Below are positions 1 through 64,000 of a stretch of 64,000 nt of DNA, piece after piece. The stretch's first letter is position 1, and every line of letters begins with the position of its first letter. Source of the stretch: Polyangiaceae bacterium (GTDB lineage: Bacteria > Myxococcota_A > Polyangia > Polyangiales > Polyangiaceae); the NCBI GenBank assembly GCA_015075635.1, contig JABTUA010000001.1, positions 2,480,001 through 2,544,000 on the forward strand, written 5' to 3'. Made by a program: the position numbers and the translations under genes. The notes below the pieces were generated by a model. It worked only from the letters and a program-made list of their open reading frames with translations, was not told where the DNA came from and made no database searches.

Positions 1-876
1 CCGGGGCCCGTCACCAGCTCGCGTGCCGCGTTCGCGCTGCTGCTCGGGCTCGTGGCCCTCGCGCTCGTCCTGCTCGCCCGGCCTCGCGAGCGCAACGTTC
101 GCATCGCGCTCGACGCCGGTGTGATCGAGGCCGCCGACCAGAGCTTCCCCTTGGCCCGCGCGCGCGCCATCGCCCTCACCTCCGGCGGGTCCACGCTCGA
201 GGCGGCACCGTTCGCTCGTTATCGCGCCGAGCTCGTCATCGACGGCGGCGAGCGGCTGGTCGTGCTCGAGAGCGCAGACCCAGCGCGCGTGCTCCGCGAC
301 CTCGGCCGCACGCTCGGTTACCTGCCGCTGCCGGTGACGCCCGGCTGGGGCCTCGGCGTCGGCGCGGAGCCCTGGCGCAGGCACCCGCCCCCCGCGCGGC
401 GCGAGCTCGGTGCTCCCATCGAGGAGCGCGGTCGCCCCGGCGAGAGCGAGCTCGGTGCCGGCCTGTGCGTGCTCGGCGGCGCAGTCGTGGTCGGCACGGT
501 GATGGCGCTCTTGCACAACGCGCGCTTCCAGCGCGGCGAGGCATCGGCGTGGCTGAGCTACCTGCTCTCGGCCCTCTTGCTCGGCTTCATCGTTCTGCTC
601 GGCTGCTTCATGGTCAGCGACCGAGTGAGCGCGCGCCTCCAAGGAGCCGAGCTCGTGATCGAGCGCCGCGCCCTCGGGATCGTCTGGTCGCGCCTCTGCG
701 TGCCCGCACCGCGCCTCGGCGCGGTGCACGCGGTGGGCCTGGTGCCCGGCGAGCCCCGCCACCTGCTCGTCGAGGCGGGCGACGAGCTCTTCTCGATTGC
801 CTTCGTCGGTGAAGGCGCGACGCGCCTGGCGGCTCGGATCGCGAGCTGGACCGCGGCGGCTACTCCCCGACCCTGA
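1..876 (+). CDS. Hypothetical membrane protein, 5' end outside window
   Basis: The frame is open to the first base of the window, so the start is probably upstream; the first start codon inside is GTG at 52. A hydrophobic stretch precedes residue 1 of that internal start, and two further membrane segments lie at about residues 138-160 and 167-190, the second with a Gly/Leu-rich core. The rest is soluble and probably beta-rich. I recognise no family. It converges with the next gene and overlaps its 3' end by 17 bp. The coding call rests on uninterrupted frame and membrane-protein composition only. Confidence 0.6.
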   Translation, partial: PGPVTSSRAAFALLLGLVALALVLLARPRERNVRIALDAGVIEAADQSFPLARARAIALTSGGSTLEAAPFARYRAELVIDGGERLVVLESADPARVLRDLGRTLGYLPLPVTPGWGLGVGAEPWRRHPPPARRELGAPIEERGRPGESELGAGLCVLGGAVVVGTVMALLHNARFQRGEASAWLSYLLSALLLGFIVLLGCFMVSDRVSARLQGAELVIERRALGIVWSRLCVPAPRLGAVHAVGLVPGEPRHLLVEAGDELFSIAFVGEGATRLAARIASWTAAATPRP

Positions 877-1300
877 GCGTGCCGGGCACGCAGCTCTTCT
901 CGATGGTCGTGGGATTGCCCCGCGGCGGCAGGATGTCGAGCTTGATGCTCTCGCCCGCCCGGCAGCTGATCTCGCCGACGTAGGGAGTGTTTCCCACCTT
1001 CGTCCCATTCACTCTGAGCTCGGAGCGATCCGCTCCTAGGGTGACCACCAGCGGCAACCTCAGCGTGGTGCCGGACTTGACCACCGAGCCGGCGGGGCGC
1101 GGCGGCGGCGCCGCGCTCGCGGACGCGGCCGGCGGCGGCGGGGGCCGGGCGGGCGGTGCGCCTTCGTCCAGGGTGGGTGCGCGCTCACGCACCGCGAACA
1201 GCACCCCGGCGGTGCCGAACCGCGCGCCGACCAGCGCCAGCATGCCGGCGGCGACGAGCTGAGCGACGCCGCTGGCGCGGATCACGGCAGCTCGGATCAT
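860..1300 (-). CDS. Membrane-anchored protein with PEGA-like C-terminus
   Basis: 146 residues. An N-terminal hydrophobic segment (about residues 10-35) acts as anchor or signal. A Pro/Ala-rich linker (about 45-70) follows. The C-terminal part, with LRVNGTKVGNTPY and a short Gly/Glu/Ser turn, resembles a PEGA-type beta domain, in which such motifs decorate surface or kinase-associated proteins. The ATG overlaps the stop of the upstream ATPase gene (ATGA), so the two are probably co-translated and may work together at the membrane. PEGA assignment is by motif resemblance and is moderate. Confidence 0.6.
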   Translation of the reverse strand: MIRAAVIRASGVAQLVAAGMLALVGARFGTAGVLFAVRERAPTLDEGAPPARPPPPPAASASAAPPPRPAGSVVKSGTTLRLPLVVTLGADRSELRVNGTKVGNTPYVGEISCRAGESIKLDILPPRGNPTTIEKSCVPGTLRVGE

Positions 1301-2790
1301 CCCGCCACCCTCAGCACCTCGAGCAGCGAGGTCTCGCCGCGCTGGGCTCTCGACAGGCCGTCGCGCAGGAGCGGCGTCATGCCCTCCGACACGGCGAGCT
1401 GGTGCAGCTCGTTCGTCGGCACGCGCGCGTTGATGGCGCGCCGGACCGGCTCGTTCAAGATGAGCAGCTCCGCGATCGGCAGGCGCCCGGTGAAGCCCTG
1501 CCCCTCGCAGAAGTCGCAGCCGACGTGCTCGAAGTACTGACCGGCGGGCAGCACGATGCCGGCCTGCGCGAAGCGGTCGGTGATCATGGCATCGGGCTTG
1601 GCCTCGCGCCGGCAGGCCGTGCAGAGCGTGCGGACGAGCCGCTGCGACAGGCAGCCCACCGTCGCGCTCGCCAGGATGAAGGGCTCGATGCCCATCTCGA
1701 CCAGGCGCGCGAACACGCCCGCGGCGCTCTGGCCGTGCACCGTGGTCAAGATCAGGTGCCCGGTCAGGCCGGCTTGCATCGCGATCTCCGCGGTCTCCTT
1801 GTCGCGGATCTCGCCGACCATCAGCACGTTGGGATCCTGGCGCAGCACGCTGCGCAGGGTCCCGGCGAAGGTCATGCCCGCCTTCGGGTGCATCTGCGTC
1901 TGGGTTGCGAACGGCAGCTCGAGCTCGATGGGATCTTCGAGCGTGACCATGGTGGTGGTCCGGCCGCGGTTCAGGGAGATCTGCTTGAGTGCCGCGTACA
2001 GCGTGGTGGTCTTGCCGCTGCCCACCGGACCGGTGACGAAGAGCAGCCCTTGGGGGCGATTGACTACGTCTACCAGGCCGTCCCGCACTTCCTGAGAGAA
2101 CGTGAGCGACTCCACGTCGGGCACGGCGCGGCTGCCGCGCACCAGCCGGAGCACCACGCGCTCGCCGCCCTCGGTCGGCAGCGTCGAGACGCGCGCCTCG
2201 ATGCTGCCACCGTCCAGCGCCATCACCAGGCGCCCGTCTTGTGGCGAGTTCTTCACGTAAGTGTCGAGGCGTGCCAGGACCTTCACCCGGGTGACCAGCG
2301 GCGCCTGCACCATCGGGTCGAGCATCGCGACCTCGTGCAGCGTGCCGTGTACCCGGTAGGTCAGCTTGAGTGCGTCGGGCGTCGGCGAGACGTGGATGTC
2401 GCTGGCACTGACCTTCACGGCGCCTCGCACCAGCTCGGTGAAGGCGGCGACCACGTCCGGAGCCTGAGAGGTGCAGTCCGCGATGCGCCGCCGCACCTCG
2501 GCGATGGCCTCCTGGACGTTGCCGGTCGAGAGCCCGTCGTAGTCGGCCCGCACGCGCACGCGCCGGATGCCGAGCAGCACCTCCGCGAGCCCCAGGCAGA
2601 GCGCGATGGCACTCGCCAGCGCCGTGACCCGGATGAGCCAGGCCCAGCCTCCCGTGCCGAACGCGGCCCAGAACTGCCGGACGATCTCGCGCCAGGCGTC
2701 GCCGGCGCCGACGCTCGCCCCGATCGCCGCCGCGCCGGAGAGCGCTCCGATCAGCGCGATTCCGAGCAGGCCGCGGACGGTGGCGGACAT
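1297..2790 (-). CDS. GspE/PilB-family secretion ATPase with N-terminal membrane anchor
   Basis: 497 residues. Walker A GPVGSGKT is at 254-261, the Asp-box region TLEDPIE near 283-289, Walker B LMVGEIRD at 323-330, the His box TTVHGQ near 349-354, and the zinc tetracysteine CTAC (390-393) / CDFC (425-428). These are hallmarks of type II secretion / type IV pilus assembly ATPases. It differs from GspE/PilB in lacking the usual N-terminal cytosolic domains: residues 1-75 are two hydrophobic segments instead. No pilin, PilC or secretin gene is nearby; its only partner is the overlapping PEGA-like gene. Family is certain; the secretion system served is unknown. Confidence 0.88.
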   Translation of the reverse strand: MSATVRGLLGIALIGALSGAAAIGASVGAGDAWREIVRQFWAAFGTGGWAWLIRVTALASAIALCLGLAEVLLGIRRVRVRADYDGLSTGNVQEAIAEVRRRIADCTSQAPDVVAAFTELVRGAVKVSASDIHVSPTPDALKLTYRVHGTLHEVAMLDPMVQAPLVTRVKVLARLDTYVKNSPQDGRLVMALDGGSIEARVSTLPTEGGERVVLRLVRGSRAVPDVESLTFSQEVRDGLVDVVNRPQGLLFVTGPVGSGKTTTLYAALKQISLNRGRTTTMVTLEDPIELELPFATQTQMHPKAGMTFAGTLRSVLRQDPNVLMVGEIRDKETAEIAMQAGLTGHLILTTVHGQSAAGVFARLVEMGIEPFILASATVGCLSQRLVRTLCTACRREAKPDAMITDRFAQAGIVLPAGQYFEHVGCDFCEGQGFTGRLPIAELLILNEPVRRAINARVPTNELHQLAVSEGMTPLLRDGLSRAQRGETSLLEVLRVAG

Positions 2791-2969
2791 GAGAGCGGCG
2801 CCATCATGGCACGGCGCGGGACTGGGCAGAAGCTGGCCTCCGGGCCGGTCACCCCAGGCAGCCCGCGAGAATCACGAGACAATCGCGGTTGTGCTGGCCG
2901 AACACCGCCAGCGCCGCTCAAATGGCCGTCCATCGAAGGCGAGCTCGGCTCGTCGAACAGGAGAACACG

Positions 2970-3485
2970 ATGAACGCCCTTTCGAGGCTGGCACTGGTTT
3001 CCCTCTGTGCGCTCTCGCTCAGCGCGCCCGCTCTGGCCGAGAAGGGCGGGCCTCCGGGCGCCAAAGGCCCGGGCAAGGCGGCCGCCGAGGCGGTGCGGGA
3101 GAAGCGCGCGGAGCTCAAGGAGAAGATCGCGGAGAAGAAGGACGCCGCCGAGGACAAGAAGGACGAGGCCAAGGAGGAGGTCAAAGAGGCGAAGAAGGAC
3201 CTCAAAGAAGCCTGGGCCAAGCTCCGCGAGACGCGCAAGGAGCGCCGGCAAGAACGCCGCGAAGAGATCAAGAAGAAGTGGGGAGATCTCCACCAGCACC
3301 CCGCCGTGAAGGCGGAGCTCAAGGTTCACGCCTGGCGCATGGCGCGCCTCAAGCGCATCCGCGCCGTGGCAGACGCCGAAGGAAAGAAGGACATCGTGGC
3401 TCGGGCCGACAAGCTGATCGAAAAAGAGAAAGAGCGGCATCAGAAGCACATGGACACCCTGAAGTCGAAGGGAGGTGCTGAATGA
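2970..3485 (+). CDS. Exported Lys/Glu-rich coiled-coil protein
   Basis: The ATG at 2970 is chosen because it follows AGGAGA (2959-2964) and begins a clean signal peptide ending in APALA-EK. The mature part is almost all charged helix (Ala/Lys/Glu/Arg, residues 30-120), predicted as a long coiled coil, with a second helical part to residue 171. Such proteins often act as periplasmic spacers or chaperones, but no function can be assigned. It is coupled to the next lipoprotein by an ATGA overlap and diverges from the ATPase gene. Confidence 0.75.
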   Translation: MNALSRLALVSLCALSLSAPALAEKGGPPGAKGPGKAAAEAVREKRAELKEKIAEKKDAAEDKKDEAKEEVKEAKKDLKEAWAKLRETRKERRQERREEIKKKWGDLHQHPAVKAELKVHAWRMARLKRIRAVADAEGKKDIVARADKLIEKEKERHQKHMDTLKSKGGAE

Positions 3486-3736
3486 CCCGCACGCTCCTGG
3501 CTCTGATGCTGGCTTGCCTCTGCGTGCCCGCCTGCGAGAAGAAGGAGACGCCGGCCGCCTCCACCGCGACGCCGGCGGCCACCACCGCCGCCCCGACCGC
3601 CGCCTCGGCCCGGGTCGGCGACGACGGCGAGGGGTTGCCCACCGAGGAAGACTTCGAGGACGAGGCCGAGCAGAAGATCAGCGCTCAGAACGCCGAGGAA
3701 GAGCTCGACAAGCTGGAGAAAGAAATCTCCGAGTAG
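3482..3736 (+). CDS. Small lipoprotein, acidic C-terminus
   Basis: 84 residues. A short signal peptide with candidate lipobox VPAC (Cys18; MLAC at Cys12 is an alternative) is followed by Lys/Glu, then an Ala/Thr-rich linker and an acidic C-terminal helix rich in Glu/Asp. The start overlaps the stop of the coiled-coil gene (ATGA), so the two form one transcription unit. Its acidic tail could pair with the basic partner upstream; that is inference only. Family not recognised. Confidence 0.65.
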   Translation: MTRTLLALMLACLCVPACEKKETPAASTATPAATTAAPTAASARVGDDGEGLPTEEDFEDEAEQKISAQNAEEELDKLEKEISE

Positions 3737-3975
3737 GTTGGCGCGGCGGCGGACTCGGGTTCTGCCCTGTCGCGGCCCACGTTTGCTGGCGCGCCCTGCT
3801 CTCTCCGAGGGTTCTCGTCGAGACGCGCTCAGGAAGCGCTAGGCGAGAGCTCCCACCTGACGGCGGGAGTGAGCCGGCCTCGCCGGTATTCCCGTGGGTT
3901 TTGGCCTCATTGGCAGCTCGCGATCTGCCCTGCCAAGACAGCGAAAGTCTAGTCTGCTAGGAGCCGCGAATCCCC
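3737..3975. other. Intergenic spacer, no gene seen
   Basis: 239 bp separate the small lipoprotein from the next operon. No convincing reading frame with a ribosome site was found. AGGAG at 3959-3963 serves the downstream GTG start. The promoter of the 3976-10586 gene run should lie here, but no sigma motif is clear enough to mark. Confidence 0.5.
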
Positions 3976-5334
3976 GTGCGCTCCTCCTCCGCCCTCCTGC
4001 TCGCATTTTCGGCACTGGCCTGCTCGAAGAGCGAGCCTCCCGCCCCCGCGGCGCCCAGCGCGCCGCCCGCCGCGCCCAGCGCGTCGGTCGCCGTCCCCGC
4101 GCCGAGCGCTGCGCCGGCGGCGCCCGCGGACGAACGCCCGCTCAACGTGCTGTTCCTGACCGTGGACAGCCTGCGCGCGGACATGCCCTGGACCGGCTAC
4201 GAGCGGAAGATCGCCCCGAACCTGACCAAGCTGGCCGAAGAGAGCGTGGTCTACACCGAGGCCTACTCGCCCTCGAGCTACACCGCCCAGAGCGTCGCGA
4301 CCTACCTGACGGGCCGCTACGCCGCGACGCTGTACCGCGCCGGCTGGTTCTTCGCGAGCTACTCCAAGAGCAACACGTTCTTCCCGGAGGTGCTCCAGGA
4401 CAAAGGGATCCGCACCCTGGCCTGGCACGCGCACATGTACTTCGGGCGCGGCAAGGGCTTGGATCAAGGCTTCGACGTCTGGGAGCTCGTGCCCGGGATC
4501 ACCTTCAACCCGAACACCGACGAGCACATCACGAGCGAGAAGATGACGAAGCTCGCGATGGACATCCTGGGTAAGCCCGAGAACACCGGGAAGCGGTTCT
4601 TCGCGTGGGCGCACTACATGGACCCCCACGACGAATACAAGAAGCACCCCGACGGTCCCGACTTCGGCAACAAGAACCGCGACCGCTACGACTCGGAGGT
4701 CTTCCACACCGACCGCTGGCTGGGCACGCTGTTCGAGTGGTGCGAGAAGCAGCCGTGGTGGAAGGACACGGCGCTGATCATCTCCGCGGACCACGGCGAG
4801 GCGTTCGGGGAGAACAACGTGTGGAAGCACGCCTTCGACGTCTGGCAGGTGCTCGTCCGCGTCCCGCTCATCGTCAAGCTGCCGGGAGGCAAGCCGCGAC
4901 GCATCGACGCCCGGCGCTCGCTGGTGGACATCGCGCCCACCATCATGGAGCTCCTGGGCGAGAAGCCGCTGGAGCAGTTCCAGGGCAAGAGCCTGGTCCC
5001 GGAGCTCCGGGGCAAAGAGGCGGAAAATCGCGAGCCGATCGCCGTCGAGCTGGCGGAAGACAGCCACAACCCGCCGCGCCGCGCGGTGATCTCGGGCGAC
5101 TACAAGTTGACGGTCTGGGGCAGAGGCTCGAAGTACCTGCTCTTCAACCTGAAGGACGACCCGGGCGAGCTGAAGGAGCTCGGCAAGTCCGAGCCCGAGA
5201 AGCTGGCGGAGATGAAGAAGGTGTTCGAGGACAGATTCGGCAAGATCGGCTTCGTCGAGCCCTACGGCGGCATGAAGCTGAAGGAGGGCGGCAGCGCCAA
5301 GGGGCCGACCGGCCCCGTGGAGAAGAAGCCGTGA
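3976..5334 (+). CDS. Lipoprotein of the alkaline phosphatase/sulfatase superfamily (copy 1)
   Basis: 452 residues. The signal peptide has a lipobox at Cys16, followed by a Pro/Ala-rich linker to about residue 52. The catalytic domain starts with LTVDSLRADMP (metal Asp64), then SSYTAQSVATYLTGRY, whose Thr103 occupies the nucleophile position, and later SADHGEAFGE with a downstream KHAF supplying metal Asp and His ligands. There is no C/S-x-P-x-R formylglycine motif, so this is a Thr-type enzyme closer to phosphoglycerol or phosphoethanolamine transferases and phosphodiesterases than to a true sulfatase. GTG start with AGGAG upstream. It overlaps its equal-length paralog (GTGA). Substrate unknown. 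Confidence 0.85.
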   Translation: MRSSSALLLAFSALACSKSEPPAPAAPSAPPAAPSASVAVPAPSAAPAAPADERPLNVLFLTVDSLRADMPWTGYERKIAPNLTKLAEESVVYTEAYSPSSYTAQSVATYLTGRYAATLYRAGWFFASYSKSNTFFPEVLQDKGIRTLAWHAHMYFGRGKGLDQGFDVWELVPGITFNPNTDEHITSEKMTKLAMDILGKPENTGKRFFAWAHYMDPHDEYKKHPDGPDFGNKNRDRYDSEVFHTDRWLGTLFEWCEKQPWWKDTALIISADHGEAFGENNVWKHAFDVWQVLVRVPLIVKLPGGKPRRIDARRSLVDIAPTIMELLGEKPLEQFQGKSLVPELRGKEAENREPIAVELAEDSHNPPRRAVISGDYKLTVWGRGSKYLLFNLKDDPGELKELGKSEPEKLAEMKKVFEDRFGKIGFVEPYGGMKLKEGGSAKGPTGPVEKKP

Positions 5335-6689
5335 GGCGCGCTTGGCTCGCGCTCCTGGCCGCCGCCTGCGCGGGCGCGCCGCCCCCGACCGAGCCGTCCA
5401 CCCCCGCCCCGCTCCCGGCGACCGCGAGCGCCAGCCCGAGCGCGAGCGCTCCCGTCGAGCCCCCGCCGAGCAACGAGCCGACCGCCGCTCCCGCCGCCAA
5501 GAAGCCCGCGGGACCGTACAACGTGGTGCTGCTGCTCGTCGACAGCCTGCGCGCCGACATGCCCTGGGCAGGTTACCCGCGGGACATCGCGCCGAACCTG
5601 ACGGCGCTCGAGAAGACCTGCGCGAGCTACACCCGGGGCTACTCCACCTCGAGCTACACGGCCAAGAGCGTCGCCACGGCGCTCTCCGGCAAGTACCCGA
5701 GCATGCTCAAGCGCAGCGGTTACTTCTTCACCAAATACTCCGAGAGCAACCTGTTCTTCCCGGAGCTGTTGCAGAAGGCCGGCGTCCACACCATGAGCAC
5801 GCACGGCCACATGTACATGCGAAGAGGGCACAGCGGCATGGACCAGGGCTTCGCCGACTGGCGCATCGTCGAGGGCCTGTCGTTCGACGCGCAGACGGAC
5901 AACCACGTCACCAGCCACAAGATGACGCCGCTCGCCATCTCGCAGCTCGAGGCGATGCCGAAGGACAAACCCTTCTTCATGTACCTGCATTACATGGACC
6001 CGCACGACGTCTACCACCAGCACAAGGACTCGCCGGTGTTCGGCAAGAAGGTGCGGGACAAGTACGACTCCGAGGTGTTCTACACCGACCTCTGGCTGGG
6101 CAAGCTCTTCGACTTCATGAAGAAGCAGCCCTGGTGGGACAAGACCGTGCTGATCGTCAGCGCGGACCACGGCGAGGCCTTCGGCGAGCACAAGATGTAC
6201 CGGCACGCCTTCGAGCTCTGGGAGATGCTGGTGCGCGTGCCGCTGATGTTCTGCGGGCCGGGCATCTCTGCGCGGCGCATCGACGCGCCTCGCTCGAGCA
6301 TCGACTTCGCCCCCACCATCTTGGAGCTCATGGGAGTGAAGGAGAGCCACGATTTCGTCGGCGAGTCGCTGGTGCCGGAGCTCGGCGGGGCGACGCCGAA
6401 GGAGCGCCCGGTGCTCCTGGATCTGCCCGCCGACAGCAACAACCCCGAGCGGCGGGCGCTGATCAGCGGCGACTACAAGCTCTTGGTGTTCGGCAACGAC
6501 TGGCGCTTCGACCTGTACGATCTGAAGAACGACCCGAACGAGACCAAGGACCTCGCCAAGTCCCAGCCCGAGAAGCTCGCCGAGATGAAGGCGCTCTACC
6601 AGAAGGTCTGGGGCGCGCTGCCCAGGGTGAAGCCCTACGGCGGCAACAAGCTCGAGGGCGGCGGCGTGGCCAACGGCCCGGCGAACTGA
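5331..6689 (+). CDS. Lipoprotein of the alkaline phosphatase/sulfatase superfamily (copy 2)
   Basis: The GTG start overlaps the stop of copy 1 and begins a lipoprotein signal (LAAAC at Cys13). It is 452 residues, exactly the length of copy 1, and collinear with it: VDSLRADMP, SSYTAKSVATALSGKY with Thr in the nucleophile slot, HYMDPHD, SADHGEAFGE and RHAF are all retained. Both copies therefore look active rather than one being a decayed duplicate. Tandem duplication with conserved catalytic residues suggests two related substrates or a heterodimer. Located outside the inner membrane cytosolic face by its lipobox. Confidence 0.85.
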   Translation: MRRAWLALLAAACAGAPPPTEPSTPAPLPATASASPSASAPVEPPPSNEPTAAPAAKKPAGPYNVVLLLVDSLRADMPWAGYPRDIAPNLTALEKTCASYTRGYSTSSYTAKSVATALSGKYPSMLKRSGYFFTKYSESNLFFPELLQKAGVHTMSTHGHMYMRRGHSGMDQGFADWRIVEGLSFDAQTDNHVTSHKMTPLAISQLEAMPKDKPFFMYLHYMDPHDVYHQHKDSPVFGKKVRDKYDSEVFYTDLWLGKLFDFMKKQPWWDKTVLIVSADHGEAFGEHKMYRHAFELWEMLVRVPLMFCGPGISARRIDAPRSSIDFAPTILELMGVKESHDFVGESLVPELGGATPKERPVLLDLPADSNNPERRALISGDYKLLVFGNDWRFDLYDLKNDPNETKDLAKSQPEKLAEMKALYQKVWGALPRVKPYGGNKLEGGGVANGPAN

Positions 6690-6766
6690 CGCGGGTCACT
6701 CGGGTTCCACCCGGTGTTCCAAGGCAGCTCTTGCCCGACCAGCGGGCCGGTGCGATCCTCCCGGCC

Positions 6767-7912
6767 ATGGCGGCGCAGTGGCTGAGGCTCGGGCTCGGGG
6801 CTCTGATCGCGACGGGGGTGGCGTGCTCCGCCACGAGCAACGAAGACGGCAGCGGAGGCTCGGGCAACGCCGGCGGCGCGGGCACGGGCGGCGGCTCCGG
6901 CGGGGTGAGCCTGGGCGGCGCGGCGGGCGGCGGAAACGCTGCGGGCAACGGCGGGAGCGCGGGCGGCGGTGGCACGAGCGGCGACGCCGGCTCGAGCAAG
7001 GAAAACTGCACCGACGGCCAGGACAACGACGGCAACGGCCTGGTGGACGAGGGCTGCAACTGCGGCAAGGACGCCGTGCAGGACTGCTGGAGCGGCCCGC
7101 CGGAGCGACGCAACAAAGGCGCCTGCAAGGACGGCAAGCAGGCTTGCCAGCTGTTCGGCGAGTTCTACTCCTGGGGCCAGTGCGTCGGCGAGGTGCTGCC
7201 CTCGCCCGAGATCGCCGGCAACTCGATCGACGAGGACTGCGACGGCGACTCCGGCGGTCCCTGTGTGCCGACGGCGACTTACGAGGACTGCTGGAGCGGC
7301 AAGGACGACGAGTGCGACGGCCTGGTGGACTGCGCCGATCCGGACTGCGCGAGCGTCTGCACGTGCAGCGCGGAGAAGTGCGACGACGGCCAGGACAACG
7401 ACTGCGACGGCCAGGTGGACTGCAAGGACGCGGACTGTGTGAGCGCCACCGCCTGCAAGCAGGTGCCCAATTGCACACCACAATTCCCGTTCTTCGTCGA
7501 GATCCTGTGCGGGGACAACGTCGACAACGACTGCGACGGCAAGATCGACTGCGACGATCCGGACTGCAAGCGCCCGGGCGACTGCGGCTGCGCACCGGTG
7601 GAGACGGCCTGCAGCGACGGCAAGGACGAGGACTGCGACAAGAGCACCGACTGCGCGGACAAGGACTGCCAGAAGTGCACGCCCGGCAGCGAGCGCTGGT
7701 GCGACGACCCGCAGTATTGCCACTGGGGCAAGCAGAAGTGCGGCAGCGACGGCAAGTGGGGCCAGTGCATCGAGACCCAGACCCCGCCTCCGGGCTGCAC
7801 CGGCTCGCTGTACAGCGCCGACTGCTGCGTGAAGGCCAACCAGTGCTGCCAGAACTACCCGAAGGACGATCTGTCGATCGGCAACTGCAGTAACATCGTC
7901 ACGTGCAAGTGA
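6767..7912 (+). CDS. MopE-like lipoprotein with DxDxDG / Cys repeats
   Basis: 381 residues from ATG 6767. The signal peptide ends in a lipobox at TGVAC, then a Gly/Ser/Ala-rich linker (about residues 25-78) leads to at least five repeats of the type DNDCDGxxDCxDPDC, matching the putative metal-binding motif described for MopE-type proteins. Each unit combines an EF-hand-like Asp loop with paired cysteines; calcium or copper binding is plausible but unproven. The C-terminus is Cys-rich. It lies 77 bp after the paired phosphatase-like genes and overlaps the next lipoprotein (GTGA). Probably displayed on the outer membrane. Confidence 0.8.
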   Translation: MAAQWLRLGLGALIATGVACSATSNEDGSGGSGNAGGAGTGGGSGGVSLGGAAGGGNAAGNGGSAGGGGTSGDAGSSKENCTDGQDNDGNGLVDEGCNCGKDAVQDCWSGPPERRNKGACKDGKQACQLFGEFYSWGQCVGEVLPSPEIAGNSIDEDCDGDSGGPCVPTATYEDCWSGKDDECDGLVDCADPDCASVCTCSAEKCDDGQDNDCDGQVDCKDADCVSATACKQVPNCTPQFPFFVEILCGDNVDNDCDGKIDCDDPDCKRPGDCGCAPVETACSDGKDEDCDKSTDCADKDCQKCTPGSERWCDDPQYCHWGKQKCGSDGKWGQCIETQTPPPGCTGSLYSADCCVKANQCCQNYPKDDLSIGNCSNIVTCK

Positions 7913-8670
7913 GCCGGTGGTCGCGTATGCCCGCGGCGCTCCTCGCCGCGGCGTGCGCGCTCGGCTGCTCCCGCGGCGAGTCAGGCGAGCGCGGCAGACC
8001 CAGGGTGGAGCTCGGGGCGCGTTCGCTGCCGAGCCCGGCAGCGGCGGACGTGGGCGAGCGCTGCACCGACGTGGCGGACACCCGCGTCTGCTGGGTGGAC
8101 GGGGCGCTGCGCCGCGTGGAGCGGCCGCTGCCCAACCTTCCGACCCAGCGCGGTTTCCGCTGCTCCGGCAGCGGCGCCGCGCGCGTCTGCGAAGACCGGC
8201 GCCACGCCTCCGACGCCTTCGAGTGCCGGGGCGACCTGTGCACGCAGCGCCACCCTCGCCTGCCCGACGACGGCGAGTGGGAGTGCGCCGATCTCGACGG
8301 CGCGCTCGTCTGTCGCGGCTGGGCGGAGGCCGCCGGTGTGGTGGCCGGCAAGCCCGATCCGGGCTGGTTCTGCGGCCCGCGCCAGGGCCACCCGGGCGAG
8401 CGCATCTGCGTGGACCTCGCGCCGGAGCGCCCGGCGGGTGAGCCCTGGAGCTGCAAGTTCCAGTTCGAAGCGGAGCTTCCGGCTCGGGCGTGCGCTCGCG
8501 GCGGCCCGGGACCGCTCGGGCGCGCCTGCGGCGCCGGCTGCCCGTTCGGGAGCGCCTGCGTGCTCGACCGCTGTCTGCCCCTCGAGCCGAAGCCCGGTTG
8601 CTGGATTGACAAGGACTGCGACGAAGGCGCGAAGTGCGCCCACGGCAGCTGCCGGGAGCTGCCGCGTTGA
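7909..8670 (+). CDS. Cysteine-rich lipoprotein
   Basis: GTG 7909 overlaps the previous stop (GTGA); ATG 7927 is an alternative that still keeps the signal peptide. Lipobox ALGC is followed by about 225 residues with some 18 cysteines in pairs, several in short C-x5-8-C spacings (for example CRGDLC, CGAGCPFGSAC), suggesting a disulfide-stabilised extracellular fold. No haem CxxCH motif occurs. The stop overlaps the TTG start of the multihaem gene, so it is in the same operon. Family not recognised. Confidence 0.75.
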   Translation: MSRWSRMPAALLAAACALGCSRGESGERGRPRVELGARSLPSPAAADVGERCTDVADTRVCWVDGALRRVERPLPNLPTQRGFRCSGSGAARVCEDRRHASDAFECRGDLCTQRHPRLPDDGEWECADLDGALVCRGWAEAAGVVAGKPDPGWFCGPRQGHPGERICVDLAPERPAGEPWSCKFQFEAELPARACARGGPGPLGRACGAGCPFGSACVLDRCLPLEPKPGCWIDKDCDEGAKCAHGSCRELPR

Positions 8671-10586
8671 AGCGCGCGCTCGTCGCCGCGGCCCTCTCTG
8701 CTTGCTCGAGCGGGCCCTCGCAGAGTGAGCGCGCGCCGCCGAGCGTGCACCTGGTCGTCCGCGCCAAGGCCGGCTCGGGGCTGAGCCTCGCCGGCAGTCA
8801 GATCGAGCCCACCACGAGCTTGCTCGGTCTGCGGACCAGCGCCGATCAGCTCGAGCTCGACGTGCGGGTCGGCAGCCCGTCCGTGACCGTCACGACGCCG
8901 AGCACCTGTCCCGCCGAGGTGGACCTCGGCGACGCGGGCGCCGGGGAGACGCGCAGCGTGACGCTCCAGCCCTGGCTCTCGATCGCCGGCGGTGATCTGA
9001 CCCAGATCGGCTTCGACGCGCCCTTCACCGTCACGCTGACGCCCGGCTGTCGCGACGCGCTCGCGAGCAAGGTCGAGTGGTCGCAGACAGCAGGTGAGCC
9101 CGTCGACCTCCAGGTCGAGCAGAACGGCTTCGTCGTGCGCGGGCGCACGCGCCCGCTCGCGGCGCCGACCCCCTGGGGCATCGTGCCGCTGTCGCCGCGC
9201 ACGCGGGGCGAGGTCGAGCTCACGGCCAAGTCCGGCAAACACAGCTTGAAGGTGCGTGTCTCCGCCGCCGCGCGGGCCTCGGGCTTGCCGAGCCTCGCGC
9301 TCTCGCAGCGGGTGTTGCTGGGCGGAAGCGGCTGGCGCGTGCGGGAGCGGGCCAAGGACGGCAAGGCCGAGATCCAGCCCGCCGGCAGCCTGCAATCGTT
9401 CCAGCCCGACGCCCGCGGGCGCTGGGTGCTGGAGGACCGCGAGAAGCGCGAGCTGTCCCTGGTGGTCGGGACCCACTCCGACACGCTCCTCGACTGCGGC
9501 CGTAGCGACTGCCACGCGCAGGCCACCGCGGGGGTGAAGAGCTCGCGCATGACCCACGTCTTCGAGCGCGGGCTGCGCGGACAGCTGATGCGCTACGACG
9601 CGAGCTGCGCCCTGCCCTGTCACACCGCTGGGGAGCCCGGGCTGCCGGACGGCGGCTTCACCCAAGTCCTGGGTGAGCTCGGCCACAGCGGGCACTTCGA
9701 GCTGAAGCCCGAGGCGTGGAACGAGCTGCCGCGGGCGCTCCGCCGGCTGGGCGGCGTGACCTGCACCGCCTGTCACGGTCCAGGGGCCATCCCGGAGCCG
9801 GCCGCACGTTGGGCCGTCCTGCGCACCGACGTGTGCGCGACCTGTCACGACGCGCCGCCCCGCTACGGTCACGTCGCTGCCTGGAATGCCACGCGCATGG
9901 CCCAGGCGGATCGCGACGAGCGCGCGCGCCGCGAGCCGGCCTGCCGCGGCTGCCACACCACCGCGGGCTTCCTCGACCGCATCGGCGCGCGCAAGGACAC
10001 CGGACCCACGACGCCGGACCTCGAGCTGGGCATCGGCTGCGCTGCCTGTCACGCGCCCCACGCAGAGAAGCAGGACCGAGCCCTGCTCCGCGTGCTGCCC
10101 GCCCTGAAGCTGCCGGACAAGGCCAAGCCGAGCCGCATCTGCGTCGAGTGCCACAGCGGGCCGGACGCCTCTGCGGCGACGCTGCTCTACGACCACGACT
10201 CACCTGGCGCCCACGCGGACGTACCCAAGGGCTGCGTTGGTTGTCACTCTGGCAAAGCAGCCAGCCTGGAGGCGCGCGGCAGGAACCACAGCTTCCGGAG
10301 CAACCCCGCCCGCTGCACGCAGGGCTGCCACGCCGAGGGCGTGCCCGCGGCAGAAACACGGCTGCGCGAACGCGCGCTCGCGGCGCTCCGCGCTCTGGGC
10401 GGGCGGGTAGACCCGAAGCGCCCGCTCCACGCCGGCACGCTGCCTAAACCGAGCGATCCGAAGCGGCGCGAAGCGCTGGAGAGCGTGCGCCTGGTCCTCG
10501 CCGATCCCGCCGCCGCGATCCACGACGCGAAGCGCACGCGGGCGCTCTTGGAGCGGGCCGAGGCGCTGCTCGGGCTCCAGCGCTGA
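8667..10586 (+). CDS. Multihaem c-type cytochrome lipoprotein (nine haem motifs)
   Basis: 639 residues starting with TTG 8667, which overlaps the previous stop (TTGA) and gives a short signal with lipobox LSAC. Residues about 20-270 are beta-rich without haem motifs. Residues about 274-553 hold six CxxCH motifs (CTACH, CATCH, CRGCH, CAACH, CVECH, CVGCH), two CX3CH (CALPCH, CTQGCH) and one CX4CH (CGRSDCH). This is the pattern of extracytoplasmic electron-transfer cytochromes. It ends a five-gene run of lipoproteins and likely sits at the cell surface. Electron partner unknown. Confidence 0.88.
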   Translation: MKRALVAAALSACSSGPSQSERAPPSVHLVVRAKAGSGLSLAGSQIEPTTSLLGLRTSADQLELDVRVGSPSVTVTTPSTCPAEVDLGDAGAGETRSVTLQPWLSIAGGDLTQIGFDAPFTVTLTPGCRDALASKVEWSQTAGEPVDLQVEQNGFVVRGRTRPLAAPTPWGIVPLSPRTRGEVELTAKSGKHSLKVRVSAAARASGLPSLALSQRVLLGGSGWRVRERAKDGKAEIQPAGSLQSFQPDARGRWVLEDREKRELSLVVGTHSDTLLDCGRSDCHAQATAGVKSSRMTHVFERGLRGQLMRYDASCALPCHTAGEPGLPDGGFTQVLGELGHSGHFELKPEAWNELPRALRRLGGVTCTACHGPGAIPEPAARWAVLRTDVCATCHDAPPRYGHVAAWNATRMAQADRDERARREPACRGCHTTAGFLDRIGARKDTGPTTPDLELGIGCAACHAPHAEKQDRALLRVLPALKLPDKAKPSRICVECHSGPDASAATLLYDHDSPGAHADVPKGCVGCHSGKAASLEARGRNHSFRSNPARCTQGCHAEGVPAAETRLRERALAALRALGGRVDPKRPLHAGTLPKPSDPKRREALESVRLVLADPAAAIHDAKRTRALLERAEALLGLQR

Positions 10587-10587
10587 C

Positions 10588-11745
10588 TCAGTTACACGTT
10601 CCGTCCGGCTTCTTCACGCGCACGTGGAAGTGGGCCACGTGGCCGTCCACGTAGCGCATGAACTGGCTCTTCCAGGGCGTGTAGTTGGTCTTCTGCGCGA
10701 AGTAGGCGTTGACCTCGGCGTGCACGGCGGTGTCGTTGTTCAAGATGCCGCAGGCCACGCCGGTGTCGACGAACAGCTTGGCCAGCGCAATCTTCGGCTT
10801 CTTGTCGGCGCAGGTGATGTCCGTGGCGCAGCCGGCGACGATGTCCACGTGCGTTCCGTCGTCGTGGGTCGCGTGGTTGACCGTGCTGCAGGAGCCCTCG
10901 TTCATGTCCATCACCTTCAGCGGCGAGAGCGACGGATAGAGCGGTTTCCAGTGGGTGGCCACGGTGTAGATCACGTCGATCAGGAGCTTCGTCCCGCGGG
11001 AACAGTCCGCGGCCTTGTGGGTGTAGAGCCCGGGCGGTACCGAGTCCGGCAGGAGGTAGTAGCCGCCGGCGCTCTTGTCGTTGGGATCGAAGTTCGGTGG
11101 AGTGAGCAACGTGCCCCGCGCCGGAGGCGCGCAGTCCACGTTGGTGGTGAGCGTGTACTTCGCATCGGCCGGCAGCGGCGCCGCGAACCCAGAGTCGATG
11201 ACGGCCGAGTCGGTCACGAACACGCTCACCGCCGTGTCCTGCTTCGCGGTCAGCGTGACCTCGGTCGGGCCCGTGGCCACGACCAACGGGTCGTTCCCCG
11301 ACGCGGCGTTCTGCCCGTCGAAGAGCGTCGTGCCGCCGGCGGTGTTCACGATCAGCTCCGGGCTCCAGGAGCCGCCGGTGGCGGTGAGCGTGAGCCCCAC
11401 CGCCGTCGCGGCCGGCAAGATCAGCGCGTACTCGTGGACGTTGTACTTCCCGCTGCTGAAGTCCTCGTTCACCGTCGCCGAGCCGCAGACGCTGGAGAGC
11501 GCTGGCGCGTCCCAGCACTGACCCGTGGCGCAGGGCGCGAGCTGCGTCGGCGGCGGCCCGGCGTCGGCTCCAGCAGCGCCGGCGGCGCCACCGGCTCCTG
11601 CGGCTCCGCCGCCGTCCGGCCACGAAGCATCGGGGAAGACGCCCCCCGCGCCCCCGCTGCTGGTCGGACTGCCGGTCGGGTCGTCATCGCTCCCGCCGCA
11701 AGCGACGGCGGCGAGCAGGCCGAGCACGCAGAGCTTCCGCACCAT
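10588..11745 (-). CDS. Lipoprotein with MepA-like (M74/LAS) endopeptidase domain
   Basis: 385 residues from ATG 11745. Lipobox AVAC, then a Gly/Ala/Asp linker, then a middle beta-rich part. The C-terminal 150 residues contain NHATHDDGTHVDI and GHVAHFHVRV. These line up with the SHxSHxxGRDVDL and GHATHLHVRF motifs of MepA, visible in this window in the protein at 61953, giving the zinc-binding His/Asp/His set of LAS metallopeptidases. It probably cleaves peptidoglycan cross-links or another D-amino-acid peptide outside the cytoplasm. Convergent with the cytochrome gene, one base apart. Function by motif alignment only. Confidence 0.72.
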   Translation of the reverse strand: MVRKLCVLGLLAAVACGGSDDDPTGSPTSSGGAGGVFPDASWPDGGGAAGAGGAAGAAGADAGPPPTQLAPCATGQCWDAPALSSVCGSATVNEDFSSGKYNVHEYALILPAATAVGLTLTATGGSWSPELIVNTAGGTTLFDGQNAASGNDPLVVATGPTEVTLTAKQDTAVSVFVTDSAVIDSGFAAPLPADAKYTLTTNVDCAPPARGTLLTPPNFDPNDKSAGGYYLLPDSVPPGLYTHKAADCSRGTKLLIDVIYTVATHWKPLYPSLSPLKVMDMNEGSCSTVNHATHDDGTHVDIVAGCATDITCADKKPKIALAKLFVDTGVACGILNNDTAVHAEVNAYFAQKTNYTPWKSQFMRYVDGHVAHFHVRVKKPDGTCN

Positions 11746-11799
11746 CCAGTAGACTACCACCCCGTCGCCGAGCGGGGCGCGCTGATCTACGCTTCGGCC

Positions 11800-12258
11800 A
11801 TGTCCGAGAGCCTGCAAGACCGCTACGCGCCCCAGAACCGCTGCTTCGGCTGCGGCCCCGCCAACGACAAGGGCCTGCGCATCAAGAGCCGCGTCGAGGG
11901 TGACGAAGTGGTCGCCGACTTCACCCCCGAGGAGCACCACCAGGCCTTCGGCGGCATCCTGAACGGCGGCATCGCCGGCGCCCTGCTCGACTGTCACAGC
12001 AACTGGGCGGCGGCCTACGCCTTGATGCTCGCCAAGGGCATGGACACCCCGCCCTGCACGGTGACGGCGGAGTTCCACGTCAAGCTACGCGCCCCGACCC
12101 CGCTCGCGCCGCTGCGCGTCTTTGCCAAGACCACCAGCGTGGAAGGGGACAAGGCGGTGGTGGAGGCGCGCCTCGAGGCCGGCGGCAAGGTCACCGCCAC
12201 CTGCCGCGGGGTGTTCGTCGCCGTCAAGGAAGGTCACCCGGCGTATCACCGGTGGTGA
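11800..12258 (+). CDS. PaaI-family hotdog thioesterase
   Basis: 152 residues from ATG 11800. The N-terminal RCFGCGPANDKGL and central GGILNGGIAGALLDCHSNWAA match the PaaI/YiiD group of acyl-CoA thioesterases, where the Asn/Gly loop and acidic residue on the long helix form the active site. A single hotdog domain of normal length; cytosolic. It diverges from the M74-like lipoprotein and converges with the DUF4340 gene (3 bp apart). Acyl substrate cannot be read from sequence. Confidence 0.82.
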   Translation: MSESLQDRYAPQNRCFGCGPANDKGLRIKSRVEGDEVVADFTPEEHHQAFGGILNGGIAGALLDCHSNWAAAYALMLAKGMDTPPCTVTAEFHVKLRAPTPLAPLRVFAKTTSVEGDKAVVEARLEAGGKVTATCRGVFVAVKEGHPAYHRW

Positions 12259-12261
12259 TCT

Positions 12262-13317
12262 TCAGTTCGCCTTCACCACCGAGCCCAGATCCTGCTCCAC
12301 CTGCTCCGCCACGCTCGCGATCACCTCGGCGTGCCAGCGCGTGTGCTCGGTCTTGACCAGGAATTTCGGCTTGCCGCCCTCTCCGGGCACTTTGTAGAGC
12401 TCGAGGAAGCCGAGCTTGCGCCCGCCTTTGCCGAACAGCTCGACCTTCACGATGCTCGAGTCGGGGCCGAGCCCGCTCGGGCTCTCGACGAAGGTGACGA
12501 TGCGCAGGCGGTCGAGCTTGCTCATCCAGTTGCCGGCGGTCTCGTCCAGCGACATCGGCGTGGCCGCGTCGGCCCAGCCGTCCTTCTTGTCCTCGACCCG
12601 GACCACCTCGCGCGAGAGCGTGCCGCGCTCGATCTTGGCGCTCTTGAGCTCGTCGGCCTCGTAGCCGTGCAAGTTGCGCTCGACCAGCCGGGACTCGGCG
12701 AAGAGCACGCTCTGCGCCACGCTGCCGCCGATGGCGAACATCTCGCCACCGTCCACCTTCACGTAGCGATCGCCGCCGCCGGGGGTCGCGCCGCCGAAGG
12801 TCAGGGTGCGCTCGCGCCCCGAGACGGTGACCTTGAGGGTGCCTTCGGGCTTGTCGAAGCCGAACTCCGCGGCGCGGGCGTCGTCCAGCTTGCCCAGGCG
12901 GCGCACCGCGAGCAGCGGCGCCAGGCTCTCGGCCAGCTTCTTGCCCTGCTCGACGCTGACGAACGTGGTCGTCTCGCGCTTCTTCTCGGCGGGCGGGCCG
13001 GCGTCCCCGGCGCTCGGGTCGGCGGCGTCGCCCGCTCCGGCGTCGCCGTGGGGGGACGGCGGCTTGACCTCGATGGTCTTGTCCACGTTGCCGACGTACC
13101 AGAGCCCGTGGGAGTCCTTGCGGCGTTCGAGCCGGACCGAGCGGTTCTCCGCCTCGAACACGATCTTCTCGACGGCGTCGGCGGAGCCGCCCCAGACCTC
13201 GACGTTGCCCTTCTGGGTGGTGGCCTCGGGATCCTTGCGGGTCCAGACGATCAGCGCCACGGCGGAGGCCACGCCGAGGGCCACCAGGTGACCGGAGAGC
13301 GCGCGCCAGGAGATCAC
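12262..13317 (-). CDS. DUF4340 protein of a Gld-like ABC operon
   Basis: 351 residues. GTG 13317 overlaps the stop of the GldG-like gene (GTGA), so it is the last gene of the operon. One N-terminal membrane segment is followed by a large extracytoplasmic part with an acidic Pro/Ala insertion (about residues 90-115) and repeated beta blocks typical of DUF4340. This family regularly follows GldG-type genes, and its role in the transport complex is not known biochemically. Confidence 0.8.
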   Translation of the reverse strand: MISWRALSGHLVALGVASAVALIVWTRKDPEATTQKGNVEVWGGSADAVEKIVFEAENRSVRLERRKDSHGLWYVGNVDKTIEVKPPSPHGDAGAGDAADPSAGDAGPPAEKKRETTTFVSVEQGKKLAESLAPLLAVRRLGKLDDARAAEFGFDKPEGTLKVTVSGRERTLTFGGATPGGGDRYVKVDGGEMFAIGGSVAQSVLFAESRLVERNLHGYEADELKSAKIERGTLSREVVRVEDKKDGWADAATPMSLDETAGNWMSKLDRLRIVTFVESPSGLGPDSSIVKVELFGKGGRKLGFLELYKVPGEGGKPKFLVKTEHTRWHAEVIASVAEQVEQDLGSVVKAN

Positions 13318-15605
13318 GCCGCACCTGCCTTCTTCTTCGGCTTGCCGCGGCGCGAGAGCAACAGGCCGGCGCCGAGCACCAGCGCGGGCGCGCCGAAGAT
13401 GGTCGCGTAGAACCAAGCCAGGTCCTTCTGCTTGGTGTGCTCGATGCGCACGTCTTCCTCGGTGTTCACCTCTCCGGCGAAGCTCTCCTCGCCGCCGAGC
13501 CAGCGCACCGCGTCGGCGAACAAGACCTGGTTGGCCACGACGTTCGCCAGCACCACGTCGGTGACGGCGTCCGCGTCGGCCAACACGAAGGCCCGCATCT
13601 CGTCGGCGTCGACCTTCTTCTTGTCGTCCTTCTTGTCCTTGTCGTCCTTCTTCTCGGGCTCCGGCGCCTTCTTCAGCGGCTCCGCGCTGCGCGGCCGGGT
13701 GACCGCCGCGGCCAGGTTGAAGGTGCCGGGCTTCTCGTCCTTGTCCGCGCGGTAGTTCCGGTTCTGGTCGGCGAAGGTGCCGACCACGGTCTTGAGCGCG
13801 AAGTCCACCTTCTCGGTGGCGCCGCTGGCGCGCTCCAGGCTGCCGGCGCCGAACACCGCCACCGCCGCCCGCGCGGAGTTGCGGCTCAAGGTCGAGACCG
13901 AGGCGTGGGACGAGAAGCGGTTGGTCACGAGCAACGTGCGATCGGAGTCGTTGTAGCGCCGGCGCACGTGCTGCTTCTCGTTGGCCAGCACCACGGGCGA
14001 AAACTCGATGCCGGCGATGCGCGCGAGGGCCGCGAGGCCGCTCGCCTGCGCGGGCAGCACCGGCTTCGACGCCTCCGGCGGCGCGGCGGAAGGCGCGGAC
14101 CCAGCCGGCGCGGCGGAGGGCGTCGGCGCGGCGGAGGGCGCGGGCTTCGCCGGCGCGGCGGAGGGCGCGGGCGGAGGCGCGACCGACGCGGCCGGCTTGG
14201 CTGAAGGCGCCGCCGACGCGGCGGGCTCGGCGCTCCCGGCTGGCTCCGGCGTCTCCTCGCCGGGCTGCCCTTCGGGTCCGGCTTCGGCCCAGGACACGGC
14301 GTCCGGATCGAGGGCGATGAAGAGCTTGCCGCCGCGGCTGCCGTAGCGCTCGAGCGCGGCGAGCTCCTCCCGCGCGAAGGGCTCGGTGGGGCCGAGCACG
14401 AGCACCACGTCGGCGTCGTCGGGCACCTCGCTGCCGAGCCCCTGCGACAGGCCCAGATCCTTCACCAGGTAGTTCTGCTTCTGCAAGATGGTCCGCGCGA
14501 TGCGCACGCTGCGCTGGCTGCTCTCGCCCTGCGAGGCGTCGTTCAGCTCGCCGTGGCCGACGGTCAGGTAGGCCACGCGTCGGGCGCGCACGATCTTCAA
14601 GAGCTTCTCCTGGAAGTCACGGTCCAGGGTCTTGAGCTTGGGGCGCGCGTTCTTCTCGTCGATGCCGATGGTGAGCGTCTCGGTGACGCTGCCCTTGGCG
14701 AGCACGATCACGCCGTCCTGCGTGGCCTTCAGATCCCGCGCGCGCTTCGGCACGAGCAGCCGATCCTGGATCTCGATCTTCAGGTTGGGCACGCCGCGCC
14801 CGAGATCGCCGAGGTAGCTCTCGACCTCGGTCTTGATCTCGCTCACCTGCGGGAAGAAGGCGACGACCTCCAGCGGCTCGCTCAGGCTCTCGGCGATCTT
14901 GCGGGTCGAGTCGCTGGGCCGCGAGGTCTTGAAGTACGAGTAGTCCACCCGGGTGCCGAGCTTGTCCGCCGAGTAGACGAAGAGCGCGCCGTACACCGCC
15001 GCCAGGACCAGGGTGAGGCCGCTGACCGCCGCCGCGCGCACCCGGCGCGCCTCGGGCCGCTCCGCGTGGCGCATGGGCAGGAGGGCCGCCTCGGCGAACA
15101 GCATGGGCAACAGGGCCACCAGCACCAGCGCCACCCAGAAGATGGTCAACACGCCGCGCACGCGCTCGCCGGTGTCCGGCTCGAGCGCCGCGAGGCCGAG
15201 CTTGTCCCAGCCGAAGTCGGTGGTCACGAAGTACACGCCGAGGGCGACCACGCCCAGCACGCTGAGGACGCCGAGCAGCTTCTCGATGTCGCGGCGCTCC
15301 CCGCCCACGCGGAACTGCGGCATGAAGCGCACCGCCGTGGCGCCGGAGAGCGCCCCGAGGCCCGCGAAGGTCGCGACCCAGCGCAGCGTCGGCATCGGCT
15401 CGAGCACGCGCTCGCCCAGGAAGACCAGGACGAAGCCCACCACGTAGGCCGGGACGACCCAGAGGGGCGCGGGCCGGCCGGGCGCCGCCGGGCGCTCCTC
15501 CGGGGCGGGCTCGGCGGGCGCGGTCGGCTCGCTCTTCGGCTGGGGCGGCTCCGAGCCGCGGGCGCTGTCCGGCGACGAGTCGCGCTCTTCGTCCTTCACC
15601 GCCAT
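13314..15605 (-). CDS. GldG-like ABC transporter accessory protein
   Basis: 763 residues. A charged, Pro-rich N-terminus precedes four membrane segments (about residues 47-210). A soluble GldG/IFT52-like domain follows, with YFKTSRPSDSTRKIAESLSEPLEVVAFFP at its start and VAYLTVGHGE. The chain contains a long Ala/Pro-rich insert (about 440-510) and a Lys/Asp-rich insert near 650, and ends in a membrane helix and basic tail. It overlaps the permease gene by 10 bp and DUF4340 by GTGA. By family it forms a complex with the permease and ATPase; transported substrate unknown. Confidence 0.84.
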   Translation of the reverse strand: MAVKDEERDSSPDSARGSEPPQPKSEPTAPAEPAPEERPAAPGRPAPLWVVPAYVVGFVLVFLGERVLEPMPTLRWVATFAGLGALSGATAVRFMPQFRVGGERRDIEKLLGVLSVLGVVALGVYFVTTDFGWDKLGLAALEPDTGERVRGVLTIFWVALVLVALLPMLFAEAALLPMRHAERPEARRVRAAAVSGLTLVLAAVYGALFVYSADKLGTRVDYSYFKTSRPSDSTRKIAESLSEPLEVVAFFPQVSEIKTEVESYLGDLGRGVPNLKIEIQDRLLVPKRARDLKATQDGVIVLAKGSVTETLTIGIDEKNARPKLKTLDRDFQEKLLKIVRARRVAYLTVGHGELNDASQGESSQRSVRIARTILQKQNYLVKDLGLSQGLGSEVPDDADVVLVLGPTEPFAREELAALERYGSRGGKLFIALDPDAVSWAEAGPEGQPGEETPEPAGSAEPAASAAPSAKPAASVAPPPAPSAAPAKPAPSAAPTPSAAPAGSAPSAAPPEASKPVLPAQASGLAALARIAGIEFSPVVLANEKQHVRRRYNDSDRTLLVTNRFSSHASVSTLSRNSARAAVAVFGAGSLERASGATEKVDFALKTVVGTFADQNRNYRADKDEKPGTFNLAAAVTRPRSAEPLKKAPEPEKKDDKDKKDDKKKVDADEMRAFVLADADAVTDVVLANVVANQVLFADAVRWLGGEESFAGEVNTEEDVRIEHTKQKDLAWFYATIFGAPALVLGAGLLLSRRGKPKKKAGAA

Positions 15606-16318
15606 CGGCGCGCCTCCAGGGTCTTGGTCGCTGCGAGCAAGAAGAAGTAGGTGACCATCACGTAGTAGACGACGCCGTCCAGCTCCAGGATGCCGTTCAT
15701 GAACGGGCGGAAGTTCTCGTGGTGGATGGCGAGGGACGAGAGCACGCGGTTGAGCGGCGGATCCACCGCCTTGGCCAGCGCCCAGAGCAGCACCAGCGGC
15801 GCCAGGATCAATGCGCCGAGCAGCGCCGCCACGACCTGCGACTTGGCCACCGCCGAGGCGAACAGGCCGATGGACAGCGACGCGGCGCCGAGCAGGAGCA
15901 GGCCCGCGTAGCCCACCAGGATGTGACCGGCGCTGACCTTGCCGTTCACGAAGATGAGCAGCGGCATGTACAGCGTGAACAGCGTCATCAAGGCCAGCAC
16001 GCCGAACGCGGACACGAACTTGCCGAGGACGATCTCGCTGTCCTTGATCGGCGAGGTGTTGAGCAGGGTCAGCGTCCCGGTCTGGCGCTCCTCCGCCAGG
16101 AGGCGCATCGCCAGCACGATGCCGGCGATCATGGTGGTGCCGCTGGCGCCGTAGAAGAACTCGCTCAGCACCTGGGCAGAGACCAGCTTCTCGGTCAGGC
16201 CCTTCCAGTAGAAGTAGATGCCGTCGATGAGCAACGCACCGGCGATCACGATGGCGCCTAGGGGCGAACGCATGTACGCGGCGAGCTCGCGGCGAGCGAT
16301 GAGCAGAGCCTGGCTCAT
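15596..16318 (-). CDS. ABC-2 type permease (GldF-like)
   Basis: 240 residues with six hydrophobic segments. The signature LAEERQTGTLTLLNTSPIKDSEIVLGKF after the second helix is the conserved cytosolic loop of GldF/NosY-type ABC-2 permeases. ATG 16318 overlaps the ATPase stop (ATGA) and its own 3' end overlaps the GldG-like gene by 10 bp, so the three proteins are probably made in fixed ratio. Inner membrane. Confidence 0.87.
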   Translation of the reverse strand: MSQALLIARRELAAYMRSPLGAIVIAGALLIDGIYFYWKGLTEKLVSAQVLSEFFYGASGTTMIAGIVLAMRLLAEERQTGTLTLLNTSPIKDSEIVLGKFVSAFGVLALMTLFTLYMPLLIFVNGKVSAGHILVGYAGLLLLGAASLSIGLFASAVAKSQVVAALLGALILAPLVLLWALAKAVDPPLNRVLSSLAIHHENFRPFMNGILELDGVVYYVMVTYFFLLAATKTLEARRWR

Positions 16319-17340
16319 GGCTGCTCCTCCGCCTTCGGCGCCGCGTCCTCGGCCTTCCGCCTCTTCTTGCGCTTCTTCTGCGCGGGTTCGTCCAGGCTCT
16401 TGGCGAGCTCCAGGAACACGCTCTCGAGCTCGCGCTCGCCTCGGGTCACCTCGAGCAGGCCGAAGCCACCGTTGACGATCGCCCGACTGAGCTCGTCGCG
16501 GGTGTCGCGGGCGAGCTGGACGCGGAAGGCCGCGAGCTCGCCACCTGGCGCCGAGCCGGCGTCCGCCGAGAGCTCGACGTGGGTCACCCCGGCCACCCCG
16601 GCGATGAGCTCGCCGGCCCGCGCATGGCCGTCCTTGCCGACGCGCAAGAGCAGCGACAGCCGCATGCCCGACAGGAGCGAATCGGAGAGCTGCTTCTCGG
16701 TGCCCGAAGCGACGATCTCGCCGTCGCGGATCACCAGGATGCGATCGCAGGTCTCGTGGATCTCGCTCAGGATGTGGCTGGAGACGACCACCGTGTGCTC
16801 GCCGCCCAGGCTCCGCACCAGATCGCGCATCTCGACGATCTGCACCGGATCGAGGCCGCTGATGGGCTCGTCGAGCACCACGAGCTCCGGCTTGTGGACG
16901 ATGGCCTGCGCGATGCCCACGCGCTGCCGGTAGCCGTGCGAGAGCGCTCCGATGGGCCGGTCCCGCTCGGAGCCCGTCTCGGTGAGCTCGAGCGTCTCGT
17001 CCACGCGCCGCTCGACCTCGGCACCGGAGACGCCGCGCAGGCGCGCCGCGAAGCTCAGGTATTCCTCGACGGTCATCTCCGGGTAGACCGGCGGCGTATC
17101 CGGCAAATACCCGATGCGCTTGCGCACCTCGTGCGGCGACTCGACCACGTCGAGGCCGCCGACCCGGACGCTGCCGCTGGTCGGCAAGAGGTCGCAGGCC
17201 AGGATGCGCAGGGTGGTGGTCTTGCCGGCGCCGTTCAGCCCGAGCAGGCCGATGATCTCGCCCTTCTCGATGCTGGCCGAGAGCGGTCCCACCGCACGCC
17301 GGTCCCCGTAGTACTTGTAGAGCTCGCGGATCTCGATCAC
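16315..17340 (-). CDS. ABC transporter ATPase (GldA-like)
   Basis: 341 residues from GTG 17340. Walker A GLNGAGKTTT, Q-loop region YLPDTPPVYPEMTV, signature LSHGYRQRVGIAQA, Walker B LVVLDEPISGLDP and switch SSHIL are all intact. The C-terminal third is variable with a strongly basic tail (KKRKKRRK). First gene of the four-gene Gld-like operon. GldAFG in Bacteroidota is linked to gliding and secretion, but in myxobacteria such operons are not shown to drive gliding, so the function is left open. Confidence 0.9.
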   Translation of the reverse strand: MIEIRELYKYYGDRRAVGPLSASIEKGEIIGLLGLNGAGKTTTLRILACDLLPTSGSVRVGGLDVVESPHEVRKRIGYLPDTPPVYPEMTVEEYLSFAARLRGVSGAEVERRVDETLELTETGSERDRPIGALSHGYRQRVGIAQAIVHKPELVVLDEPISGLDPVQIVEMRDLVRSLGGEHTVVVSSHILSEIHETCDRILVIRDGEIVASGTEKQLSDSLLSGMRLSLLLRVGKDGHARAGELIAGVAGVTHVELSADAGSAPGGELAAFRVQLARDTRDELSRAIVNGGFGLLEVTRGERELESVFLELAKSLDEPAQKKRKKRRKAEDAAPKAEEQP

Positions 17341-17456
17341 GGCAAACGACTGATCCTCCGAAAGGCCCGGTCTCAGGCGCCAGGCACCCCAGCGTCGAAC
17401 CGGGGGCCCCGCGTTACCACAAGAGCCGCCCGCCCGGGACCCGGAAGGCGCCCGGA

Positions 17457-18233
17457 CTATTCCCGGGCAGGCGATTTCCCGGGCTCCGGCTCGGCCAGCT
17501 CGAGCGGGAAGGTCTCGACGCTCCGCAGGTGCCGGAGCGCGTCCGGCCAGCGCTCCGGCAGGCGGCCGAAGTAGCGCATGGCTGCCGGCAGCGAGCCGAA
17601 GGTGCGCTCGACGGCGTCGAAGCGGCCCTGGATGTTGCTGCGGAGCGGCGGCGGTGTGCGCGGCTCTCGGCGGAACACCCGCACGTAGTCCAAGAGCCGA
17701 GCGTGGTAGTCGGGCTCCTCGACGATGGCCGCGATCGAGCTCGCGCGCGGGTGTGTGCCGGCCAGCATCGCTTCGAGCTGCCCCTCGAGCTCCGCGTGCC
17801 CGTCGTCGAACAGCATCAGGAGCTGGAGGTCGTAGACCGGGTTCGCGTGCACGACCTGCATCAGGTGCCCGATGATGGCGTCGCGCTCGCTGAAGACCCC
17901 GATGGGATCGCCGACGGCGGCCGGATCGTCCACGAAGCGCAGGACCTGGTGGAACGTGTAGTCGATGCCCTTCTCGGCGTAGTAGTCCGCCGCAGCAGGT
18001 GAGATCCAGAAGCGCAGCATGTCGATCGCGCCGGCGAAGAGCTGGGCGTCGCTCGGGATCCGGTCGATCAGGCCGAGCTCCTGCAAGCGCCCGAGCTTGC
18101 GGCGGTGGGCGCGCGTCCCATAACGCGCGAGCAGCCGGGCGACCCCGAGCGCCTTCGGCGGCCAGGCGCGCGCCGGACCGGCAGCCTTGGCGAGCAGCGC
18201 GAGCGGCGCTTCGGTCGTGCGGGCGGTGGACAT
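17457..18233 (-). CDS. Conserved hypothetical protein, helical
   Basis: 258 residues, predicted mostly alpha-helical and cytosolic, with no signal peptide or cofactor motif. The middle (GIDYTFHQVLRFVDDP, SERDAIIGHLMQ) looks like a ligand-binding or scaffold fold but I do not recognise it. Its ATG (read from 18233) shares the palindrome CATG at 18231-18234 with the start codon of QueG on the other strand, so the two genes are divergent with overlapping starts. 116 bp separate it from the ABC ATPase gene. Confidence 0.6.
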   Translation of the reverse strand: MSTARTTEAPLALLAKAAGPARAWPPKALGVARLLARYGTRAHRRKLGRLQELGLIDRIPSDAQLFAGAIDMLRFWISPAAADYYAEKGIDYTFHQVLRFVDDPAAVGDPIGVFSERDAIIGHLMQVVHANPVYDLQLLMLFDDGHAELEGQLEAMLAGTHPRASSIAAIVEEPDYHARLLDYVRVFRREPRTPPPLRSNIQGRFDAVERTFGSLPAAMRYFGRLPERWPDALRHLRSVETFPLELAEPEPGKSPARE

Positions 18234-19482
18234 GGCCGAGTCGGATTATGCTCCAACGGTGACCGTGACCGGAGACTCCGCGCGCACGCGCCACGAACCG
18301 AGGGCCGGCTCGACGCGCGTCGAGGCCCCGAGGCTCGCGGAATGGCTCCGGGAGACGGGCGCGGCCCTGGGCTTCTCGCGCCTCGGCGTGACCTCGGCGG
18401 AGCGCCTCGGAGAGGGAGCCGCGCGCCTCGAGAGCTGGCTCGACGCGGGCTACGGCGCGGGCCTCGACTACATGGCCCAGGGCGGCGATCGAGCCGACCC
18501 GCGCGCGCTGCTCCCGGTCGCGCGCTCGGTGATCGTGGCGGCCCTCACCTACCCCACCCCCGTCGCCCTGCGCCGCTCGAAGGGCGGAGAGCCGCTGCGC
18601 GGCGCGGTCGCGGCCTACGCCCGTGGGACCGACTATCACCTGGTGATGAAGGACAAGCTCCGCGCGCTCGCCGATGCACTCGCGGACGCAGCGGGTCGCG
18701 TCGTCCACGCCCGCATCGCCGTGGACAGCGCCCCCTTGCTCGAGCGCGAGCTCGCGGCGCGAGCCGGCCTCGGCTTCGTGGGCAAGAGCACGCTCTTGAT
18801 CGTGCCCGGCCTGGGGACCAACGTGCTCCTGGGCGAGCTCGTCACCGATCTCGAGCTCGAGCCAGGCGCGGCCATCCTAGCGGGCTGCGGCAGCTGCACC
18901 GCGTGCCTCGAGGCCTGCCCGACCGGCGCCATCGTCGCGCCGTTCGTGGTCGATGCGCGGCGCTGCATCTCCTACCTGACCATCGAGCACCACGGCGTGA
19001 TCCCGGTCGAGCTCCGCGCGGCCATCGGCACCCGCGTGTTCGGCTGCGACGACTGCCAGGCGGTGTGCCCGTTCGACGCCTCGGCGACGCCGGCGCCTCA
19101 CGCCCCGGAGCTCGCCGGCCGCATTCCCGAGGCCGGCGTGGACTTGGTCGAGCTGCTCGGCGCGGGCAACGCGCGCTACCGCAAGCTGGTGCGTCGGACG
19201 GCGCTGCGCCGGGTGAGCCGCGACGTGCTCGCCCGCAACGCCGCCATCGCGCTCGGCAACGCCGGCGACCCGCGGGCCGTGCCCGCCCTCGCCCTGGCGC
19301 TCGGGTCCCATCCGAGCGCGCTCACGCGCGCTCACGCCGCCTGGGCCCTCGGACGCCTGGGCGGAGCCGAAGCCGAGGCCGCGCTCCGCGCGGCGCTCGA
19401 GGATCCGGAGCGCCTGGTGCGCGATGAAGCGGCTCTGGCCCTCGGCAGCCTTGACGGCTCGCGGGCCCGCGAATACCCGTGA
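18232..19482 (+). CDS. queG: Epoxyqueuosine reductase QueG
   Basis: 416 residues from ATG 18232. Reduces epoxyqueuosine to queuosine in tRNA using cobalamin and two 4Fe-4S clusters. Motifs: VDSAPLLERELAARAGLGFVGK, the catalytic Asp region; CGSCTACLEACP and CDDCQAVCP, the two cluster motifs; and HEAT-like repeats in the C-terminal 100 residues (ARNAAIALGNAGDPRAVPAL), as in known QueG. The first 35 residues are poorly conserved, so a later GTG (18259 or after) could be the true start. It overlaps the next small gene (GTGA). Confidence 0.9.
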   Translation: MAESDYAPTVTVTGDSARTRHEPRAGSTRVEAPRLAEWLRETGAALGFSRLGVTSAERLGEGAARLESWLDAGYGAGLDYMAQGGDRADPRALLPVARSVIVAALTYPTPVALRRSKGGEPLRGAVAAYARGTDYHLVMKDKLRALADALADAAGRVVHARIAVDSAPLLERELAARAGLGFVGKSTLLIVPGLGTNVLLGELVTDLELEPGAAILAGCGSCTACLEACPTGAIVAPFVVDARRCISYLTIEHHGVIPVELRAAIGTRVFGCDDCQAVCPFDASATPAPHAPELAGRIPEAGVDLVELLGAGNARYRKLVRRTALRRVSRDVLARNAAIALGNAGDPRAVPALALALGSHPSALTRAHAAWALGRLGGAEAEAALRAALEDPERLVRDEAALALGSLDGSRAREYP

Positions 19483-19712
19483 GATCGATGGCATCGCGAC
19501 GGCTGGCGTGGCTCGGGCTCGGCTTGGCGCTCTCGCTCTCGGCTCCGGCTCGGGCCGACGAGCCGCCGGATCCGCCGACGGTCGCGGCGAAGCCAGCTCA
19601 GAACAAGCCGTTCATGTCTCGGCCGATCGTGGTCGGCTTGCTCGCCGCGTTGTTCTTGATCGTGGCCGGCGCCGCCGGGGCGAACGACAAGCACGGCAAG
19701 AAGCCCGCCTGA
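19479..19712 (+). CDS. Small exported or membrane protein
   Basis: 77 residues from GTG 19479, overlapping the QueG stop (GTGA); ATG 19488 is an alternative. A signal peptide ending in APARA-DE is followed by a 20-residue linker, one membrane helix (about 50-66) and a basic Lys/His tail. No family recognised. Operonic spacing on both sides (7 bp to the ferritin-like gene) supports real expression. Confidence 0.55.
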   Translation: MRSMASRRLAWLGLGLALSLSAPARADEPPDPPTVAAKPAQNKPFMSRPIVVGLLAALFLIVAGAAGANDKHGKKPA

Positions 19713-19719
19713 ACCAGAG

Positions 19720-20445
19720 ATGGCCGCGAAGAAGCGCGCCCGCCCTCCCGCCTCGGACCGCACCCGCACCGAGTGGCTCCGGCGCATCGAAGCCGAGTAC
19801 CGCTCCGCCGCGTTCGCCCACCACCTGGTGCACTGGCTGATCCAGATCGGCGCGAGCCCGGATCTGATCCGTGACGGCCTGCGCATCGTGAACGACGAGA
19901 TGGTCCACGCGGAGCTCTCGCACGTGGTCTACACGGCGGCCGGGGGCACGGAGCTGCCGCGCATCGATCGCGACTCGCTCGTCCTGCGCCGGAGCGCGAG
20001 CGAGCCGCTGGAGCACGACGTGCTGCGCTACGGCGTCGATCTGTTCTGCCTCGGCGAGACCGTGGCGGTCCGCTTGTTCAAGGAGCTCCGACACAAATGC
20101 GTCGTCCCCGAGGCTCGGCGCGCGCTCGATCGCATCCTCCGCGACGAGGTCCGCCACCGCGACTTCGGCTGGGCGCTGTTCGACTGGCTGGCCGAGACGC
20201 CCCTCGGGCCGAAGCTGGAGAAGCTCGCGGAGCGCGAGCTGCCGCGCATGTTCACCCGGGTGCGCGGCGCTTACGCACCCTGGGCCGCCCGGGACGAGCA
20301 GAGCATCCCCGACGCGGACCGGGCCTGGGGGCTGATGCCGGCCGGCTGGTACGCGCGCGTCCTCGACGACACCCTCGCGCGAGACTACGTGCCGCGCTTC
20401 GAGAAGCACGGCATCGACGCCCGGCGCGCCTGGGCCGCGAGCTGA
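19720..20445 (+). CDS. Ferritin-like diiron-fold protein
   Basis: 241 residues, all helical. Four helices carry the usual ligand pattern: Glu/His in RIEAEYRSAAFAHH, ExxH in NDEMVHAELSH, Glu in LGETVAV, and ExxH in RDEVRHRDFGW. This is typical of ferritin-like oxidases or storage proteins of about this size. No signal peptide; cytosolic. It follows QueG and the small membrane protein closely. Whether it binds iron, and its substrate, cannot be read. Confidence 0.7.
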   Translation: MAAKKRARPPASDRTRTEWLRRIEAEYRSAAFAHHLVHWLIQIGASPDLIRDGLRIVNDEMVHAELSHVVYTAAGGTELPRIDRDSLVLRRSASEPLEHDVLRYGVDLFCLGETVAVRLFKELRHKCVVPEARRALDRILRDEVRHRDFGWALFDWLAETPLGPKLEKLAERELPRMFTRVRGAYAPWAARDEQSIPDADRAWGLMPAGWYARVLDDTLARDYVPRFEKHGIDARRAWAAS

Positions 20446-20460
20446 GGTAGACTCGGGGAC

Positions 20461-21582
20461 ATGCTTCCCCGCCTCTCGCTCCTCGCCCTGCTCTCCCTTG
20501 CCGCGATCGCCGGTGCCTGCTCCTCGGACGACTCGGACGGCGGAACGAGCACCGGCGGCGCCGGCGGCTCGACCGGTGGCAGCGGCAACACCGGCGGCTC
20601 CGGCGGCGCCTCGGGCAGCGGCGGCGCGAGCGGTGGCGCCTCCGGCAGCGGCGGCGCGAGCGGCGGCGCCTCGGGCAGCGGCGGCGCCACCACGGACGGC
20701 GGCGTCCCCGACAAGCTCTCGGCGACCGGGCTCTACTCCGATACGGCGAAGGGCACGCTGGCGCCCGGCGTCCAGGAGTACCAGCCGAAGTACCAGCTCT
20801 GGACCGACGGCGCGGCCAAGAAGCGCTGGGTCTACTTGCCCGCCGGCACGAAGATCGACACCAGCGACATGGACTACTGGGTCTACCCGGTCGGCACGAA
20901 GCTCTGGAAGGAGTTCTCGCGGGACGGCGTGCGGGTCGAGACCCGCCTGCTCGAGAAGACCTCCGCCTCCGAGTGGCAGATGATGGCCTATCACTGGAAC
21001 ACCGGGCAGACCGACGCGGACGCGGTGCCGCTCGGCGTGTTGAACGCCTCGGGCACGCAGCACGACATCCCGTCGTCGAACGACTGCCTGACCTGCCACG
21101 GCAAGCTGAAGGACCGAGCCGCTTCGTTCACCGCCATCCAGCTCTCGCACGGCTTGCCCGGCGTGACCCTGACCAGCCTGATCGCGGACGGTCGCCTGAC
21201 CGCGAACCCGAGCGGTCCCTTCACGCTGCCCGGCACCGCGACGGATCAGGCTGCGCTCGGCTACCTGCACGCCAACTGCGGCATCTGCCACAACGACACC
21301 AGCTTCGTGTTCTCGCTGGTGGACATGCAGCTCTGGCTGAAAACTGGAAACCTGGCGTCGGTGAAGACGACGGACACCTACCTCTCGACGGCCAACCAGG
21401 CGCTCACGGCCTCGAACCCCAGCACCGGCCAGGCGCGCCTGGTCCCAGGCGACGCCGCCAAGAGCGACCTGCACATCCGCATGAACCAGCGTGGCACCCT
21501 CAATCAGATGCCGACCCTGGGCACCGAGGTCGTGGACGCCACGGGCCTCGCGGCGGTGGACGCCTGGATCAACAGCCTGTGA
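20461..21582 (+). CDS. Dihaem c-type cytochrome lipoprotein
   Basis: 373 residues. Lipobox IAGAC, then a Gly/Ser/Ala linker encoded by three 30-bp DNA repeats. The main domain has YQPKYQLWTDGAAKKRW, YWVYPVGTKLWKEF and two haem motifs, CLTCH and CGICH. This matches a family of dihaem periplasmic or surface proteins with an LWTDGA-type signature (TIGR03806-like), whose role is not established. It sits 15 bp after the ferritin-like gene and converges with the metzincin gene (stop codons abut). Confidence 0.8.
   Translation: MLPRLSLLALLSLAAIAGACSSDDSDGGTSTGGAGGSTGGSGNTGGSGGASGSGGASGGASGSGGASGGASGSGGATTDGGVPDKLSATGLYSDTAKGTLAPGVQEYQPKYQLWTDGAAKKRWVYLPAGTKIDTSDMDYWVYPVGTKLWKEFSRDGVRVETRLLEKTSASEWQMMAYHWNTGQTDADAVPLGVLNASGTQHDIPSSNDCLTCHGKLKDRAASFTAIQLSHGLPGVTLTSLIADGRLTANPSGPFTLPGTATDQAALGYLHANCGICHNDTSFVFSLVDMQLWLKTGNLASVKTTDTYLSTANQALTASNPSTGQARLVPGDAAKSDLHIRMNQRGTLNQMPTLGTEVVDATGLAAVDAWINSL
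20602..20688 (+). repeat. 30-bp coding tandem repeat, three copies
   Basis: The linker of the dihaem lipoprotein is encoded by three copies of a 30-bp unit starting at 20602, 20632 and 20662, translating to GGASGSGGAS. Copies differ at a few third positions, so the repeat is kept at protein level. Length variation between strains would be expected. Confidence 0.8.
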
Positions 21583-23580
21583 TCAGTCGCAGGTCGGCCG
21601 CACGGGCACCGGATCCGGCACGGAGCTCGGCAGGATCTCGCGCAGGTACTTGAACTCCAGGTCGCAGAACACGCCCGGACCCTCGCCGAGCTCGGCGCGC
21701 TCGCGGAAGCTGCGCGCGCCGCCGGAGTCCATCAGCCGGTTTGGCTCGTCGCCGGGGTTGTGGAACTCCTCGCCCTCGGGATCGGCCAGGCCGAGGGAGT
21801 GGCCGACCTCGTGCGCCGCAGTCGTGCCGACCATGGAGCCGAGCACCCAGATGGCACACGCGATGCGCATCTTGCGATCGCTGCTCGGCGCCGGGCAGCT
21901 CGCGCCGCTCTGGAGGATGGGCACGTTCACCGCCAGCTCCTCCGCCAGCACCGGCTTGCCGCTGCGGTCCGGCCGGAACGGATCGAAGATCTGATCGAAC
22001 AGCGGATCGGCGACGTCGAGCTTCTTCGCGAACTTTCCCGGATGCGTGCTGAAGCCGAACAGCGAGTCGATGAACACGCCGCCGAAGCCGGGGTAGCCGC
22101 CCTCCTGGGTCACCGCGTTCACGCCGCCGATCTTGTCCTCCAGCCGGATGTTGCCCTTGTCCTTGCCGGCGGAGTTGTCGTAGCCGAGCAGGCCGAGGCC
22201 GTTCGGATCCGGCCCCTCCAGATCGACCTGGGCGAAGAGCTTGAAGTCGCGGGGCTCCTCCGTGCGAAACTCGAGGTTCACGCCGACGTAGGCGGCCTGC
22301 ATCACCTCGATGATGCGATCGCGGACGCGCTGATCCGCGGCGCGCAGCCCCAGGTTCTCCAGGCTGTCCTTGTAGGTGGGGAGCCAGTTGACCCAGACCA
22401 CCTGCTTGAGCGGCGCGATGCCGAGCGTCACCTGGATCTCGCCCCCGATCACGCTCTGTGCGCCGTAGGTGGCCACCGGCTTGGCGGTGCCCTTGAACTG
22501 CCCCGTCACCTTGCGAAGATCCGCGGCCTGCCCCAGCGCGTCCTCTTCGTTCAGCACGTAGCGGATCAGCTTGCCGTTCACGAACTCGGTGATGAGCTCG
22601 AGGTTCACCGGGTTGCCGCTCGGGGCGCCGGTGGGCGTGAAGGTCCCGGCGAGCTGGATGCGCGTGGTCGCCGGCGTCGGGTCGTTCAGATCCGCGTTCT
22701 TCCCGACGAAGCCGCCGCCGCTGATCTCGACGTATTGACCGAGGCTGGCGGCGGCCGGCGAGAACGCCGTCATGGTGGTGGCCACCAGCTGGATCTGCAC
22801 GGGGATCTGCCCCGTCTCGCTGGAGGCGCCGGACACCACGTGGTCGCTGCGCAGCCGCACGCTGCCCTGGAACAGGCCCGGCTGGATGCCGGCGATCTTG
22901 GGCGCGAAGGGGAAGGTCGCGAGCTTGCGCTGCGTGGTGACGTCGGTTTTGATTTCGTCCGGAGTGAGCGGCACCTCGACGTCCGGCACCGGGGTGCAGG
23001 CGGTGTCACCGGTCTTCTGGTAGCAGCCCTCCAGGATGGCGACCGTGCGCCCTTCGCCGCCGCCCAGGAGGAAGTCGTCCCCCTCGACGTGGATGGCGTC
23101 GTTGACCTGCTTGATGCCCTCCTCGACGCCGTAGAACTTCGGCTCGAGCTTGGAGGCCACCCGGAGCACGACGTCTCGGGGCGGCGACAGGTGCTCGCGC
23201 GGATCGGCGGGCACGCTGGCGGTCACCTGCGCGGTGCCCGAGAACTCGCCGTCGTTTCCGGGCAGGCCCATGCTGGCGCCGCCGGTCCACTTCACCTCCA
23301 GCCGGCCCAGGCCCTTGAGCTCCGCCGGCAGGAGCGCGTCCACGGGCTGCCCGTTCATGCTGCCCACGAGGCGCACGAACGCCGGCTTCAGATCGACGTA
23401 GTTGCCCACGACGACCAGGGCGCTGCCCGGGACCAGGGCCCCTGGCGTGACCTCGTTCAGCGTCAGATCGGTGACCTTGCCTCCCGGCGACTCGGAGGCG
23501 TCCGAGCCGCAGGCGACCCAGATCAGCGCGAGGGCCCCGAACGCGAGGCGCCCGAGGGCTCTTTTCACAGCGCCGGACAT
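21583..23580 (-). CDS. Lipoprotein zinc metalloprotease (metzincin-like)
   Basis: 665 residues from ATG 23580. Lipobox WVAC, then several beta-sandwich (IPT/Ig-like) domains through about residue 400. The protease domain near the C-terminus has AAHEVGHSLGLAD, an HExxHxxGxxD zinc site like that of snapalysin-type metzincins, and a later LMDSGG Met-turn. The start overlaps the 3' end of the PPC-domain gene by 16 bp. Likely secreted to the outer surface; could process neighbouring lipoproteins or prey proteins. Protease class is secure, substrate unknown. Confidence 0.82.
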   Translation of the reverse strand: MSGAVKRALGRLAFGALALIWVACGSDASESPGGKVTDLTLNEVTPGALVPGSALVVVGNYVDLKPAFVRLVGSMNGQPVDALLPAELKGLGRLEVKWTGGASMGLPGNDGEFSGTAQVTASVPADPREHLSPPRDVVLRVASKLEPKFYGVEEGIKQVNDAIHVEGDDFLLGGGEGRTVAILEGCYQKTGDTACTPVPDVEVPLTPDEIKTDVTTQRKLATFPFAPKIAGIQPGLFQGSVRLRSDHVVSGASSETGQIPVQIQLVATTMTAFSPAAASLGQYVEISGGGFVGKNADLNDPTPATTRIQLAGTFTPTGAPSGNPVNLELITEFVNGKLIRYVLNEEDALGQAADLRKVTGQFKGTAKPVATYGAQSVIGGEIQVTLGIAPLKQVVWVNWLPTYKDSLENLGLRAADQRVRDRIIEVMQAAYVGVNLEFRTEEPRDFKLFAQVDLEGPDPNGLGLLGYDNSAGKDKGNIRLEDKIGGVNAVTQEGGYPGFGGVFIDSLFGFSTHPGKFAKKLDVADPLFDQIFDPFRPDRSGKPVLAEELAVNVPILQSGASCPAPSSDRKMRIACAIWVLGSMVGTTAAHEVGHSLGLADPEGEEFHNPGDEPNRLMDSGGARSFRERAELGEGPGVFCDLEFKYLREILPSSVPDPVPVRPTCD

Positions 23581-25688
23581 CCGCTCGTCGTCTTGCTGGT
23601 GCTCGTGTAGTCGATGCAGATGTCGTACTTGTTCTGCGCGCCCTCCCAGCCGTGGACGACCACGAAGTAGTCGCCGGTCGCCGGGATCTTGTACGAGAGG
23701 TTCTCGTTCGAGGTGCTCGACTGGCCGTTCGAGCTGTCGCACTCCCACGGGTCGGCCTCGGTGCACTTGGTGAGCTGCACGCCGGCCGGATCGTACAGGT
23801 AGAGATCCAGATCCTCGCTGGCCTTGGTCTGGGTGAACTTCAAGGTCGCCTTGATGGTCTCGTCCTTGACCATGAACACCTTGAACCAGTCGTCGTCCCA
23901 GGCGCAGATCTGCTGGGCCGCCGACTTGTACGGGCCGCTCGTGATGTCGGCGTCCCGCGCCTGGCTCTTGTTGTCGTCGTTCTTGCCGCCGGTGTCCGAG
24001 GAGTCGTCCACGCACTGCGCGGTGCAGCCGTTCTGCTTGGACCAGGTCAGCGAATACGAGTTCTCCGCCTTGGACCAGGCCCAGACGTGGAAGTAGTACC
24101 GGCCTGGCGTGAGGCAGCTCGTCACACTCTCTTGCGAGCCCGGCTTGGCCGAGCTGACCACGACCTTGCCGGTCGAGTCCTTCAGCATCAGGTCCAGGTT
24201 GCTCGAGGCGCCGCCGGAGAGCGTCGCGGTCACGGTGGACTCGCTCGCGATGTCGATGGGGTACCAGTCCTCGTCGTCGAACGGGGCGCCCGGGCAGCTC
24301 TTCAGCTGGTAGGTCCCCGCCGGCAGCCCCGGCTTGGTCTTCACCTGCGTCAGCGTGTCGTTGTCCTCGTGCGAGTCGTCGGTGCACTGCGTGGTGGAGC
24401 CGCCGCACTTGCCGGAGCTCGGGATGCACTGCTTGGCGCTCTTGCCGCTCACGCTGAGCACCGGCGCCGTCGAGCACTCGTGGCTGAGCGGACAGTCGAA
24501 GTCGTCGATGCAGGCGAGGCCGCACACCTTGGCGCCCGCCACGAAGATGCAGTTGTCCTCGGGCCCGCCGCACTGCACGTCGCTGGAGCACGAAGAGCAC
24601 TCCTTCTGGCCGCTGGACGTCGCGTTGGTCACCGTCATCGAGTGCGAGCCGGGATCCGGCGAGCGCGTCTGGTGATCGCAGTCGCCCTCGGCGTCGTCGT
24701 TGTCGTTGGCGACGATCAGGTAGAAGAGCTTCCCCGTCGTGCCCGTCGGCTTGTCCGCCACCGGGTTCGGGATGGCGGCGGTCCACTTGCCGTTGACCAT
24801 GTCCCCGGACACCTGGGTCATCGTCACCTGGGTCATCGCCGACAAGTCCGGCGTCTGGCCCGGATCCGTCGTGCTGTACATGAGGAGCGGCGGGTATTTC
24901 AGGCCCTTGTCGTCGCTCACGTCGGCGTCGATGGCGATGTCGAGGTTCGTGGACTGATCGCCCGGGCTGTGAGTGATGACCGGGCCGTCGCCCGGGCAGT
25001 CCGGCTTCACGCCCTTCTGAAGCACGATCAGGAAGTCCTTCAAGACCTTCGCGTTCTCGCTGTCGTAGGCGGAGAGCAGGAGCGAGAAGAGCTCACCGCC
25101 GCTGATCTGCTCCGGCGTCGGACACCAACTCCAGGTCGCCTCCAGCCCGTCGGTCTGTTCGAGCGTCGCGCCGTCGATGAGGGGCGGCTCCTGCGCGATC
25201 TCGACCTGGGTGCTGTCCGCGTCCTGGATCACGATGGGCAGCTCGACGCATTTCTTGCTGCCCAGATCGAGCGTCGTCCCCGTCCCGAGCGGTTTGATGA
25301 AGACCGGGGAGCCCGCGCCGCCCGCCGCCGACTTCACGTCGATGGCGACGGTGCGGCGGGCGTCGTCCTTGCCGTCCGAAGCGATGAAGTCGAAGGAGTG
25401 AATCCCGACGTCGGACCCGATTGGGACCCACTTGAAGACCGCGGTGCCGCCGGCGCCGCTGGTGAGCTGCGCGCGGTTCTTGATGTCGCCCAGGTCGGCC
25501 TTGTAGCTGAAGGTGATGGGGTCGCCGTCTGGATCGGTCGCGCGGAGCGCCACCGACAGCTCGGTGCCCACCGCCGCGACCTGATCGGGGATGGGATCGA
25601 GCTTCGGGGGGCTGTTGTCGTCGCCTCCCCCGCAACCCGACACGACGAGGACCAGGCTGGACCCGAGACAAGCAAGTGTGGTGCGCAC
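23565..25688 (-). CDS. Surface lipoprotein with Ig/cadherin-like and two PPC domains
   Basis: 707 residues. Lipobox VSGC, then a cadherin-like domain (ATDPDGDPITF, FIASDGKDDARRTV), a second beta domain and a Cys-rich segment around residues 370-440. Two tandem pre-peptidase C-terminal (PPC) domains follow, each with DDDW/DEDWY and LDLxLxD signatures. PPC domains usually accompany secreted proteases; here the protease is the overlapping downstream gene, suggesting the pair acts together. Divergent from the papain-like gene. Confidence 0.78.
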   Translation of the reverse strand: MRTTLACLGSSLVLVVSGCGGGDDNSPPKLDPIPDQVAAVGTELSVALRATDPDGDPITFSYKADLGDIKNRAQLTSGAGGTAVFKWVPIGSDVGIHSFDFIASDGKDDARRTVAIDVKSAAGGAGSPVFIKPLGTGTTLDLGSKKCVELPIVIQDADSTQVEIAQEPPLIDGATLEQTDGLEATWSWCPTPEQISGGELFSLLLSAYDSENAKVLKDFLIVLQKGVKPDCPGDGPVITHSPGDQSTNLDIAIDADVSDDKGLKYPPLLMYSTTDPGQTPDLSAMTQVTMTQVSGDMVNGKWTAAIPNPVADKPTGTTGKLFYLIVANDNDDAEGDCDHQTRSPDPGSHSMTVTNATSSGQKECSSCSSDVQCGGPEDNCIFVAGAKVCGLACIDDFDCPLSHECSTAPVLSVSGKSAKQCIPSSGKCGGSTTQCTDDSHEDNDTLTQVKTKPGLPAGTYQLKSCPGAPFDDEDWYPIDIASESTVTATLSGGASSNLDLMLKDSTGKVVVSSAKPGSQESVTSCLTPGRYYFHVWAWSKAENSYSLTWSKQNGCTAQCVDDSSDTGGKNDDNKSQARDADITSGPYKSAAQQICAWDDDWFKVFMVKDETIKATLKFTQTKASEDLDLYLYDPAGVQLTKCTEADPWECDSSNGQSSTSNENLSYKIPATGDYFVVVHGWEGAQNKYDICIDYTSTSKTTSGCPAL

Positions 25689-25854
25689 GATTGGGGACCT
25701 TACGAGCAGAAGGGTATGATTTTTCCCTGGCGCGGGCCGAGGCCGCGGCTACTTTCCCGAAGCTTGCCCCGGAGCCTGCCGCCCAGCGGCCACCAACCCC
25801 CCGATTTCATTAGACTGGGCGGGGAAGATCCGGTAGTCCATTGTCGTACAGTGT

Positions 25855-25860
25855 AGGAGG
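25855..25860 (+). promoter_or_regulatory. Strong ribosome binding site AGGAGG
   Basis: A perfect AGGAGG lies nine bases before the ATG at 25870 and fixes the start of the papain-like lipoprotein. Most other genes here have weak or overlapping sites, so this one is probably highly translated. Confidence 0.75.
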
Positions 25861-25869
25861 AACAGCCAC

Positions 25870-27747
25870 ATGCGCCAGCTCCAAGTGAATCGGTCCTTTT
25901 CTGTCCTACCTCTGCTCGCCTCCCTCGCGCTCGGCTGCTCGTCCTCGGACGGCGGCGGCCCGGCCGGCGGGGAAATCGACAACGACGCGCCGCTCTCGGA
26001 TCTGGACGCCCTGTTCAAGGACGCTCCGGACAACGCCAAGCTCGACGAGCTCGGCAAGGCCGACGCCGTCTACCCGAAGCTCTACACCGAGCTCCTGACG
26101 CAGCAGTCGCCGGTGCGAAACCAGGCTAGCCGCGGCGTGTGCTCGATCTTCGCCACCAACGCGCTGATGGAGCACCTCTACATCAAGGGCGGCAACCTGC
26201 CGAACCCGGACTTCTCGGAGCAGTTCCTTCAGTGGAGCGTGAAGGTGGAGGGCGGCGACTTCACCAACACCGAAGGCTCGAACGCCGCCTCGAACCTGGA
26301 GGCCATCAGCCAGTTCGGCATCGTGCAGGAGCAGGACTGGCCCTACCAGGGCACCAAGTGGACGACGGCCAACGACCCGGAGTGCACCGGCGAGAGCATG
26401 CCGACCAAGTGCTACACGAACGGCGATCCGCCGGCGAGCGCCCTCGCAGCGCCTCGCTTCAAGCTGCCGGCCGGCAAGTGGGTCAACTCGAAGACCAACA
26501 GCATCAAGGCCTTCATGACCGGCAAGAAGCAGGCGGTGGTCGTGGGCATGACCTTCTTCTACCAGGCCTGGAACCACCGCCTCTCGGCCATCCCGGTGGA
26601 CTCGGCCACGTACTGGAAGGAAGGCGTCGTGTTTTACCCGAACGCGAAGGACAAGACCGAGAGCCTGAAGAAGCGCGCCGGTCACGCCATCTTGCTGGTG
26701 GGCTGGGACGACGACAAAGAGATCCAGCCCCTCGACGAAGAGGGCAAGCCCGCCGTGGACGGCAGCGGGAACCCGGTCAAGGAGAAGGGCTTCTTCATCT
26801 TCAAGAACAGCTGGGGCACCGATCGCTTCGGCACGCAGAACCCCTACGGCCCGGGCTACGGCTACCTCAGCTACAAGTACGTGGAGCAGTACGGCACGGT
26901 GTACGGCTCGGACGTGCCGAAGCCCGAGCCCAAGCAGGAGATCTGCAACGACCAGAAGGACAACGACGGCGACGGCAAGACCGACTGCGCCGACGGCGAC
27001 TGCGCGGCGGACGCGGCCTGCACCGGCAGCGGAACCGACTACGAGAACACCACCGGCGGCGCCATCCCCGACAACGACGCGAACGGCCTGAAGAGCGACA
27101 TCGTGGTCGCCGAAGGCGGCAGCATCAGCGCCCTCAGCGTGACGGTGGACGTCACCCACCCTTACCGTGGCGACCTGATCGTGAAGCTCGTGCGCCAGGG
27201 CGGCGGCGAGGTGGTGCTCTCCGATCGCGCCGGCGGCAGCGCCGACGATCTGAAGAAGACCTTCGCGGTCACCGCCTTCGACGGGCAGGACGCCGCCGGC
27301 ACCTGGTCCCTGGTCGTGATCGACAAGGCCAAGAGCGACGTCGGCAAGCTGAACTCCTGGAAGCTCTCGATCACCCGCGGCAGCGCCGCGCCGACCAGCC
27401 AGAGCTACTCGAGCACCGAGTCGAAGCCGATCAAGGACAACGACCCGGCGGGTGTCTCGACGGACATCGCGGTGGCGGACGCCGGCAAGATCAAGGCGCT
27501 CAGCGTGACGGTGGACGTGACCCACCCGTACAAGGGCGACCTGACGGTGAAGCTCCAGCGCATCGGCGTGGGCGAGGCCGTGCTCCAGGAAGCCGACGCG
27601 GAGAGCGGTCCCTTCGGCAAGCGCACCTTCAGCGTGAGCGAGTTCGTCGGCGACGAGTCCAAGGGCACCTGGCGCCTGCTGGTCGCGGACGTGGCCTCGG
27701 GCGACAGCGGCACGCTCAACGGCTGGAGCCTCGAGATCAAGAGGTAG
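25870..27747 (+). CDS. Papain-like cysteine protease lipoprotein with two P-domains
   Basis: 625 residues. Lipobox ALGC (Cys23), an acidic pro-segment, then a C1 peptidase domain: SPVRNQASRGVC gives oxyanion Gln85 and nucleophile Cys91, GHAILLVGWDD gives His272, and FKNSWGT gives Asn313. A MopE-like insert (NDGDGKTDCADGDC) links it to two proprotein-convertase P-domains (about 390-500 and 515-625), each with THPYRGDL/THPYKGDL and GTWxLxVxD. P-domains normally stabilise subtilisin-like convertases; pairing them with a papain fold is less usual. Surface digestion or maturation role inferred. Confidence 0.87.
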   Translation: MRQLQVNRSFSVLPLLASLALGCSSSDGGGPAGGEIDNDAPLSDLDALFKDAPDNAKLDELGKADAVYPKLYTELLTQQSPVRNQASRGVCSIFATNALMEHLYIKGGNLPNPDFSEQFLQWSVKVEGGDFTNTEGSNAASNLEAISQFGIVQEQDWPYQGTKWTTANDPECTGESMPTKCYTNGDPPASALAAPRFKLPAGKWVNSKTNSIKAFMTGKKQAVVVGMTFFYQAWNHRLSAIPVDSATYWKEGVVFYPNAKDKTESLKKRAGHAILLVGWDDDKEIQPLDEEGKPAVDGSGNPVKEKGFFIFKNSWGTDRFGTQNPYGPGYGYLSYKYVEQYGTVYGSDVPKPEPKQEICNDQKDNDGDGKTDCADGDCAADAACTGSGTDYENTTGGAIPDNDANGLKSDIVVAEGGSISALSVTVDVTHPYRGDLIVKLVRQGGGEVVLSDRAGGSADDLKKTFAVTAFDGQDAAGTWSLVVIDKAKSDVGKLNSWKLSITRGSAAPTSQSYSSTESKPIKDNDPAGVSTDIAVADAGKIKALSVTVDVTHPYKGDLTVKLQRIGVGEAVLQEADAESGPFGKRTFSVSEFVGDESKGTWRLLVADVASGDSGTLNGWSLEIKR

Positions 27748-27768
27748 GTCGAGGCAACCAGGAGAGTT

Positions 27769-27795
27769 GCGCCACGACGCCACGACGCCACGACA
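27769..27795. repeat. Dispersed CCACGACG-type repeat, copy A
   Basis: Three consecutive copies of an 8-9 bp unit GCCACGACG lie 20 bp after the stop of the papain-like gene. The same string recurs at 58999-59030 and inverted at 59185-59217, always just downstream of a gene, so it is a dispersed intergenic element of this genome. Confidence 0.75.
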
Positions 27796-27901
27796 GATTT
27801 CTTTGATTGTGTCGTGGGCGGACGGGCGTGCGTGAGCCGAGCGGCGCTGGTCACCCCCACGGCTGACCATTGCTCGCCCGCGGCGCCTGGACCCTCAGAA
27901 G

Positions 27902-27971
27902 ACCGCCAAGCCGCCAAGGGCCGTGAGCTTCTTCCTGGCGACCTTGGCGTTCTTTCTGGCGTCTTGGCGGT
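27902..27971. repeat. Imperfect inverted repeat (ACCGCCAAG / CTTGGCGGT)
   Basis: ACCGCCAAG at 27902-27910 and CTTGGCGGT at 27963-27971 are perfect complements, and inner copies (CCGCCAAGG, CCTTGGCG) extend the pairing. A transcript in either direction could fold into a long hairpin. It lies between convergent genes and could act as a terminator, but lacks a T-run. Confidence 0.6.
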
Positions 27972-28033
27972 TCTCTCCCGATCCGAGGCGGCACCGGAAG
28001 AGATGTGACCAATCATGAGCCCCACGGATACAG

Positions 28034-28190
28034 CCAACCTGCTCCACCGCCCGTGACCGGAAGGCGGTCGCGCGAGCAGCTACGGCCGACCTGCTCCCCC
28101 GCCCGTGACCGGAAGGCGGTCGCGCGGGCAGCTACAGCCGACCTGTTCCCCCGCCCGTGACCGGGAGGCGATCGCGCGGTCGCGCACGCC
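28034..28190. repeat. 52-bp tandem repeat, three copies
   Basis: Units start at 28034, 28086 and 28138 and share the core CGCCCGTGACCGGAAGGCG. Copies one and two are nearly identical; copy three diverges at its end, and a fourth degenerate start is seen near 28198. No spacers of unique sequence, so not a CRISPR. Together with the two preceding repeats it fills the 617-bp gene-free stretch 27748-28364. Confidence 0.8.
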
Positions 28191-28364
28191 GTGACAGCCG
28201 AGCGGCCCCCCCGGCTGATCGGGAGGCGTCATCCCCCTCCGCTGCGCGGAACGTCCATCCCGCGGACGTTCGGCGCAGCGCACGCCCCTGACGGGACAAA
28301 AACACCGAAGCCGCCGGGGCCTCGCGGACCGCGGCGGCTTCGCTGCTGGGTTAGAGCTCGGGGT

Positions 28365-29132
28365 TCAGTCCGTGGACGTGTCGGCCGCTGCGTCGTTGCC
28401 GCCGCCGCCCGTGCCTCCGCCGCCGTCGGTGCCGGCGTCGGTGGTGCCGCCCTCGCATACGCCGAGGGTGCCGAGCTGGGAGTTGAACGCCGCGCAGGTG
28501 CCACCACCACAGTCCGCGTTCGAGCAGCAGAACTTCTTGCAGGTGCCGGTTCCACCGTCGACGTCACCCGAGCAGTGCATGGTGCCCTTGCAGTACGGGC
28601 CCTTCGAGTTGGTGCACGACTCTCCCAGGTTCTTGTCGTTGGGCGGATCGAAACAGGCGATCACCGACTGTCCCGAGCTCGTTCCCAGGTCGCAAGCCTG
28701 ACCGGCCCCGCCGTTGCAGCCCTCGTTCGTGACCGGATTGCACTCGATCGTAATGCCTGAGGCGCAGCCTGCCGGAAGCTGGACCTGCGTCGTCTTGCAC
28801 TCGGTGTCGTAGTCCGCGCAGCAGTCCGGCGGGCTCTGGTTCTTGCACGCCGGGTCGCAGTAGCAGCCGCCGGGCTGCTCGTCGGCGCTGCCGCAGACGC
28901 CCTTGCAGGAGCCAGCGGAGCTGCCGCCGCTGCCGCCGCTGCCGCCGCCACCGGTGGCCATGCCGCCGGAACCGCCCGCGCCGCCGACCGCGCCACCCGC
29001 GCCGCCGCCGCCGCCGGTCACGGTCTGCGTGCCTCCCGTGTTCCCGCCACTACTACTGCTGCTCCCGCACGCGCCATAAAAGACGGCTCCGAAACCAAGG
29101 CAGACCAAGGCAGAGATGGTGGCGATTCTCAC
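28365..29132 (-). CDS. Lipoprotein with somatomedin-B-like domain
   Basis: 255 residues from GTG 29132. Lipobox GAC (Cys22), a Gly-rich linker (23-75), then eight cysteines at 76, 80, 90, 92, 96, 104, 105 and 112, spaced C-x3-C-x9-C-x-CD-x2-C-x7-CC-x-DY-x3-C. That spacing, with CD and CCxDY, is the signature of somatomedin B domains known from vitronectin-type animal proteins. A second Cys-rich part and a Gly/Asp tail follow. Surface adhesion or protein binding is a reasonable guess; not provable here. Confidence 0.72.
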   Translation of the reverse strand: MRIATISALVCLGFGAVFYGACGSSSSSGGNTGGTQTVTGGGGGAGGAVGGAGGSGGMATGGGGSGGSGGSSAGSCKGVCGSADEQPGGCYCDPACKNQSPPDCCADYDTECKTTQVQLPAGCASGITIECNPVTNEGCNGGAGQACDLGTSSGQSVIACFDPPNDKNLGESCTNSKGPYCKGTMHCSGDVDGGTGTCKKFCCSNADCGGGTCAAFNSQLGTLGVCEGGTTDAGTDGGGGTGGGGNDAAADTSTD

Positions 29133-29189
29133 GGTGACTCCTGACTGGGAAGTAAACGAGCGCCCGGCGCCCGACCCAAGGCAATCAGG

Positions 29190-30671
29190 TTACACCAAGA
29201 CCGCCGGCAAGACCACCCGGACACGCGTGCCCTTGCCGAGCTCGCTCTCGACTCGGATGTCGCCGCCCATCTCTCGGACCAACGCCCGGCACACGTACAG
29301 ACCGAGCCCGGTGCCCACGCCCACCGGCTTGGTGGTGAAGAACGCGTCGAAGATGCGCGGCAGCGCTTCGGCGGCGATCCCCTCCCCGTCGTCCGATACC
29401 TCCACGACCACCTCGGCGCCCGAGCCAGGCGCGACGCTGACCGTGATGTCGCCGTGGCGCTCCTTCGGCATGGCCTGAGCAGCGTTGATGAGCAAGTTCA
29501 GAAAGACCTGGGCCAGGCGCGTCTCGTCGCCGCGAACCAAAGGGATTTCTGCGTACTTTCGGCTCAGCGAGGCGCGCTCGGTGAGCGCGCCGGCCGCGAT
29601 GCGCGCCGCCAGATCGATCGCGCGCCGCACGTCCGCCACGCCGGCCGAGTCCTCTTGTCGGCCCATCTGCGTCAGATCCGCCAGGATGGCGCGCATGCGC
29701 CCAAGGCCGTCGAGCGCGTCCGCGAGGGCGGCGCGCGCCCGCGCAATTTCTTCCGGTCGCTCCGCGAGCAGGGTCTGGGCCAGATCGACGCTCGCGAGCA
29801 CGTAGGTGAGCGGGTTGCTGAGCTCGTGGGACACGGACGCGCACAAGAGGCCCAGGGCTGCGACACGCTCCTGCATCGCCGTGTGAGCCTCCCGCGACCG
29901 CTGCTCGGTGACGTCCCGCGCGACGCCGCAGTAGCCGGTGATCCTCCCGCTCACGTCCCGGAGCAGGGACGCGCGGTCTTCCATCTGCCGCCACTCCGCT
30001 CCGTTCTTGTGCGCGAGCCGGTAGCTCCGGATCACCGGCTCGCCGCTCGCGAACATCTCTTGCGTGCGCTGCCCGAGCGCGGGCAGGTCGTCCGGGTGGA
30101 TGCAGCGGAGCCAGAGGCCCGGATCGCGCATGAAGTCCTCGGCGGCCCAGCCCACCACCTCCTCGACGTGGTCGCTCACCAGCTCCACGCGCGCCGACAA
30201 CGCGTCGCTGCCCTGCGTCCGCACGACGTAGACCACGTCGGGAATGCTCTCCATCACGTGGCGGAAGGTCGCGCTGTTGCGCCGGAGCGCGTCCTCGGCC
30301 ACGCCGAGCTCGCTCCGGTCCACGACCACCGTCAGTGTGCGCCCGTCGTCGAGCGGGGCGAGCATCACGTCGACGCTGAACAAGTGGCCGTCGCGGTGAC
30401 GCGCCTCGAGCCGGGAGCCGCTGCCCATGTTGCGCGTGCGCGGCGTCGCCGAATACTCGCTGCGGCGCTCCGCGTGCAGCTGGCGTAGGGGGCCCGGCAC
30501 CAGCACCTCGACGAACGAGCCGATCAGCTGGTGGTCGGCCCAGCCGAACAGCCGCTCGACCTCGCGGTTGGCCTCGACGATGACGCCGCGCTCGTCCACC
30601 ACCAACATCGCGACGGGCGAGCGTGCGACGAGCGACCCGAGCGGCGACGCTGTGGCTGACTCATCGGGCAC
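29190..30671 (-). CDS. PAS-domain sensor histidine kinase
   Basis: 493 residues, no membrane segment. Two PAS domains (about 10-120 and 130-255, the second ending in VARDVTEQRSREA) precede the HisKA helix with phospho-acceptor SVSHELSNPL. The ATPase domain has NLLINAAQA (N box), DDGEGIA (G1), FTTKPVGVGTGLGL (F/G2). All catalytic residues are present, so it should autophosphorylate in response to a cytosolic signal. No response regulator is adjacent; the partner must be elsewhere. Starts 6 bp from the divergent hydrolase gene. Confidence 0.92.
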   Translation of the reverse strand: MPDESATASPLGSLVARSPVAMLVVDERGVIVEANREVERLFGWADHQLIGSFVEVLVPGPLRQLHAERRSEYSATPRTRNMGSGSRLEARHRDGHLFSVDVMLAPLDDGRTLTVVVDRSELGVAEDALRRNSATFRHVMESIPDVVYVVRTQGSDALSARVELVSDHVEEVVGWAAEDFMRDPGLWLRCIHPDDLPALGQRTQEMFASGEPVIRSYRLAHKNGAEWRQMEDRASLLRDVSGRITGYCGVARDVTEQRSREAHTAMQERVAALGLLCASVSHELSNPLTYVLASVDLAQTLLAERPEEIARARAALADALDGLGRMRAILADLTQMGRQEDSAGVADVRRAIDLAARIAAGALTERASLSRKYAEIPLVRGDETRLAQVFLNLLINAAQAMPKERHGDITVSVAPGSGAEVVVEVSDDGEGIAAEALPRIFDAFFTTKPVGVGTGLGLYVCRALVREMGGDIRVESELGKGTRVRVVLPAVLV

Positions 30672-30677
30672 CCTCGC

Positions 30678-31586
30678 ATGCTAGCATCCCGAAGCGTGCT
30701 GGCGCCGACCGAGCTTCGCCTCCCCCTGGCCACGGGCCTGACGCTCAACGTCCTCGAATGGGGCGGCCGGGACAGCTCGCGGGATCACACGCTGGTCCTG
30801 GTGCACGGCTTCCTGGACCTCGCCTGGGGCTTCGGCCCGCTGGTCGACCACGGGCTCGCCGAGCGCTTTCACGTGGTCGCGCCGGACATGCGAGGCCACG
30901 GCGACAGCGATCGCGTCGGCGCCGGTGGCTACTACCACTTCATGGACTACGTGGCGGATCTCGCCGGCGTGGTCGAAGCGCTCGGCAGGGGGCGCGTCTC
31001 CCTGGTCGGGCACTCCATGGGCGGCAGCATCGCGGCGTATTACGCGGGCGCGTTTCCGGAGCGGGTGCACGCTCTCGCCCTGCTCGAAGGGCTCGGGCCG
31101 CCGGAGGACGAGACGCCCCACCCGGTGCGCGTGGAGAGCTGGATCCGCGCCTGGAAGCGCGCCCGCGAAAGCGAAAGCCGCGCCTACCCGAGCCTCGACG
31201 CCGCGGCCGAGCGCCTGCGGGCCGCCGACCCGCTGCTCAGCGACGAGCTGGCTCGGTACTTCGCCGAGCACGGCACCGTCGCCCTGCCCGGTGGCGCCCG
31301 CCGCTTCAAGCACGACCCGTTGCACCTGACCCGCGGCCCCTACCCCTTCCGCGTCGACGTCGCCGAGTCGTTCTGGCGCGCGGTGAAGTGTCCGGTGCTG
31401 CTCGTCGAGGGCGCGGACTCGCCGTTTCGCTCCCTGGAGAACCTGGAGCGACGCGTGGCGTGCTTCCAGAGCCCCGAGCGGGTGATCATCGATGGTGCTT
31501 CCCACATGTTGCAGCGCCACCAGCCGGCAGCGCTGGCGCGGGTGCTGCTCGACTTCTTAGATCCCGCCCACCCACCCCCACCGTAG
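30678..31586 (+). CDS. Alpha/beta hydrolase
   Basis: 302 residues, cytosolic. LVLVHGFLD forms the oxyanion region, GHSMGGS the nucleophile elbow (Ser about 113), LLVEGADS carries the acid, and GASHMLQ the catalytic His. DMRGHGDSDR is typical of the esterase/epoxide-hydrolase branch. A helical cap lies between residues 150 and 230. Divergent from the histidine kinase with only six bases between start codons, so their promoters lie inside each other's 5' regions. Substrate unknown. Confidence 0.88.
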   Translation: MLASRSVLAPTELRLPLATGLTLNVLEWGGRDSSRDHTLVLVHGFLDLAWGFGPLVDHGLAERFHVVAPDMRGHGDSDRVGAGGYYHFMDYVADLAGVVEALGRGRVSLVGHSMGGSIAAYYAGAFPERVHALALLEGLGPPEDETPHPVRVESWIRAWKRARESESRAYPSLDAAAERLRAADPLLSDELARYFAEHGTVALPGGARRFKHDPLHLTRGPYPFRVDVAESFWRAVKCPVLLVEGADSPFRSLENLERRVACFQSPERVIIDGASHMLQRHQPAALARVLLDFLDPAHPPPP

Positions 31587-31593
31587 TCCTCCG

Positions 31594-31612
31594 CCGGGGG
31601 CACGGCCCCCGG
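31594..31612. terminator. GC-rich hairpin between convergent genes
   Basis: CCGGGGGC and GCCCCCGG form a perfect 8-bp stem with a 3-base loop, 8 bp after the hydrolase stop and before the convergent DUF2914 gene. No U-tract follows, so it may be a Rho-assisted terminator or one of the dispersed GC hairpins of this genome; the following bases to about 31670 contain further short TCGCT-type repeats. Confidence 0.5.
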
Positions 31613-31724
31613 ACCCCCGACGCGACTCGCCTCGCTCGTCGCGGGCTCGCTTCGCTCGCGCAGCTGCCCAGCGAACTTCCGCGCGAGACGGGACGACTTC
31701 ACGCCTGAGGGTGAGTCCTGGACG

Positions 31725-32315
31725 TCACTCGACGGTGAAGCTCTTCTTCCCGAGCTCGGCACCGTCGGCGGACCTCACCACCGCGACCCAGTCGCCGGCC
31801 TGTCGCACCTGCTTCGTCTTGCCCCAGGTGCGCCAGCGGGCGTTCTTGGCGGGCACCTCGAGCTTGACGTGCCCGACGCTCTTGCCCTCGCGCTCGAAGG
31901 TGATGACCACACCAGCGGCAGAGTCCGAGCCGTTCGCCAGCTCGACGAAGGCGTAGAGCGGCTCGTCGGACACCACCAGCCGATCGACCGCTGCCGGCTC
32001 GCGCTTGTCGATGCTGCGGGTGATCACGATGCGCTTCACGGCGAGGCCGTCGGGGAGAACCGCGTCCGTGGACGCGGGGTGCGACTTGGCGGGCTTCTTG
32101 GCGGGCTCGGCCTTCTCCGCCTTGACCAGCACGCTCGCTGGTGGGTCCGCGGTCTTGGGCTCGGCACGAGCGGGCGCAGCCGGCGCCGGCGCGGCAGGGA
32201 CGGCCGGGGTCGCCCGGGCCAAAGGCTCCCGGGACGCTTCGGTCGGGTCCTGCCGACTGCACGCCACGGCGACCAGAGAGAGGGCCACGGCCACTGCAAA
32301 CCTGCGCTCATTCAT
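31725..32315 (-). CDS. DUF2914 lipoprotein
   Basis: 196 residues from ATG 32315. Lipobox AVAC, then an Ala/Pro/Lys linker to about residue 85. The rest fits DUF2914: VKRIVITRSIDKREP at the start, LYAFVELAN, the strongly conserved ARWRTWGKTK, and a final beta strand GxELGKKSFTV. DUF2914 is a small beta-rich extracytoplasmic domain of unknown function. Stands alone, convergent with the hydrolase gene. Confidence 0.75.
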   Translation of the reverse strand: MNERRFAVAVALSLVAVACSRQDPTEASREPLARATPAVPAAPAPAAPARAEPKTADPPASVLVKAEKAEPAKKPAKSHPASTDAVLPDGLAVKRIVITRSIDKREPAAVDRLVVSDEPLYAFVELANGSDSAAGVVITFEREGKSVGHVKLEVPAKNARWRTWGKTKQVRQAGDWVAVVRSADGAELGKKSFTVE

Positions 32316-32514
32316 GCTCTGACACTCCTGCCCGGCAATCACCCGAGCGTTCTCGCACCCTAGAGAGCAAGGGCCGAGCCAGCCAAATTTCCGCGCAATC
32401 GCGCGCTGGGTCGTGTCGGCGAGGACACGCCCGTGGGCGCGTGGCCGCGGGCGCACCTGCGCCCGGCGCAGTTGCGGTGGGCCCGGTGCGTGTGGCAAAA
32501 CTAGAGCCGTCCGC

Positions 32515-32928
32515 ATGCGCCGCCTGCCCGGAGCCCGCCTGGTGCGAAGCCTGCGCGCCTTCGCCGCGCTGGTCGCGCTCGTGCTGGTCGGCGCGCAGCT
32601 CACCAGCATCGGTCACCACGTGCTCGTGGCCCACTACCTGTGCGCCAAGCACGGCACGCTCCACCACGGGCAGGCCCCCGAGCTCCGCTCCACCGAGCGC
32701 ATGAGCGCCGAGACCGCGACGCCCGAGGAGAACGGCGACCACGGCAGCCACGACGACTGCTGCTTCCCGGCCCGCACGCCCGCGGAGCTCGCCGAGATCG
32801 CTCGGTGGACGCTCGTCGCGACGGCGCCCGAGAGCTCCGCCGCGCTGCTCGCGCCGGATGCCGCGCTGGCCCACGACGCCATCCCGCTCCTCGCGCTCGC
32901 GCCGAAGCTGTCGCCTCCGCGCGCCTGA
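32515..32928 (+). CDS. Small His-rich exported protein at head of zinc operon
   Basis: 137 residues from ATG 32515. One hydrophobic segment (about 15-35), then histidine/cysteine clusters: GHHVLVAHYLCAKHGTLHHG and DHGSHDDCCFP. These suit metal binding outside the cytoplasm, and its place just upstream of a metal-uptake operon agrees. It resembles DUF2946-like small proteins in layout, but the match is loose. 136 bp separate it from the porin gene. Role in zinc sensing or scavenging is inferred. Confidence 0.65.
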   Translation: MRRLPGARLVRSLRAFAALVALVLVGAQLTSIGHHVLVAHYLCAKHGTLHHGQAPELRSTERMSAETATPEENGDHGSHDDCCFPARTPAELAEIARWTLVATAPESSAALLAPDAALAHDAIPLLALAPKLSPPRA

Positions 32929-33064
32929 GCCCGCGCCTCGAAGGCCTTCCACACGCTCGCGCGGCCAGCTCGCGCGGCGTGGTCCATCCCACGCGACTCC
33001 GCGCCCACGACCGGCGCCCGCGACGCATCGTTTCCATCGTTCCATCCAACACGCGATCACTCCC

Positions 33065-34402
33065 GTGGTCCCCACCACCCGCATCACTCTGGCGGCGTGT
33101 CTCGGCGCGCGGCTGGCGTTCGCCCAGGCCACGCCACCGGGTACGCCTGCCGACGAGCCCGACGTCGAAGAAGCGGCCGAGCCGGCCGCCAGCGAGAGCG
33201 CTCCGCCGATCGAGCCGGCGACCAGCGAGAGCGCTCCGCCGATCGAGCCGGCGACCAGCGAGACCGACTCGGTGTTCGCCGAGCTGGAGCAAGACCTGTC
33301 CACGCCGGGCTCCGCGCCCGCGTCGCCGACCCGAGCCGCGCCCGCCCGCGGAACGCAGTCGATGAACCCGGATCTGGCGCTGATCGCCGACTTCGCCGCG
33401 GCCTGGTTCTCCGACGAAGAACACCGCCAGACCGGCGGACACGATCCGAGCCGCAACGGCTTCAACCTGCAATCGCTCGAGCTCAACGCGAGGAGCGTCG
33501 TCGATCCCTACCTGCGCTTCGACGCGAACCTGGTGTTCGCCGAAGCCGGCGTGGAGATCGAGGAGGTCTACGCCACCACGCTGGAGCTGCCTCAGGGCCT
33601 GCAAGCGCGCTTCGGGCAGTTCCTCACCCGCTTCGGACGCATCAACGCCACCCACCCGCACGCCTGGGACTTCGCCGATCAGCCCTTCGCCATCGGGCGC
33701 GTGTTCGGCGCCGAGGGCAACCGCGGTCTCGGCGTCGAGCTGTCTTGGCTGTTGCCGCTGCCCTGGTACGCGGAGCTCGTGGCGTCGGCGACGCAGGCCG
33801 GCGGCGAGGCCAGCGCGCGGAGCTTCTACGGCGCGAACGATCTGGGCGTCGAGCGCCCCGCGGATCTGCTCTACGTCACCGCGCTAGAGCAGTTCTTCGA
33901 CCTGTCCCACGACTGGTCGCTGCTCTGGGGTCTATCCGGTGCCTTCGGCCCGAACGCCAGCGGACGCGACAACCGCACCGAGGTCTTCGGCACGGATCTG
34001 TACCTGAAGTACCGACCCATCACCCGCACCAGCGCCACGTCCGTCGGCTGGCAGACGGAGCTCTTGTATCGCCGGCGGCAGGTGCCTGAAGACGTGCTCT
34101 GGGACGCGAGCGGTTACAGCCAGGTCGCCGTCCGCTTCGCGCGGCGCTGGGGCAGCGCGCTCCGCTACGAGGCCGGCTCTCCCGCCTACGACCTCGGCGG
34201 CGCCGTGGCCACCGACCCCCTCGACCCCGAGTGGACGCGCTTCCGCCACCGCGTGAGCGCCAACCTCACCCACTGGCCGAGCGAGTTCTCTCGCTTCCGG
34301 CTGCAAGGCTCGCGCGACATGGGGGGCGCGGGCCAGCCCATCTGGGCGGCCTTCTTGGCCGCGGAAGTCGTCGTGGGCGCCCACGGCGCGCACACGTTCT
34401 GA
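33065..34402 (+). CDS. Outer-membrane porin-like protein of zinc operon
   Basis: 445 residues from GTG 33065, which starts a signal peptide cut after AFA. A repeated acidic Ser/Pro linker (SESAPPIEPAT twice) is followed by about 340 residues of alternating hydrophobic strands ending in an aromatic residue (HTF), typical of an outer-membrane beta barrel. The segment ARFGQFLTRFGRINATHPHAWDF resembles the start of phosphate- or metal-regulated porin barrels. 13 bp upstream of znuA, so it is probably the outer-membrane entry for the metal. Confidence 0.72.
   Translation: MVPTTRITLAACLGARLAFAQATPPGTPADEPDVEEAAEPAASESAPPIEPATSESAPPIEPATSETDSVFAELEQDLSTPGSAPASPTRAAPARGTQSMNPDLALIADFAAAWFSDEEHRQTGGHDPSRNGFNLQSLELNARSVVDPYLRFDANLVFAEAGVEIEEVYATTLELPQGLQARFGQFLTRFGRINATHPHAWDFADQPFAIGRVFGAEGNRGLGVELSWLLPLPWYAELVASATQAGGEASARSFYGANDLGVERPADLLYVTALEQFFDLSHDWSLLWGLSGAFGPNASGRDNRTEVFGTDLYLKYRPITRTSATSVGWQTELLYRRRQVPEDVLWDASGYSQVAVRFARRWGSALRYEAGSPAYDLGGAVATDPLDPEWTRFRHRVSANLTHWPSEFSRFRLQGSRDMGGAGQPIWAAFLAAEVVVGAHGAHTF
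33191..33256 (+). repeat. Perfect 33-bp tandem duplication
   Basis: Two identical 33-bp units start at 33191 and 33224 and encode SESAPPIEPAT twice in the linker of the porin-like protein. Identity at all third positions suggests a recent duplication. Confidence 0.85.
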
Positions 34403-34415
34403 CAAGGAACCGACC

Positions 34416-35324
34416 ATGTTTCGCTGCATCCGAGCCCTGATCGTCCTCTCTGTCTTGTTCCTGCCGGCGCGCGCATTCGCCGCGCTGTCCATCGTCACCA
34501 CGACCTCCGATCTGGCCGCCATCGCCAAGGAGGTGGGCGGCGCGCACGTGGAGGTGACACCGCTGGCGCTGCACACTCAGGATCCCCACTTCGTGGACGC
34601 CAAGCCGCACCTGGCGCTCAGGCTGGCGAAGGCCCAGCTCCTGATCGCAGTCGGGCTCGAGCTCGAGACGGGCTGGCTGCCGACGCTCCAGACCGGCTCG
34701 CGGAACGGCAAGATCCAGGTGGGAGCCGACGGCTACCTCGACTGCTCGGAGCTGGTGAAGATCCTGGAGATCCCGACCGGCAAGGTCGATCGCAGCCAAG
34801 GCGACGTTCACCCGCACGGAAACCCCCATTACATGCTCGATCCGCGCCAGGCGGCGCGCGTGTCCAAGGGCATCGCGGATCGATTGGCCAAGCTCGACCC
34901 GACTCACGCCGAGGACTACCGCCAGAACGCCCTCGCCTTCATCAAGAAGCTGGGCAAGGCCACCAAGGGCTGGGAGAAGACGCTGGCGAAGGCGCGAGGG
35001 CAGAAGGTCATCGCCTACCACCGCTCCATCGCCTACTTCGCCGACTGGCTCGGGCTCGTCGTGGTCGAATATGTCGAGCCGCGCCCGGGCATCCCGCCGA
35101 ACCCGCATCACGTGACGCACGTGATCGAGGTCGCGAAGCAGCAAGGAGCGAAGTCGGTGCTGCAAGAGGCGTATTACCCCGCCAAGACCAGCGAGCTCAT
35201 CGCCAAGCAGGCCGGCGCCACGCTGGTGAAGATCCCCGGCGGCCCCAACGTGAAGGGCAGGCAGACGTACATCACGCACCTGGACGGCGTGGTGAAGCAG
35301 CTCGCCAAGATCTACGGGAAGTGA
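34416..35324 (+). CDS. znuA: Zinc/manganese ABC transporter substrate-binding protein
   Basis: 302 residues with a signal peptide ending at AFA. Cluster A-I metal binder: ligands expected at His58 (QDPHFVD), His138 (HGNPHYMLD), His202 (AYHRS) and Glu251 (LQEAYYP). The His-rich loop is short (VHPHGNPH). Zinc is likeliest because the neighbours carry His/Cys motifs, but manganese cannot be excluded. Preceded by AAGGA (34404-34408). The ATPase and permease follow after two lipoprotein genes. Confidence 0.88.
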   Translation: MFRCIRALIVLSVLFLPARAFAALSIVTTTSDLAAIAKEVGGAHVEVTPLALHTQDPHFVDAKPHLALRLAKAQLLIAVGLELETGWLPTLQTGSRNGKIQVGADGYLDCSELVKILEIPTGKVDRSQGDVHPHGNPHYMLDPRQAARVSKGIADRLAKLDPTHAEDYRQNALAFIKKLGKATKGWEKTLAKARGQKVIAYHRSIAYFADWLGLVVVEYVEPRPGIPPNPHHVTHVIEVAKQQGAKSVLQEAYYPAKTSELIAKQAGATLVKIPGGPNVKGRQTYITHLDGVVKQLAKIYGK

Positions 35325-36130
35325 GCATGCGAACGGTCCTCGTCCTTCTGCTTGGGCTCGGCAGCGTGGCGTGCACGTTCGAGGCCGGCCACGGCTTCGC
35401 GACGCTCGAGAGCGCGAGCATCTCGGCGCGGCTCGAGCCCGGCCCGGCGCGCGACCTCGGCAACCGAACCGTGCTCACGGACCTGGGATATTGGGTCAGC
35501 ATCGACAGCGCGCGCTGGCGGCTGGACGAGGCGCGCCTGCTCGCGTCGAGCGGCCCGAGCGGCGGCGGGAGGTTCGACCCAGCGAATCCGCCGGCGGGCT
35601 ACTCGCTGTGCCACGGCGGGCACTGCCACGCCGACGACGGCCGGCTGGTCGCCTACGAGGAGATCGAGGCCGAGCTCGCCGGCGGCAGCGTGGTGCTGTC
35701 TCCAGTCGTGCGCTTGCCCCTCGGCGAGCCGCTCGACCTGTACGCCGCCGAAGCGTCGGCGCTCGAGCGCGTCCTGCCCTCGCGGGAGCTGCCGGAGGCC
35801 CAGATCGCGCGGGCCGACGCGCGCTTCGGCCGCTTCGAGCTCGAAGCCACGGTCGAAAAGGGTCCGGCGGGCGCCGAGCTGCCGGTGCCCGCGACGCTCT
35901 CGCTGGAGCTGCCGGCGCTCAGCCTGTCGCGGGCCATGAGCACCTCGATCGGACGCCACTCGCCCGAGCGCCTGCGCTTGGAGGTCGGGGTCGGCTTGGA
36001 CGGGACGCTCTTCGACGGCCTCGACTTCGCCGCGCTCCAGAGCTCCGGGACGATTCAGCTCACCGACGCCGAGCTCATCGCACTGTCGGAGAAGCTCGCA
36101 GCGGCAACCATGGAGGCTCGCCTGGAATGA
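35321..36130 (+). CDS. Lipoprotein with CHGGHCH motif in zinc operon
   Basis: 269 residues; GTG 35321 overlaps the znuA stop, and ATG 35327 is an alternative. Lipobox SVAC is followed by a beta-rich domain. Near residue 97 lies YSLCHGGHCHADDG, a tight Cys/His cluster well suited to bind Zn or Cu. No known family recognised. Inserted between znuA and the ATPase gene with start/stop overlaps on both sides, it is almost surely part of the uptake system, perhaps handing metal from the porin to ZnuA. Confidence 0.72.
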   Translation: MSMRTVLVLLLGLGSVACTFEAGHGFATLESASISARLEPGPARDLGNRTVLTDLGYWVSIDSARWRLDEARLLASSGPSGGGRFDPANPPAGYSLCHGGHCHADDGRLVAYEEIEAELAGGSVVLSPVVRLPLGEPLDLYAAEASALERVLPSRELPEAQIARADARFGRFELEATVEKGPAGAELPVPATLSLELPALSLSRAMSTSIGRHSPERLRLEVGVGLDGTLFDGLDFAALQSSGTIQLTDAELIALSEKLAAATMEARLE

Positions 36131-36603
36131 AAACGACTCCTCTCCTTTTCCTGCTCGGTCTGCTCGCCGCCGCCTGCGGTGGCGAAGACGCATCCACTCC
36201 CGCGGGCGAAGACCCGGAAGAGCACGCCTGCGAGCAGGCCTCCGAGACCGGGACGGCGCTCGTCGCGGCGGAGGACACGGCGAGCGCGCCGGCGCTCGCT
36301 CTCGCCGAGACTCCGTACACGGTGACCCTGCCCAGCGGCAAGCCCGGCTACCTGAAGCTCCAGGGCCCGTCGAACGCGCTTCTGTTCTTCGGGACCGCGA
36401 ACGTCGCGACCGGGCTCAGCTTCGGCAGCGACGCGACGGAGCTCCTGCCGGAGGGCGCGCCGAACGAGCACTGTCCGAACGCGATCCCCGAGCACTTCGA
36501 CCTCGGGCTCGACCAGAGCGGAGATTACTTCCTGCGCCTGGGCCCGAGCGCGCTGCCGAGCGTGTGGCTGATGCTGACCGAAGTCGAAGGCCACGCGCAC
36601 TGA
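36127..36603 (+). CDS. Second small lipoprotein of zinc operon
   Basis: 158 residues from ATG 36127, overlapping the previous stop (ATGA). Lipobox LAAAC, an acidic linker containing EEHACEQ, a beta-rich core, then NEHCPNAIPEHFD and a C-terminus ending GHAH. His/Cys placement again suggests metal binding. Four bases precede the ATPase ATG. Family unknown; role in metal relay is inferred from position. Confidence 0.68.
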   Translation: MKTTPLLFLLGLLAAACGGEDASTPAGEDPEEHACEQASETGTALVAAEDTASAPALALAETPYTVTLPSGKPGYLKLQGPSNALLFFGTANVATGLSFGSDATELLPEGAPNEHCPNAIPEHFDLGLDQSGDYFLRLGPSALPSVWLMLTEVEGHAH

Positions 36604-36606
36604 GTC

Positions 36607-37359
36607 ATGACCGCCGAGCCCCGCACCCTGCTCGCCAGCCGCCGCCTCGAGGTCGGTTACCTGGGCCAGGCCATCTTGCCGCCGGTGGATCTCGAGATCC
36701 GCGCGGGCGAGTTCTGGGCGATCATCGGCCGCAACGGGTCCGGCAAGACCACCTGGCTCAAGACCATGCTGGGCCTGCTTCCGCCGGTGAAGGGCAGCGT
36801 CGAGCACGGGCGGCAGGGCCTGCATCTCTCGTACTTGCCGCAGCGCAAGGCCATCGACGAGCTCTACCCGCTGCTCGCCCGGGACGTGGTGCGCATGGGG
36901 CTCGATCGCGGCTGGTCGTTCCTGCGGCCGCGCCTGGGCGGCGAGCCGCCGGAGGTCGAGCGCGCGCTCGACGAGATGGGCGTCTTGCCGCTGGGCGACG
37001 AACCGTTCCGCCGGCTCTCGGAGGGCCAGAAGCAGCGGGTGTTGTTCGCCCGGCTCAGCCTGTCGGGGGCCGACGTGGTCGTGCTCGACGAGCCGACCAG
37101 CGCCATGGATCAGGTGGCCGAGCACGAGGCGTTCACGCTGCTGGACGGCCTGCGCAAGCGCCACGGCCTGGCCATCGTGATCGTCAGCCACTACCTGGGG
37201 ATGGTTCGGCGCTTCGCGGATCGCGCGCTCCTGCTCGATCGCGACACCGGCACCGCCATCAGCGGCGCACCCGCGGAGGTGTTCTCCGACGAGCGTTTCC
37301 ACGCGCGCTTCAGCGAGCGCCCGCCGGCGATCGAGACGCTGGAGGACGAAAATGGCTGA
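36607..37359 (+). CDS. znuC: Zinc/manganese ABC transporter ATPase
   Basis: 250 residues. Walker A GRNGSGKTT, Q-loop LSYLPQR, signature LSEGQKQRVLFARL, Walker B VVVLDEPTSAMD and switch His IVSHYLG are intact. Similar to ZnuC/MntB-type ATPases in size. Its 3' end overlaps the permease gene by 8 bp. The usual LSGGQ is LSEGQ here, a tolerated change. Confidence 0.88.
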   Translation: MTAEPRTLLASRRLEVGYLGQAILPPVDLEIRAGEFWAIIGRNGSGKTTWLKTMLGLLPPVKGSVEHGRQGLHLSYLPQRKAIDELYPLLARDVVRMGLDRGWSFLRPRLGGEPPEVERALDEMGVLPLGDEPFRRLSEGQKQRVLFARLSLSGADVVVLDEPTSAMDQVAEHEAFTLLDGLRKRHGLAIVIVSHYLGMVRRFADRALLLDRDTGTAISGAPAEVFSDERFHARFSERPPAIETLEDENG

Positions 37360-38383
37360 CGCCGGCCCGGCCCCCGCGGCCAGCGGCGAAGCGCTGAGCG
37401 CGGGCGAGCTCGACGAGGCGTTCGGCGGCGGCCTCGGCGCCGGTCCCGAGACCGACGCGGCCAGCGAACCGAACGCGGCGCTCGAGGTCCCCAGCGTGCC
37501 AATGGGCTCCGAGCGGAGCGCGGTGGAAGGCGTGCCCACCTGGTCGGAGTTCGCCCACGGCTGGGAGCTCGGCATCTACCGCGATCCGGTCCTGTGCGGC
37601 GTGTTCGCGGGGCTCGTGCTGGGCGTGCTCGGCGTGTTCGTGGTGCTCCGGCGCGCGGTGTTCGTCACCGCGGCGGTGAGCCAAGCCGCCGGGCTCGGCG
37701 TCGCGCTCGCGTTCTGGCTCGAGCTCACGCTCCACGCCAGGATCCCGCCCGCGCTCGGCGCGCTCGGCCTGGCCCTCGCGGCCACCGCCGTCCTCACCCT
37801 GCGCATGCAGCGCATGCGGCTGCCGAGCGAGACGCTGGTGGGCCTCGTCTACCTCGCGTCGAGCGCCGGCGCCATCCTGGTCGGCGATCGCATCGCGCAG
37901 GAGTCCCACGACATCGCCAGCATCCTGTTCGGCACCGCGGTCCTGGTGCGCCCGTTGGATCTGGCGCTGGTGATCGGGGCGGGCCTGTTCACGCTGCTGG
38001 TGATCACGGCCTGTTACCGCGGCTTCCTGTTCGCCGGCTTCGACCCCGAGGGCGCACGCGTGCACCGGCTGCCGGTGCGGTTCCTCGATCTCCTGCTGTG
38101 GGCGGTGGTGGCGCTGGAAGTGTCGATCACCACGCGTGCCATCGGGGCCTTGCCCGTGTTCGCGTTCGCGGTCGCCCCGGCCATGGCCGCCCTCGCGCTG
38201 CTCGAGCGGGTGCGCTGGGCGCTCGTCCTGGCGGGCCTGCTCGGCGGGCTCGCCGGCGGGCTCGGCTACCTTTTCGCCTTCTTCTTCGAGTTCCCGGTCG
38301 GTGCGTCCCAGGCAACCTTGTCGCTGCTTTTTCTCCTGGTCTGCCTGCCACTGGCGCGGGTGCTGCGCGGCAGCGCGGCGTGA
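37352..38383 (+). CDS. znuB: Zinc/manganese ABC transporter permease
   Basis: 343 residues. An unusual soluble N-terminal extension of about 70 Ala/Glu-rich residues precedes eight or more membrane helices of the ABC-3 (ZnuB/MntC) family; GVFAGLVLGVLGVFVVLRRAVFVTAAVSQAAGLGVAL carries the conserved interaction loop. The extension is acidic and could interact with ZnuC. Last gene of the operon; convergent with the next gene. Confidence 0.88.
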   Translation: MADAGPAPAASGEALSAGELDEAFGGGLGAGPETDAASEPNAALEVPSVPMGSERSAVEGVPTWSEFAHGWELGIYRDPVLCGVFAGLVLGVLGVFVVLRRAVFVTAAVSQAAGLGVALAFWLELTLHARIPPALGALGLALAATAVLTLRMQRMRLPSETLVGLVYLASSAGAILVGDRIAQESHDIASILFGTAVLVRPLDLALVIGAGLFTLLVITACYRGFLFAGFDPEGARVHRLPVRFLDLLLWAVVALEVSITTRAIGALPVFAFAVAPAMAALALLERVRWALVLAGLLGGLAGGLGYLFAFFFEFPVGASQATLSLLFLLVCLPLARVLRGSAA

Positions 38384-38402
38384 ACGCGAGACGATCCCGC
38401 GT

Positions 38403-39827
38403 TTACCCGAGCGGTGTTGCGACTAGGTCCAGCATCGAGAGATCGATGCGCTTCACCAGGGCGAGCCCCATGCTCGAAGCGCCGATCTTCTGCTCGCCGA
38501 GGTAGACGGCGGTGTCCGTCAGGCTCCAGGTGTCCTGGTCGAAGTAGCTGCCTGGCGTGGGCTCGATGCGCCAAGCCTTCCAGGTCGAAAGCTGCACCAG
38601 CACGAGCGAGTTGGTCTTGGAGAACGCGCCCGCGTCGTCCGGCTTGTAGAGCACAGTGCCCGCGTATCCGCCCCAAGTGCGAACCGCCCAATTGGCTCCG
38701 TAGTCGAGCGTCGGGCTCACACTCGGCGGAAATGCGATGGTGTCTTTTGAGCGAGGCGCCCTCCAAAACCTCAGGTCCCCGAAGAGCTTGCACGCACTGG
38801 CCGCCAGTCCGACGATGTCCGTCGGGCTCACCCCCACCCAACAGGTGTCGGTGGGCACGGACTCGATGAGCGTGCGCACCCCCTTGCCGTCCGGCGACCA
38901 ACCGCGGATGCGCTCGCTAGATGCGTTCGGGTAGTCGGTCCAGACTGCGAGGTCGCCCTGGCCCCCGCCGAGCTGGCTGTGCGAGTTGCTCTCCAGCAAC
39001 GTCCAAACGTTCTTGGCGACGTCGAGCAGCGCGAAAACGGCGCCCTTTCCGGTCTTGATGCGGATCGGCGTCGAGGAGTCCATGGTGAACTCCATGCGGC
39101 CCTGTGGCAGGCCGCTGAGCGGAGGGGTGGCCCAGCGCCATGCCTTCTCGTCCGGGAGCCAGGTGAATGGCAGCTCCTGCGAGTTGCCCGCCACCAGGTT
39201 CGAGAATGCATCATCGCGTGCATTCCCGAACACGCATGTCGCATACCCGGGAGCCTTGGTCACTTGCCGTAGGACGGCAGCAATCGTCGCGCCGTTCGAC
39301 AGACTCACGATCCGCCGCGGGATGAACCAGTGGGACTCGGTCTCGACCCCCACCTCAATCTGGAGAAACGCAACCGGCCCCTCGGGCAGGAGTGGGGTGC
39401 TGAGCGTCGGGTAGCTCACCTTGCCGAACCCGGCGGTCACGTCCATCTGCGCGCAACCGGGTCCGCAAGCCTCCCATGTGAGCGAGGGGAACTTCAGCAG
39501 CGCGGAGACCCCTTCGAACACCGCGCACTTCGGAGCCCATGCCCCATTGCCCGGCGCCGGCTTCCAGATAATCGGATCCGCAAGCCAGGCGTGCTCTGCT
39601 GGCAGGCCGGAATCGGACAAGCTGACCTCGAACGGCGCGTCGGCCGGCGCATCCTTGGCATCGACGGGAGCGTGCTTCGCATCGTCCGCTGCGCCATCAC
39701 CGCCACCGGTTCCACCACCGTCCCATGGGTGCCGATACTCTTCGTCGCCACCCCTCGCGCAGGCGCCAAAGGACCACGCGATACCGGCTGCGACCACCAC
39801 CGAGAGGACGACGATGCGGGACCTCAC
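38403..39827 (-). CDS. Lipoprotein, probable beta-propeller, accessory
   Basis: 474 residues. GTG 39827 overlaps the stop of the upstream gene (GTGA) and gives a signal peptide with lipobox FGAC; an earlier in-frame GTG at 39848 also exists. A Gly/Asp/Ala linker leads to a long beta-rich region with repeated W-x-P / W-R-x blades, suggesting a propeller. No enzyme motif found. Slightly less GC-rich than core genes. Co-transcribed with the trypsin-like gene. Confidence 0.62.
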   Translation of the reverse strand: MRSRIVVLSVVVAAGIAWSFGACARGGDEEYRHPWDGGGTGGGDGAADDAKHAPVDAKDAPADAPFEVSLSDSGLPAEHAWLADPIIWKPAPGNGAWAPKCAVFEGVSALLKFPSLTWEACGPGCAQMDVTAGFGKVSYPTLSTPLLPEGPVAFLQIEVGVETESHWFIPRRIVSLSNGATIAAVLRQVTKAPGYATCVFGNARDDAFSNLVAGNSQELPFTWLPDEKAWRWATPPLSGLPQGRMEFTMDSSTPIRIKTGKGAVFALLDVAKNVWTLLESNSHSQLGGGQGDLAVWTDYPNASSERIRGWSPDGKGVRTLIESVPTDTCWVGVSPTDIVGLAASACKLFGDLRFWRAPRSKDTIAFPPSVSPTLDYGANWAVRTWGGYAGTVLYKPDDAGAFSKTNSLVLVQLSTWKAWRIEPTPGSYFDQDTWSLTDTAVYLGEQKIGASSMGLALVKRIDLSMLDLVATPLG

Positions 39828-41668
39828 AGGGCTCCGATCGGTGGGCACCAGCCGAAGAGACCGCTGGTCACCGTGACGTACTCGACCGACCCGTTCTTGC
39901 TCACCGCAACGATCGGATCGCGGTTGCCCATGGTCGGCTCGCCGACCAGCCTGCCTTGCCTGGTGTGGACACCGGTGAGCGAAATGCTGCTGTCACCCAC
40001 GCTGAAACGCCAGATGCGCAGCGTCTTCTTGGCCCCGCCATACACCAGTAGCCCTTGATCCGACCACTGGATCCACAAACGGTCGTGGAGCTTCAAGTAC
40101 GGAAGCTCGAGGAGGATCTTGCTCGCGCCGCCATGGACGTCGATGGAGAGGAGCCGCACGCGGTCGAGCTTCGAAGCGCCCAACCGGTCGTCGTCCAGAT
40201 CGAGCACGAACAACCGGTGGCGTTCCTGGTCCCACGCGGTGCTGAGCACGCGGGTGGACGGGCGCTCCTTTAGGTTCGGGGCGACGGAGGACCAGGTCCC
40301 GGAAGCGAGATCGTAGCGCAGCACGCTCCGCGCCGGCGCTCCGGTGATTGAATCCACGCCGCCGGCCACGTACACGGCTTCTTCCACCCCGCTCAGGACC
40401 GCCCCGAAAGCCCGGCGCGCGCGAACGCTCGGCGCGGGTTCGGAAGCGGCGCCCAGCTGCTCGGCAGGTCCGCCGCGCCGTTCCAGGCTCAAGCCGGAGG
40501 CGCCCCGGACCACCGTGGCGACGCGCGCGTCGGTGAGGTCACGCGGAAACACCACCGCTTGAACCGCTCCGCGACCGCTCAGCCGGCGGACCCTCTCGCT
40601 CGGTTCGGCGGGTGCGAGCCACATGAGGCTCGAGTCGGAGATCAGACTCCGAACGTCCGCCGCCAATGACGTCGTGATGTCGATTCCGGCGCTGGGCAGC
40701 GTCCGGGCGAGGATGTTCCCCGCGACCATCTGGATCAGCGTGGGCTGCACCAACTCGTTTCCGAAGTCGAAGAGAGCCGGGTCCTTCAGGTAGAGATCCG
40801 GGTTCACCCAAGTGAGGCACGGCAGCGACGGGCAACCCGCGTCGTCCGAGCCGCCGATGGGGAGCAAGGGCTTGATGGCCAGGGCCGGGGTGGTCACGAG
40901 CTCGAAGGCGTCGCGCAGGTCGCCCGCGAGGTCGCGGCCACCCACTATCGGGCCGGCGGTCGTGGAGAAGAAGGCCCCATGAGTGGAGCACGACGTCAGC
41001 GCGGCAGTGCAAACGCCGTGTCCTTCCACCGCGCCCGCGGACAAGTCCTGGCGCCACGCCCAGAAGCGCTCGAAGTCCAGCGCTACGCCTCGCGAGAACG
41101 TCACGGGCGAGGTGAATCCCGAGCCCGAGAGGATGTTGGTTCCGGTCGCCGTGGTCATGCGCGGCTCGTTCCAACGGGGGGCACTCTCGGGATTCGACCA
41201 GGTGCACTGCTTGCCGTCTCCCACGCACTCGAGGAGAGAGAGCGGCTCGTCTGAAGCGTCGTCGAAACACGTGCAATGACGATAGCCGATCGCTTGGCTC
41301 GTGTTGAACGCCCCGTCCGCATCCGTTTTTTGAGGGAATGAGAGCGTCACCGAACCCTGCGGAACCACCTGGCCGCTCACACCCGGCTGGTCGACTTGGC
41401 AGAGGCAATGCGCCGCAGTCAGAATTCGGTCACGCGCGACGAGCGTGCCGGAACACACGCTCTGCTTGTTGATTCCCAGGAAGGCGACCGTCGACACGAT
41501 GCCCGACGTGGCCGTCATGTCGGGGTAAACGCCAGCGCCGTAGAGTGCGTCCTGTGAACGCGCTGAGTGCGGCGGCGCCCCGGCCACATCACAACCTCCG
41601 AGCGCTATTGGCTTTGTCGCAAAACCCGCGCCATGTCTCGATTTCTCGGGCAGATAAGCTCTGCACAT
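39824..41668 (-). CDS. Trypsin-fold/Kelch-like protein, probably truncated at its 5' end
   Basis: 614 residues from ATG 41668. Residues about 55-95 match the N-terminal half of a trypsin domain (CSGTLVARDRILTAAHC, catalytic His), but no GDSGG serine motif is present, so proteolysis is doubtful. The C-terminal half (VYVAGGVDSITGAPARSVLRYDLASGTWS) is Kelch/propeller-like. The lipobox-like ALGGC (Cys26) lacks a hydrophobic stretch before it, unlike every other lipoprotein here; the original signal peptide seems to have been replaced at about 41620-41640, where a lower-GC island begins. Possibly not exported now. Confidence 0.65.
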   Translation of the reverse strand: MCRAYLPEKSRHGAGFATKPIALGGCDVAGAPPHSARSQDALYGAGVYPDMTATSGIVSTVAFLGINKQSVCSGTLVARDRILTAAHCLCQVDQPGVSGQVVPQGSVTLSFPQKTDADGAFNTSQAIGYRHCTCFDDASDEPLSLLECVGDGKQCTWSNPESAPRWNEPRMTTATGTNILSGSGFTSPVTFSRGVALDFERFWAWRQDLSAGAVEGHGVCTAALTSCSTHGAFFSTTAGPIVGGRDLAGDLRDAFELVTTPALAIKPLLPIGGSDDAGCPSLPCLTWVNPDLYLKDPALFDFGNELVQPTLIQMVAGNILARTLPSAGIDITTSLAADVRSLISDSSLMWLAPAEPSERVRRLSGRGAVQAVVFPRDLTDARVATVVRGASGLSLERRGGPAEQLGAASEPAPSVRARRAFGAVLSGVEEAVYVAGGVDSITGAPARSVLRYDLASGTWSSVAPNLKERPSTRVLSTAWDQERHRLFVLDLDDDRLGASKLDRVRLLSIDVHGGASKILLELPYLKLHDRLWIQWSDQGLLVYGGAKKTLRIWRFSVGDSSISLTGVHTRQGRLVGEPTMGNRDPIVAVSKNGSVEYVTVTSGLFGWCPPIGAL

Positions 41669-41671
41669 AAA

Positions 41672-41690
41672 ACATCGTGCTTGACGATGT
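41672..41690. promoter_or_regulatory. Inverted repeat upstream of small island gene
   Basis: ACATCG (41672-41677) and CGATGT (41685-41690) are perfect complements around a 7-bp centre, 19 bp before the ATG at 41710. TTGACG at 41681-41686 inside it could be a -35 box, with a weak -10 near 41704. The 6-7-6 layout recurs at 46981-46999. Confidence 0.45.
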
Positions 41691-41709
41691 CTTCGGCATG
41701 GGTTAGTCC

Positions 41710-42174
41710 ATGCCCGTGCCCCTTATCACGCTCAAGGACGGAACCCAGGTTTCCCTTACTGTCACCGAGTTGGCCGAATACAACGCTCTTTTATCCAGCG
41801 CAGGCAAACCAGCAAGAAAACAGCGTCGTCGGGAAACTCTGCCTGGTCAGGATTCCGAACCCGATAGTAGATCGCCAGTTGAAATGTTCTTCTCATTTAT
41901 ATCTGGTGACCAAGACAAGAAAAGGCGGCAGCGAAAAATCCTTTGCATCGTTTTTGGCCGCGGTGAAAAAGGTATCACGCTCGAAGAACTGAGCATCGCA
42001 ATTGGTGATGGCGGAGGTAATGCGGGTCGCAACAAAACCTCCGGGACAATTGCTGGCATTACCAAGAACGCCAAGAAGTCGCGGCTCGATGTTTACGACG
42101 TGATCTTCAAGGATCGCGACGATATCTACCGAGCAGGAAAAGTCCTTCAGGAGAACAAACCACCGGAACCGTGA
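41710..42174 (+). CDS. Small hypothetical protein, island gene
   Basis: 154 residues, clearly lower in GC than the flanks. The N-terminus MPVPLITLKDGTQVSLT resembles short beta modules found in small phage or island proteins. The middle is Lys/Arg-rich (KKRRQRK), and GITLEELSIAIGDGGGNAGRNKTSGTIAGITKNAKKSRLDVY looks like a winged-helix segment. A DNA-binding role is plausible, not shown. No signal peptide. First gene inside the island. Confidence 0.55.
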   Translation: MPVPLITLKDGTQVSLTVTELAEYNALLSSAGKPARKQRRRETLPGQDSEPDSRSPVEMFFSFISGDQDKKRRQRKILCIVFGRGEKGITLEELSIAIGDGGGNAGRNKTSGTIAGITKNAKKSRLDVYDVIFKDRDDIYRAGKVLQENKPPEP

Positions 42175-42395
42175 TTGTGAGTTCCAGATAAGTTTTCGCC
42201 CCCAGCAGCCTGTGAGAAAAGAGCTTTTCACGCCTCAGGCAGCTCGGGAGTAGTCTATTTCCGAGATGGAAGGCGTGCAAGCTCTTTTTTCCGGCATGGA
42301 GAAAAGAGCATGGATATCGCCCGATTACATCATGCGCGCTTCGTCGCTCCGCTGCTGGACAAGCTCAGACGGTGGCACTTTGCCCGCGCCCTCGC
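42175..42395. other. Island spacer, no gene seen
   Basis: About 220 bp between convergent island genes. It holds an A/T-rich hairpin-like stretch around 42210-42232 (AAAAG ... CTTTT flanked by GTG/CAC) that could terminate the gene at 41710. No other coding sequence was supported. Confidence 0.4.
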
Positions 42396-42569
42396 TCATT
42401 TTGCACGTGTTTTTTTCCGGGGCTTGCCCTGAAGCGGCTTGTTCCAGTACGGGCTCTTGCACTTCGGGCAGACCATCGGCAGGTCTTTTCCGTAGGTCTT
42501 TCCGGACCTTGGAAGCCACTGGTGGCCACACCTCTCGCACCGGTAGCCGTCGAGCTTGACCAGGGCCAT
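42396..42569 (-). CDS. 57-residue zinc-ribbon protein
   Basis: ATG at 42569 to TGA at 42396. Two CxxC knuckles, Cys11/Cys14 (YRCERCGHQW) and Cys34/Cys37 (VCPKCKSPYWN), with a basic tail (KPRKKTRAK). This is the layout of short free-standing zinc ribbons common next to mobile or toxin-antitoxin-like genes, where they may bind DNA or RNA. It is below usual length cut-offs and easily missed. It is transcribed away from the operon at 42655, 85 bp apart. Confidence 0.8.
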   Translation of the reverse strand: MALVKLDGYRCERCGHQWLPRSGKTYGKDLPMVCPKCKSPYWNKPLQGKPRKKTRAK

Positions 42570-42618
42570 GGCTCACTCATCGCCGAGTCTGTCATGGGCG
42601 TCAAGTGTTTAGCTTACC

Positions 42619-42645
42619 TTGCAGGGTATTCCTTTTAGGTATACA
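42619..42645 (+). promoter_or_regulatory. Candidate sigma-70-like promoter
   Basis: TTGCAG (42619-42624) and TATACA (42640-42645) are spaced 15 bp apart, a little short of the optimum, just before the gene at 42655. AT-rich boxes are rare in this genome. The -10 lies inside the palindrome described next. Confidence 0.45.
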
Positions 42646-42653
42646 CTAAAAGG
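42631..42653. promoter_or_regulatory. Palindromic operator over promoter and ribosome site
   Basis: CCTTTTAG (42631-42638) and CTAAAAGG (42646-42653) are perfect 8-bp complements around GTATACA. The right arm ends one base before the ATG at 42655 and carries its AAAGG ribosome site; the centre carries the -10 box. A repressor bound here would block transcription of the whole 42655-45979 operon, and in RNA the arms could pair and hide the start. The core GTATAC is shared with the palindrome at 47013-47026. Confidence 0.7.
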
Positions 42654-42654
42654 T

Positions 42655-42939
42655 ATGGCCAACCTGCGACAAGACGACGTGCTTTCCGGCGACGCGATGA
42701 CGCCGCTCCAGGCCGCCCTCCGTCTTTCCCTGATCCATGTCGAGATGCTCCAGCTCGCGGCGACGCTTGAGCCAGAGCAAGCCAGGGTCGTTCGCTACTC
42801 GGCCAACGTGCTCGCGCTGCTGAAGCGGTTGCCAATGGGCAGCACCGCAGCCGACGTGCTTGGAGTGAGTACTTCGTCCTGCGACTCGCGCGTGGTGCGC
42901 CTCTTCGAGCGTGAGCCGGGGCCAAAGGGTGTGTCATGA
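42655..42939 (+). CDS. Small helical protein, probable regulator, coupled to transposase
   Basis: 94 residues. All helical; the C-terminal GSTAADVLGVSTSSCDSRVVRLFERE has the look of a helix-turn-helix. Its stop overlaps the ATG of the transposase gene (ATGA), so the two are translationally coupled. The strong palindrome directly before its start suggests self-repression, but the DNA-binding call is inference. No family recognised. Confidence 0.62.
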   Translation: MANLRQDDVLSGDAMTPLQAALRLSLIHVEMLQLAATLEPEQARVVRYSANVLALLKRLPMGSTAADVLGVSTSSCDSRVVRLFEREPGPKGVS

Positions 42940-44156
42940 GCGCGGAGCGCCGACTCGCCAAGGCTCACCTGATCGCGAACAGGGGTGGGCTACTCGATGT
43001 GGGTGAAGGCGTGTGGATCGTCCCATCGCAATCGAAGGCGAAGGGCGGCTACATGGTCAACACGGCGCAAGGCACCTGTACCTGCGCTGACTTCGAAGAT
43101 TGGGGTGCCGACTGCAAGCACATCCTTGCGGTCCGTCTTTTCCAGTCTCTCCAGCATCACGTTCAACCCCATGCAAGCACCGACATCATGCGGCCGAGCT
43201 ATCCACAAGATTGGCCGGCGTACAACGAGGCCCAGACCAAGGAGAAGGAATACTTCCACATCCTGCTCCGCGATCTCTGCGCCGGTGTCGTCAGCCCGCC
43301 ACAGAACCGAGGCCGCCCTCGCCTCGGTCTCGGCGACGTGGTGCACGCGGCGACGACCAAGGTGTACACGACCATGAGCGGCCGGCGCGCGAGTACGGAT
43401 GTTCGCGAGTGCCAGAAGAACGGGTTCATCGACGACGCTCCGCACCACAACTCGATCAGCCACTATCTGACGATGCCGGCGCTGACGCCGGTGCTCACCG
43501 CGCTCGTCAGGGAGACCGCGCTGCCATTGGTGTCCGTGGAGTCGCAGTTCGCTATCGACTCCACCGGATTCGGCACCAGCGTTTACGACCGCTGGTACGG
43601 CCATGACTACGGGGAGGAGCGCCGCAAGCGCTGGCTGAAGGCACACGCCATGGTCGGCACGATCACGAACGTGGTCACGGCCATACGGGTCACGATGGGC
43701 AGCGTCGGTGATTCAACGCAACTGGCGGGCCTGGTGGCCAGCACCGCAGAGAATTTCGATATGCACGAAGTCTCCGCTGACAAGGGCTACTTGAGCGAGC
43801 CCAATCTTGTGGCAATTGAAGCTCACGGCGCTGCACCGTTCATCCCGTTCAAGAAGAACGCTGTGTCGAACCTGCCGCGAACGGAGACGTGGAGGAAGCT
43901 ATGGCACTTGTTCTGGTACAAGCGCGACGAATTCCTGAAGCACTACCACCGCCGTTCGAACGTGGAGGCCACCTTCGGAATGATCAAGAAGAAGTTCGGT
44001 GGCTCGCTGCGTTCGAAGAAGTTTCAGAGCCAAGTCAACGAAGTTCTGTGCAAGTTCCTCTGCCACAACATCGTCGTCTTGATCCACGAGATGCACGAGC
44101 TTGGGATACATCCTGAGTTCTGGCAGCCGAGCGAAGGTGGCCGTGTCCTTCACTGA
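42936..44156 (+). CDS. SWIM zinc finger-DDE transposase fusion
   Basis: 406 residues. Residues 40-66 contain CTCADFEDWGADCKH (Cys48, Cys50, Cys60, His62), a SWIM-type CxCxnCxH zinc finger that in other proteins binds DNA or partners. A DDE domain follows with AIDSTGFG (Asp208), SADKGYLS (Asp282) and RSNVEATFGMIKKKFG (Glu344), intact for the IS4/IS5-like DDE fold. No terminal inverted repeats or target duplication were found around it, and it sits inside a coupled operon (ATGA upstream; 14-bp overlap downstream). It may be a domesticated transposase or part of a larger element. Confidence 0.85.
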   Translation: MSAERRLAKAHLIANRGGLLDVGEGVWIVPSQSKAKGGYMVNTAQGTCTCADFEDWGADCKHILAVRLFQSLQHHVQPHASTDIMRPSYPQDWPAYNEAQTKEKEYFHILLRDLCAGVVSPPQNRGRPRLGLGDVVHAATTKVYTTMSGRRASTDVRECQKNGFIDDAPHHNSISHYLTMPALTPVLTALVRETALPLVSVESQFAIDSTGFGTSVYDRWYGHDYGEERRKRWLKAHAMVGTITNVVTAIRVTMGSVGDSTQLAGLVASTAENFDMHEVSADKGYLSEPNLVAIEAHGAAPFIPFKKNAVSNLPRTETWRKLWHLFWYKRDEFLKHYHRRSNVEATFGMIKKKFGGSLRSKKFQSQVNEVLCKFLCHNIVVLIHEMHELGIHPEFWQPSEGGRVLH

Positions 44157-45705
44157 CGCGGCGACCAGCGCGGGGGCCGGCGCACGACCGAGGCACCCGA
44201 TCTTTGACAAGCTCCAGCTCTCCAAGTCCCGCTTCACGGCGGGACTCCAGTGCCACAAGCGGCTCTGGCTGGAAGTCCACGAGCCCGACGCGCCCGAGTT
44301 GACGCGCACGCCGGCCGAGCAGGCCATCCTCGATCGCGGGATTCGCGTCGGCGAGGTGGCGCGGGGCCACGTTCCCGGCGGCGTCTTGATCGACGCGCCG
44401 CATCGCGATCGAGCGCGCCGCGTGCGCGAAACCAAGCGCGCCGTCAAGTCCGGCGCTCAGGTGCTCTACGAGGCCGCCTTCTTTGAGGGCGGAATCTTCG
44501 TCGCGACGGACATTCTGGAGCACGACGGCGGAGGCTGGACGCTCGCAGAGGTCAAGTCCACCACGAAGGTGAAGGCTGCGCACATTCCCGACGCCGCCGT
44601 CCAACGCTACGTGCTTGAACGCGCCGGCCTGTGTGTGAGGCGCGTCGAGATCATGCACTTGAACCGCGAGTGCCAATTCCCGAACCTGTCGAACCTCTTC
44701 GTGCGAAGTGACGTGACCCACGAGACTGAACTGGCTCTGCCTTCGATCCCTGGAGAGGCCAAACGCCAGCTCAAGGTGCTTCACGGGCCCTGCCCGAACG
44801 TGCCCGCGGGTGAGCACTGCCACGAACCGTACGAGTGCCCCTTCCTGCCCCGCTGCGCGCCGCCGCTGCCGAACCATCACGTGAGCACGCTCCACCGAAT
44901 TCGCCGAACCAAAGTGGCGGAGTTGGTGCAGCAAGGGTGCCACACAATCTTTGACCTCCCCGGCGGCCTCGTGCTCAGCGCCGTGACCGAGCGTCAGCGC
45001 AAGGCCGTGGTGGCCGGCAGGATGATCGTGGAGCCGGGGCTCGGGGCGGCGCTCGCCGCGCTCGAGCCCCCGGTCGCCTACCTCGACTTCGAAACCGTCG
45101 CGCTGGCCATTCCGGTGTGGAAAGGCTGCCGACCGTACGATGCCGTGCCGGTGCAGTTCAGCGTCCACTTCGAGGACGGCCAACACCACGAGTGGATCGC
45201 TGATGGGCCCGCCGACCCGCGAGAGAAACTCGCGGCGGCCCTGGTACACGCCGTGCGCGGCGCGAAGAGGATCGCGGCGTACAACTCGCCGTTCGAGCGG
45301 CGCTGCATCGAGCATCTGCGAGACAACCTTCCGCGCACCGCCAAGGCCCTCGAAGGCGTAATCGCGCGGCTGGTGGACGTGCTGCCGATTGTCCGGGACC
45401 ACGTGTACCATCCGGACTTCGGTGGAAGCTTCTCCCTCAAGCGCGTCTTTCCGGCACTGCTCGGACGAGATGGCTACGCCGAACTCGAAATTGCGGATGG
45501 CGGTACAGCGAGCGTAGAACTAGAGCGGCTGATGTTCGACCTTGAGCTGACCGAAAGCAGCCGCAGCAAAGCGAAGGCGTCCCTCTTGGAGTATTGCTCG
45601 CTGGATGCGATGCCCCTTGTTGACCTCGTGGAGTGCCTCCGCGCCCTGGGCGGTCCCGTGGGCATTCCGCCGCATATCGATCATGGGCAACAAGAGAAAG
45701 AGTAG
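44143..45705 (+). CDS. DUF2779 protein: Cas4-like nuclease fused to DEDD exonuclease
   Basis: 520 residues from GTG 44143, with AAGGTGG just upstream. N-terminal PD-(D/E)xK part: Asp123 (ATDIL), Glu136-x-Lys138 (LAEVKS), then QRY (154-156). Cys37 (LQCHKRLW) with Cys226, Cys232 and Cys238 (CHEPYECPFLPRC) can hold a 4Fe-4S cluster, as in Cas4/AddB. C-terminal RNase-H-fold exonuclease: Asp315-Phe-Glu317 (YLDFET), Asn381/Glu385 (YNSPFE) and YCSLD near the end, a DEDDy-like set. All catalytic residues seem present. It overlaps the transposase gene by 14 bp. Processing of DNA ends is the natural role. Confidence 0.83.
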   Translation: MSFTDAATSAGAGARPRHPIFDKLQLSKSRFTAGLQCHKRLWLEVHEPDAPELTRTPAEQAILDRGIRVGEVARGHVPGGVLIDAPHRDRARRVRETKRAVKSGAQVLYEAAFFEGGIFVATDILEHDGGGWTLAEVKSTTKVKAAHIPDAAVQRYVLERAGLCVRRVEIMHLNRECQFPNLSNLFVRSDVTHETELALPSIPGEAKRQLKVLHGPCPNVPAGEHCHEPYECPFLPRCAPPLPNHHVSTLHRIRRTKVAELVQQGCHTIFDLPGGLVLSAVTERQRKAVVAGRMIVEPGLGAALAALEPPVAYLDFETVALAIPVWKGCRPYDAVPVQFSVHFEDGQHHEWIADGPADPREKLAAALVHAVRGAKRIAAYNSPFERRCIEHLRDNLPRTAKALEGVIARLVDVLPIVRDHVYHPDFGGSFSLKRVFPALLGRDGYAELEIADGGTASVELERLMFDLELTESSRSKAKASLLEYCSLDAMPLVDLVECLRALGGPVGIPPHIDHGQQEKE

Positions 45706-45979
45706 GGCGAACTCGGCGGAGTTGACGGACTCAGCGGTACTGGCCGCTCTCACAAGCATGCTTCGCGTCCGCATTCCCACGATGGGCGGGGCTCTGGGGG
45801 AACCAGAACTTGCGGAGCATCTCAGTACCCAGCTCCACCTGGACGAAGGCACTGGAGAGCGAGCGTACTGGCATGCTGGCTACGTATCGGCGATGCGGGA
45901 CATGCTGCGGATGATCGAGCATCGGGTGGACGAGTATCCCATGACGGATGGCGACACTCACCCGTCGTCTTCGTCTTGA
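45683..45979 (+). CDS. Small hypothetical protein ending the nuclease operon
   Basis: 98 residues from ATG 45683, overlapping the nuclease gene by 23 bp. Basic N-terminus (GNKRKSRANS), helical middle (RAYWHAGYVSAMRDMLRMIEHRVDEYP) and Ser/Asp tail. No family or motif recognised. Overlap on the same strand supports co-expression with the nuclease; its last 22 bp overlap the convergent GIY-YIG remnant. Confidence 0.58.
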   Translation: MGNKRKSRANSAELTDSAVLAALTSMLRVRIPTMGGALGEPELAEHLSTQLHLDEGTGERAYWHAGYVSAMRDMLRMIEHRVDEYPMTDGDTHPSSSS

Positions 45980-46348
45980 TCTCCTGAAAAACAGGCGTCG
46001 CTAACGGGGCACCTATACTTCTTCCCAGCCGGACGAGGCGGGTGCGCATCATTGTCTGGGGGCTCGAAGTCATGAAAGATCCTACACTCGCGCTCGTAGG
46101 ATTCTTTCACCGGGCTGAAGTAGTCGAACTTGAAGTGGGTAGACTTCAGTTTTGACTTGTCGTTGTCGTGCTGGTGAAGACGGCCGCGGACGCCCTCGGC
46201 ATGATTATCCGAACGGCCAACGTATCTCACGATGAACTTGCCATCGTCATCTGCCAAGAACGTACACGCCGATGCAAGTGCCCTCTTTCACGTGCAAGTC
46301 GATCTCGGCTCTCGGGAATGGCCCGCGTTTGAGGCCAGTTGATGGCAT
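45958..46348 (-). pseudogene. GIY-YIG nuclease gene with one-base frameshift
   Basis: The frame from ATG 46348 reads a short N-terminus, then EGTCIGVYVL (the GIY motif), and hits TGA at about 46250. Shifting by one base at 46258 continues directly into ADDDGKFIVRYVGRSD (YIG motif), the catalytic Arg in GRLHQHD, Glu in YERECRIFHDF and Asn in PPDND, with a Cys-containing tail. Joined, this is a complete GIY-YIG domain of about 129 residues. An extra base, a sequencing error or programmed frameshifting would each explain it. Follows the first GIY-YIG gene by 8 bp. Confidence 0.75.
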
Positions 46349-46356
46349 GGTCCGCA

Positions 46357-46638
46357 CTACCTTTCGCCGCAATCAGGATCGAACTCATCGCGCAGCTGGT
46401 GTTCGACCACGCGCCGCCCGGCCTTCTTCTTCCCCGGCGTCCACACCACCTGAACGCGGACGGCCCCAACGGCGTTCTCACTCCAGCACGCACGTCGCTC
46501 GTGGGTCCTGATACGCTGGCCGACCTTGGCGGACTCGCCCACGTCGAGCACGTTGCCTTCCTCGTCGTGGACGATGTACACGCCGGATCGCTTCGGGATG
46601 TACCGGTTTGGCAAAGAGAAGTTTCGTTTCTTTGGCAT
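46357..46638 (-). CDS. GIY-YIG family endonuclease-like protein
   Basis: 93 residues. RSGVYIVHDEEG supplies the GIY part, NVLDVGES the YIG-like part, RIRTHE the catalytic Arg, and VVEHQLRDEF the metal-binding Glu. This is a minimal stand-alone GIY-YIG domain, as in UvrC-N or phage and restriction nucleases; no DNA-binding domain is fused. It follows the XRE gene by 59 bp and precedes the frameshifted paralog, forming a regulator-nuclease-nuclease cassette. Confidence 0.75.
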   Translation of the reverse strand: MPKKRNFSLPNRYIPKRSGVYIVHDEEGNVLDVGESAKVGQRIRTHERRACWSENAVGAVRVQVVWTPGKKKAGRRVVEHQLRDEFDPDCGER

Positions 46639-46697
46639 GGTGGCCTCGCCACGACAAAATGCTGACGCGCGATAGCGACCCAGTCAAGGTGGCAGCC

Positions 46698-46976
46698 TCA
46701 CCGACGACGCGATGATCCGCGTGCTGGGGGCCGACCGCGGGGAACGGCGCGTGACACAGGATCATCCAGCAAGTCCCTGGTGAGCACGCCGAGCAGCCGC
46801 GCGAGCCGCACCATCGTCTTGAGCGTCAGGTTCTGCTTGCCGCGCTCCATCGCCTGAAAGTTCCGTAACGCGATGCCGAGCTTCTCCGCGGCCTGCTCCT
46901 GCGTCCACCCGCGCCGCATTCGGAACTCGCGGATCTTGCGCCCCACGTCGCGGATGACCTGGCTTGGCTTCTCCAC
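46698..46976 (-). CDS. XRE-family transcriptional regulator
   Basis: 92 residues from GTG 46976. Residues about 8-65 form a helix-turn-helix: IREFRMRRGWTQEQAAEKLGIALRNFQAMERGKQNLTLKTMVRLARLLG. A basic Arg/Pro tail follows. Likely represses its own operon with the GIY-YIG genes; two inverted repeats (46981-46999, 47013-47026) lie immediately upstream. May also act at 42631-42653, which shares the GTATAC core; that is a hypothesis. Confidence 0.85.
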   Translation of the reverse strand: MEKPSQVIRDVGRKIREFRMRRGWTQEQAAEKLGIALRNFQAMERGKQNLTLKTMVRLARLLGVLTRDLLDDPVSRAVPRGRPPARGSSRRR

Positions 46977-46980
46977 GCCG

Positions 46981-46999
46981 CCACGGTCGTTTCCCGTGG
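46981..46999. promoter_or_regulatory. Inverted repeat CCACGG / CCGTGG before XRE gene
   Basis: Perfect 6-bp arms around a 7-bp centre, starting 5 bp before the GTG start of the XRE gene. A position covering the ribosome site suits an autoregulatory operator. Confidence 0.45.
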
Positions 47000-47012
47000 T
47001 CCCTCGAAACAG

Positions 47013-47026
47013 GATGGTATACCATC
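47013..47026. promoter_or_regulatory. 14-bp perfect palindrome in divergent promoter
   Basis: GATGGTATACCATC lies between the XRE gene (left) and the lipoprotein gene at 47054 (right), 28 bp from the latter. It is the most AT-rich spot in the divergent region, so it likely overlaps a promoter. A repressor here could control both directions. Confidence 0.65.
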
Positions 47027-47053
47027 TCCTTCGATCCGGAGGAGGCGTAAGCC

Positions 47054-48340
47054 GTGCTCACCCGAGTACCCTGCCTGGTTCTTTCCGCCACCATCGTCTG
47101 CGCCGCTGCCTGCGCGCCCTACGAGACGCAAACCGTCCAGAACAACCCGCGCCCCGATCCATCACGCCAGGCCCAGGCGCAGCATGAGCAGAAGCCCGGC
47201 GACCTGACCGGCGAGGCCAAGGTGTCGGGAAACTCCGTCAACGTGCTCGTCCAGAAGACCACGCTGTGCCGCGACGTGACCACAACACCCATGGTCGCGG
47301 ACACCACCGCCAAGAAGAAGCTCACGAGCGTCGGGCGGGGCACGCAGTACTTGCTCGTCGGGGGGGCGGTCGTGCTCGCAGGCGTCGGCGCGTACATGGT
47401 TGGCGGCCCGTGCAAGAAGACGGACACCGACGCAGCCGGCAAAGATGTGGAGCGCGACTGCACGTCCCAAGAGGCCAAGGATCAGAAGAACGGCGGCGTC
47501 GGACTAGTCGTCGTCGGCGGTGCGGCTGGGGCGATGTTCGTTGTCAACGTGTTCCGCAGCCAGGACACGCAAGAAGTGGGGCCGACGCAGCCCTGGCGCA
47601 CGGAGACACCCTGGAAGCAGTGCGAGACAGCGGCAGCAGCGAAAGTCACCGTGACGCTTTCGCTCCGAGGCGCGCAGCGGACGGCGCTGACGGAGCAAGA
47701 CGGCATCGCACGCTTCGATCTTGCCGGTGAGGAACCGCCACGCGGGATCGACGAGACTCCGATCACTGACGCGCGCGTAGGCAACGTGAAAGTGGCAGAC
47801 GTTGATCTGTCCCGCCTGGATGTGTTCCCCCAGTGGAAGGAGCAGCTGCGCTCGGAACGCGCCGCGCGCGAGGAGAAAACTCGGCTCGAAGAGGAGAAGC
47901 GCGCCGCAGAAGAAGCGGCGCTCCGCGAGAAGCTGAAGGAGCAAGCCGACCAGTGCAAGGCCGGTGACGCGCAAGCCTGTTACGCTCTGGGGCAGCGGTC
48001 GAGCAACGCGGCCTGGTTCAAGAAAGCCTGCGAGCTGAACTACCAGGCAGGCTGCATCGCCTACCAGAAGGCGCTGGACGACAAGCGCGAGGCAGAAGCT
48101 CGTCGCCGAGCACGGGAAGCACAGAAGGCATTGTCCGACGCGGCGAGCGACCCCTGGCTGCGGGCGCGACGGAGCGTGCTCGTGCAGTGTCTGCTCGACA
48201 ACGGCGGAACCGCGATGGCCGAGGGCCTCTGCAAGCAGCTGCTGGAAACGAAGCTCAAGCCGCTGGTGGAGCGCAGCTGCATCGAGCTGTGCAAGGGCGA
48301 CAAGATGGGCGACTGCGACCGGCGATGCACTCGGCGCTGA
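47054..48340 (+). CDS. Lipoprotein with internal membrane segments and Sel1-like tail
   Basis: 428 residues from GTG 47054 with GGAGGAGG just upstream. Lipobox AAAC, then two hydrophobic glycine-rich segments (about 98-116 and 150-168), a charged coiled coil (about 270-300, RLEEEKRAAEEAALREKLKEQ) and Cys-paired helices (CKAGDAQACYALGQ, ACELNYQAGC) resembling Sel1 repeats. Domain mix is unusual for a lipoprotein; topology is uncertain. Function unknown. Confidence 0.65.
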   Translation: MLTRVPCLVLSATIVCAAACAPYETQTVQNNPRPDPSRQAQAQHEQKPGDLTGEAKVSGNSVNVLVQKTTLCRDVTTTPMVADTTAKKKLTSVGRGTQYLLVGGAVVLAGVGAYMVGGPCKKTDTDAAGKDVERDCTSQEAKDQKNGGVGLVVVGGAAGAMFVVNVFRSQDTQEVGPTQPWRTETPWKQCETAAAAKVTVTLSLRGAQRTALTEQDGIARFDLAGEEPPRGIDETPITDARVGNVKVADVDLSRLDVFPQWKEQLRSERAAREEKTRLEEEKRAAEEAALREKLKEQADQCKAGDAQACYALGQRSSNAAWFKKACELNYQAGCIAYQKALDDKREAEARRRAREAQKALSDAASDPWLRARRSVLVQCLLDNGGTAMAEGLCKQLLETKLKPLVERSCIELCKGDKMGDCDRRCTRR

Positions 48341-48380
48341 CGGGCGGGGACTTCGGGCTGGCGGAGAGAAAAGGCGGGGG

Positions 48381-48848
48381 TCAGAATCCGGGCTGACACG
48401 AGCCCGCCGCCGTACAGCCCTTTTTGATCAAGCAGCAAATTAGTCCTGGCGGGCAACCTCCAGGGATTGCAAAGCAGTCGCATGTCTTGCTTGCCCCCGA
48501 AGTGAGGCATCCGCCGTTGCAAGGCGCGCCTCCGCAGCAGGTAGTAACGGCTCCGGGCCCCGGCTCTGGCGCGCACCATTGGTCTTCGCCAGCGTCGAGG
48601 TATGGGTTCGGGCTCATGTAGTCGATGCTCGAATCCGGAATGATGATTCCTCCTCCACCGCCACCCCAGCCGCTGGAGTCTGGAGACGAGCCACCGGACC
48701 CGGCTGTTCCGCCGTTTGCGCTGCCGCCTGTCCCCGCGCCAGTCCCGCCGGAGCTACTTGTGTGATCGTCGTTCGACGATTCTCCGCCGCACATGACCAG
48801 CAACACGAGCGTGGCAACGCCGGTGCTTACGAACTTCAGTTCCCGCAT
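48381..48848 (-). CDS. Cys-rich lipoprotein with Gly-rich linker
   Basis: 155 residues from ATG 48848. Signal peptide with lipobox-like VMC, Gly/Ser linker with a run of glycines, then about 12 cysteines in the last 65 residues (TTCCGGAPCNGGCL, CCLIKKGC). It resembles its upstream neighbour in layout: signal, Gly linker, small disulfide domain. Overlaps that neighbour by 13 bp. Function unknown. Confidence 0.65.
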   Translation of the reverse strand: MRELKFVSTGVATLVLLVMCGGESSNDDHTSSSGGTGAGTGGSANGGTAGSGGSSPDSSGWGGGGGGIIIPDSSIDYMSPNPYLDAGEDQWCAPEPGPGAVTTCCGGAPCNGGCLTSGASKTCDCFAIPGGCPPGLICCLIKKGCTAAGSCQPGF

Positions 48849-49246
48849 AGCTTCTCGCTCGCGCAGACGCTGCCGCAACAAACCGTGGGAACCCAGCAGC
48901 CACCGCTGATCGCGCCGCAGTAGCACTCGCCGGTCTTGGGATTGCACTGCCCACGACAGAGCTTGCCATTGCAGCACGCGTGAATGCCCTTCACAGGGTA
49001 GTCGCAAGACTCCGGATCGATCACCTGGGCGTCGCCATCAACGTCCGCTTGCGCATCTGCATCGGCGTGACCGGCGTCCAGCACGCCGCCCATTCCGCCC
49101 GATTGTGCGCTCCCTTCCATCGCGTCACTGACTACTCCGCCAGCGCCACCGTGGCCCATGCCGCCTCCGCCGAGAGAGGAGTCAGTCGTCGAGTGCCCGG
49201 CGCACGCTGCCAAGATTCCGGCGATAGCTGTCAAGGCCGCTCTCAC
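48836..49246 (-). CDS. Small Cys-rich lipoprotein
   Basis: 136 residues. GTG 49246 overlaps the stop of the sialidase-like gene (GTGA). Lipobox LAAC, Gly/Asp linker, then a compact domain with CCNGKLCRGQCNPKTGECYC and CCGSVC, a knottin-like cysteine spacing. Middle gene of a three-lipoprotein operon. Function unknown. Confidence 0.65.
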   Translation of the reverse strand: MRAALTAIAGILAACAGHSTTDSSLGGGGMGHGGAGGVVSDAMEGSAQSGGMGGVLDAGHADADAQADVDGDAQVIDPESCDYPVKGIHACCNGKLCRGQCNPKTGECYCGAISGGCWVPTVCCGSVCASEKLCGN

Positions 49247-50808
49247 GGGAAGACCGTGGCATTCACATGTACGGACTCGGCGGTGAATGCCTTCTGGTCG
49301 GCCGGGTTGCAGCCGTCATACGATTGCGTGAACGCCGTTACGAACAGCGCACGACCAAACGTGTCGCGATCAACGGCTTGTAGGTCATCGTAGTCGCCCC
49401 AATAGAACGTCGTCGTGGTGGGACACGCCTCTCGGCTGGGCACGGCGGTCAGTGGGGTCAGCGGCGCGGTAGGCGAATCGAGCACGGCGCGAAGGACTGC
49501 GACGGTTCCGCCTGGATCAAACTGCGTCGTCTGGTACTGTATGCCCCAACGTTCCCCGAAGCCCGGTTCGTTGGGTTCAACACGGATGAGAGGGTTGAAT
49601 CTATCGGCGACCGGCCCGGGCGGAGACGTGCCCCACGCGTAGGCGACCTGGCACCCGGTCAACTCTGGCGTGCATGAAACGATGCGAAGCGACAGGTTCC
49701 CGTTCTCGGGATTTCGGGTGTTGAAAAAGAATCGCACCTCAGTCTCGCCGACATCGAACGAGAACTGGTTGGCCGTCCGCATCGGCCCATTCGCGGTCGT
49801 CACCGTCGGTCCGATCGGGACATTGAGCGATCCCGGCATGATGTTGAACGTCGGTGGTGCCCACACGCCGTCCTCGAAATAGGTTGCAGCCAAGGCCGAA
49901 GTGTCCACGTCGAAACTGTATTGTTGGGCGATGTAGACGCGTCCGCGGTACTGGTCGAAGCGAACCCTCGGATGCATCACGAAGTTCTGGCTGTCCGGGA
50001 ACGGCAGGTCCAGCAATGCGAACTGCGGAGAGCTGATCGTGGATCGCCACACGTGAGGTGTGCCAGCAGGCACGTCGTGCACCGCGTAGAAGACCTGCCC
50101 TGTCGCGGTGCCGGTCATGCTCCCGCCGTCGTAAAAGTCGCCCTTGCAGTACTGGTACTCGCCGAAGCCTGAGCAGTCGTCGTCGCTCAGGCAACTCTGG
50201 CCATTACTGTCGCCGACGCCGCCGGGGCACAGAATGCACTTGTGGCAGGTCGGGTGATTGAAACACTCAGCTTGCCCAAAACTGAGCCCGCCATCACCCG
50301 AGCGAGCTACGCAGGCTCCATCCACTTCACCGTTGACGAAGCCGCTCAACGTTCCGCCGCTCGCAAGGAACGGCCGGAACGAGATGGCTAGGTAGCCCAT
50401 GAACACGTTGGAATTTTCGGGCTCGCTTGTCTGCGTAGTGATCGCCGGGTCGCTCCATATTGCCCACCAGCCTTGCTCCAGAGGCGGTGCCACCTTCCCG
50501 CCGTACGTGAAGCTTTGGCCCTGGTCGAGCGAGTACGACCAACCCATGAGGCTTGCGCCAGGGTGGATCGTTCGCGTCGAACTCGTGTACTCGATGTAGC
50601 CGTTCGCCTCGTTATCCGTGTCGTCGTTGTAGGCCACAACCACGGACGGCGCGAAGTCCAGGGTGCTCGAAACCGCGATTGCCGTCTCGGACTGCGGATC
50701 ATCGAGCGTCGTGTCCGGGCCGCCCGTGACCCGCACGCCTTGGTCCTGGCAACCAAATGCTGCAAGCACGCCGATCGCTGGAAACGCCCGAAGAAGTGTC
50801 CGCCCCAT
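49243..50808 (-). CDS. Lipoprotein, sialidase/BNR-type propeller fold
   Basis: 521 residues from ATG 50808. Lipobox AFGC, then a long beta-rich domain with repeated Ser/Asp-x-Asp-x-Gly-x-Thr/Ser-Phe elements (SLDQGQSFTYGG, SGDGGLSFGQA), the Asp-box signature of BNR propellers. A Cys-rich insert (CHKCILCPGG, CLSDDDCSG) interrupts it. Lacks the catalytic Arg triad that I could recognise, so sugar cleavage is not claimed. First gene of the operon ending at 48381. Confidence 0.66.
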   Translation of the reverse strand: MGRTLLRAFPAIGVLAAFGCQDQGVRVTGGPDTTLDDPQSETAIAVSSTLDFAPSVVVAYNDDTDNEANGYIEYTSSTRTIHPGASLMGWSYSLDQGQSFTYGGKVAPPLEQGWWAIWSDPAITTQTSEPENSNVFMGYLAISFRPFLASGGTLSGFVNGEVDGACVARSGDGGLSFGQAECFNHPTCHKCILCPGGVGDSNGQSCLSDDDCSGFGEYQYCKGDFYDGGSMTGTATGQVFYAVHDVPAGTPHVWRSTISSPQFALLDLPFPDSQNFVMHPRVRFDQYRGRVYIAQQYSFDVDTSALAATYFEDGVWAPPTFNIMPGSLNVPIGPTVTTANGPMRTANQFSFDVGETEVRFFFNTRNPENGNLSLRIVSCTPELTGCQVAYAWGTSPPGPVADRFNPLIRVEPNEPGFGERWGIQYQTTQFDPGGTVAVLRAVLDSPTAPLTPLTAVPSREACPTTTTFYWGDYDDLQAVDRDTFGRALFVTAFTQSYDGCNPADQKAFTAESVHVNATVFP

Positions 50809-51178
50809 GGGGAAAGAATCGCAGCAGCCCCTATGTCGGTCAAGATGTGGAACCGCAACTCACGCTGCGTCAGCTTTCGCGCCCGATGCCTGAGCAACTA
50901 CCGGGGCCAGCGCTCGCGGCTCGCCAACGGAAATTCGGGACGGCCCGGGTCATGGTGAACGCGAGCGCTCCCGACATCGTGGCTGACGGATCCGGTGGCA
51001 CACTCGCTGAGCGGCATTTTTTCGACCCGATGTACCGCGCCGCGTAATTCCTGGTCAGGATTTGGGTTTTTGGGGCAGGCGCGCCTTTTAGGGCAAAGCC
51101 AGCGCTATTGCCCCCCTGCAACTAGCAGACCAACCGATCGCAACGGCTTCATCGCTTCCCTCCTGGCCCGACGGGATT
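50809..51178. other. Gene-free stretch at right edge of accessory region
   Basis: 370 bp with open frames on both strands but none with a credible start, ribosome site or protein-like composition. A G-rich run (51063-51074) and GGCGCGCCTTTT near 51080 are the only notable features. It probably contains the promoter of the lipoprotein operon ending at 48381 and decayed sequence. Confidence 0.4.
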
Positions 51179-51580
51179 CTAGCAACGCCGCTCGCCATCG
51201 TCCATGTGGCCCGCGTTGCGGGCCATTGCGGGCTCTCGAGCTCTGCGGCCCAGTCGCCGCGGCGTCCCCCGGAAGGAGCGCACTCCGTGGAGCGCCGGCA
51301 TGAAATCGATCTGTAGCCCCGCGTCGTCGTCCACCACGCGGTAGAGCTTCGACACCGGGTAGTAGGGTCGAAACACCACTGCACCAATGGCCTTGGCGAA
51401 CCGCTTGAGCTTGGTCCGATTGAGCGGAGTGTCCCGGAACATGAAGTCGAAATCCAAGGTGGTGACCGGCGCACCGTGGAGCGCCGCAGCCGCGTTGCCC
51501 ACGAGCACGGCGTCCAGCCGCACCGCGGCGAGAGCCTCTGCGATCCGCTCGAGCGTCGGCCGGGCATTCACGCTCGACAT
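51179..51580 (-). pseudogene. Nucleotidyltransferase-like gene, probably degenerate
   Basis: 133 residues from ATG 51580. DAVLVGNAAAALHGAPVTTLDFDFM fits the antitoxin-like/MNT nucleotidyltransferase fold, with two metal Asp in DFDF, and LQIDFMPALHGVRSF continues the fold. After residue 105 the sequence becomes Arg-rich and unlike the family (GTPRRLGRRAREPAM), and the usual helical end (ASLADIIASK-type) is missing, suggesting a frameshift or decay. A toxin-antitoxin origin is possible; no partner is seen. Confidence 0.55.
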
Positions 51581-51687
51581 GGTGCCCCCGGGGCGCAGGC
51601 CTTTCAATCCGGTGCCCATCCGTGTTTCCGCCTGGTCCGTCTGACCCCCCTTGCCTCCCGAGCCCGGGGTGGTCGAAGCTCCGAGCG

Positions 51688-53457
51688 ATGTCGCTCCGAG
51701 CTCAGCGCCTGGCAGGTTTGCTGGCCGCGCTCTGGCTCGGCCTGGCCGGCGCGGCGAGCGCTCAGGCGCCCAGCGTCGCGCCTCCCACTCCGAAGCCACC
51801 AGCGGCGCTGCCCGCGCCGAAGCCGCCGGCAGCCAAGCCGGTAGCGCAACCGCGAGACGCCGCGCTCGACGCGCCTGCCGACGCGGAGCTCGAGGCCGCG
51901 CCCAGCGCGAGCGCCGAGCCCGAGCCTGCGCCAATCGCGAGCGCCGTGCCGGAGCCGAGCGCCGCGCCGGAGCCCGAGCCGACGCCGAGCGCCGCGCCCG
52001 AGCCGAGCGCGCCTCCGAGCGCTGCGCCGCCCGCCCCGAGCGCGAGCGCCGAGGCCGGCTCCCCGGTTCGGGTGGGCGACGTCACGGTGTTCCAGCTGCT
52101 GGTGGGGCACGGAAGCCAGACCGCGAAGGCCCGCGCCGAGGCCGCGGCGGCGGCGCTGAAGGAGGCCATCTCCAGCCACAAGCCAGAAGACGTACGCGTC
52201 GAGGAGCGCGGCGAAGGCGCGGCCGTCTACGCCGGCAAGGTCCTGGTGATCGAGCTCTACCCGGAGGACGCCAGCGCCGCCGGCGAGCTCAGCGTCAAGG
52301 AGCACGCGGCGCGGGTCGCCACCCAGGTCCGCGAGGCCATGCGGCGCGAGCAGAAGCGCAGCGCCATCGCGACCACCGTGTTCTCGCTCTCGCTGGTGGT
52401 GCTGGCGCTGCTCTTCGCCGTGTACCTCCTGCGCAAGTTGGGGGAGTTCACCGAACGCGCCCGGGACTACATCGTCACCCACCCCGATCGGATCCCGGCG
52501 CTGCGCATCTACTCGCTGGAGGTGGTGCAACCCGCCGCGCTCCGCAGCGCCCTGGTCGTGGGCTTCGGCGCCCTGCGCTTCGTCGCGCAGGTCAGCATCA
52601 TCTACTTGTGGCTGCTCGGCTCGCTCTCGCTGTTCGAGACCACGCGGCCCTACACGGAGAAGCTCACGGGCCTGGTGATCTCCCCCATCACCGGCCTGCT
52701 CGGCCGGGTGGTGGCGACCATCCCGATGCTCGTGGTCACCGCGCTCACGGCCGTGGCGCTGCTCGTGGTGCTGCGCTTCGTCGCGATGTTTTTCGGCAGC
52801 GTGGCCCGCGGCGAGACGCGCGTGGCCTGGCTCCCCGCCGAGCTGGCGGGCCCGACCAGCCTGCTCCTGCGCATGGGCATCGTGGCGGCGGCCCTGGTGT
52901 TCGCGGCGCCGGTGGTGACCGGCGACAGCCAGGGCGCCCTGGCGCGCGCGGGCACGGTCGTAGTGGCGGCGCTCGGGCTCGCTGCGACGCCGCTGCTCGC
53001 GACCGCGCTGGCTGGCGCGGCGGTGCTCTACTCGGGGCGCCTCTCGCCGGGAGATCTGACCCGCGTCGGTTCGCGCTCGGGGCGGGTGAAGAGCGTCGGG
53101 CTGTTGGACGTGCAGCTCGAGTCCGACGACGGAAGCCTGGTGCGGATCCCACACCTCCTGCTGTTCTTCCAGACCTCCGAGCTGGTGGCGGCGGCCGGAC
53201 GCGTCGGGGTCGAGCTCGTCGTGGCCGCCGAGGAGAAGCCGGGGCCCGTCGAGGAGCTGCTCGCCGCCGCGGCAGCTCGCGTCGGCGACGACGTGAAGGT
53301 CCAGCTCCTCGGCGCCGACGCCGACGGTCTGCGCTACCGCGTCTCCGTCGAATCCGAGGGCGAGACCGCCCGCGGAGAGCTCTTGAAGATGGTCCTCGAA
53401 GCGCTCTCCGAGCGCGGCGTGCGCCTGGGTCGGGGACGGGCCGCGGGGAGCGCGTGA
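51688..53457 (+). CDS. MscS-family mechanosensitive channel
   Basis: 589 residues from ATG 51688. Signal peptide ending ASA, then an Ala/Pro/Glu low-complexity region (25-125), a small extracytoplasmic domain, five membrane segments and the MscS beta domain: GDLTRVGSRSGRVKSVGLLDVQLESDDGSLVRIPHLLLF, where MscS usually reads IPN. A C-terminal alpha/beta domain completes it. Opens under membrane tension to release solutes. Its stop overlaps the first antiporter (GTGA), so osmotic release and ion exchange are co-expressed. Confidence 0.83.
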   Translation: MSLRAQRLAGLLAALWLGLAGAASAQAPSVAPPTPKPPAALPAPKPPAAKPVAQPRDAALDAPADAELEAAPSASAEPEPAPIASAVPEPSAAPEPEPTPSAAPEPSAPPSAAPPAPSASAEAGSPVRVGDVTVFQLLVGHGSQTAKARAEAAAAALKEAISSHKPEDVRVEERGEGAAVYAGKVLVIELYPEDASAAGELSVKEHAARVATQVREAMRREQKRSAIATTVFSLSLVVLALLFAVYLLRKLGEFTERARDYIVTHPDRIPALRIYSLEVVQPAALRSALVVGFGALRFVAQVSIIYLWLLGSLSLFETTRPYTEKLTGLVISPITGLLGRVVATIPMLVVTALTAVALLVVLRFVAMFFGSVARGETRVAWLPAELAGPTSLLLRMGIVAAALVFAAPVVTGDSQGALARAGTVVVAALGLAATPLLATALAGAAVLYSGRLSPGDLTRVGSRSGRVKSVGLLDVQLESDDGSLVRIPHLLLFFQTSELVAAAGRVGVELVVAAEEKPGPVEELLAAAAARVGDDVKVQLLGADADGLRYRVSVESEGETARGELLKMVLEALSERGVRLGRGRAAGSA

Positions 53458-54698
53458 GCTCCATCCTGGTCTTGGTGGGCCTGCTCGTCCTGGCCTACCT
53501 CGGCAGCATCTTCGTGGGTGGCCGCGCCATCCGCGGCTACGGCCTGCCCTCCGGCTCGGAGTGGGTGCTGCTCGGGCTGGTCGTCGGACCGCACGCGCTC
53601 GGCGCGGTCGATCGCGCGACGCTCGCGGCGCTCGAGCCCGTGGCCCAGGTGGCGTTGGCCTGGCTCGCGCTGGTGATCGGCGTGGACTACGGCTTCGTCG
53701 GGGCGCGCCGTATCCGGGCGCGGCGGCTCTTCGCCGGCGTGCTGTTGGCGCTCGGCTCCGGCGTCGGCGTCGCCAGCGCCTTCGCGGTCTACGCCCAGAG
53801 CTTCACCACCCTGCGCGGGCACGATCTCCTGGTGACCTGCATCGGCGTCGGCGCCGTCTCGTGCGAGACCACCCGCTACGCCGTGCGCTGGGTGGTGGAG
53901 CGCTACGCGGCCGAAGGCCCGCTCTCGGATCTGGTCGCCGACGTCTCCGAAGCCGACGACGTCATCCCCGTGGTCGCCATCACCCTGGCTTTCGCGCTGG
54001 ATCCGGCGCCGGGGCTCGCCCTCAGCCTGCCGTTCTGGGGCGTGGCGCTCAGCATCCTCGGCAGCGGGGTGTTGCTCGGAGCGCTGGCCTCCGCCCTGCT
54101 CCGGGTGGAAGAACGCGTGACCCAGACCTGGGGCATCGTGCTCGGCGCGGCCCTCTTCGGCATCGGCATCGCCACGCGCCTGGGCAGCTCCGCGCTCGGG
54201 ATCTGCTTCATGCTCGGGCTCACCCTCTCGCTCCTGGCGGGGCGCCGCCACGAGCTCCGCGCGATGCTCGAACGCACCGAGCACTCGGTGCTCCTGCCGG
54301 TGCTGGTGCTCGCCGGCGCCTACGTGGATCTCGACGCGCCGCCGCGGTTGCTGCTCTTGATCGCCGTCGTCCTCCTCGCTCGAATCGCGGTCAAATGGAC
54401 GAGCGGCTCGCTCCTGCGCTTCTCGCGGGGTGGCAAGAAGGCTGGGCCCTTGCTCGGGTTCGGGCTGCTCTCCTCGGGCGGCGTGGCGCTGGCGTTCGGC
54501 CTGGCGTTCGCCTTCAGATTCCGCGGTGAAGTCGGGCAGACCGTGCTGGTCGTCGCGACCGCGGTCACCCTGTTCGGCGAGCTCGTCGGCCCCACGTCGC
54601 TCCGCTTCGCGCTCAAGCGCGCCGGCGAGGTCGAGCCTCCGACGTCGTCGCGCACCTCCGCCGGCCGGTCGAGCCGACCGCCAGCGAGGGCCCCGTGA
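53454..54698 (+). CDS. Cation/proton antiporter-like membrane protein
   Basis: 414 residues from GTG 53454. About 12 membrane segments; the first (GSIFVGGRAIRGYGLPSGSEWVLLGLVVGP) and the central half match CPA-type exchangers, but the family's paired Asp motif is weak (SEADD at about residue 164). It overlaps the channel gene upstream and the second antiporter downstream, both by GTGA. The two antiporters may form a heteromer. Ion not determinable. Confidence 0.75.
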   Translation: MSSILVLVGLLVLAYLGSIFVGGRAIRGYGLPSGSEWVLLGLVVGPHALGAVDRATLAALEPVAQVALAWLALVIGVDYGFVGARRIRARRLFAGVLLALGSGVGVASAFAVYAQSFTTLRGHDLLVTCIGVGAVSCETTRYAVRWVVERYAAEGPLSDLVADVSEADDVIPVVAITLAFALDPAPGLALSLPFWGVALSILGSGVLLGALASALLRVEERVTQTWGIVLGAALFGIGIATRLGSSALGICFMLGLTLSLLAGRRHELRAMLERTEHSVLLPVLVLAGAYVDLDAPPRLLLLIAVVLLARIAVKWTSGSLLRFSRGGKKAGPLLGFGLLSSGGVALAFGLAFAFRFRGEVGQTVLVVATAVTLFGELVGPTSLRFALKRAGEVEPPTSSRTSAGRSSRPPARAP

Positions 54699-56032
54699 GC
54701 GGCGTCGCCCAGCAGAAGTCCGTCACCGCGCGGCTGACCCAGCTCGTGACGCTGGTCGCGGTGTTCGGGCTGCTCTGGCTCGGGGTGCGCGTCGTGCCGG
54801 AGTCCCACGGCATGGGCCAGCTGATCGGCGCCATCGGCTTCTTGCTCCTGGCCGGGACTCTGACCAGCGAGCTCTGCGAGGTCGTCGGTCTTCCCCACCT
54901 CACCGGCTACATCCTGGCAGGCGTCGTCGCCGGCCCACACCTGCTCGGCCTGATCGACCACGAGACGGTCGGTCGCCTCTCGGTCGTCAACACGCTGGCC
55001 CTCGCCTTGATCGCCCTCGCCGGCGGGGCGGAGCTGCGGGTCGCGGATCTCCGCAGCGCCTTCAAGAGCCTCGCCTCGGCAATGTTCTTCCAGTCGCTGA
55101 TCGTGCTCGCGGTCACCACGGGAGCGTTCTTCCTGCTCGCGCGCTTCATGCCGTTCACCGCAGGGCTCTCCAAGCTGGGCGTGCTCGCCGCCGGCCTGCT
55201 CTGGGGCGTCTTGGCGGTGAGCCGCAGCCCGAGCGTCACCTTGGCCATCCTGTCGCAAACGCGCGCCCAGGGGCCCGTCGCGCGTTTCACGCTCGCCTTC
55301 GTCATGGCGTCCGACGTGGTCGTGCTGGTCATGCTGGCGGTGGCGATGATGCTCGCGCGCCAGCTCCTCGATCCCGCCGCCCAGGCGTCGTTCGAGGACT
55401 TCGAGCATCTGGGACACGAGCTGTTGGGCAGCGCGTCTCTCGGCACGACGCTCGGCATTTTGCTCACGCTCTACCTGCGCTTCGTCGGCACCGAGCTCCT
55501 GGTGGTGCTGATGGCGCTGGGCTACGGCCTGACCGCCGGCATTCAGTACCTCCGCTTCGATCCGCTGCTCACCTTCCTGATCGCGGGCTTCGTGGTCGAG
55601 AACTTCTCCCAGCAGGGCAAGAAGCTCCTCTACGGGGTGGAGCAGACCAGCGCCATCGTGTTCGTGGTCTTCTTCGCCTCCGCCGGCGCGCACCTGGACA
55701 TCCCGCTGCTGCGCTCGCTGTGGCCGCTGGCGCTCGCGCTGGCGGCGTGCCGCGCCGCGGCCACCTGGGTGGCGCACTCGCTGAGCACCCGCGTGGCCGG
55801 CGACCCGCCGCCGATCCGGCGCTGGGGTTGGGCGGGCCTGGTCTCGCAGGCCGGGCTCACGCTCGGCCTGTCGGTGGTGATCGCGAGGGCGTTCCCGAGC
55901 TTCGGCGACCCGCTCCGCTCGCTGTGCATCGCCGTGGTCGCCGTGAACGAGGTCGTCGGGCCGGTGCTGTTCAAGCTGGCCCTGGACAAGACCGGCGAAA
56001 CCGCGCTGCCGCCGGGACCCGACCCCGTGTAG
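54695..56032 (+). CDS. CPA2-type cation/proton antiporter
   Basis: 445 residues from GTG 54695. About 12 helices; GYILAGVVAGPHLLGLI is the KefB/KefC-like start, VMASDVVVLV contains the conserved Asp in helix 6, and VFFASAGAHLDI is typical of the C-terminal half. No TrkA-N regulatory domain. Overlaps the previous antiporter by GTGA; 11 bp to the next gene. Likely K+/Na+ for H+ exchange. Confidence 0.8.
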   Translation: MSGVAQQKSVTARLTQLVTLVAVFGLLWLGVRVVPESHGMGQLIGAIGFLLLAGTLTSELCEVVGLPHLTGYILAGVVAGPHLLGLIDHETVGRLSVVNTLALALIALAGGAELRVADLRSAFKSLASAMFFQSLIVLAVTTGAFFLLARFMPFTAGLSKLGVLAAGLLWGVLAVSRSPSVTLAILSQTRAQGPVARFTLAFVMASDVVVLVMLAVAMMLARQLLDPAAQASFEDFEHLGHELLGSASLGTTLGILLTLYLRFVGTELLVVLMALGYGLTAGIQYLRFDPLLTFLIAGFVVENFSQQGKKLLYGVEQTSAIVFVVFFASAGAHLDIPLLRSLWPLALALAACRAAATWVAHSLSTRVAGDPPPIRRWGWAGLVSQAGLTLGLSVVIARAFPSFGDPLRSLCIAVVAVNEVVGPVLFKLALDKTGETALPPGPDPV

Positions 56033-56043
56033 TATCCCGCCCG

Positions 56044-56733
56044 ATGCGCACCCCCAAGCTGGCCGTCTGCCTCGCGTTCCTCGCCGTCTCCGCCTGCAAC
56101 CAGAAGGATCCGAAGAAGTGCGAGAACGCACAGAGCGTGATCCGCCAAGGCATCGTGGCCGAGGACTTCGCGGCGGCGCGCCAATGGCGCGACTACGCCT
56201 ACAAGCACTGCGCGGATCGCACGGCGCTCGACGCCCTGGACAAGGACATCGTCGACAAAGAGGCGGCCGTCCAGTCCAGGAAGGCGGCGGAGGATTCGAA
56301 GCGCCAGCAGACCGAGCAGCTGGTGAAGCTCTTCAGCGAGTGGGCGGGCACCCACAAGTCGAACCCCGCGGGCGCCGCCGTCAACGTCGCCTGCTCCGCG
56401 CCGGCGGATCCGAAGAAGGAGAAGGAGCGCTGGTGTACCCGCGAGCGCGCGGCGAGCGAGCACAAGCTCCGGGTGACCTACTGGGAGGCCGAGCCGGACG
56501 TCTTCGAGTTCTCGACGCTGAGCCCCGGTGAGGTGAGCTGCGAGCTGTTGGGCGGCGGGACGGCGCTCAAGAACGCCCACGGCGGCGCGCTCTTGCACTG
56601 CGATCTGACCGGCGGCGTCCTGGCCGGCACGCAGGCGCTCATGGTGCGCACGGCGCAGGGTACGGTGCTCAGCGTGTTCTCGCCGAAATACGCGGAGAAG
56701 AACGAGGCGTTCCGCCGCCGCCTGAACATGTGA
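56044..56733 (+). CDS. Lipoprotein, unknown function
   Basis: 229 residues from ATG 56044. Lipobox VSAC, a helical Lys/Glu/Gln-rich middle (residues 60-110) and a beta-rich C-terminus with two Cys pairs. Its stop overlaps the permease start (ATGA-type, 56730), so it belongs to the antiporter-permease gene run. Family not recognised. Confidence 0.68.
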   Translation: MRTPKLAVCLAFLAVSACNQKDPKKCENAQSVIRQGIVAEDFAAARQWRDYAYKHCADRTALDALDKDIVDKEAAVQSRKAAEDSKRQQTEQLVKLFSEWAGTHKSNPAGAAVNVACSAPADPKKEKERWCTRERAASEHKLRVTYWEAEPDVFEFSTLSPGEVSCELLGGGTALKNAHGGALLHCDLTGGVLAGTQALMVRTAQGTVLSVFSPKYAEKNEAFRRRLNM

Positions 56734-58983
56734 GCGGCTTGGACGAAGCACCGGAATCGACCGTAGCGCGGCCGGACGACGAGGCGCGCACCCTGGGCTT
56801 GCTCGGCGCCACCGGCATCGGTGTCGGCGCCATCGTCGGCGGTGGTCTCATCGTGCTCGCCGGTTCTGCGTTTCGCGCCGCCGGACCCGCCGCCCTGTTG
56901 GGGTTCGCGCTGAACGGCGTGATCGCGTTCATCACCGCGCTCTCGTTCGCCGAGCTCGGCACCGCGTTTCCCCAGTCCGGGGGCGCCTATGTGTTCGCCA
57001 AGAAGATCCTCTCGGTGCGCGCCGCGTTCGCCGTCGGCTGGGTGCTCTGGTTCGCGTACATCGTGGCCGCGGTGCTCTACGCGCTCGGCTTCGCCGAGTT
57101 CGGCGCTCAGCTCTTCGCGGACGCGCTGCGCGCGCTGGGCACCACACCGCCGGACTGGCTGACAGGGCGTCGCGCCAGGCTGGTCTTGGCCCTGGCCGCG
57201 GCCTCCATCTACGTGCTCTCGCTGGCCCGAAGGCCCATGGGCGGCAGCCAGCTCGCGACCATCGGCAAGCTGGTGGTGTTCGCCTTCCTGGTCGCCGCGG
57301 GTCTCTGGGCCCTGGGGGTCCGGCACGGAGATCCCATCGCGGCCGACTTCACGCCGTTCATGCCCAACGGATTCTCTGGCGTGGTCGCGGCCATGGGCAT
57401 CACGTTCTTCTCGCTCGAGGGCTTCGAGCTGATCGCCGGAGTCGGGGGCGCGGTGCGCGAGCCGCGCAAGAACATCCCTCGCGCGACCTTCCTGTCTCTG
57501 GTGGTGGGCCTCTCGATCTACATGCCGCTGTTGTTCCTGATCGTCACGGTCGGGACGCCGCCGGGGACCAGCATCATGGCCCTCACCGAGCGCCACGCCG
57601 ACACGGTCACGGCGGTCGCGGTGCGCGAATTCCTGGGACCGTTCGGCTACGTGCTGGTCATGGTGGCGGTCGTGCTCTCCACGCTCTCCGCGCTCCAAGC
57701 CTGCCTCCTGGCTGCGTCTCGCGTCGCGTTCACCATGGCCACCGACCACACGTTGCCGCGGCTCCTGGCCACGCGCCACGAGGTCTACCGCACGCCGGTC
57801 TTGGCCCTGTTCGCCACGCTGCTCGCCGTCGCCGCCATCCTGTTCATGGTGCCCGATCTGGCGGCCGCCGGCGCGGCGACGGGCCTCATCTTCCTGGTCT
57901 CGTTCGCGCTCGCGCACTGGACGGCGTACCTGGCGCGCCGGCGAGGCGGCGCCACCGACGCGTTCCGCGCGCCCTGGTTCCCGCTGTTCCCGGTGCTGGG
58001 CGGCATCGCATGTGTCGCGCTCGCCGCGTTCCAGGCGGTGACCGTGCCCGCGGCGGGCGCCATCAGCGCAGTCTGGCTCGGCCTGGGGGTGTTGCTGTAC
58101 GTGGCGGCGTTCGCGTCGCGCGCCGAGGTGCTCGACGCCCGGGCGGAAGCCCGCGATCCGGCGCTCCTCAAGCTGCGCGGGCGCTCGCCCATGGTGCTCG
58201 TTCCGGTGGCGAACCCCGACAGCGCCACGGGCCTGGTCGAGGTCGCCAGCGCGCTCGCGCCACCGGAGGTCGGCCGCGTGCTGCTGCTCTCCGTGATGCG
58301 GCGGCCGACCGAGGTCGGTGACGGTCCGCCCGAGAGCCTGGTGCGCTCGCAGAGCGTGCTCACCGAGGCCATCGCCAGAGCGCTCGGCCGCGGGCACAGC
58401 CCCGAGGCCCTGATGACCATCGCCGACTCACCCTGGCGCGAGATCGAGCGCGTCGCCAAGGTCCGGCAGTGCGAGTGCATTCTGCTGGGCCTGACCCGGC
58501 TCGACGAGACGTCGGACGCTCAACGAGCTCGAGCACCTCTTGAACGGCGTCGACTGCGACGTGGCGGTGCTCAACGCGCCTTTGGGCTTCGATCTCTCTG
58601 CGGTTCGGCGCGTGTTGGTGCCGGCCGGGGGTCGAGGCGGTCAACACGAGCTGCGCGCACGCCTGCTCGGGAGCCTGCGCCGCAGCGCCCGGCGAGACAT
58701 CGAGTTTCTCCGCCTTCTGCCCGCGGGGGCGAGCGACGACGCCGTGAAGGACGCGGAGCGCGCGCTCTTGCGCCTCGCCAACGACGAAGCGGGCGGCAAG
58801 CCCCATGTGAGCGTGCGGAGCGCGAGCGACGCAGTGGAGGCGGTCGTCGACGCGGCCCAAGGCGCCGACCTGCTCGTGCTCGGCCTGCCGCGGATCGACG
58901 GCCGGGCGCTGTTCGGGGATTTCGCCATCAAGGTCGCGAGCCGCGCGCCTTGCGCGACCATCATGCTCAGTCAGGGGAAGTGA
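56730..58983 (+). CDS. APC amino-acid permease with C-terminal universal-stress domain, frameshifted
   Basis: The start at 56730 (GTG) overlaps the lipoprotein stop. Residues 1-465 are an APC-superfamily transporter: GIGVGAIVGGGLIV in helix 1, FAELGTAFPQSGGAYVF, and ITFFSLEGFELIAG. A cytosolic universal-stress (USP-like) tail begins at about 485. At 58515 one extra base shifts the frame; the second frame carries on from TLNELEHLLNGVD to the stop at 58983, giving about 750 residues in all, with APCATIMLSQG closing the USP fold. Either a real mutation removing the tail or a sequencing error. Amino acid substrate unknown. Confidence 0.82.
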
Positions 58984-58998
58984 GCGCGAGGAAAATTT

Positions 58999-59030
58999 GC
59001 GCCACGACGCCACGACGCCACGACGCCACG
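58999..59030. repeat. Dispersed CCACGACG-type repeat, copy B
   Basis: Four tandem copies of GCCACGACG 15 bp after the permease stop, followed by an AAG-rich run (59031-59049). Same string as at 27769, and inverted at 59185. Confidence 0.75.
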
Positions 59031-59184
59031 AAAGAAGAAGAAGAAGAAGATCTTGGTGTCAGATCCGAGCGGGCTTCGTACGCTGCCATGCTCCTGTTCC
59101 CCCGAGCGCTGATCGCAGTGCGTCATCCGAGCTGCTCAGGGACTCCCGAGTCGGAACGTCCGACCGGTCCACATGACAAAGGAA

Positions 59185-59217
59185 CGTGGCGTCGTGGCGT
59201 CCGTGGCGTCGTGGCGC
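59185..59217. repeat. Dispersed CCACGACG-type repeat, inverted copy C
   Basis: CGTGGCGTCGTGGCGTC-type repeats, complementary to copy B. Copies B and C form arms about 32 bp long around a 154-bp centre, between convergent genes. A transcript could fold into one large hairpin and act as a bidirectional terminator. Confidence 0.7.
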
Positions 59218-59237
59218 ACTTCTTCTGCTCGCGTCCT

Positions 59238-61232
59238 CTAGAGCGCGCGCTCCGTCGAGCCCACGGCGTCGGCGCCCGTGCGACTGCCCTCCAGGATGCC
59301 GCCGTCGGCGCCCATCGCGATCACGATGCCGACGTCGGCGAACAGGCTGACGATGGGCGTCACCCAGGCCGGATCTTGCCAGACCGGCTCGAAGCGATCG
59401 GTGCTCGGATCGCGCAAGAAGATGCAGCCGGCTCCGCTGGCCCAGATGCGCCCCGCCGCGTCCACGGCCGCCGCCGGCAGATCCGGCTTGCCCTTCAGGA
59501 ACCAGTGGCTCTCGCCCGCGTCGTCCACGCAGATCACCAGGCCCTCGCTGCCGGTCGCCACTCCGACGCGTCGATCGCTGCGGCCGGCGCAAGACAGGAG
59601 CGCGCGCACCCGCGGGATGTCCAGCATCTGCACCTGCCAGAGCAGCGGGTGGTAGAGCGCGGCGAAGCCCGCGCCGTCGCCGCGGCGCCCCACCACCAGC
59701 CAGCGGTCGTCGCCGATGCGGGAGATGGCGCTGACGCGAGCCACGTCGTCGAGCCGGAGCGGCTTGAGCCAGCGCCGAGACGACAGCGCGTACAGGACCG
59801 GCGGCCGGCCCTCCGCCTCACCGACCACCACGGCCAGATCCTCGAAGTCGCCGCTCGCGAGCGAGAAGCTCACCTCCGGCGAAGGCCCGCGCACCACGTC
59901 GCTGACGCCGTCCGCGGAGTAGCTGGCGAGCGTCGCCTGATCGCCGCCCACCAGCCAGCTCCCCGCCGAGACGCGCTGCACGAAGCGGATCCCCCGCTCG
60001 TTCGGCAGCTCGTCCATCGGCGCTTCGAGCCAGCCGGTCCCGTTCCAGAAGCGCAGGCCTTCGTTGGTGGCCGCCAGGCAGCGTCCGTCTCCGTCCCAGG
60101 CCACGCTGCGCACCACGTGATCGTCGCCGGGCATGTGGCGCACGGTCCAGCGCCAGCCGGCGTCGTCCGCGGACTTCGGCATCGCCCCCGGCGCGATGCT
60201 CTCGATGCGGCGCGAGGTGGCCGGGCGCGAGCGGGGGCCGCCTTTGAGCCAGGGCAGCACCATGGACGCAAACATCTGCGCGGTCCGCGGCCGGTCCTCG
60301 GGGCGGTGGCTGGTGGCCAGGCGCAGCGCCAGGTCGATGCCCGCGCAGGCCGCCGGCTGCTCGCGCAGCTCGGGCGACAGCATGCTGGACTCCAGGATGC
60401 TGGTGCGCTCCGGCGCGCGGATCAGCGCCAGCGAGTCCATGGCGTTCCGAGTCGGGAAATAGCCGCGCCCCGTCAGCATGAAGAACAGATCGACCGCGAA
60501 CGTGAAGACGTCGCTCCAGGTGCCGATGCGCCGGTCGTCCAGCGCCGCTTGCTCCGGTGGGGCGTAGCCGACGGTGCCGACCACGATGCCGCCGAAGGTG
60601 GCGTTCATACCGATGGGACGCGCCAGCCCGAAATCGGTGATCTTGAAGATCTCGCTGTCGCCGAAGCCGCAGCAGAGCACGTTGTTCGGCGTGAGATCGC
60701 GGTGGATGACCCCCACCTCGTGCACGGCGTCGATGCCCTTGGCCATGCACTCCACGGCCAGCGCGGCGCGCACCGGGTCGAAGGCGTGCCCGGTCTTGTC
60801 CACGCTGTACGCGACCCGCTCCGTCAGCGTCGTGCCCTCGGCGCCGCCGTGCACGTACTCCAACGCGAGCCAGGGCAGCTCGAGCGCGCGGCCCTTGTAG
60901 TGGATGGGCAGGACGCCGGTGTCGATCATGCGCACCACGAACGGCGTCGGCGGCACGCGGCTGTTCAGGCGCGAGAGCGCCGTGGCCTCCTTGTCCACCA
61001 CGAGCTTCGCCGTCTCGCCGGCCTGGAGCACGTAGTGGGGCTTCAGCAGCTTGATCACGACCGGCGACTTGCCGTCCGGCGCGTGGCGCATGCCGAAGTA
61101 AGCGATGCCCATGGCGCCGGTGCCGAGCAGCGAGCCCAGCCGGAAGACCACGCCCGGCTCGCGCAGCGACTTGATCTCTTGCTGCGCCAGAGCCGCGAGC
61201 GACTCGTCGTGATCGGGGATCGGGAGGACCAC
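59238..61232 (-). CDS. Serine/threonine protein kinase with propeller-like C-terminus
   Basis: 664 residues from GTG 61232; an in-frame start further upstream would overlap the methyltransferase gene. Kinase domain: LGTGAMG (36-42), Lys61 in VVIKLLK, HRDLTPNNVL (Asp179), DFGLARP (200-206) and APPEQ are intact. Residues about 390-664 lack membrane segments and contain repeated W/G-D blades (SVAWDGDGRCLAATNEGLRFW), like WD40 or propeller folds. Most myxobacterial kinases have a membrane helix here; this one looks cytosolic. Likely senses partners via its propeller. Confidence 0.87.
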   Translation of the reverse strand: MVLPIPDHDESLAALAQQEIKSLREPGVVFRLGSLLGTGAMGIAYFGMRHAPDGKSPVVIKLLKPHYVLQAGETAKLVVDKEATALSRLNSRVPPTPFVVRMIDTGVLPIHYKGRALELPWLALEYVHGGAEGTTLTERVAYSVDKTGHAFDPVRAALAVECMAKGIDAVHEVGVIHRDLTPNNVLCCGFGDSEIFKITDFGLARPIGMNATFGGIVVGTVGYAPPEQAALDDRRIGTWSDVFTFAVDLFFMLTGRGYFPTRNAMDSLALIRAPERTSILESSMLSPELREQPAACAGIDLALRLATSHRPEDRPRTAQMFASMVLPWLKGGPRSRPATSRRIESIAPGAMPKSADDAGWRWTVRHMPGDDHVVRSVAWDGDGRCLAATNEGLRFWNGTGWLEAPMDELPNERGIRFVQRVSAGSWLVGGDQATLASYSADGVSDVVRGPSPEVSFSLASGDFEDLAVVVGEAEGRPPVLYALSSRRWLKPLRLDDVARVSAISRIGDDRWLVVGRRGDGAGFAALYHPLLWQVQMLDIPRVRALLSCAGRSDRRVGVATGSEGLVICVDDAGESHWFLKGKPDLPAAAVDAAGRIWASGAGCIFLRDPSTDRFEPVWQDPAWVTPIVSLFADVGIVIAMGADGGILEGSRTGADAVGSTERAL

Positions 61233-61269
61233 GGGAGCGGGGAGGATAGCAGCCTCCGCCCGCGAGGGA

Positions 61270-61887
61270 TCAAGGCCGGACCGCCACGCCGCGGATGCTG
61301 GGGCGGACGAAGGGCAGCGCTTTGCGCACGCTTTGCCGGACAATCGCCTCGATACCGAAGCCCGCTCGCTCGATGGCGCGATCGGTGCGCCGGGTCAGGT
61401 GGCAGCCCGAAGCGATGCGAACCCAGAGCGGCTCGAGCCGCTCCTGCCACGCCAACCGCTCGGGTCTGTCCTCTGCCGCGACGTGCTCGATGAACACCAG
61501 TCGGCCTCCGGGCCTGAGCACGCGGTGGATCTCCCCGAGCGCCGCTTCGAGGTCTGGCACGCTGCACAAGACCAGTGTGGAAACCACGTAGTCGAAGGCG
61601 GCAGCGTCCGCCGGCAACGCGTCGGCGCCCGCGTCGAGCAACTCGACGGCGCGTGAGCTCGCGGCGACGCGGCGACTGAGACTTCGCCGCATGTGCGGGT
61701 CGGGCTCGGCGACCACCAGTCGCTGGACGTCGGGTCCGTAGTGCGCGAGGTTCACGCCAGTGCCGGCGCCGATCTCCAGCACCTCACCCGACAGCGGCGA
61801 GAGCAGCGAACGCCGCCACTCCGCCAGGCAAGACTCTTCGGTCTTCCGCATGAACGGGTCGTAGATTTTCGCGAGAAGCCAGGACAT
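61270..61887 (-). CDS. SAM-dependent class I methyltransferase
   Basis: 205 residues. LEIGAGTGVNLAHY is the SAM-binding motif I, VVAEPDP motif post-I, FDYVVSTLVLCSVPD motif II, and LRPGGRLVFIEHV motif III. The N-terminus IYDPFMRKTEESCLAEWR is typical of the UbiE/PhpC-like small methyltransferases. 37 bp from the kinase gene, same strand. Substrate unknown. Confidence 0.85.
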   Translation of the reverse strand: MSWLLAKIYDPFMRKTEESCLAEWRRSLLSPLSGEVLEIGAGTGVNLAHYGPDVQRLVVAEPDPHMRRSLSRRVAASSRAVELLDAGADALPADAAAFDYVVSTLVLCSVPDLEAALGEIHRVLRPGGRLVFIEHVAAEDRPERLAWQERLEPLWVRIASGCHLTRRTDRAIERAGFGIEAIVRQSVRKALPFVRPSIRGVAVRP

Positions 61888-61952
61888 GGGTTCAGCAGTG
61901 CGCGGCCGAAACTGGCACGAGCGCGGAGCATAGCCTAGCGTTCCCGGCGTCC

Positions 61953-63125
61953 ATGCGCGGCCCGCCCCCGATCGTCGTGGCGTTCGCTCTGCTCGCGGGC
62001 TGTGCCGTGCAGAGAGCGGCCGTGCCTGCGGCGTCCGGCTCCCCGACGCCGGCTTCGAGCGCCGTCCCCGTTGCGGCCGTGGGCACGGCCGAGCCGACCC
62101 ACGACGTCGCTTACGTGCCCCACGAGGACCACGACGAGGATCCGGAGGACGGGGAAGACCAGCCCGACGCCGAGGGGCCGGAGGTCGCGGCAGCGCCGAA
62201 GCAGCCGCACCCGCTCGACGGCAAGACCCGAGCGGAGATCGCCCGAGCCTTCGCCCAAGACCCCGGGAGCATCGGCTCCGTGTCGCTCGGGCGCCCCAGC
62301 GCCGGCGCTCTCTTCAACGGCGTGCAGATGCCGCGCGGCGAGGGCTGGCAGCTGATCGATCCGGGTCACGCCTATGGGACGCAGGAGACCGTGGACTACA
62401 TCGCGCGAGCCATCGGCGTGGTGCGCGCCCGCTTTCCCGATACCCACGACGTGTACATCGGCCACATCAGCGCCCGTCACGGCGGCGCGCTCCGCCCGCA
62501 CATGAGCCATCAGGCCGGTCGCGACGTCGATCTCAGCTATTTCTACAGCGATGACTCGGCGCGCTGGTACCGGCGCGCGACGGAGGCGAACCTCGATCGC
62601 GAGCGCACCTGGGCGTTCGTGCGCGCGCTGATCACCGAGACGGACGTCGAGCTGATCCTGATCGACCGAGGGCTTCAGAAGCTCCTGCGCGAGCACGCCT
62701 TGGAGGCCGGCGAAGATCCGACCTGGATCCAGAGCCTCTTCGACGGCGTGCGCGGCGTGCACCGGCCGCTGATCTTCCACGCCAAGGGGCACGCAACCCA
62801 CCTCCACGTGCGCTTCTACAACCCCATCGCGCAAGAGACCGCGGTTCGCGCCCACGAGGTCATGGTCGCGCGGGGCCTCGCCAGCGCCGCGACGTCCTTC
62901 GTGGCTCACCGCGCCAAGAACGGCGAGACGCTCGGCATGCTGGCCCGGAAATACGGCACGACGGTGCGCGAGATCCAGCGCGCGAACGGGCTCCGTAACG
63001 CCAAGATCCGCGCCAAGCAGGTGTACCGCATCCCCAAGCGCGGCGCCCTCGGCCGCCCCGCCGCGGTGGCCATCCCGCCGCGACGCCTACCCCCGAACGG
63101 CAGCGGCAAGAGCGCGCAGCGCTAG
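61953..63125 (+). CDS. mepA: Penicillin-insensitive murein endopeptidase (MepA) with LysM
   Basis: 390 residues. Lipobox LAGC, acidic linker, then an M74 domain: PHMSHQAGRDVDLSYFY and KGHATHLHVRFYNP give the zinc His/Asp/His set. A C-terminal LysM (about 318-362, NGETLGMLARKYGTTVREIQRANGL) anchors it to peptidoglycan. Cleaves cross-links outside the cytoplasm. The TAG stop lies in the left arm of the adjacent inverted-repeat element. Confidence 0.88.
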   Translation: MRGPPPIVVAFALLAGCAVQRAAVPAASGSPTPASSAVPVAAVGTAEPTHDVAYVPHEDHDEDPEDGEDQPDAEGPEVAAAPKQPHPLDGKTRAEIARAFAQDPGSIGSVSLGRPSAGALFNGVQMPRGEGWQLIDPGHAYGTQETVDYIARAIGVVRARFPDTHDVYIGHISARHGGALRPHMSHQAGRDVDLSYFYSDDSARWYRRATEANLDRERTWAFVRALITETDVELILIDRGLQKLLREHALEAGEDPTWIQSLFDGVRGVHRPLIFHAKGHATHLHVRFYNPIAQETAVRAHEVMVARGLASAATSFVAHRAKNGETLGMLARKYGTTVREIQRANGLRNAKIRAKQVYRIPKRGALGRPAAVAIPPRRLPPNGSGKSAQR

Positions 63126-63350
63126 GGGTGTCCCTGATTCGCGCTCCGCTGGCGGCCGCAAACGCCACGCGACGCTTCCGTGCGGTCGAAACGGCCGGCG
63201 CCGGTTCCGGCCGGTCTTCGCACTCGCCTCTCAGCGGCGGAACGTGATCTGATCATGGCAAGACCGCTCGAGCGATCCCGGGGCTCGGCTGACCGCCGAG
63301 CGGCTCGTATCGAGCCGCCTTGTCGCCCACTGAACTAGGGACACCCCTAG
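63122..63350. mobile_element. MITE-like element with 14-bp terminal inverted repeats
   Basis: CTAGGGGTGTCCCT (63122-63135) and AGGGACACCCCTAG (63337-63350) are perfect complements bounding 229 bp that hold no gene. CTAG at both outer ends would fit a YTAR target duplication as used by IS5-type transposases; a transposase gene is absent. Both flanking convergent genes end with TAG inside the arms, so the element supplies their stop codons. Nonautonomous transposition is inferred. Confidence 0.6.
63300..63318. terminator. Hairpin inside the MITE-like element
   Basis: GCGGCTCG and CGAGCCGC pair perfectly over a TAT loop, within the element and between convergent genes. May help terminate both transcripts; no T-run follows on either strand. 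Confidence 0.45.
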
Positions 63351-64000
63351 TCCAGATTCCGGTGCAGAAACTCCGTCGCGCGCGACCAGGCGAGCTCCGC
63401 CGCGGTCGCGTCGTACGCCTGAGCGTCGCCCTTGCGCATGAACGCGTGCCCGGCGTCGTAGAAGTGCAGCTCGAATTTCGCACCCGCTGCGAGCGCTGCG
63501 ACGTGCGCCGCCGTCACGCGTTCGGGCGTCACGAAGCCGTCCTGCGTGGCAAAGTGTCCTTGAATGGGTGCCTTGGCACGCGACCAGTTGGCGTGTTCGG
63601 CGCGCGGCAGGCCGTAGAACGGCAGCACCGCCCCGAGCCCGTCGACGTTGCAGGCGGCCGCCAGCGCCATGGCGCCGCCCAAGCAGAACCCGGTGACGCC
63701 GACCTTGCCCGTGCCGCGGGGATGGGCCGCGAGGTAGTCGCAAGCTGCCTGCACCACCTTCATGGCGTCCGGCGTGCGGAGCTCGTTCGAGAGCACTGCC
63801 GCCTCGTTCTGATCGTCCGTCACCCGCCCGGCGTACAGATCGACCGCGAGCGAAAGGAACCCCTCGTCCGCGAAACGCTCGGCCATCGCGCGCATGTCGT
63901 CGTTGAGACCCCACCACTCGTGGCAGATGACCAGGCCCGGAGAGCGCTGCCGGTCGGGCACCGCGAGCGCGCCGGAGTACTTCGAGAAGCGGACTGCTTC
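63347..64000 (-). CDS. Dienelactone hydrolase family protein, 5' end outside window
   Basis: The frame is open to the window edge (EAVRFSKYSGALAVPDRQ precedes the in-window GTG at 63961), so the start is beyond 64000. VICHEWWGLND is the family signature, GFCLGG carries the Cys nucleophile, ATQDGFV the Asp and DAGHAF the His of the triad. About 215 residues seen; a full protein is near 230. Acts on dienelactones or related esters in the cytosol. Converges with mepA across the MITE-like element. Confidence 0.86.
   Translation of the reverse strand, partial: EAVRFSKYSGALAVPDRQRSPGLVICHEWWGLNDDMRAMAERFADEGFLSLAVDLYAGRVTDDQNEAAVLSNELRTPDAMKVVQAACDYLAAHPRGTGKVGVTGFCLGGAMALAAACNVDGLGAVLPFYGLPRAEHANWSRAKAPIQGHFATQDGFVTPERVTAAHVAALAAGAKFELHFYDAGHAFMRKGDAQAYDATAAELAWSRATEFLHRNLD

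What the first reader, a model, noticed from the sequence alone, without database searches (positions are those of the whole stretch)
42631..46976. Coupled SWIM-DDE transposase and Cas4-like/DEDD nuclease operon with its own operator, regulator and GIY-YIG partners
Seen: four genes in one overlapping unit (94-aa helical protein, transposase with SWIM finger and intact D208/D282/E344, DUF2779 nuclease with PD-(D/E)xK, four-cysteine and DEDD motifs, 98-aa protein). An 8-bp palindrome sits over its promoter, and an XRE gene with two GIY-YIG genes lies opposite. Known: Cas4/AddB-like nucleases process DNA ends; SWIM fingers bind DNA. Inference: a transposase paired with an end-processing nuclease could be a domesticated recombination or defence module, or a novel mobile element. 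No inverted ends were found.
Basis: partly seen in the sequence, partly recalled or inferred. Interest (0 to 1): 0.85.

Follow-up and report, generated by a model that had tools for sequence, protein, structure and literature searches.

The report
Cargo transposon carrying a DNA-degrading enzyme

Summary
The genes are real, but the unit is larger than described. The SWIM-DDE transposase is the enzyme of a 9,491-bp transposon at 41610-51100. Its inverted ends start GGCTTTG (18 of 23 bases match) and are flanked by a perfect 9-bp duplication, AGCGCTATT.
The same end pattern and duplication delimit 38 related elements (2.1-9.3 kb) in bacteria, DPANN archaea and IMG/VR contigs, against 0 of 26 control loci. 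All exceed the roughly 1.3 kb that a transposase alone would need. Thirteen of the 38 carry DNA methyltransferase or restriction genes; flanks of the same loci carry none (13/188 versus 0/375 genes).
The nuclease is a known fusion (PD-(D/E)xK plus DEDDy exonuclease, DUF2779). It does not co-occur with the transposase anywhere else searched, so it is best read as cargo, perhaps for defence, not as a dedicated transposition partner. The two small proteins have no homologues found here.
The element is an IS5-like transporter IS of a SWIM-finger group that I found no description of: a new variant of a known kind.

The parts
41601..41609 (.). Target-site duplication, left copy (AGCGCTATT)
   Evidence: Identical to 51101-51109 and flush with both ends
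41610..41632 (+). Left terminal inverted repeat GGCTTTGTCGCAAAACCCGCGCC
   Evidence: 18/23 match to the right end; GGCTTTG occurs only at the two ends in 37-53 kb
41710..42174 (+). 154-aa protein of unknown function, passenger
   Evidence: ORF; no Pfam, NCBIfam or PADLOC match
42396..42569 (-). 57-aa zinc-ribbon protein, divergent from the transposase unit
   Evidence: Zn_ribbon_8 1.9e-05 (below cut-off); 40-60% identical to zinc-ribbon genes beside other SWIM-DDE genes
42628..42656 (.). 11-nt inverted repeat (7-nt spacer), possible operator between the divergent genes
42655..42939 (+). p94, orphan 94-aa protein overlapping the transposase start (ATGA)
   Evidence: No homologue in the loci fetched; not alignable to the small HTH proteins of other elements
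42936..44156 (+). SWIM-DDE transposase (IS5-like)
   Evidence: DDE_Tnp_1 3.5e-24, SWIM 0.0014; DDE and SWIM residues invariant; model pLDDT 84.7, best PDB hits integrases, also Tn5 transposase
44137..45705 (+). DUF2779 nuclease: Cas4/AddB-like PD-(D/E)xK with four Cys, plus DEDDy exonuclease
   Evidence: DUF2779 8.4e-32; motifs invariant in 14 aligned sequences; model pLDDT 89.4, PDB hits Cas4, EXO5, RecE, lambda exonuclease and B-family polymerase
45683..45979 (+). p98, orphan 98-aa protein
   Evidence: No homologue in the loci fetched, no family
45958..46257 (-). GIY-YIG-like remnant, probably frameshifted
   Evidence: GVYVL lies in another frame than FIVRYVGRS...ESYERE
46357..46638 (-). Small GIY-YIG-like protein
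   Evidence: GIY-YIG E 0.0041, below cut-off
46698..46976 (-). XRE-family regulator
   Evidence: HTH_31 2.3e-12
47054..48340 (+). 428-aa lipoprotein-like passenger
   Evidence: No match in 59 other family genomes; no Pfam
48836..49246 (-). 136-aa Cys-rich lipoprotein-like passenger
   Evidence: ORF; no Pfam
49243..50808 (-). 521-aa lipoprotein-like passenger
   Evidence: ORF; no Pfam
51078..51100 (-). Right terminal inverted repeat GGCTTTGCCCTAAAAGGCGCGCC
   Evidence: only copy in the genome within 3 mismatches
51101..51109 (.). Target-site duplication, right copy (AGCGCTATT)

Best explanation
A single-copy cargo transposon, 41610-51100. The SWIM-DDE protein most likely binds the GGCTTTG ends, cuts them with its DDE site and joins them to staggered target DNA, which leaves the 9-bp duplication. 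The genes between the ends travel as passengers. The zinc-ribbon protein and the inverted repeat beside it probably regulate transposase expression. The DUF2779 protein degrades DNA (PD-(D/E)xK plus 3'-5' exonuclease). It sits in the translationally coupled slot behind the transposase that holds a small HTH gene or a methyltransferase-Mrr fusion in other elements, so it is most likely cargo that benefits host or element, plausibly as restriction or defence. Shown from sequence: ends, duplication, relatives, cargo enrichment, motifs. Inferred: current activity, regulation, nuclease activity, defence role.
For: Ends and perfect 9-bp duplication. Thirty-eight homologous elements with the same end consensus (78 ends: G76 G78 C76 T72 T78 T78 G77 C76, then A70 A65 at positions 14-15) and 9-bp duplications, 0/26 control loci, and no hits at duplication lengths 6, 7, 11, 12 or 13. 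A conventional IS hit (L145) served as positive control for end finding. Invariant DDE and SWIM residues. Cargo enriched in methyltransferases, 13/188 versus 0/375 flank genes, Fisher 5e-7. Nuclease not linked to this transposase elsewhere. L113 carries a methyltransferase-Mrr gene in the same ATGA-coupled slot.
Against: The two ends of this copy match at only 18 of 23 bases, and the left end has T where 76 of 78 ends have C, so the copy may be weakened. I found no exact empty allele: congeners lack the whole 13.3-kb surrounding island. The nuclease is unique to this element in the sample, so its role rests on analogy. PADLOC does not recognise it as a defence gene (Cas4 0.013).
Confidence: 0.82

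Rival explanations
1. The nuclease is a working part of the transposition machinery: translated with the transposase, it trims or clears DNA ends or the donor gap, as Cas4 and DEDD nucleases do in CRISPR adaptation.
For: 20-nt overlap of the reading frames, and the only usable starts close to the conserved part (GTG at 44137 or 44143) lie inside the transposase gene; Cas4-like fold; one other element (L016) has a DEDD exonuclease (PF10108) two genes behind the transposase.
Against: No other transposase locus has this nuclease, and 22 of 24 host genomes lack the family. Relatives with intact ends and 9-bp duplications do without it.
Confidence: 0.15
2. The region is a defence or recombination module unrelated to transposition, with a domesticated transposase.
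For: Nuclease, XRE and GIY-YIG genes resemble defence parts; a single copy in the genome.
Against: Intact ends, perfect duplication and intact catalytic residues; no defence-system match.
Confidence: 0.05
3. Chance neighbourhood: the end-like sequences are coincidental and the genes accumulated independently in a hot spot.
For: The 13.3-kb island is absent from two congeners and has mixed, lower GC. A generic scan without the end motif gives two other chance pairs in the window.
Against: GGCTTTG occurs only twice in 16 kb, inverted, and both copies abut the same 9-mer; the motif was learned from independent elements.
Confidence: 0.03

Closest known systems
IS5 family of insertion sequences (IS903 group)
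   Different: Scores below the curated IS5 cut-off (128 versus 140 bits); extra N-terminal SWIM finger; passengers in every delimited member; 2-9.5 kb.
Transporter IS (tIS), IS elements with passenger genes
   Same: IS-type transposase and ends plus genes not needed for transposition; passengers can be regulators, methyltransferases or resistance genes (PMC11891212; PMC7986276).
   Different: Passengers appear to be the rule here, with marked enrichment in restriction-modification genes; the examples named in those papers are IS1595, IS1380, IS481 and IS6 family members.
DUF2779 / family F.17 RNase H-like exonucleases fused to DUF83
   Same: Same two-domain layout, described in PMC3985635.
   Different: Here inside a transposon and overlapping the transposase gene.
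Cas4 of CRISPR adaptation and casposons
   Same: PD-(D/E)xK fold with four cysteines; best PDB hit is Cas4-Cas1-Cas2.
   Different: No Cas1 gene recognised in the element; a DDE transposase in its place; sequence match to Cas4 is weak.

Membership tests
IS5-family transposon | DDE transposase matching an IS5 model above its cut-off | tested here: inconclusive
   NF033579 IS5_2 E 4.1e-37, 128.2 bits versus cut-off 140
IS5-family transposon | Intact DDE triad | tested here: met
   D208, D282, E344 invariant in 26 aligned sequences
IS5-family transposon | Terminal inverted repeats (GGCTTTG type) | tested here: met
   41610 and 51100; 38 relatives
IS5-family transposon | Fixed-length target duplication (9 bp for the IS903 group, from memory) | tested here: met
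   AGCGCTATT on both sides; 9 bp in 35 of the 38 relatives as scored
Transporter IS (tIS) | IS-type element with passenger genes not needed for transposition | tested here: met
   More than 8 kb beyond the transposase gene, with at least nine further genes; dispensability inferred from relatives that lack them
DUF2779 nuclease family | DUF2779 domain with DEDD residues and PD-(D/E)xK plus four Cys | tested here: met
Cas4 | Match to Cas4 models and linkage to cas1 | tested here: not met
   Cas_Cas4 0.28 and PADLOC Cas4 0.013, both weak; no cas1 among the element's proteins scanned
Known anti-phage defence system | Recognised system components | tested here: not met
   PADLOC gives only generic HTH and weak Cas4 and PDC-S14 hits
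Active transposon | Observed movement | not testable with these tools
   Needs a transposition assay

The most novel reading that the evidence does not exclude
SWIM-finger IS5-like elements are a transposon group specialised in spreading DNA-modification and DNA-cutting genes between bacteria, archaea and phages. In this member a Cas4/DEDD double nuclease is expressed in step with the transposase and acts as a new mobile restriction or defence gene, or protects the element.
Probability: 0.35. Interest if true: 0.78.

Novelty: new variant of a known kind. Interest (0 to 1): 0.6.

Why it matters
How restriction-modification and related defence genes move between distant hosts is an open question, and most work (to my knowledge) looks at integrases, plasmids and Tn7-like elements. 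Here a simple DDE transposase group with recognisable ends and a 9-bp duplication repeatedly carries such genes. The end motif gives a direct way to delimit these elements and list their cargo, including unknown proteins that may be new defence genes. It also shows that a scan close to the transposase misses the ends, so such elements may be under-annotated.

Tried and rejected
Ends within 600 bp of the transposase: none clear in the SWIM-DDE loci, although a conventional IS (L145) gave a clear hit. For a while this suggested a domesticated, end-less gene family; widening to 3 kb showed the real ends.

p94 as a diverged copy of the small HTH protein of other elements: profile comparison gave no support.

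Empty sites in phages: neighbours of L080, L083 and L075 gave no comparable empty contig.

First genome-contig scan with a single protein found nothing.

Literature: no paper found describing SWIM-finger IS5-like transposons; the library holds only open-licence papers, so absence is weak evidence.

Coupled four-gene module: rejected by co-occurrence.

Full report
What was checked. The window lies in a 9.47-Mb, 97.7% complete genome, where the transposase is single copy. The four overlapping genes are as described. The transposase has a DDE_Tnp_1 domain (3.5e-24) and a weak SWIM finger (0.0014, just under cut-off), but the SWIM ligands C48/C50/C60/H62 and D208/D282/E344 are invariant in 26 diverse sequences. 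Its predicted fold (pLDDT 84.7) matches retroviral integrases and, over more of its length, Tn5 transposase. The nuclease has invariant PD-(D/E)xK, four-cysteine and DEDD motifs; its model (pLDDT 89.4) matches Cas4, EXO5, RecE and B-family polymerase. This fusion is already described as family F.17 of the RNase H-like superfamily (PMC3985635).

Do the four genes belong together? No. In a 290-genome survey of the class, transposase homologues occur in 12 genomes and nuclease homologues in 20. Neither is found within several kb of the other except here. Among about 85 other transposase loci (genomes of the same class, IMG/VR contigs, other genomes; a few are duplicates of each other) none has the nuclease, and 22 of 24 transposase-bearing genomes have no DUF2779 at all. 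p94 and p98 have no homologue in the loci fetched.

What the transposase does travel with. A small DNA-binding protein is often encoded divergently just upstream, either a zinc ribbon or a ribbon-helix-helix protein, and a small HTH protein often follows in an ATGA overlap (zinc ribbon or RHH in 23 of 39 delimited elements including the window, HTH in 11). In L113 the slot holds an N6_N4 methyltransferase-Mrr fusion.

Finding the ends. Searches within 600 bp of the transposase found no clear ends in this family while detecting a conventional IS. Searches to 3 kb exposed a shared end, GGCTTTGC, in several loci. In the window GGCTTTG occurs only at 41610 (plus) and 51094-51100 (minus) within 37-53 kb, each flush with AGCGCTATT. 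The two 23-bp ends match at 18 positions. A scan for inverted pairs flanked by a 9-bp duplication then gave a best pair in 37 loci, 29 of them with GGCTTTG at both ends by my count. After filtering by a loose end motif, 38 elements of 2.1-9.3 kb remained (median 4.4 kb). Control loci gave 0 of 26, and duplication lengths of 6, 7, 11, 12 or 13 gave none. Positions 8, 14 and 15 of the end, which were not in the motif filter, are also strongly conserved. A generic scan of the window without the motif yields two other chance pairs, so the motif is what makes the case.

Insertion history. The 13.3-kb region 38384 to about 51648 is absent from both congeners searched, where the upstream transporter gene is followed directly by the 51688 gene. 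The transposon lies inside that island. Joining its flanks in silico gives one open frame that runs through the junction into the trypsin/kelch-like gene 39824-41518, consistent with insertion near the 5' end of that gene; the open frame upstream of the junction may be partly spurious.

Cargo of the group. Of 104 cargo proteins of 85 aa or more, Pfam finds N6_N4_Mtase (5), N6_Mtase (5), Eco57I (4), C5 methylase (2), HSDR_N (2), Mrr (2), BstXI restriction enzyme, Vsr, GHKL ATPase and several HTH regulators. Thirteen of 38 elements carry a methyltransferase-like gene. The flanks of the same loci have 0 of 375 by home-made profiles (13/188 versus 0/375, p = 5e-7). These profiles were built from the cargo itself, which favours cargo; a Pfam scan of 104 flank proteins also shows no methyltransferase family among the 25 of 60 families printed. 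Hosts include Myxococcota, Acidobacteriota, Eremiobacterota, Chloroflexota, Planctomycetota and DPANN archaea. Two IMG/VR contigs are supported as phage by tail genes, L079 and (weakly) L080, and L080 holds a fully delimited element.

Mechanism. DDE transposition at GGCTTTG ends with 9-bp staggered joining is the straightforward reading. The duplication and ends are shown; activity is not. The nuclease most likely rides as cargo. Its defence role is inferred from the company the family keeps, and the alternative that it aids transposition is kept at 0.15.

Novelty. IS elements with passengers, including methyltransferases, are known as transporter IS (PMC11891212; PMC7986276). What I did not find described is an IS5-like group with an N-terminal SWIM finger, passengers in every delimited member and strong enrichment in restriction-modification genes. 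The library searched is open-licence only and ISfinder was not available, so this may be catalogued there under names I could not check.

Noticed in passing
window 38384-51648: A 13.3-kb island between a metal ABC transporter permease gene and the 51688 gene is absent from two same-genus genomes, where the two genes are adjacent; GC is lower than the flanks, and no tRNA or end repeats were found.
   Followed up: partly
window 45958-46260 (minus): A GIY-YIG-like gene whose GIY stretch is in a different frame from the rest: frameshift, assembly error or recoding.
   Followed up: partly
L054, L055, L056 (own genome): Three further DUF2779 nuclease copies: two in duplicated segments sharing the same neighbours, one split between frames beside recC/recB/recD-like genes.
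   Followed up: no
L131-L135 (DPANN archaea): Homologous transposases that match from about residue 45-86 on; in L133 and L135 a zinc-ribbon-like N-terminus replaces the SWIM finger. L133 carries a C5 methyltransferase, Vsr and a GHKL ATPase as cargo.
   Followed up: partly
L122: Delimited element with a C5 methylase; one cargo protein of the whole set scanned (not traced to its element) matches BstXI restriction endonuclease at 7e-104.
   Followed up: partly
L015, L103, L137: Three elements carry P63C-domain proteins as cargo beside the transposase.
   Followed up: no
L105 and L106: Two contigs of one metagenome start inside a nearly identical transposase gene and diverge towards its 3' end, suggesting related elements with different cargo.
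   Followed up: partly
L016, L018 and window 46698-47054: Three elements share an XRE gene divergent from a lipoprotein-like gene.
   Followed up: no
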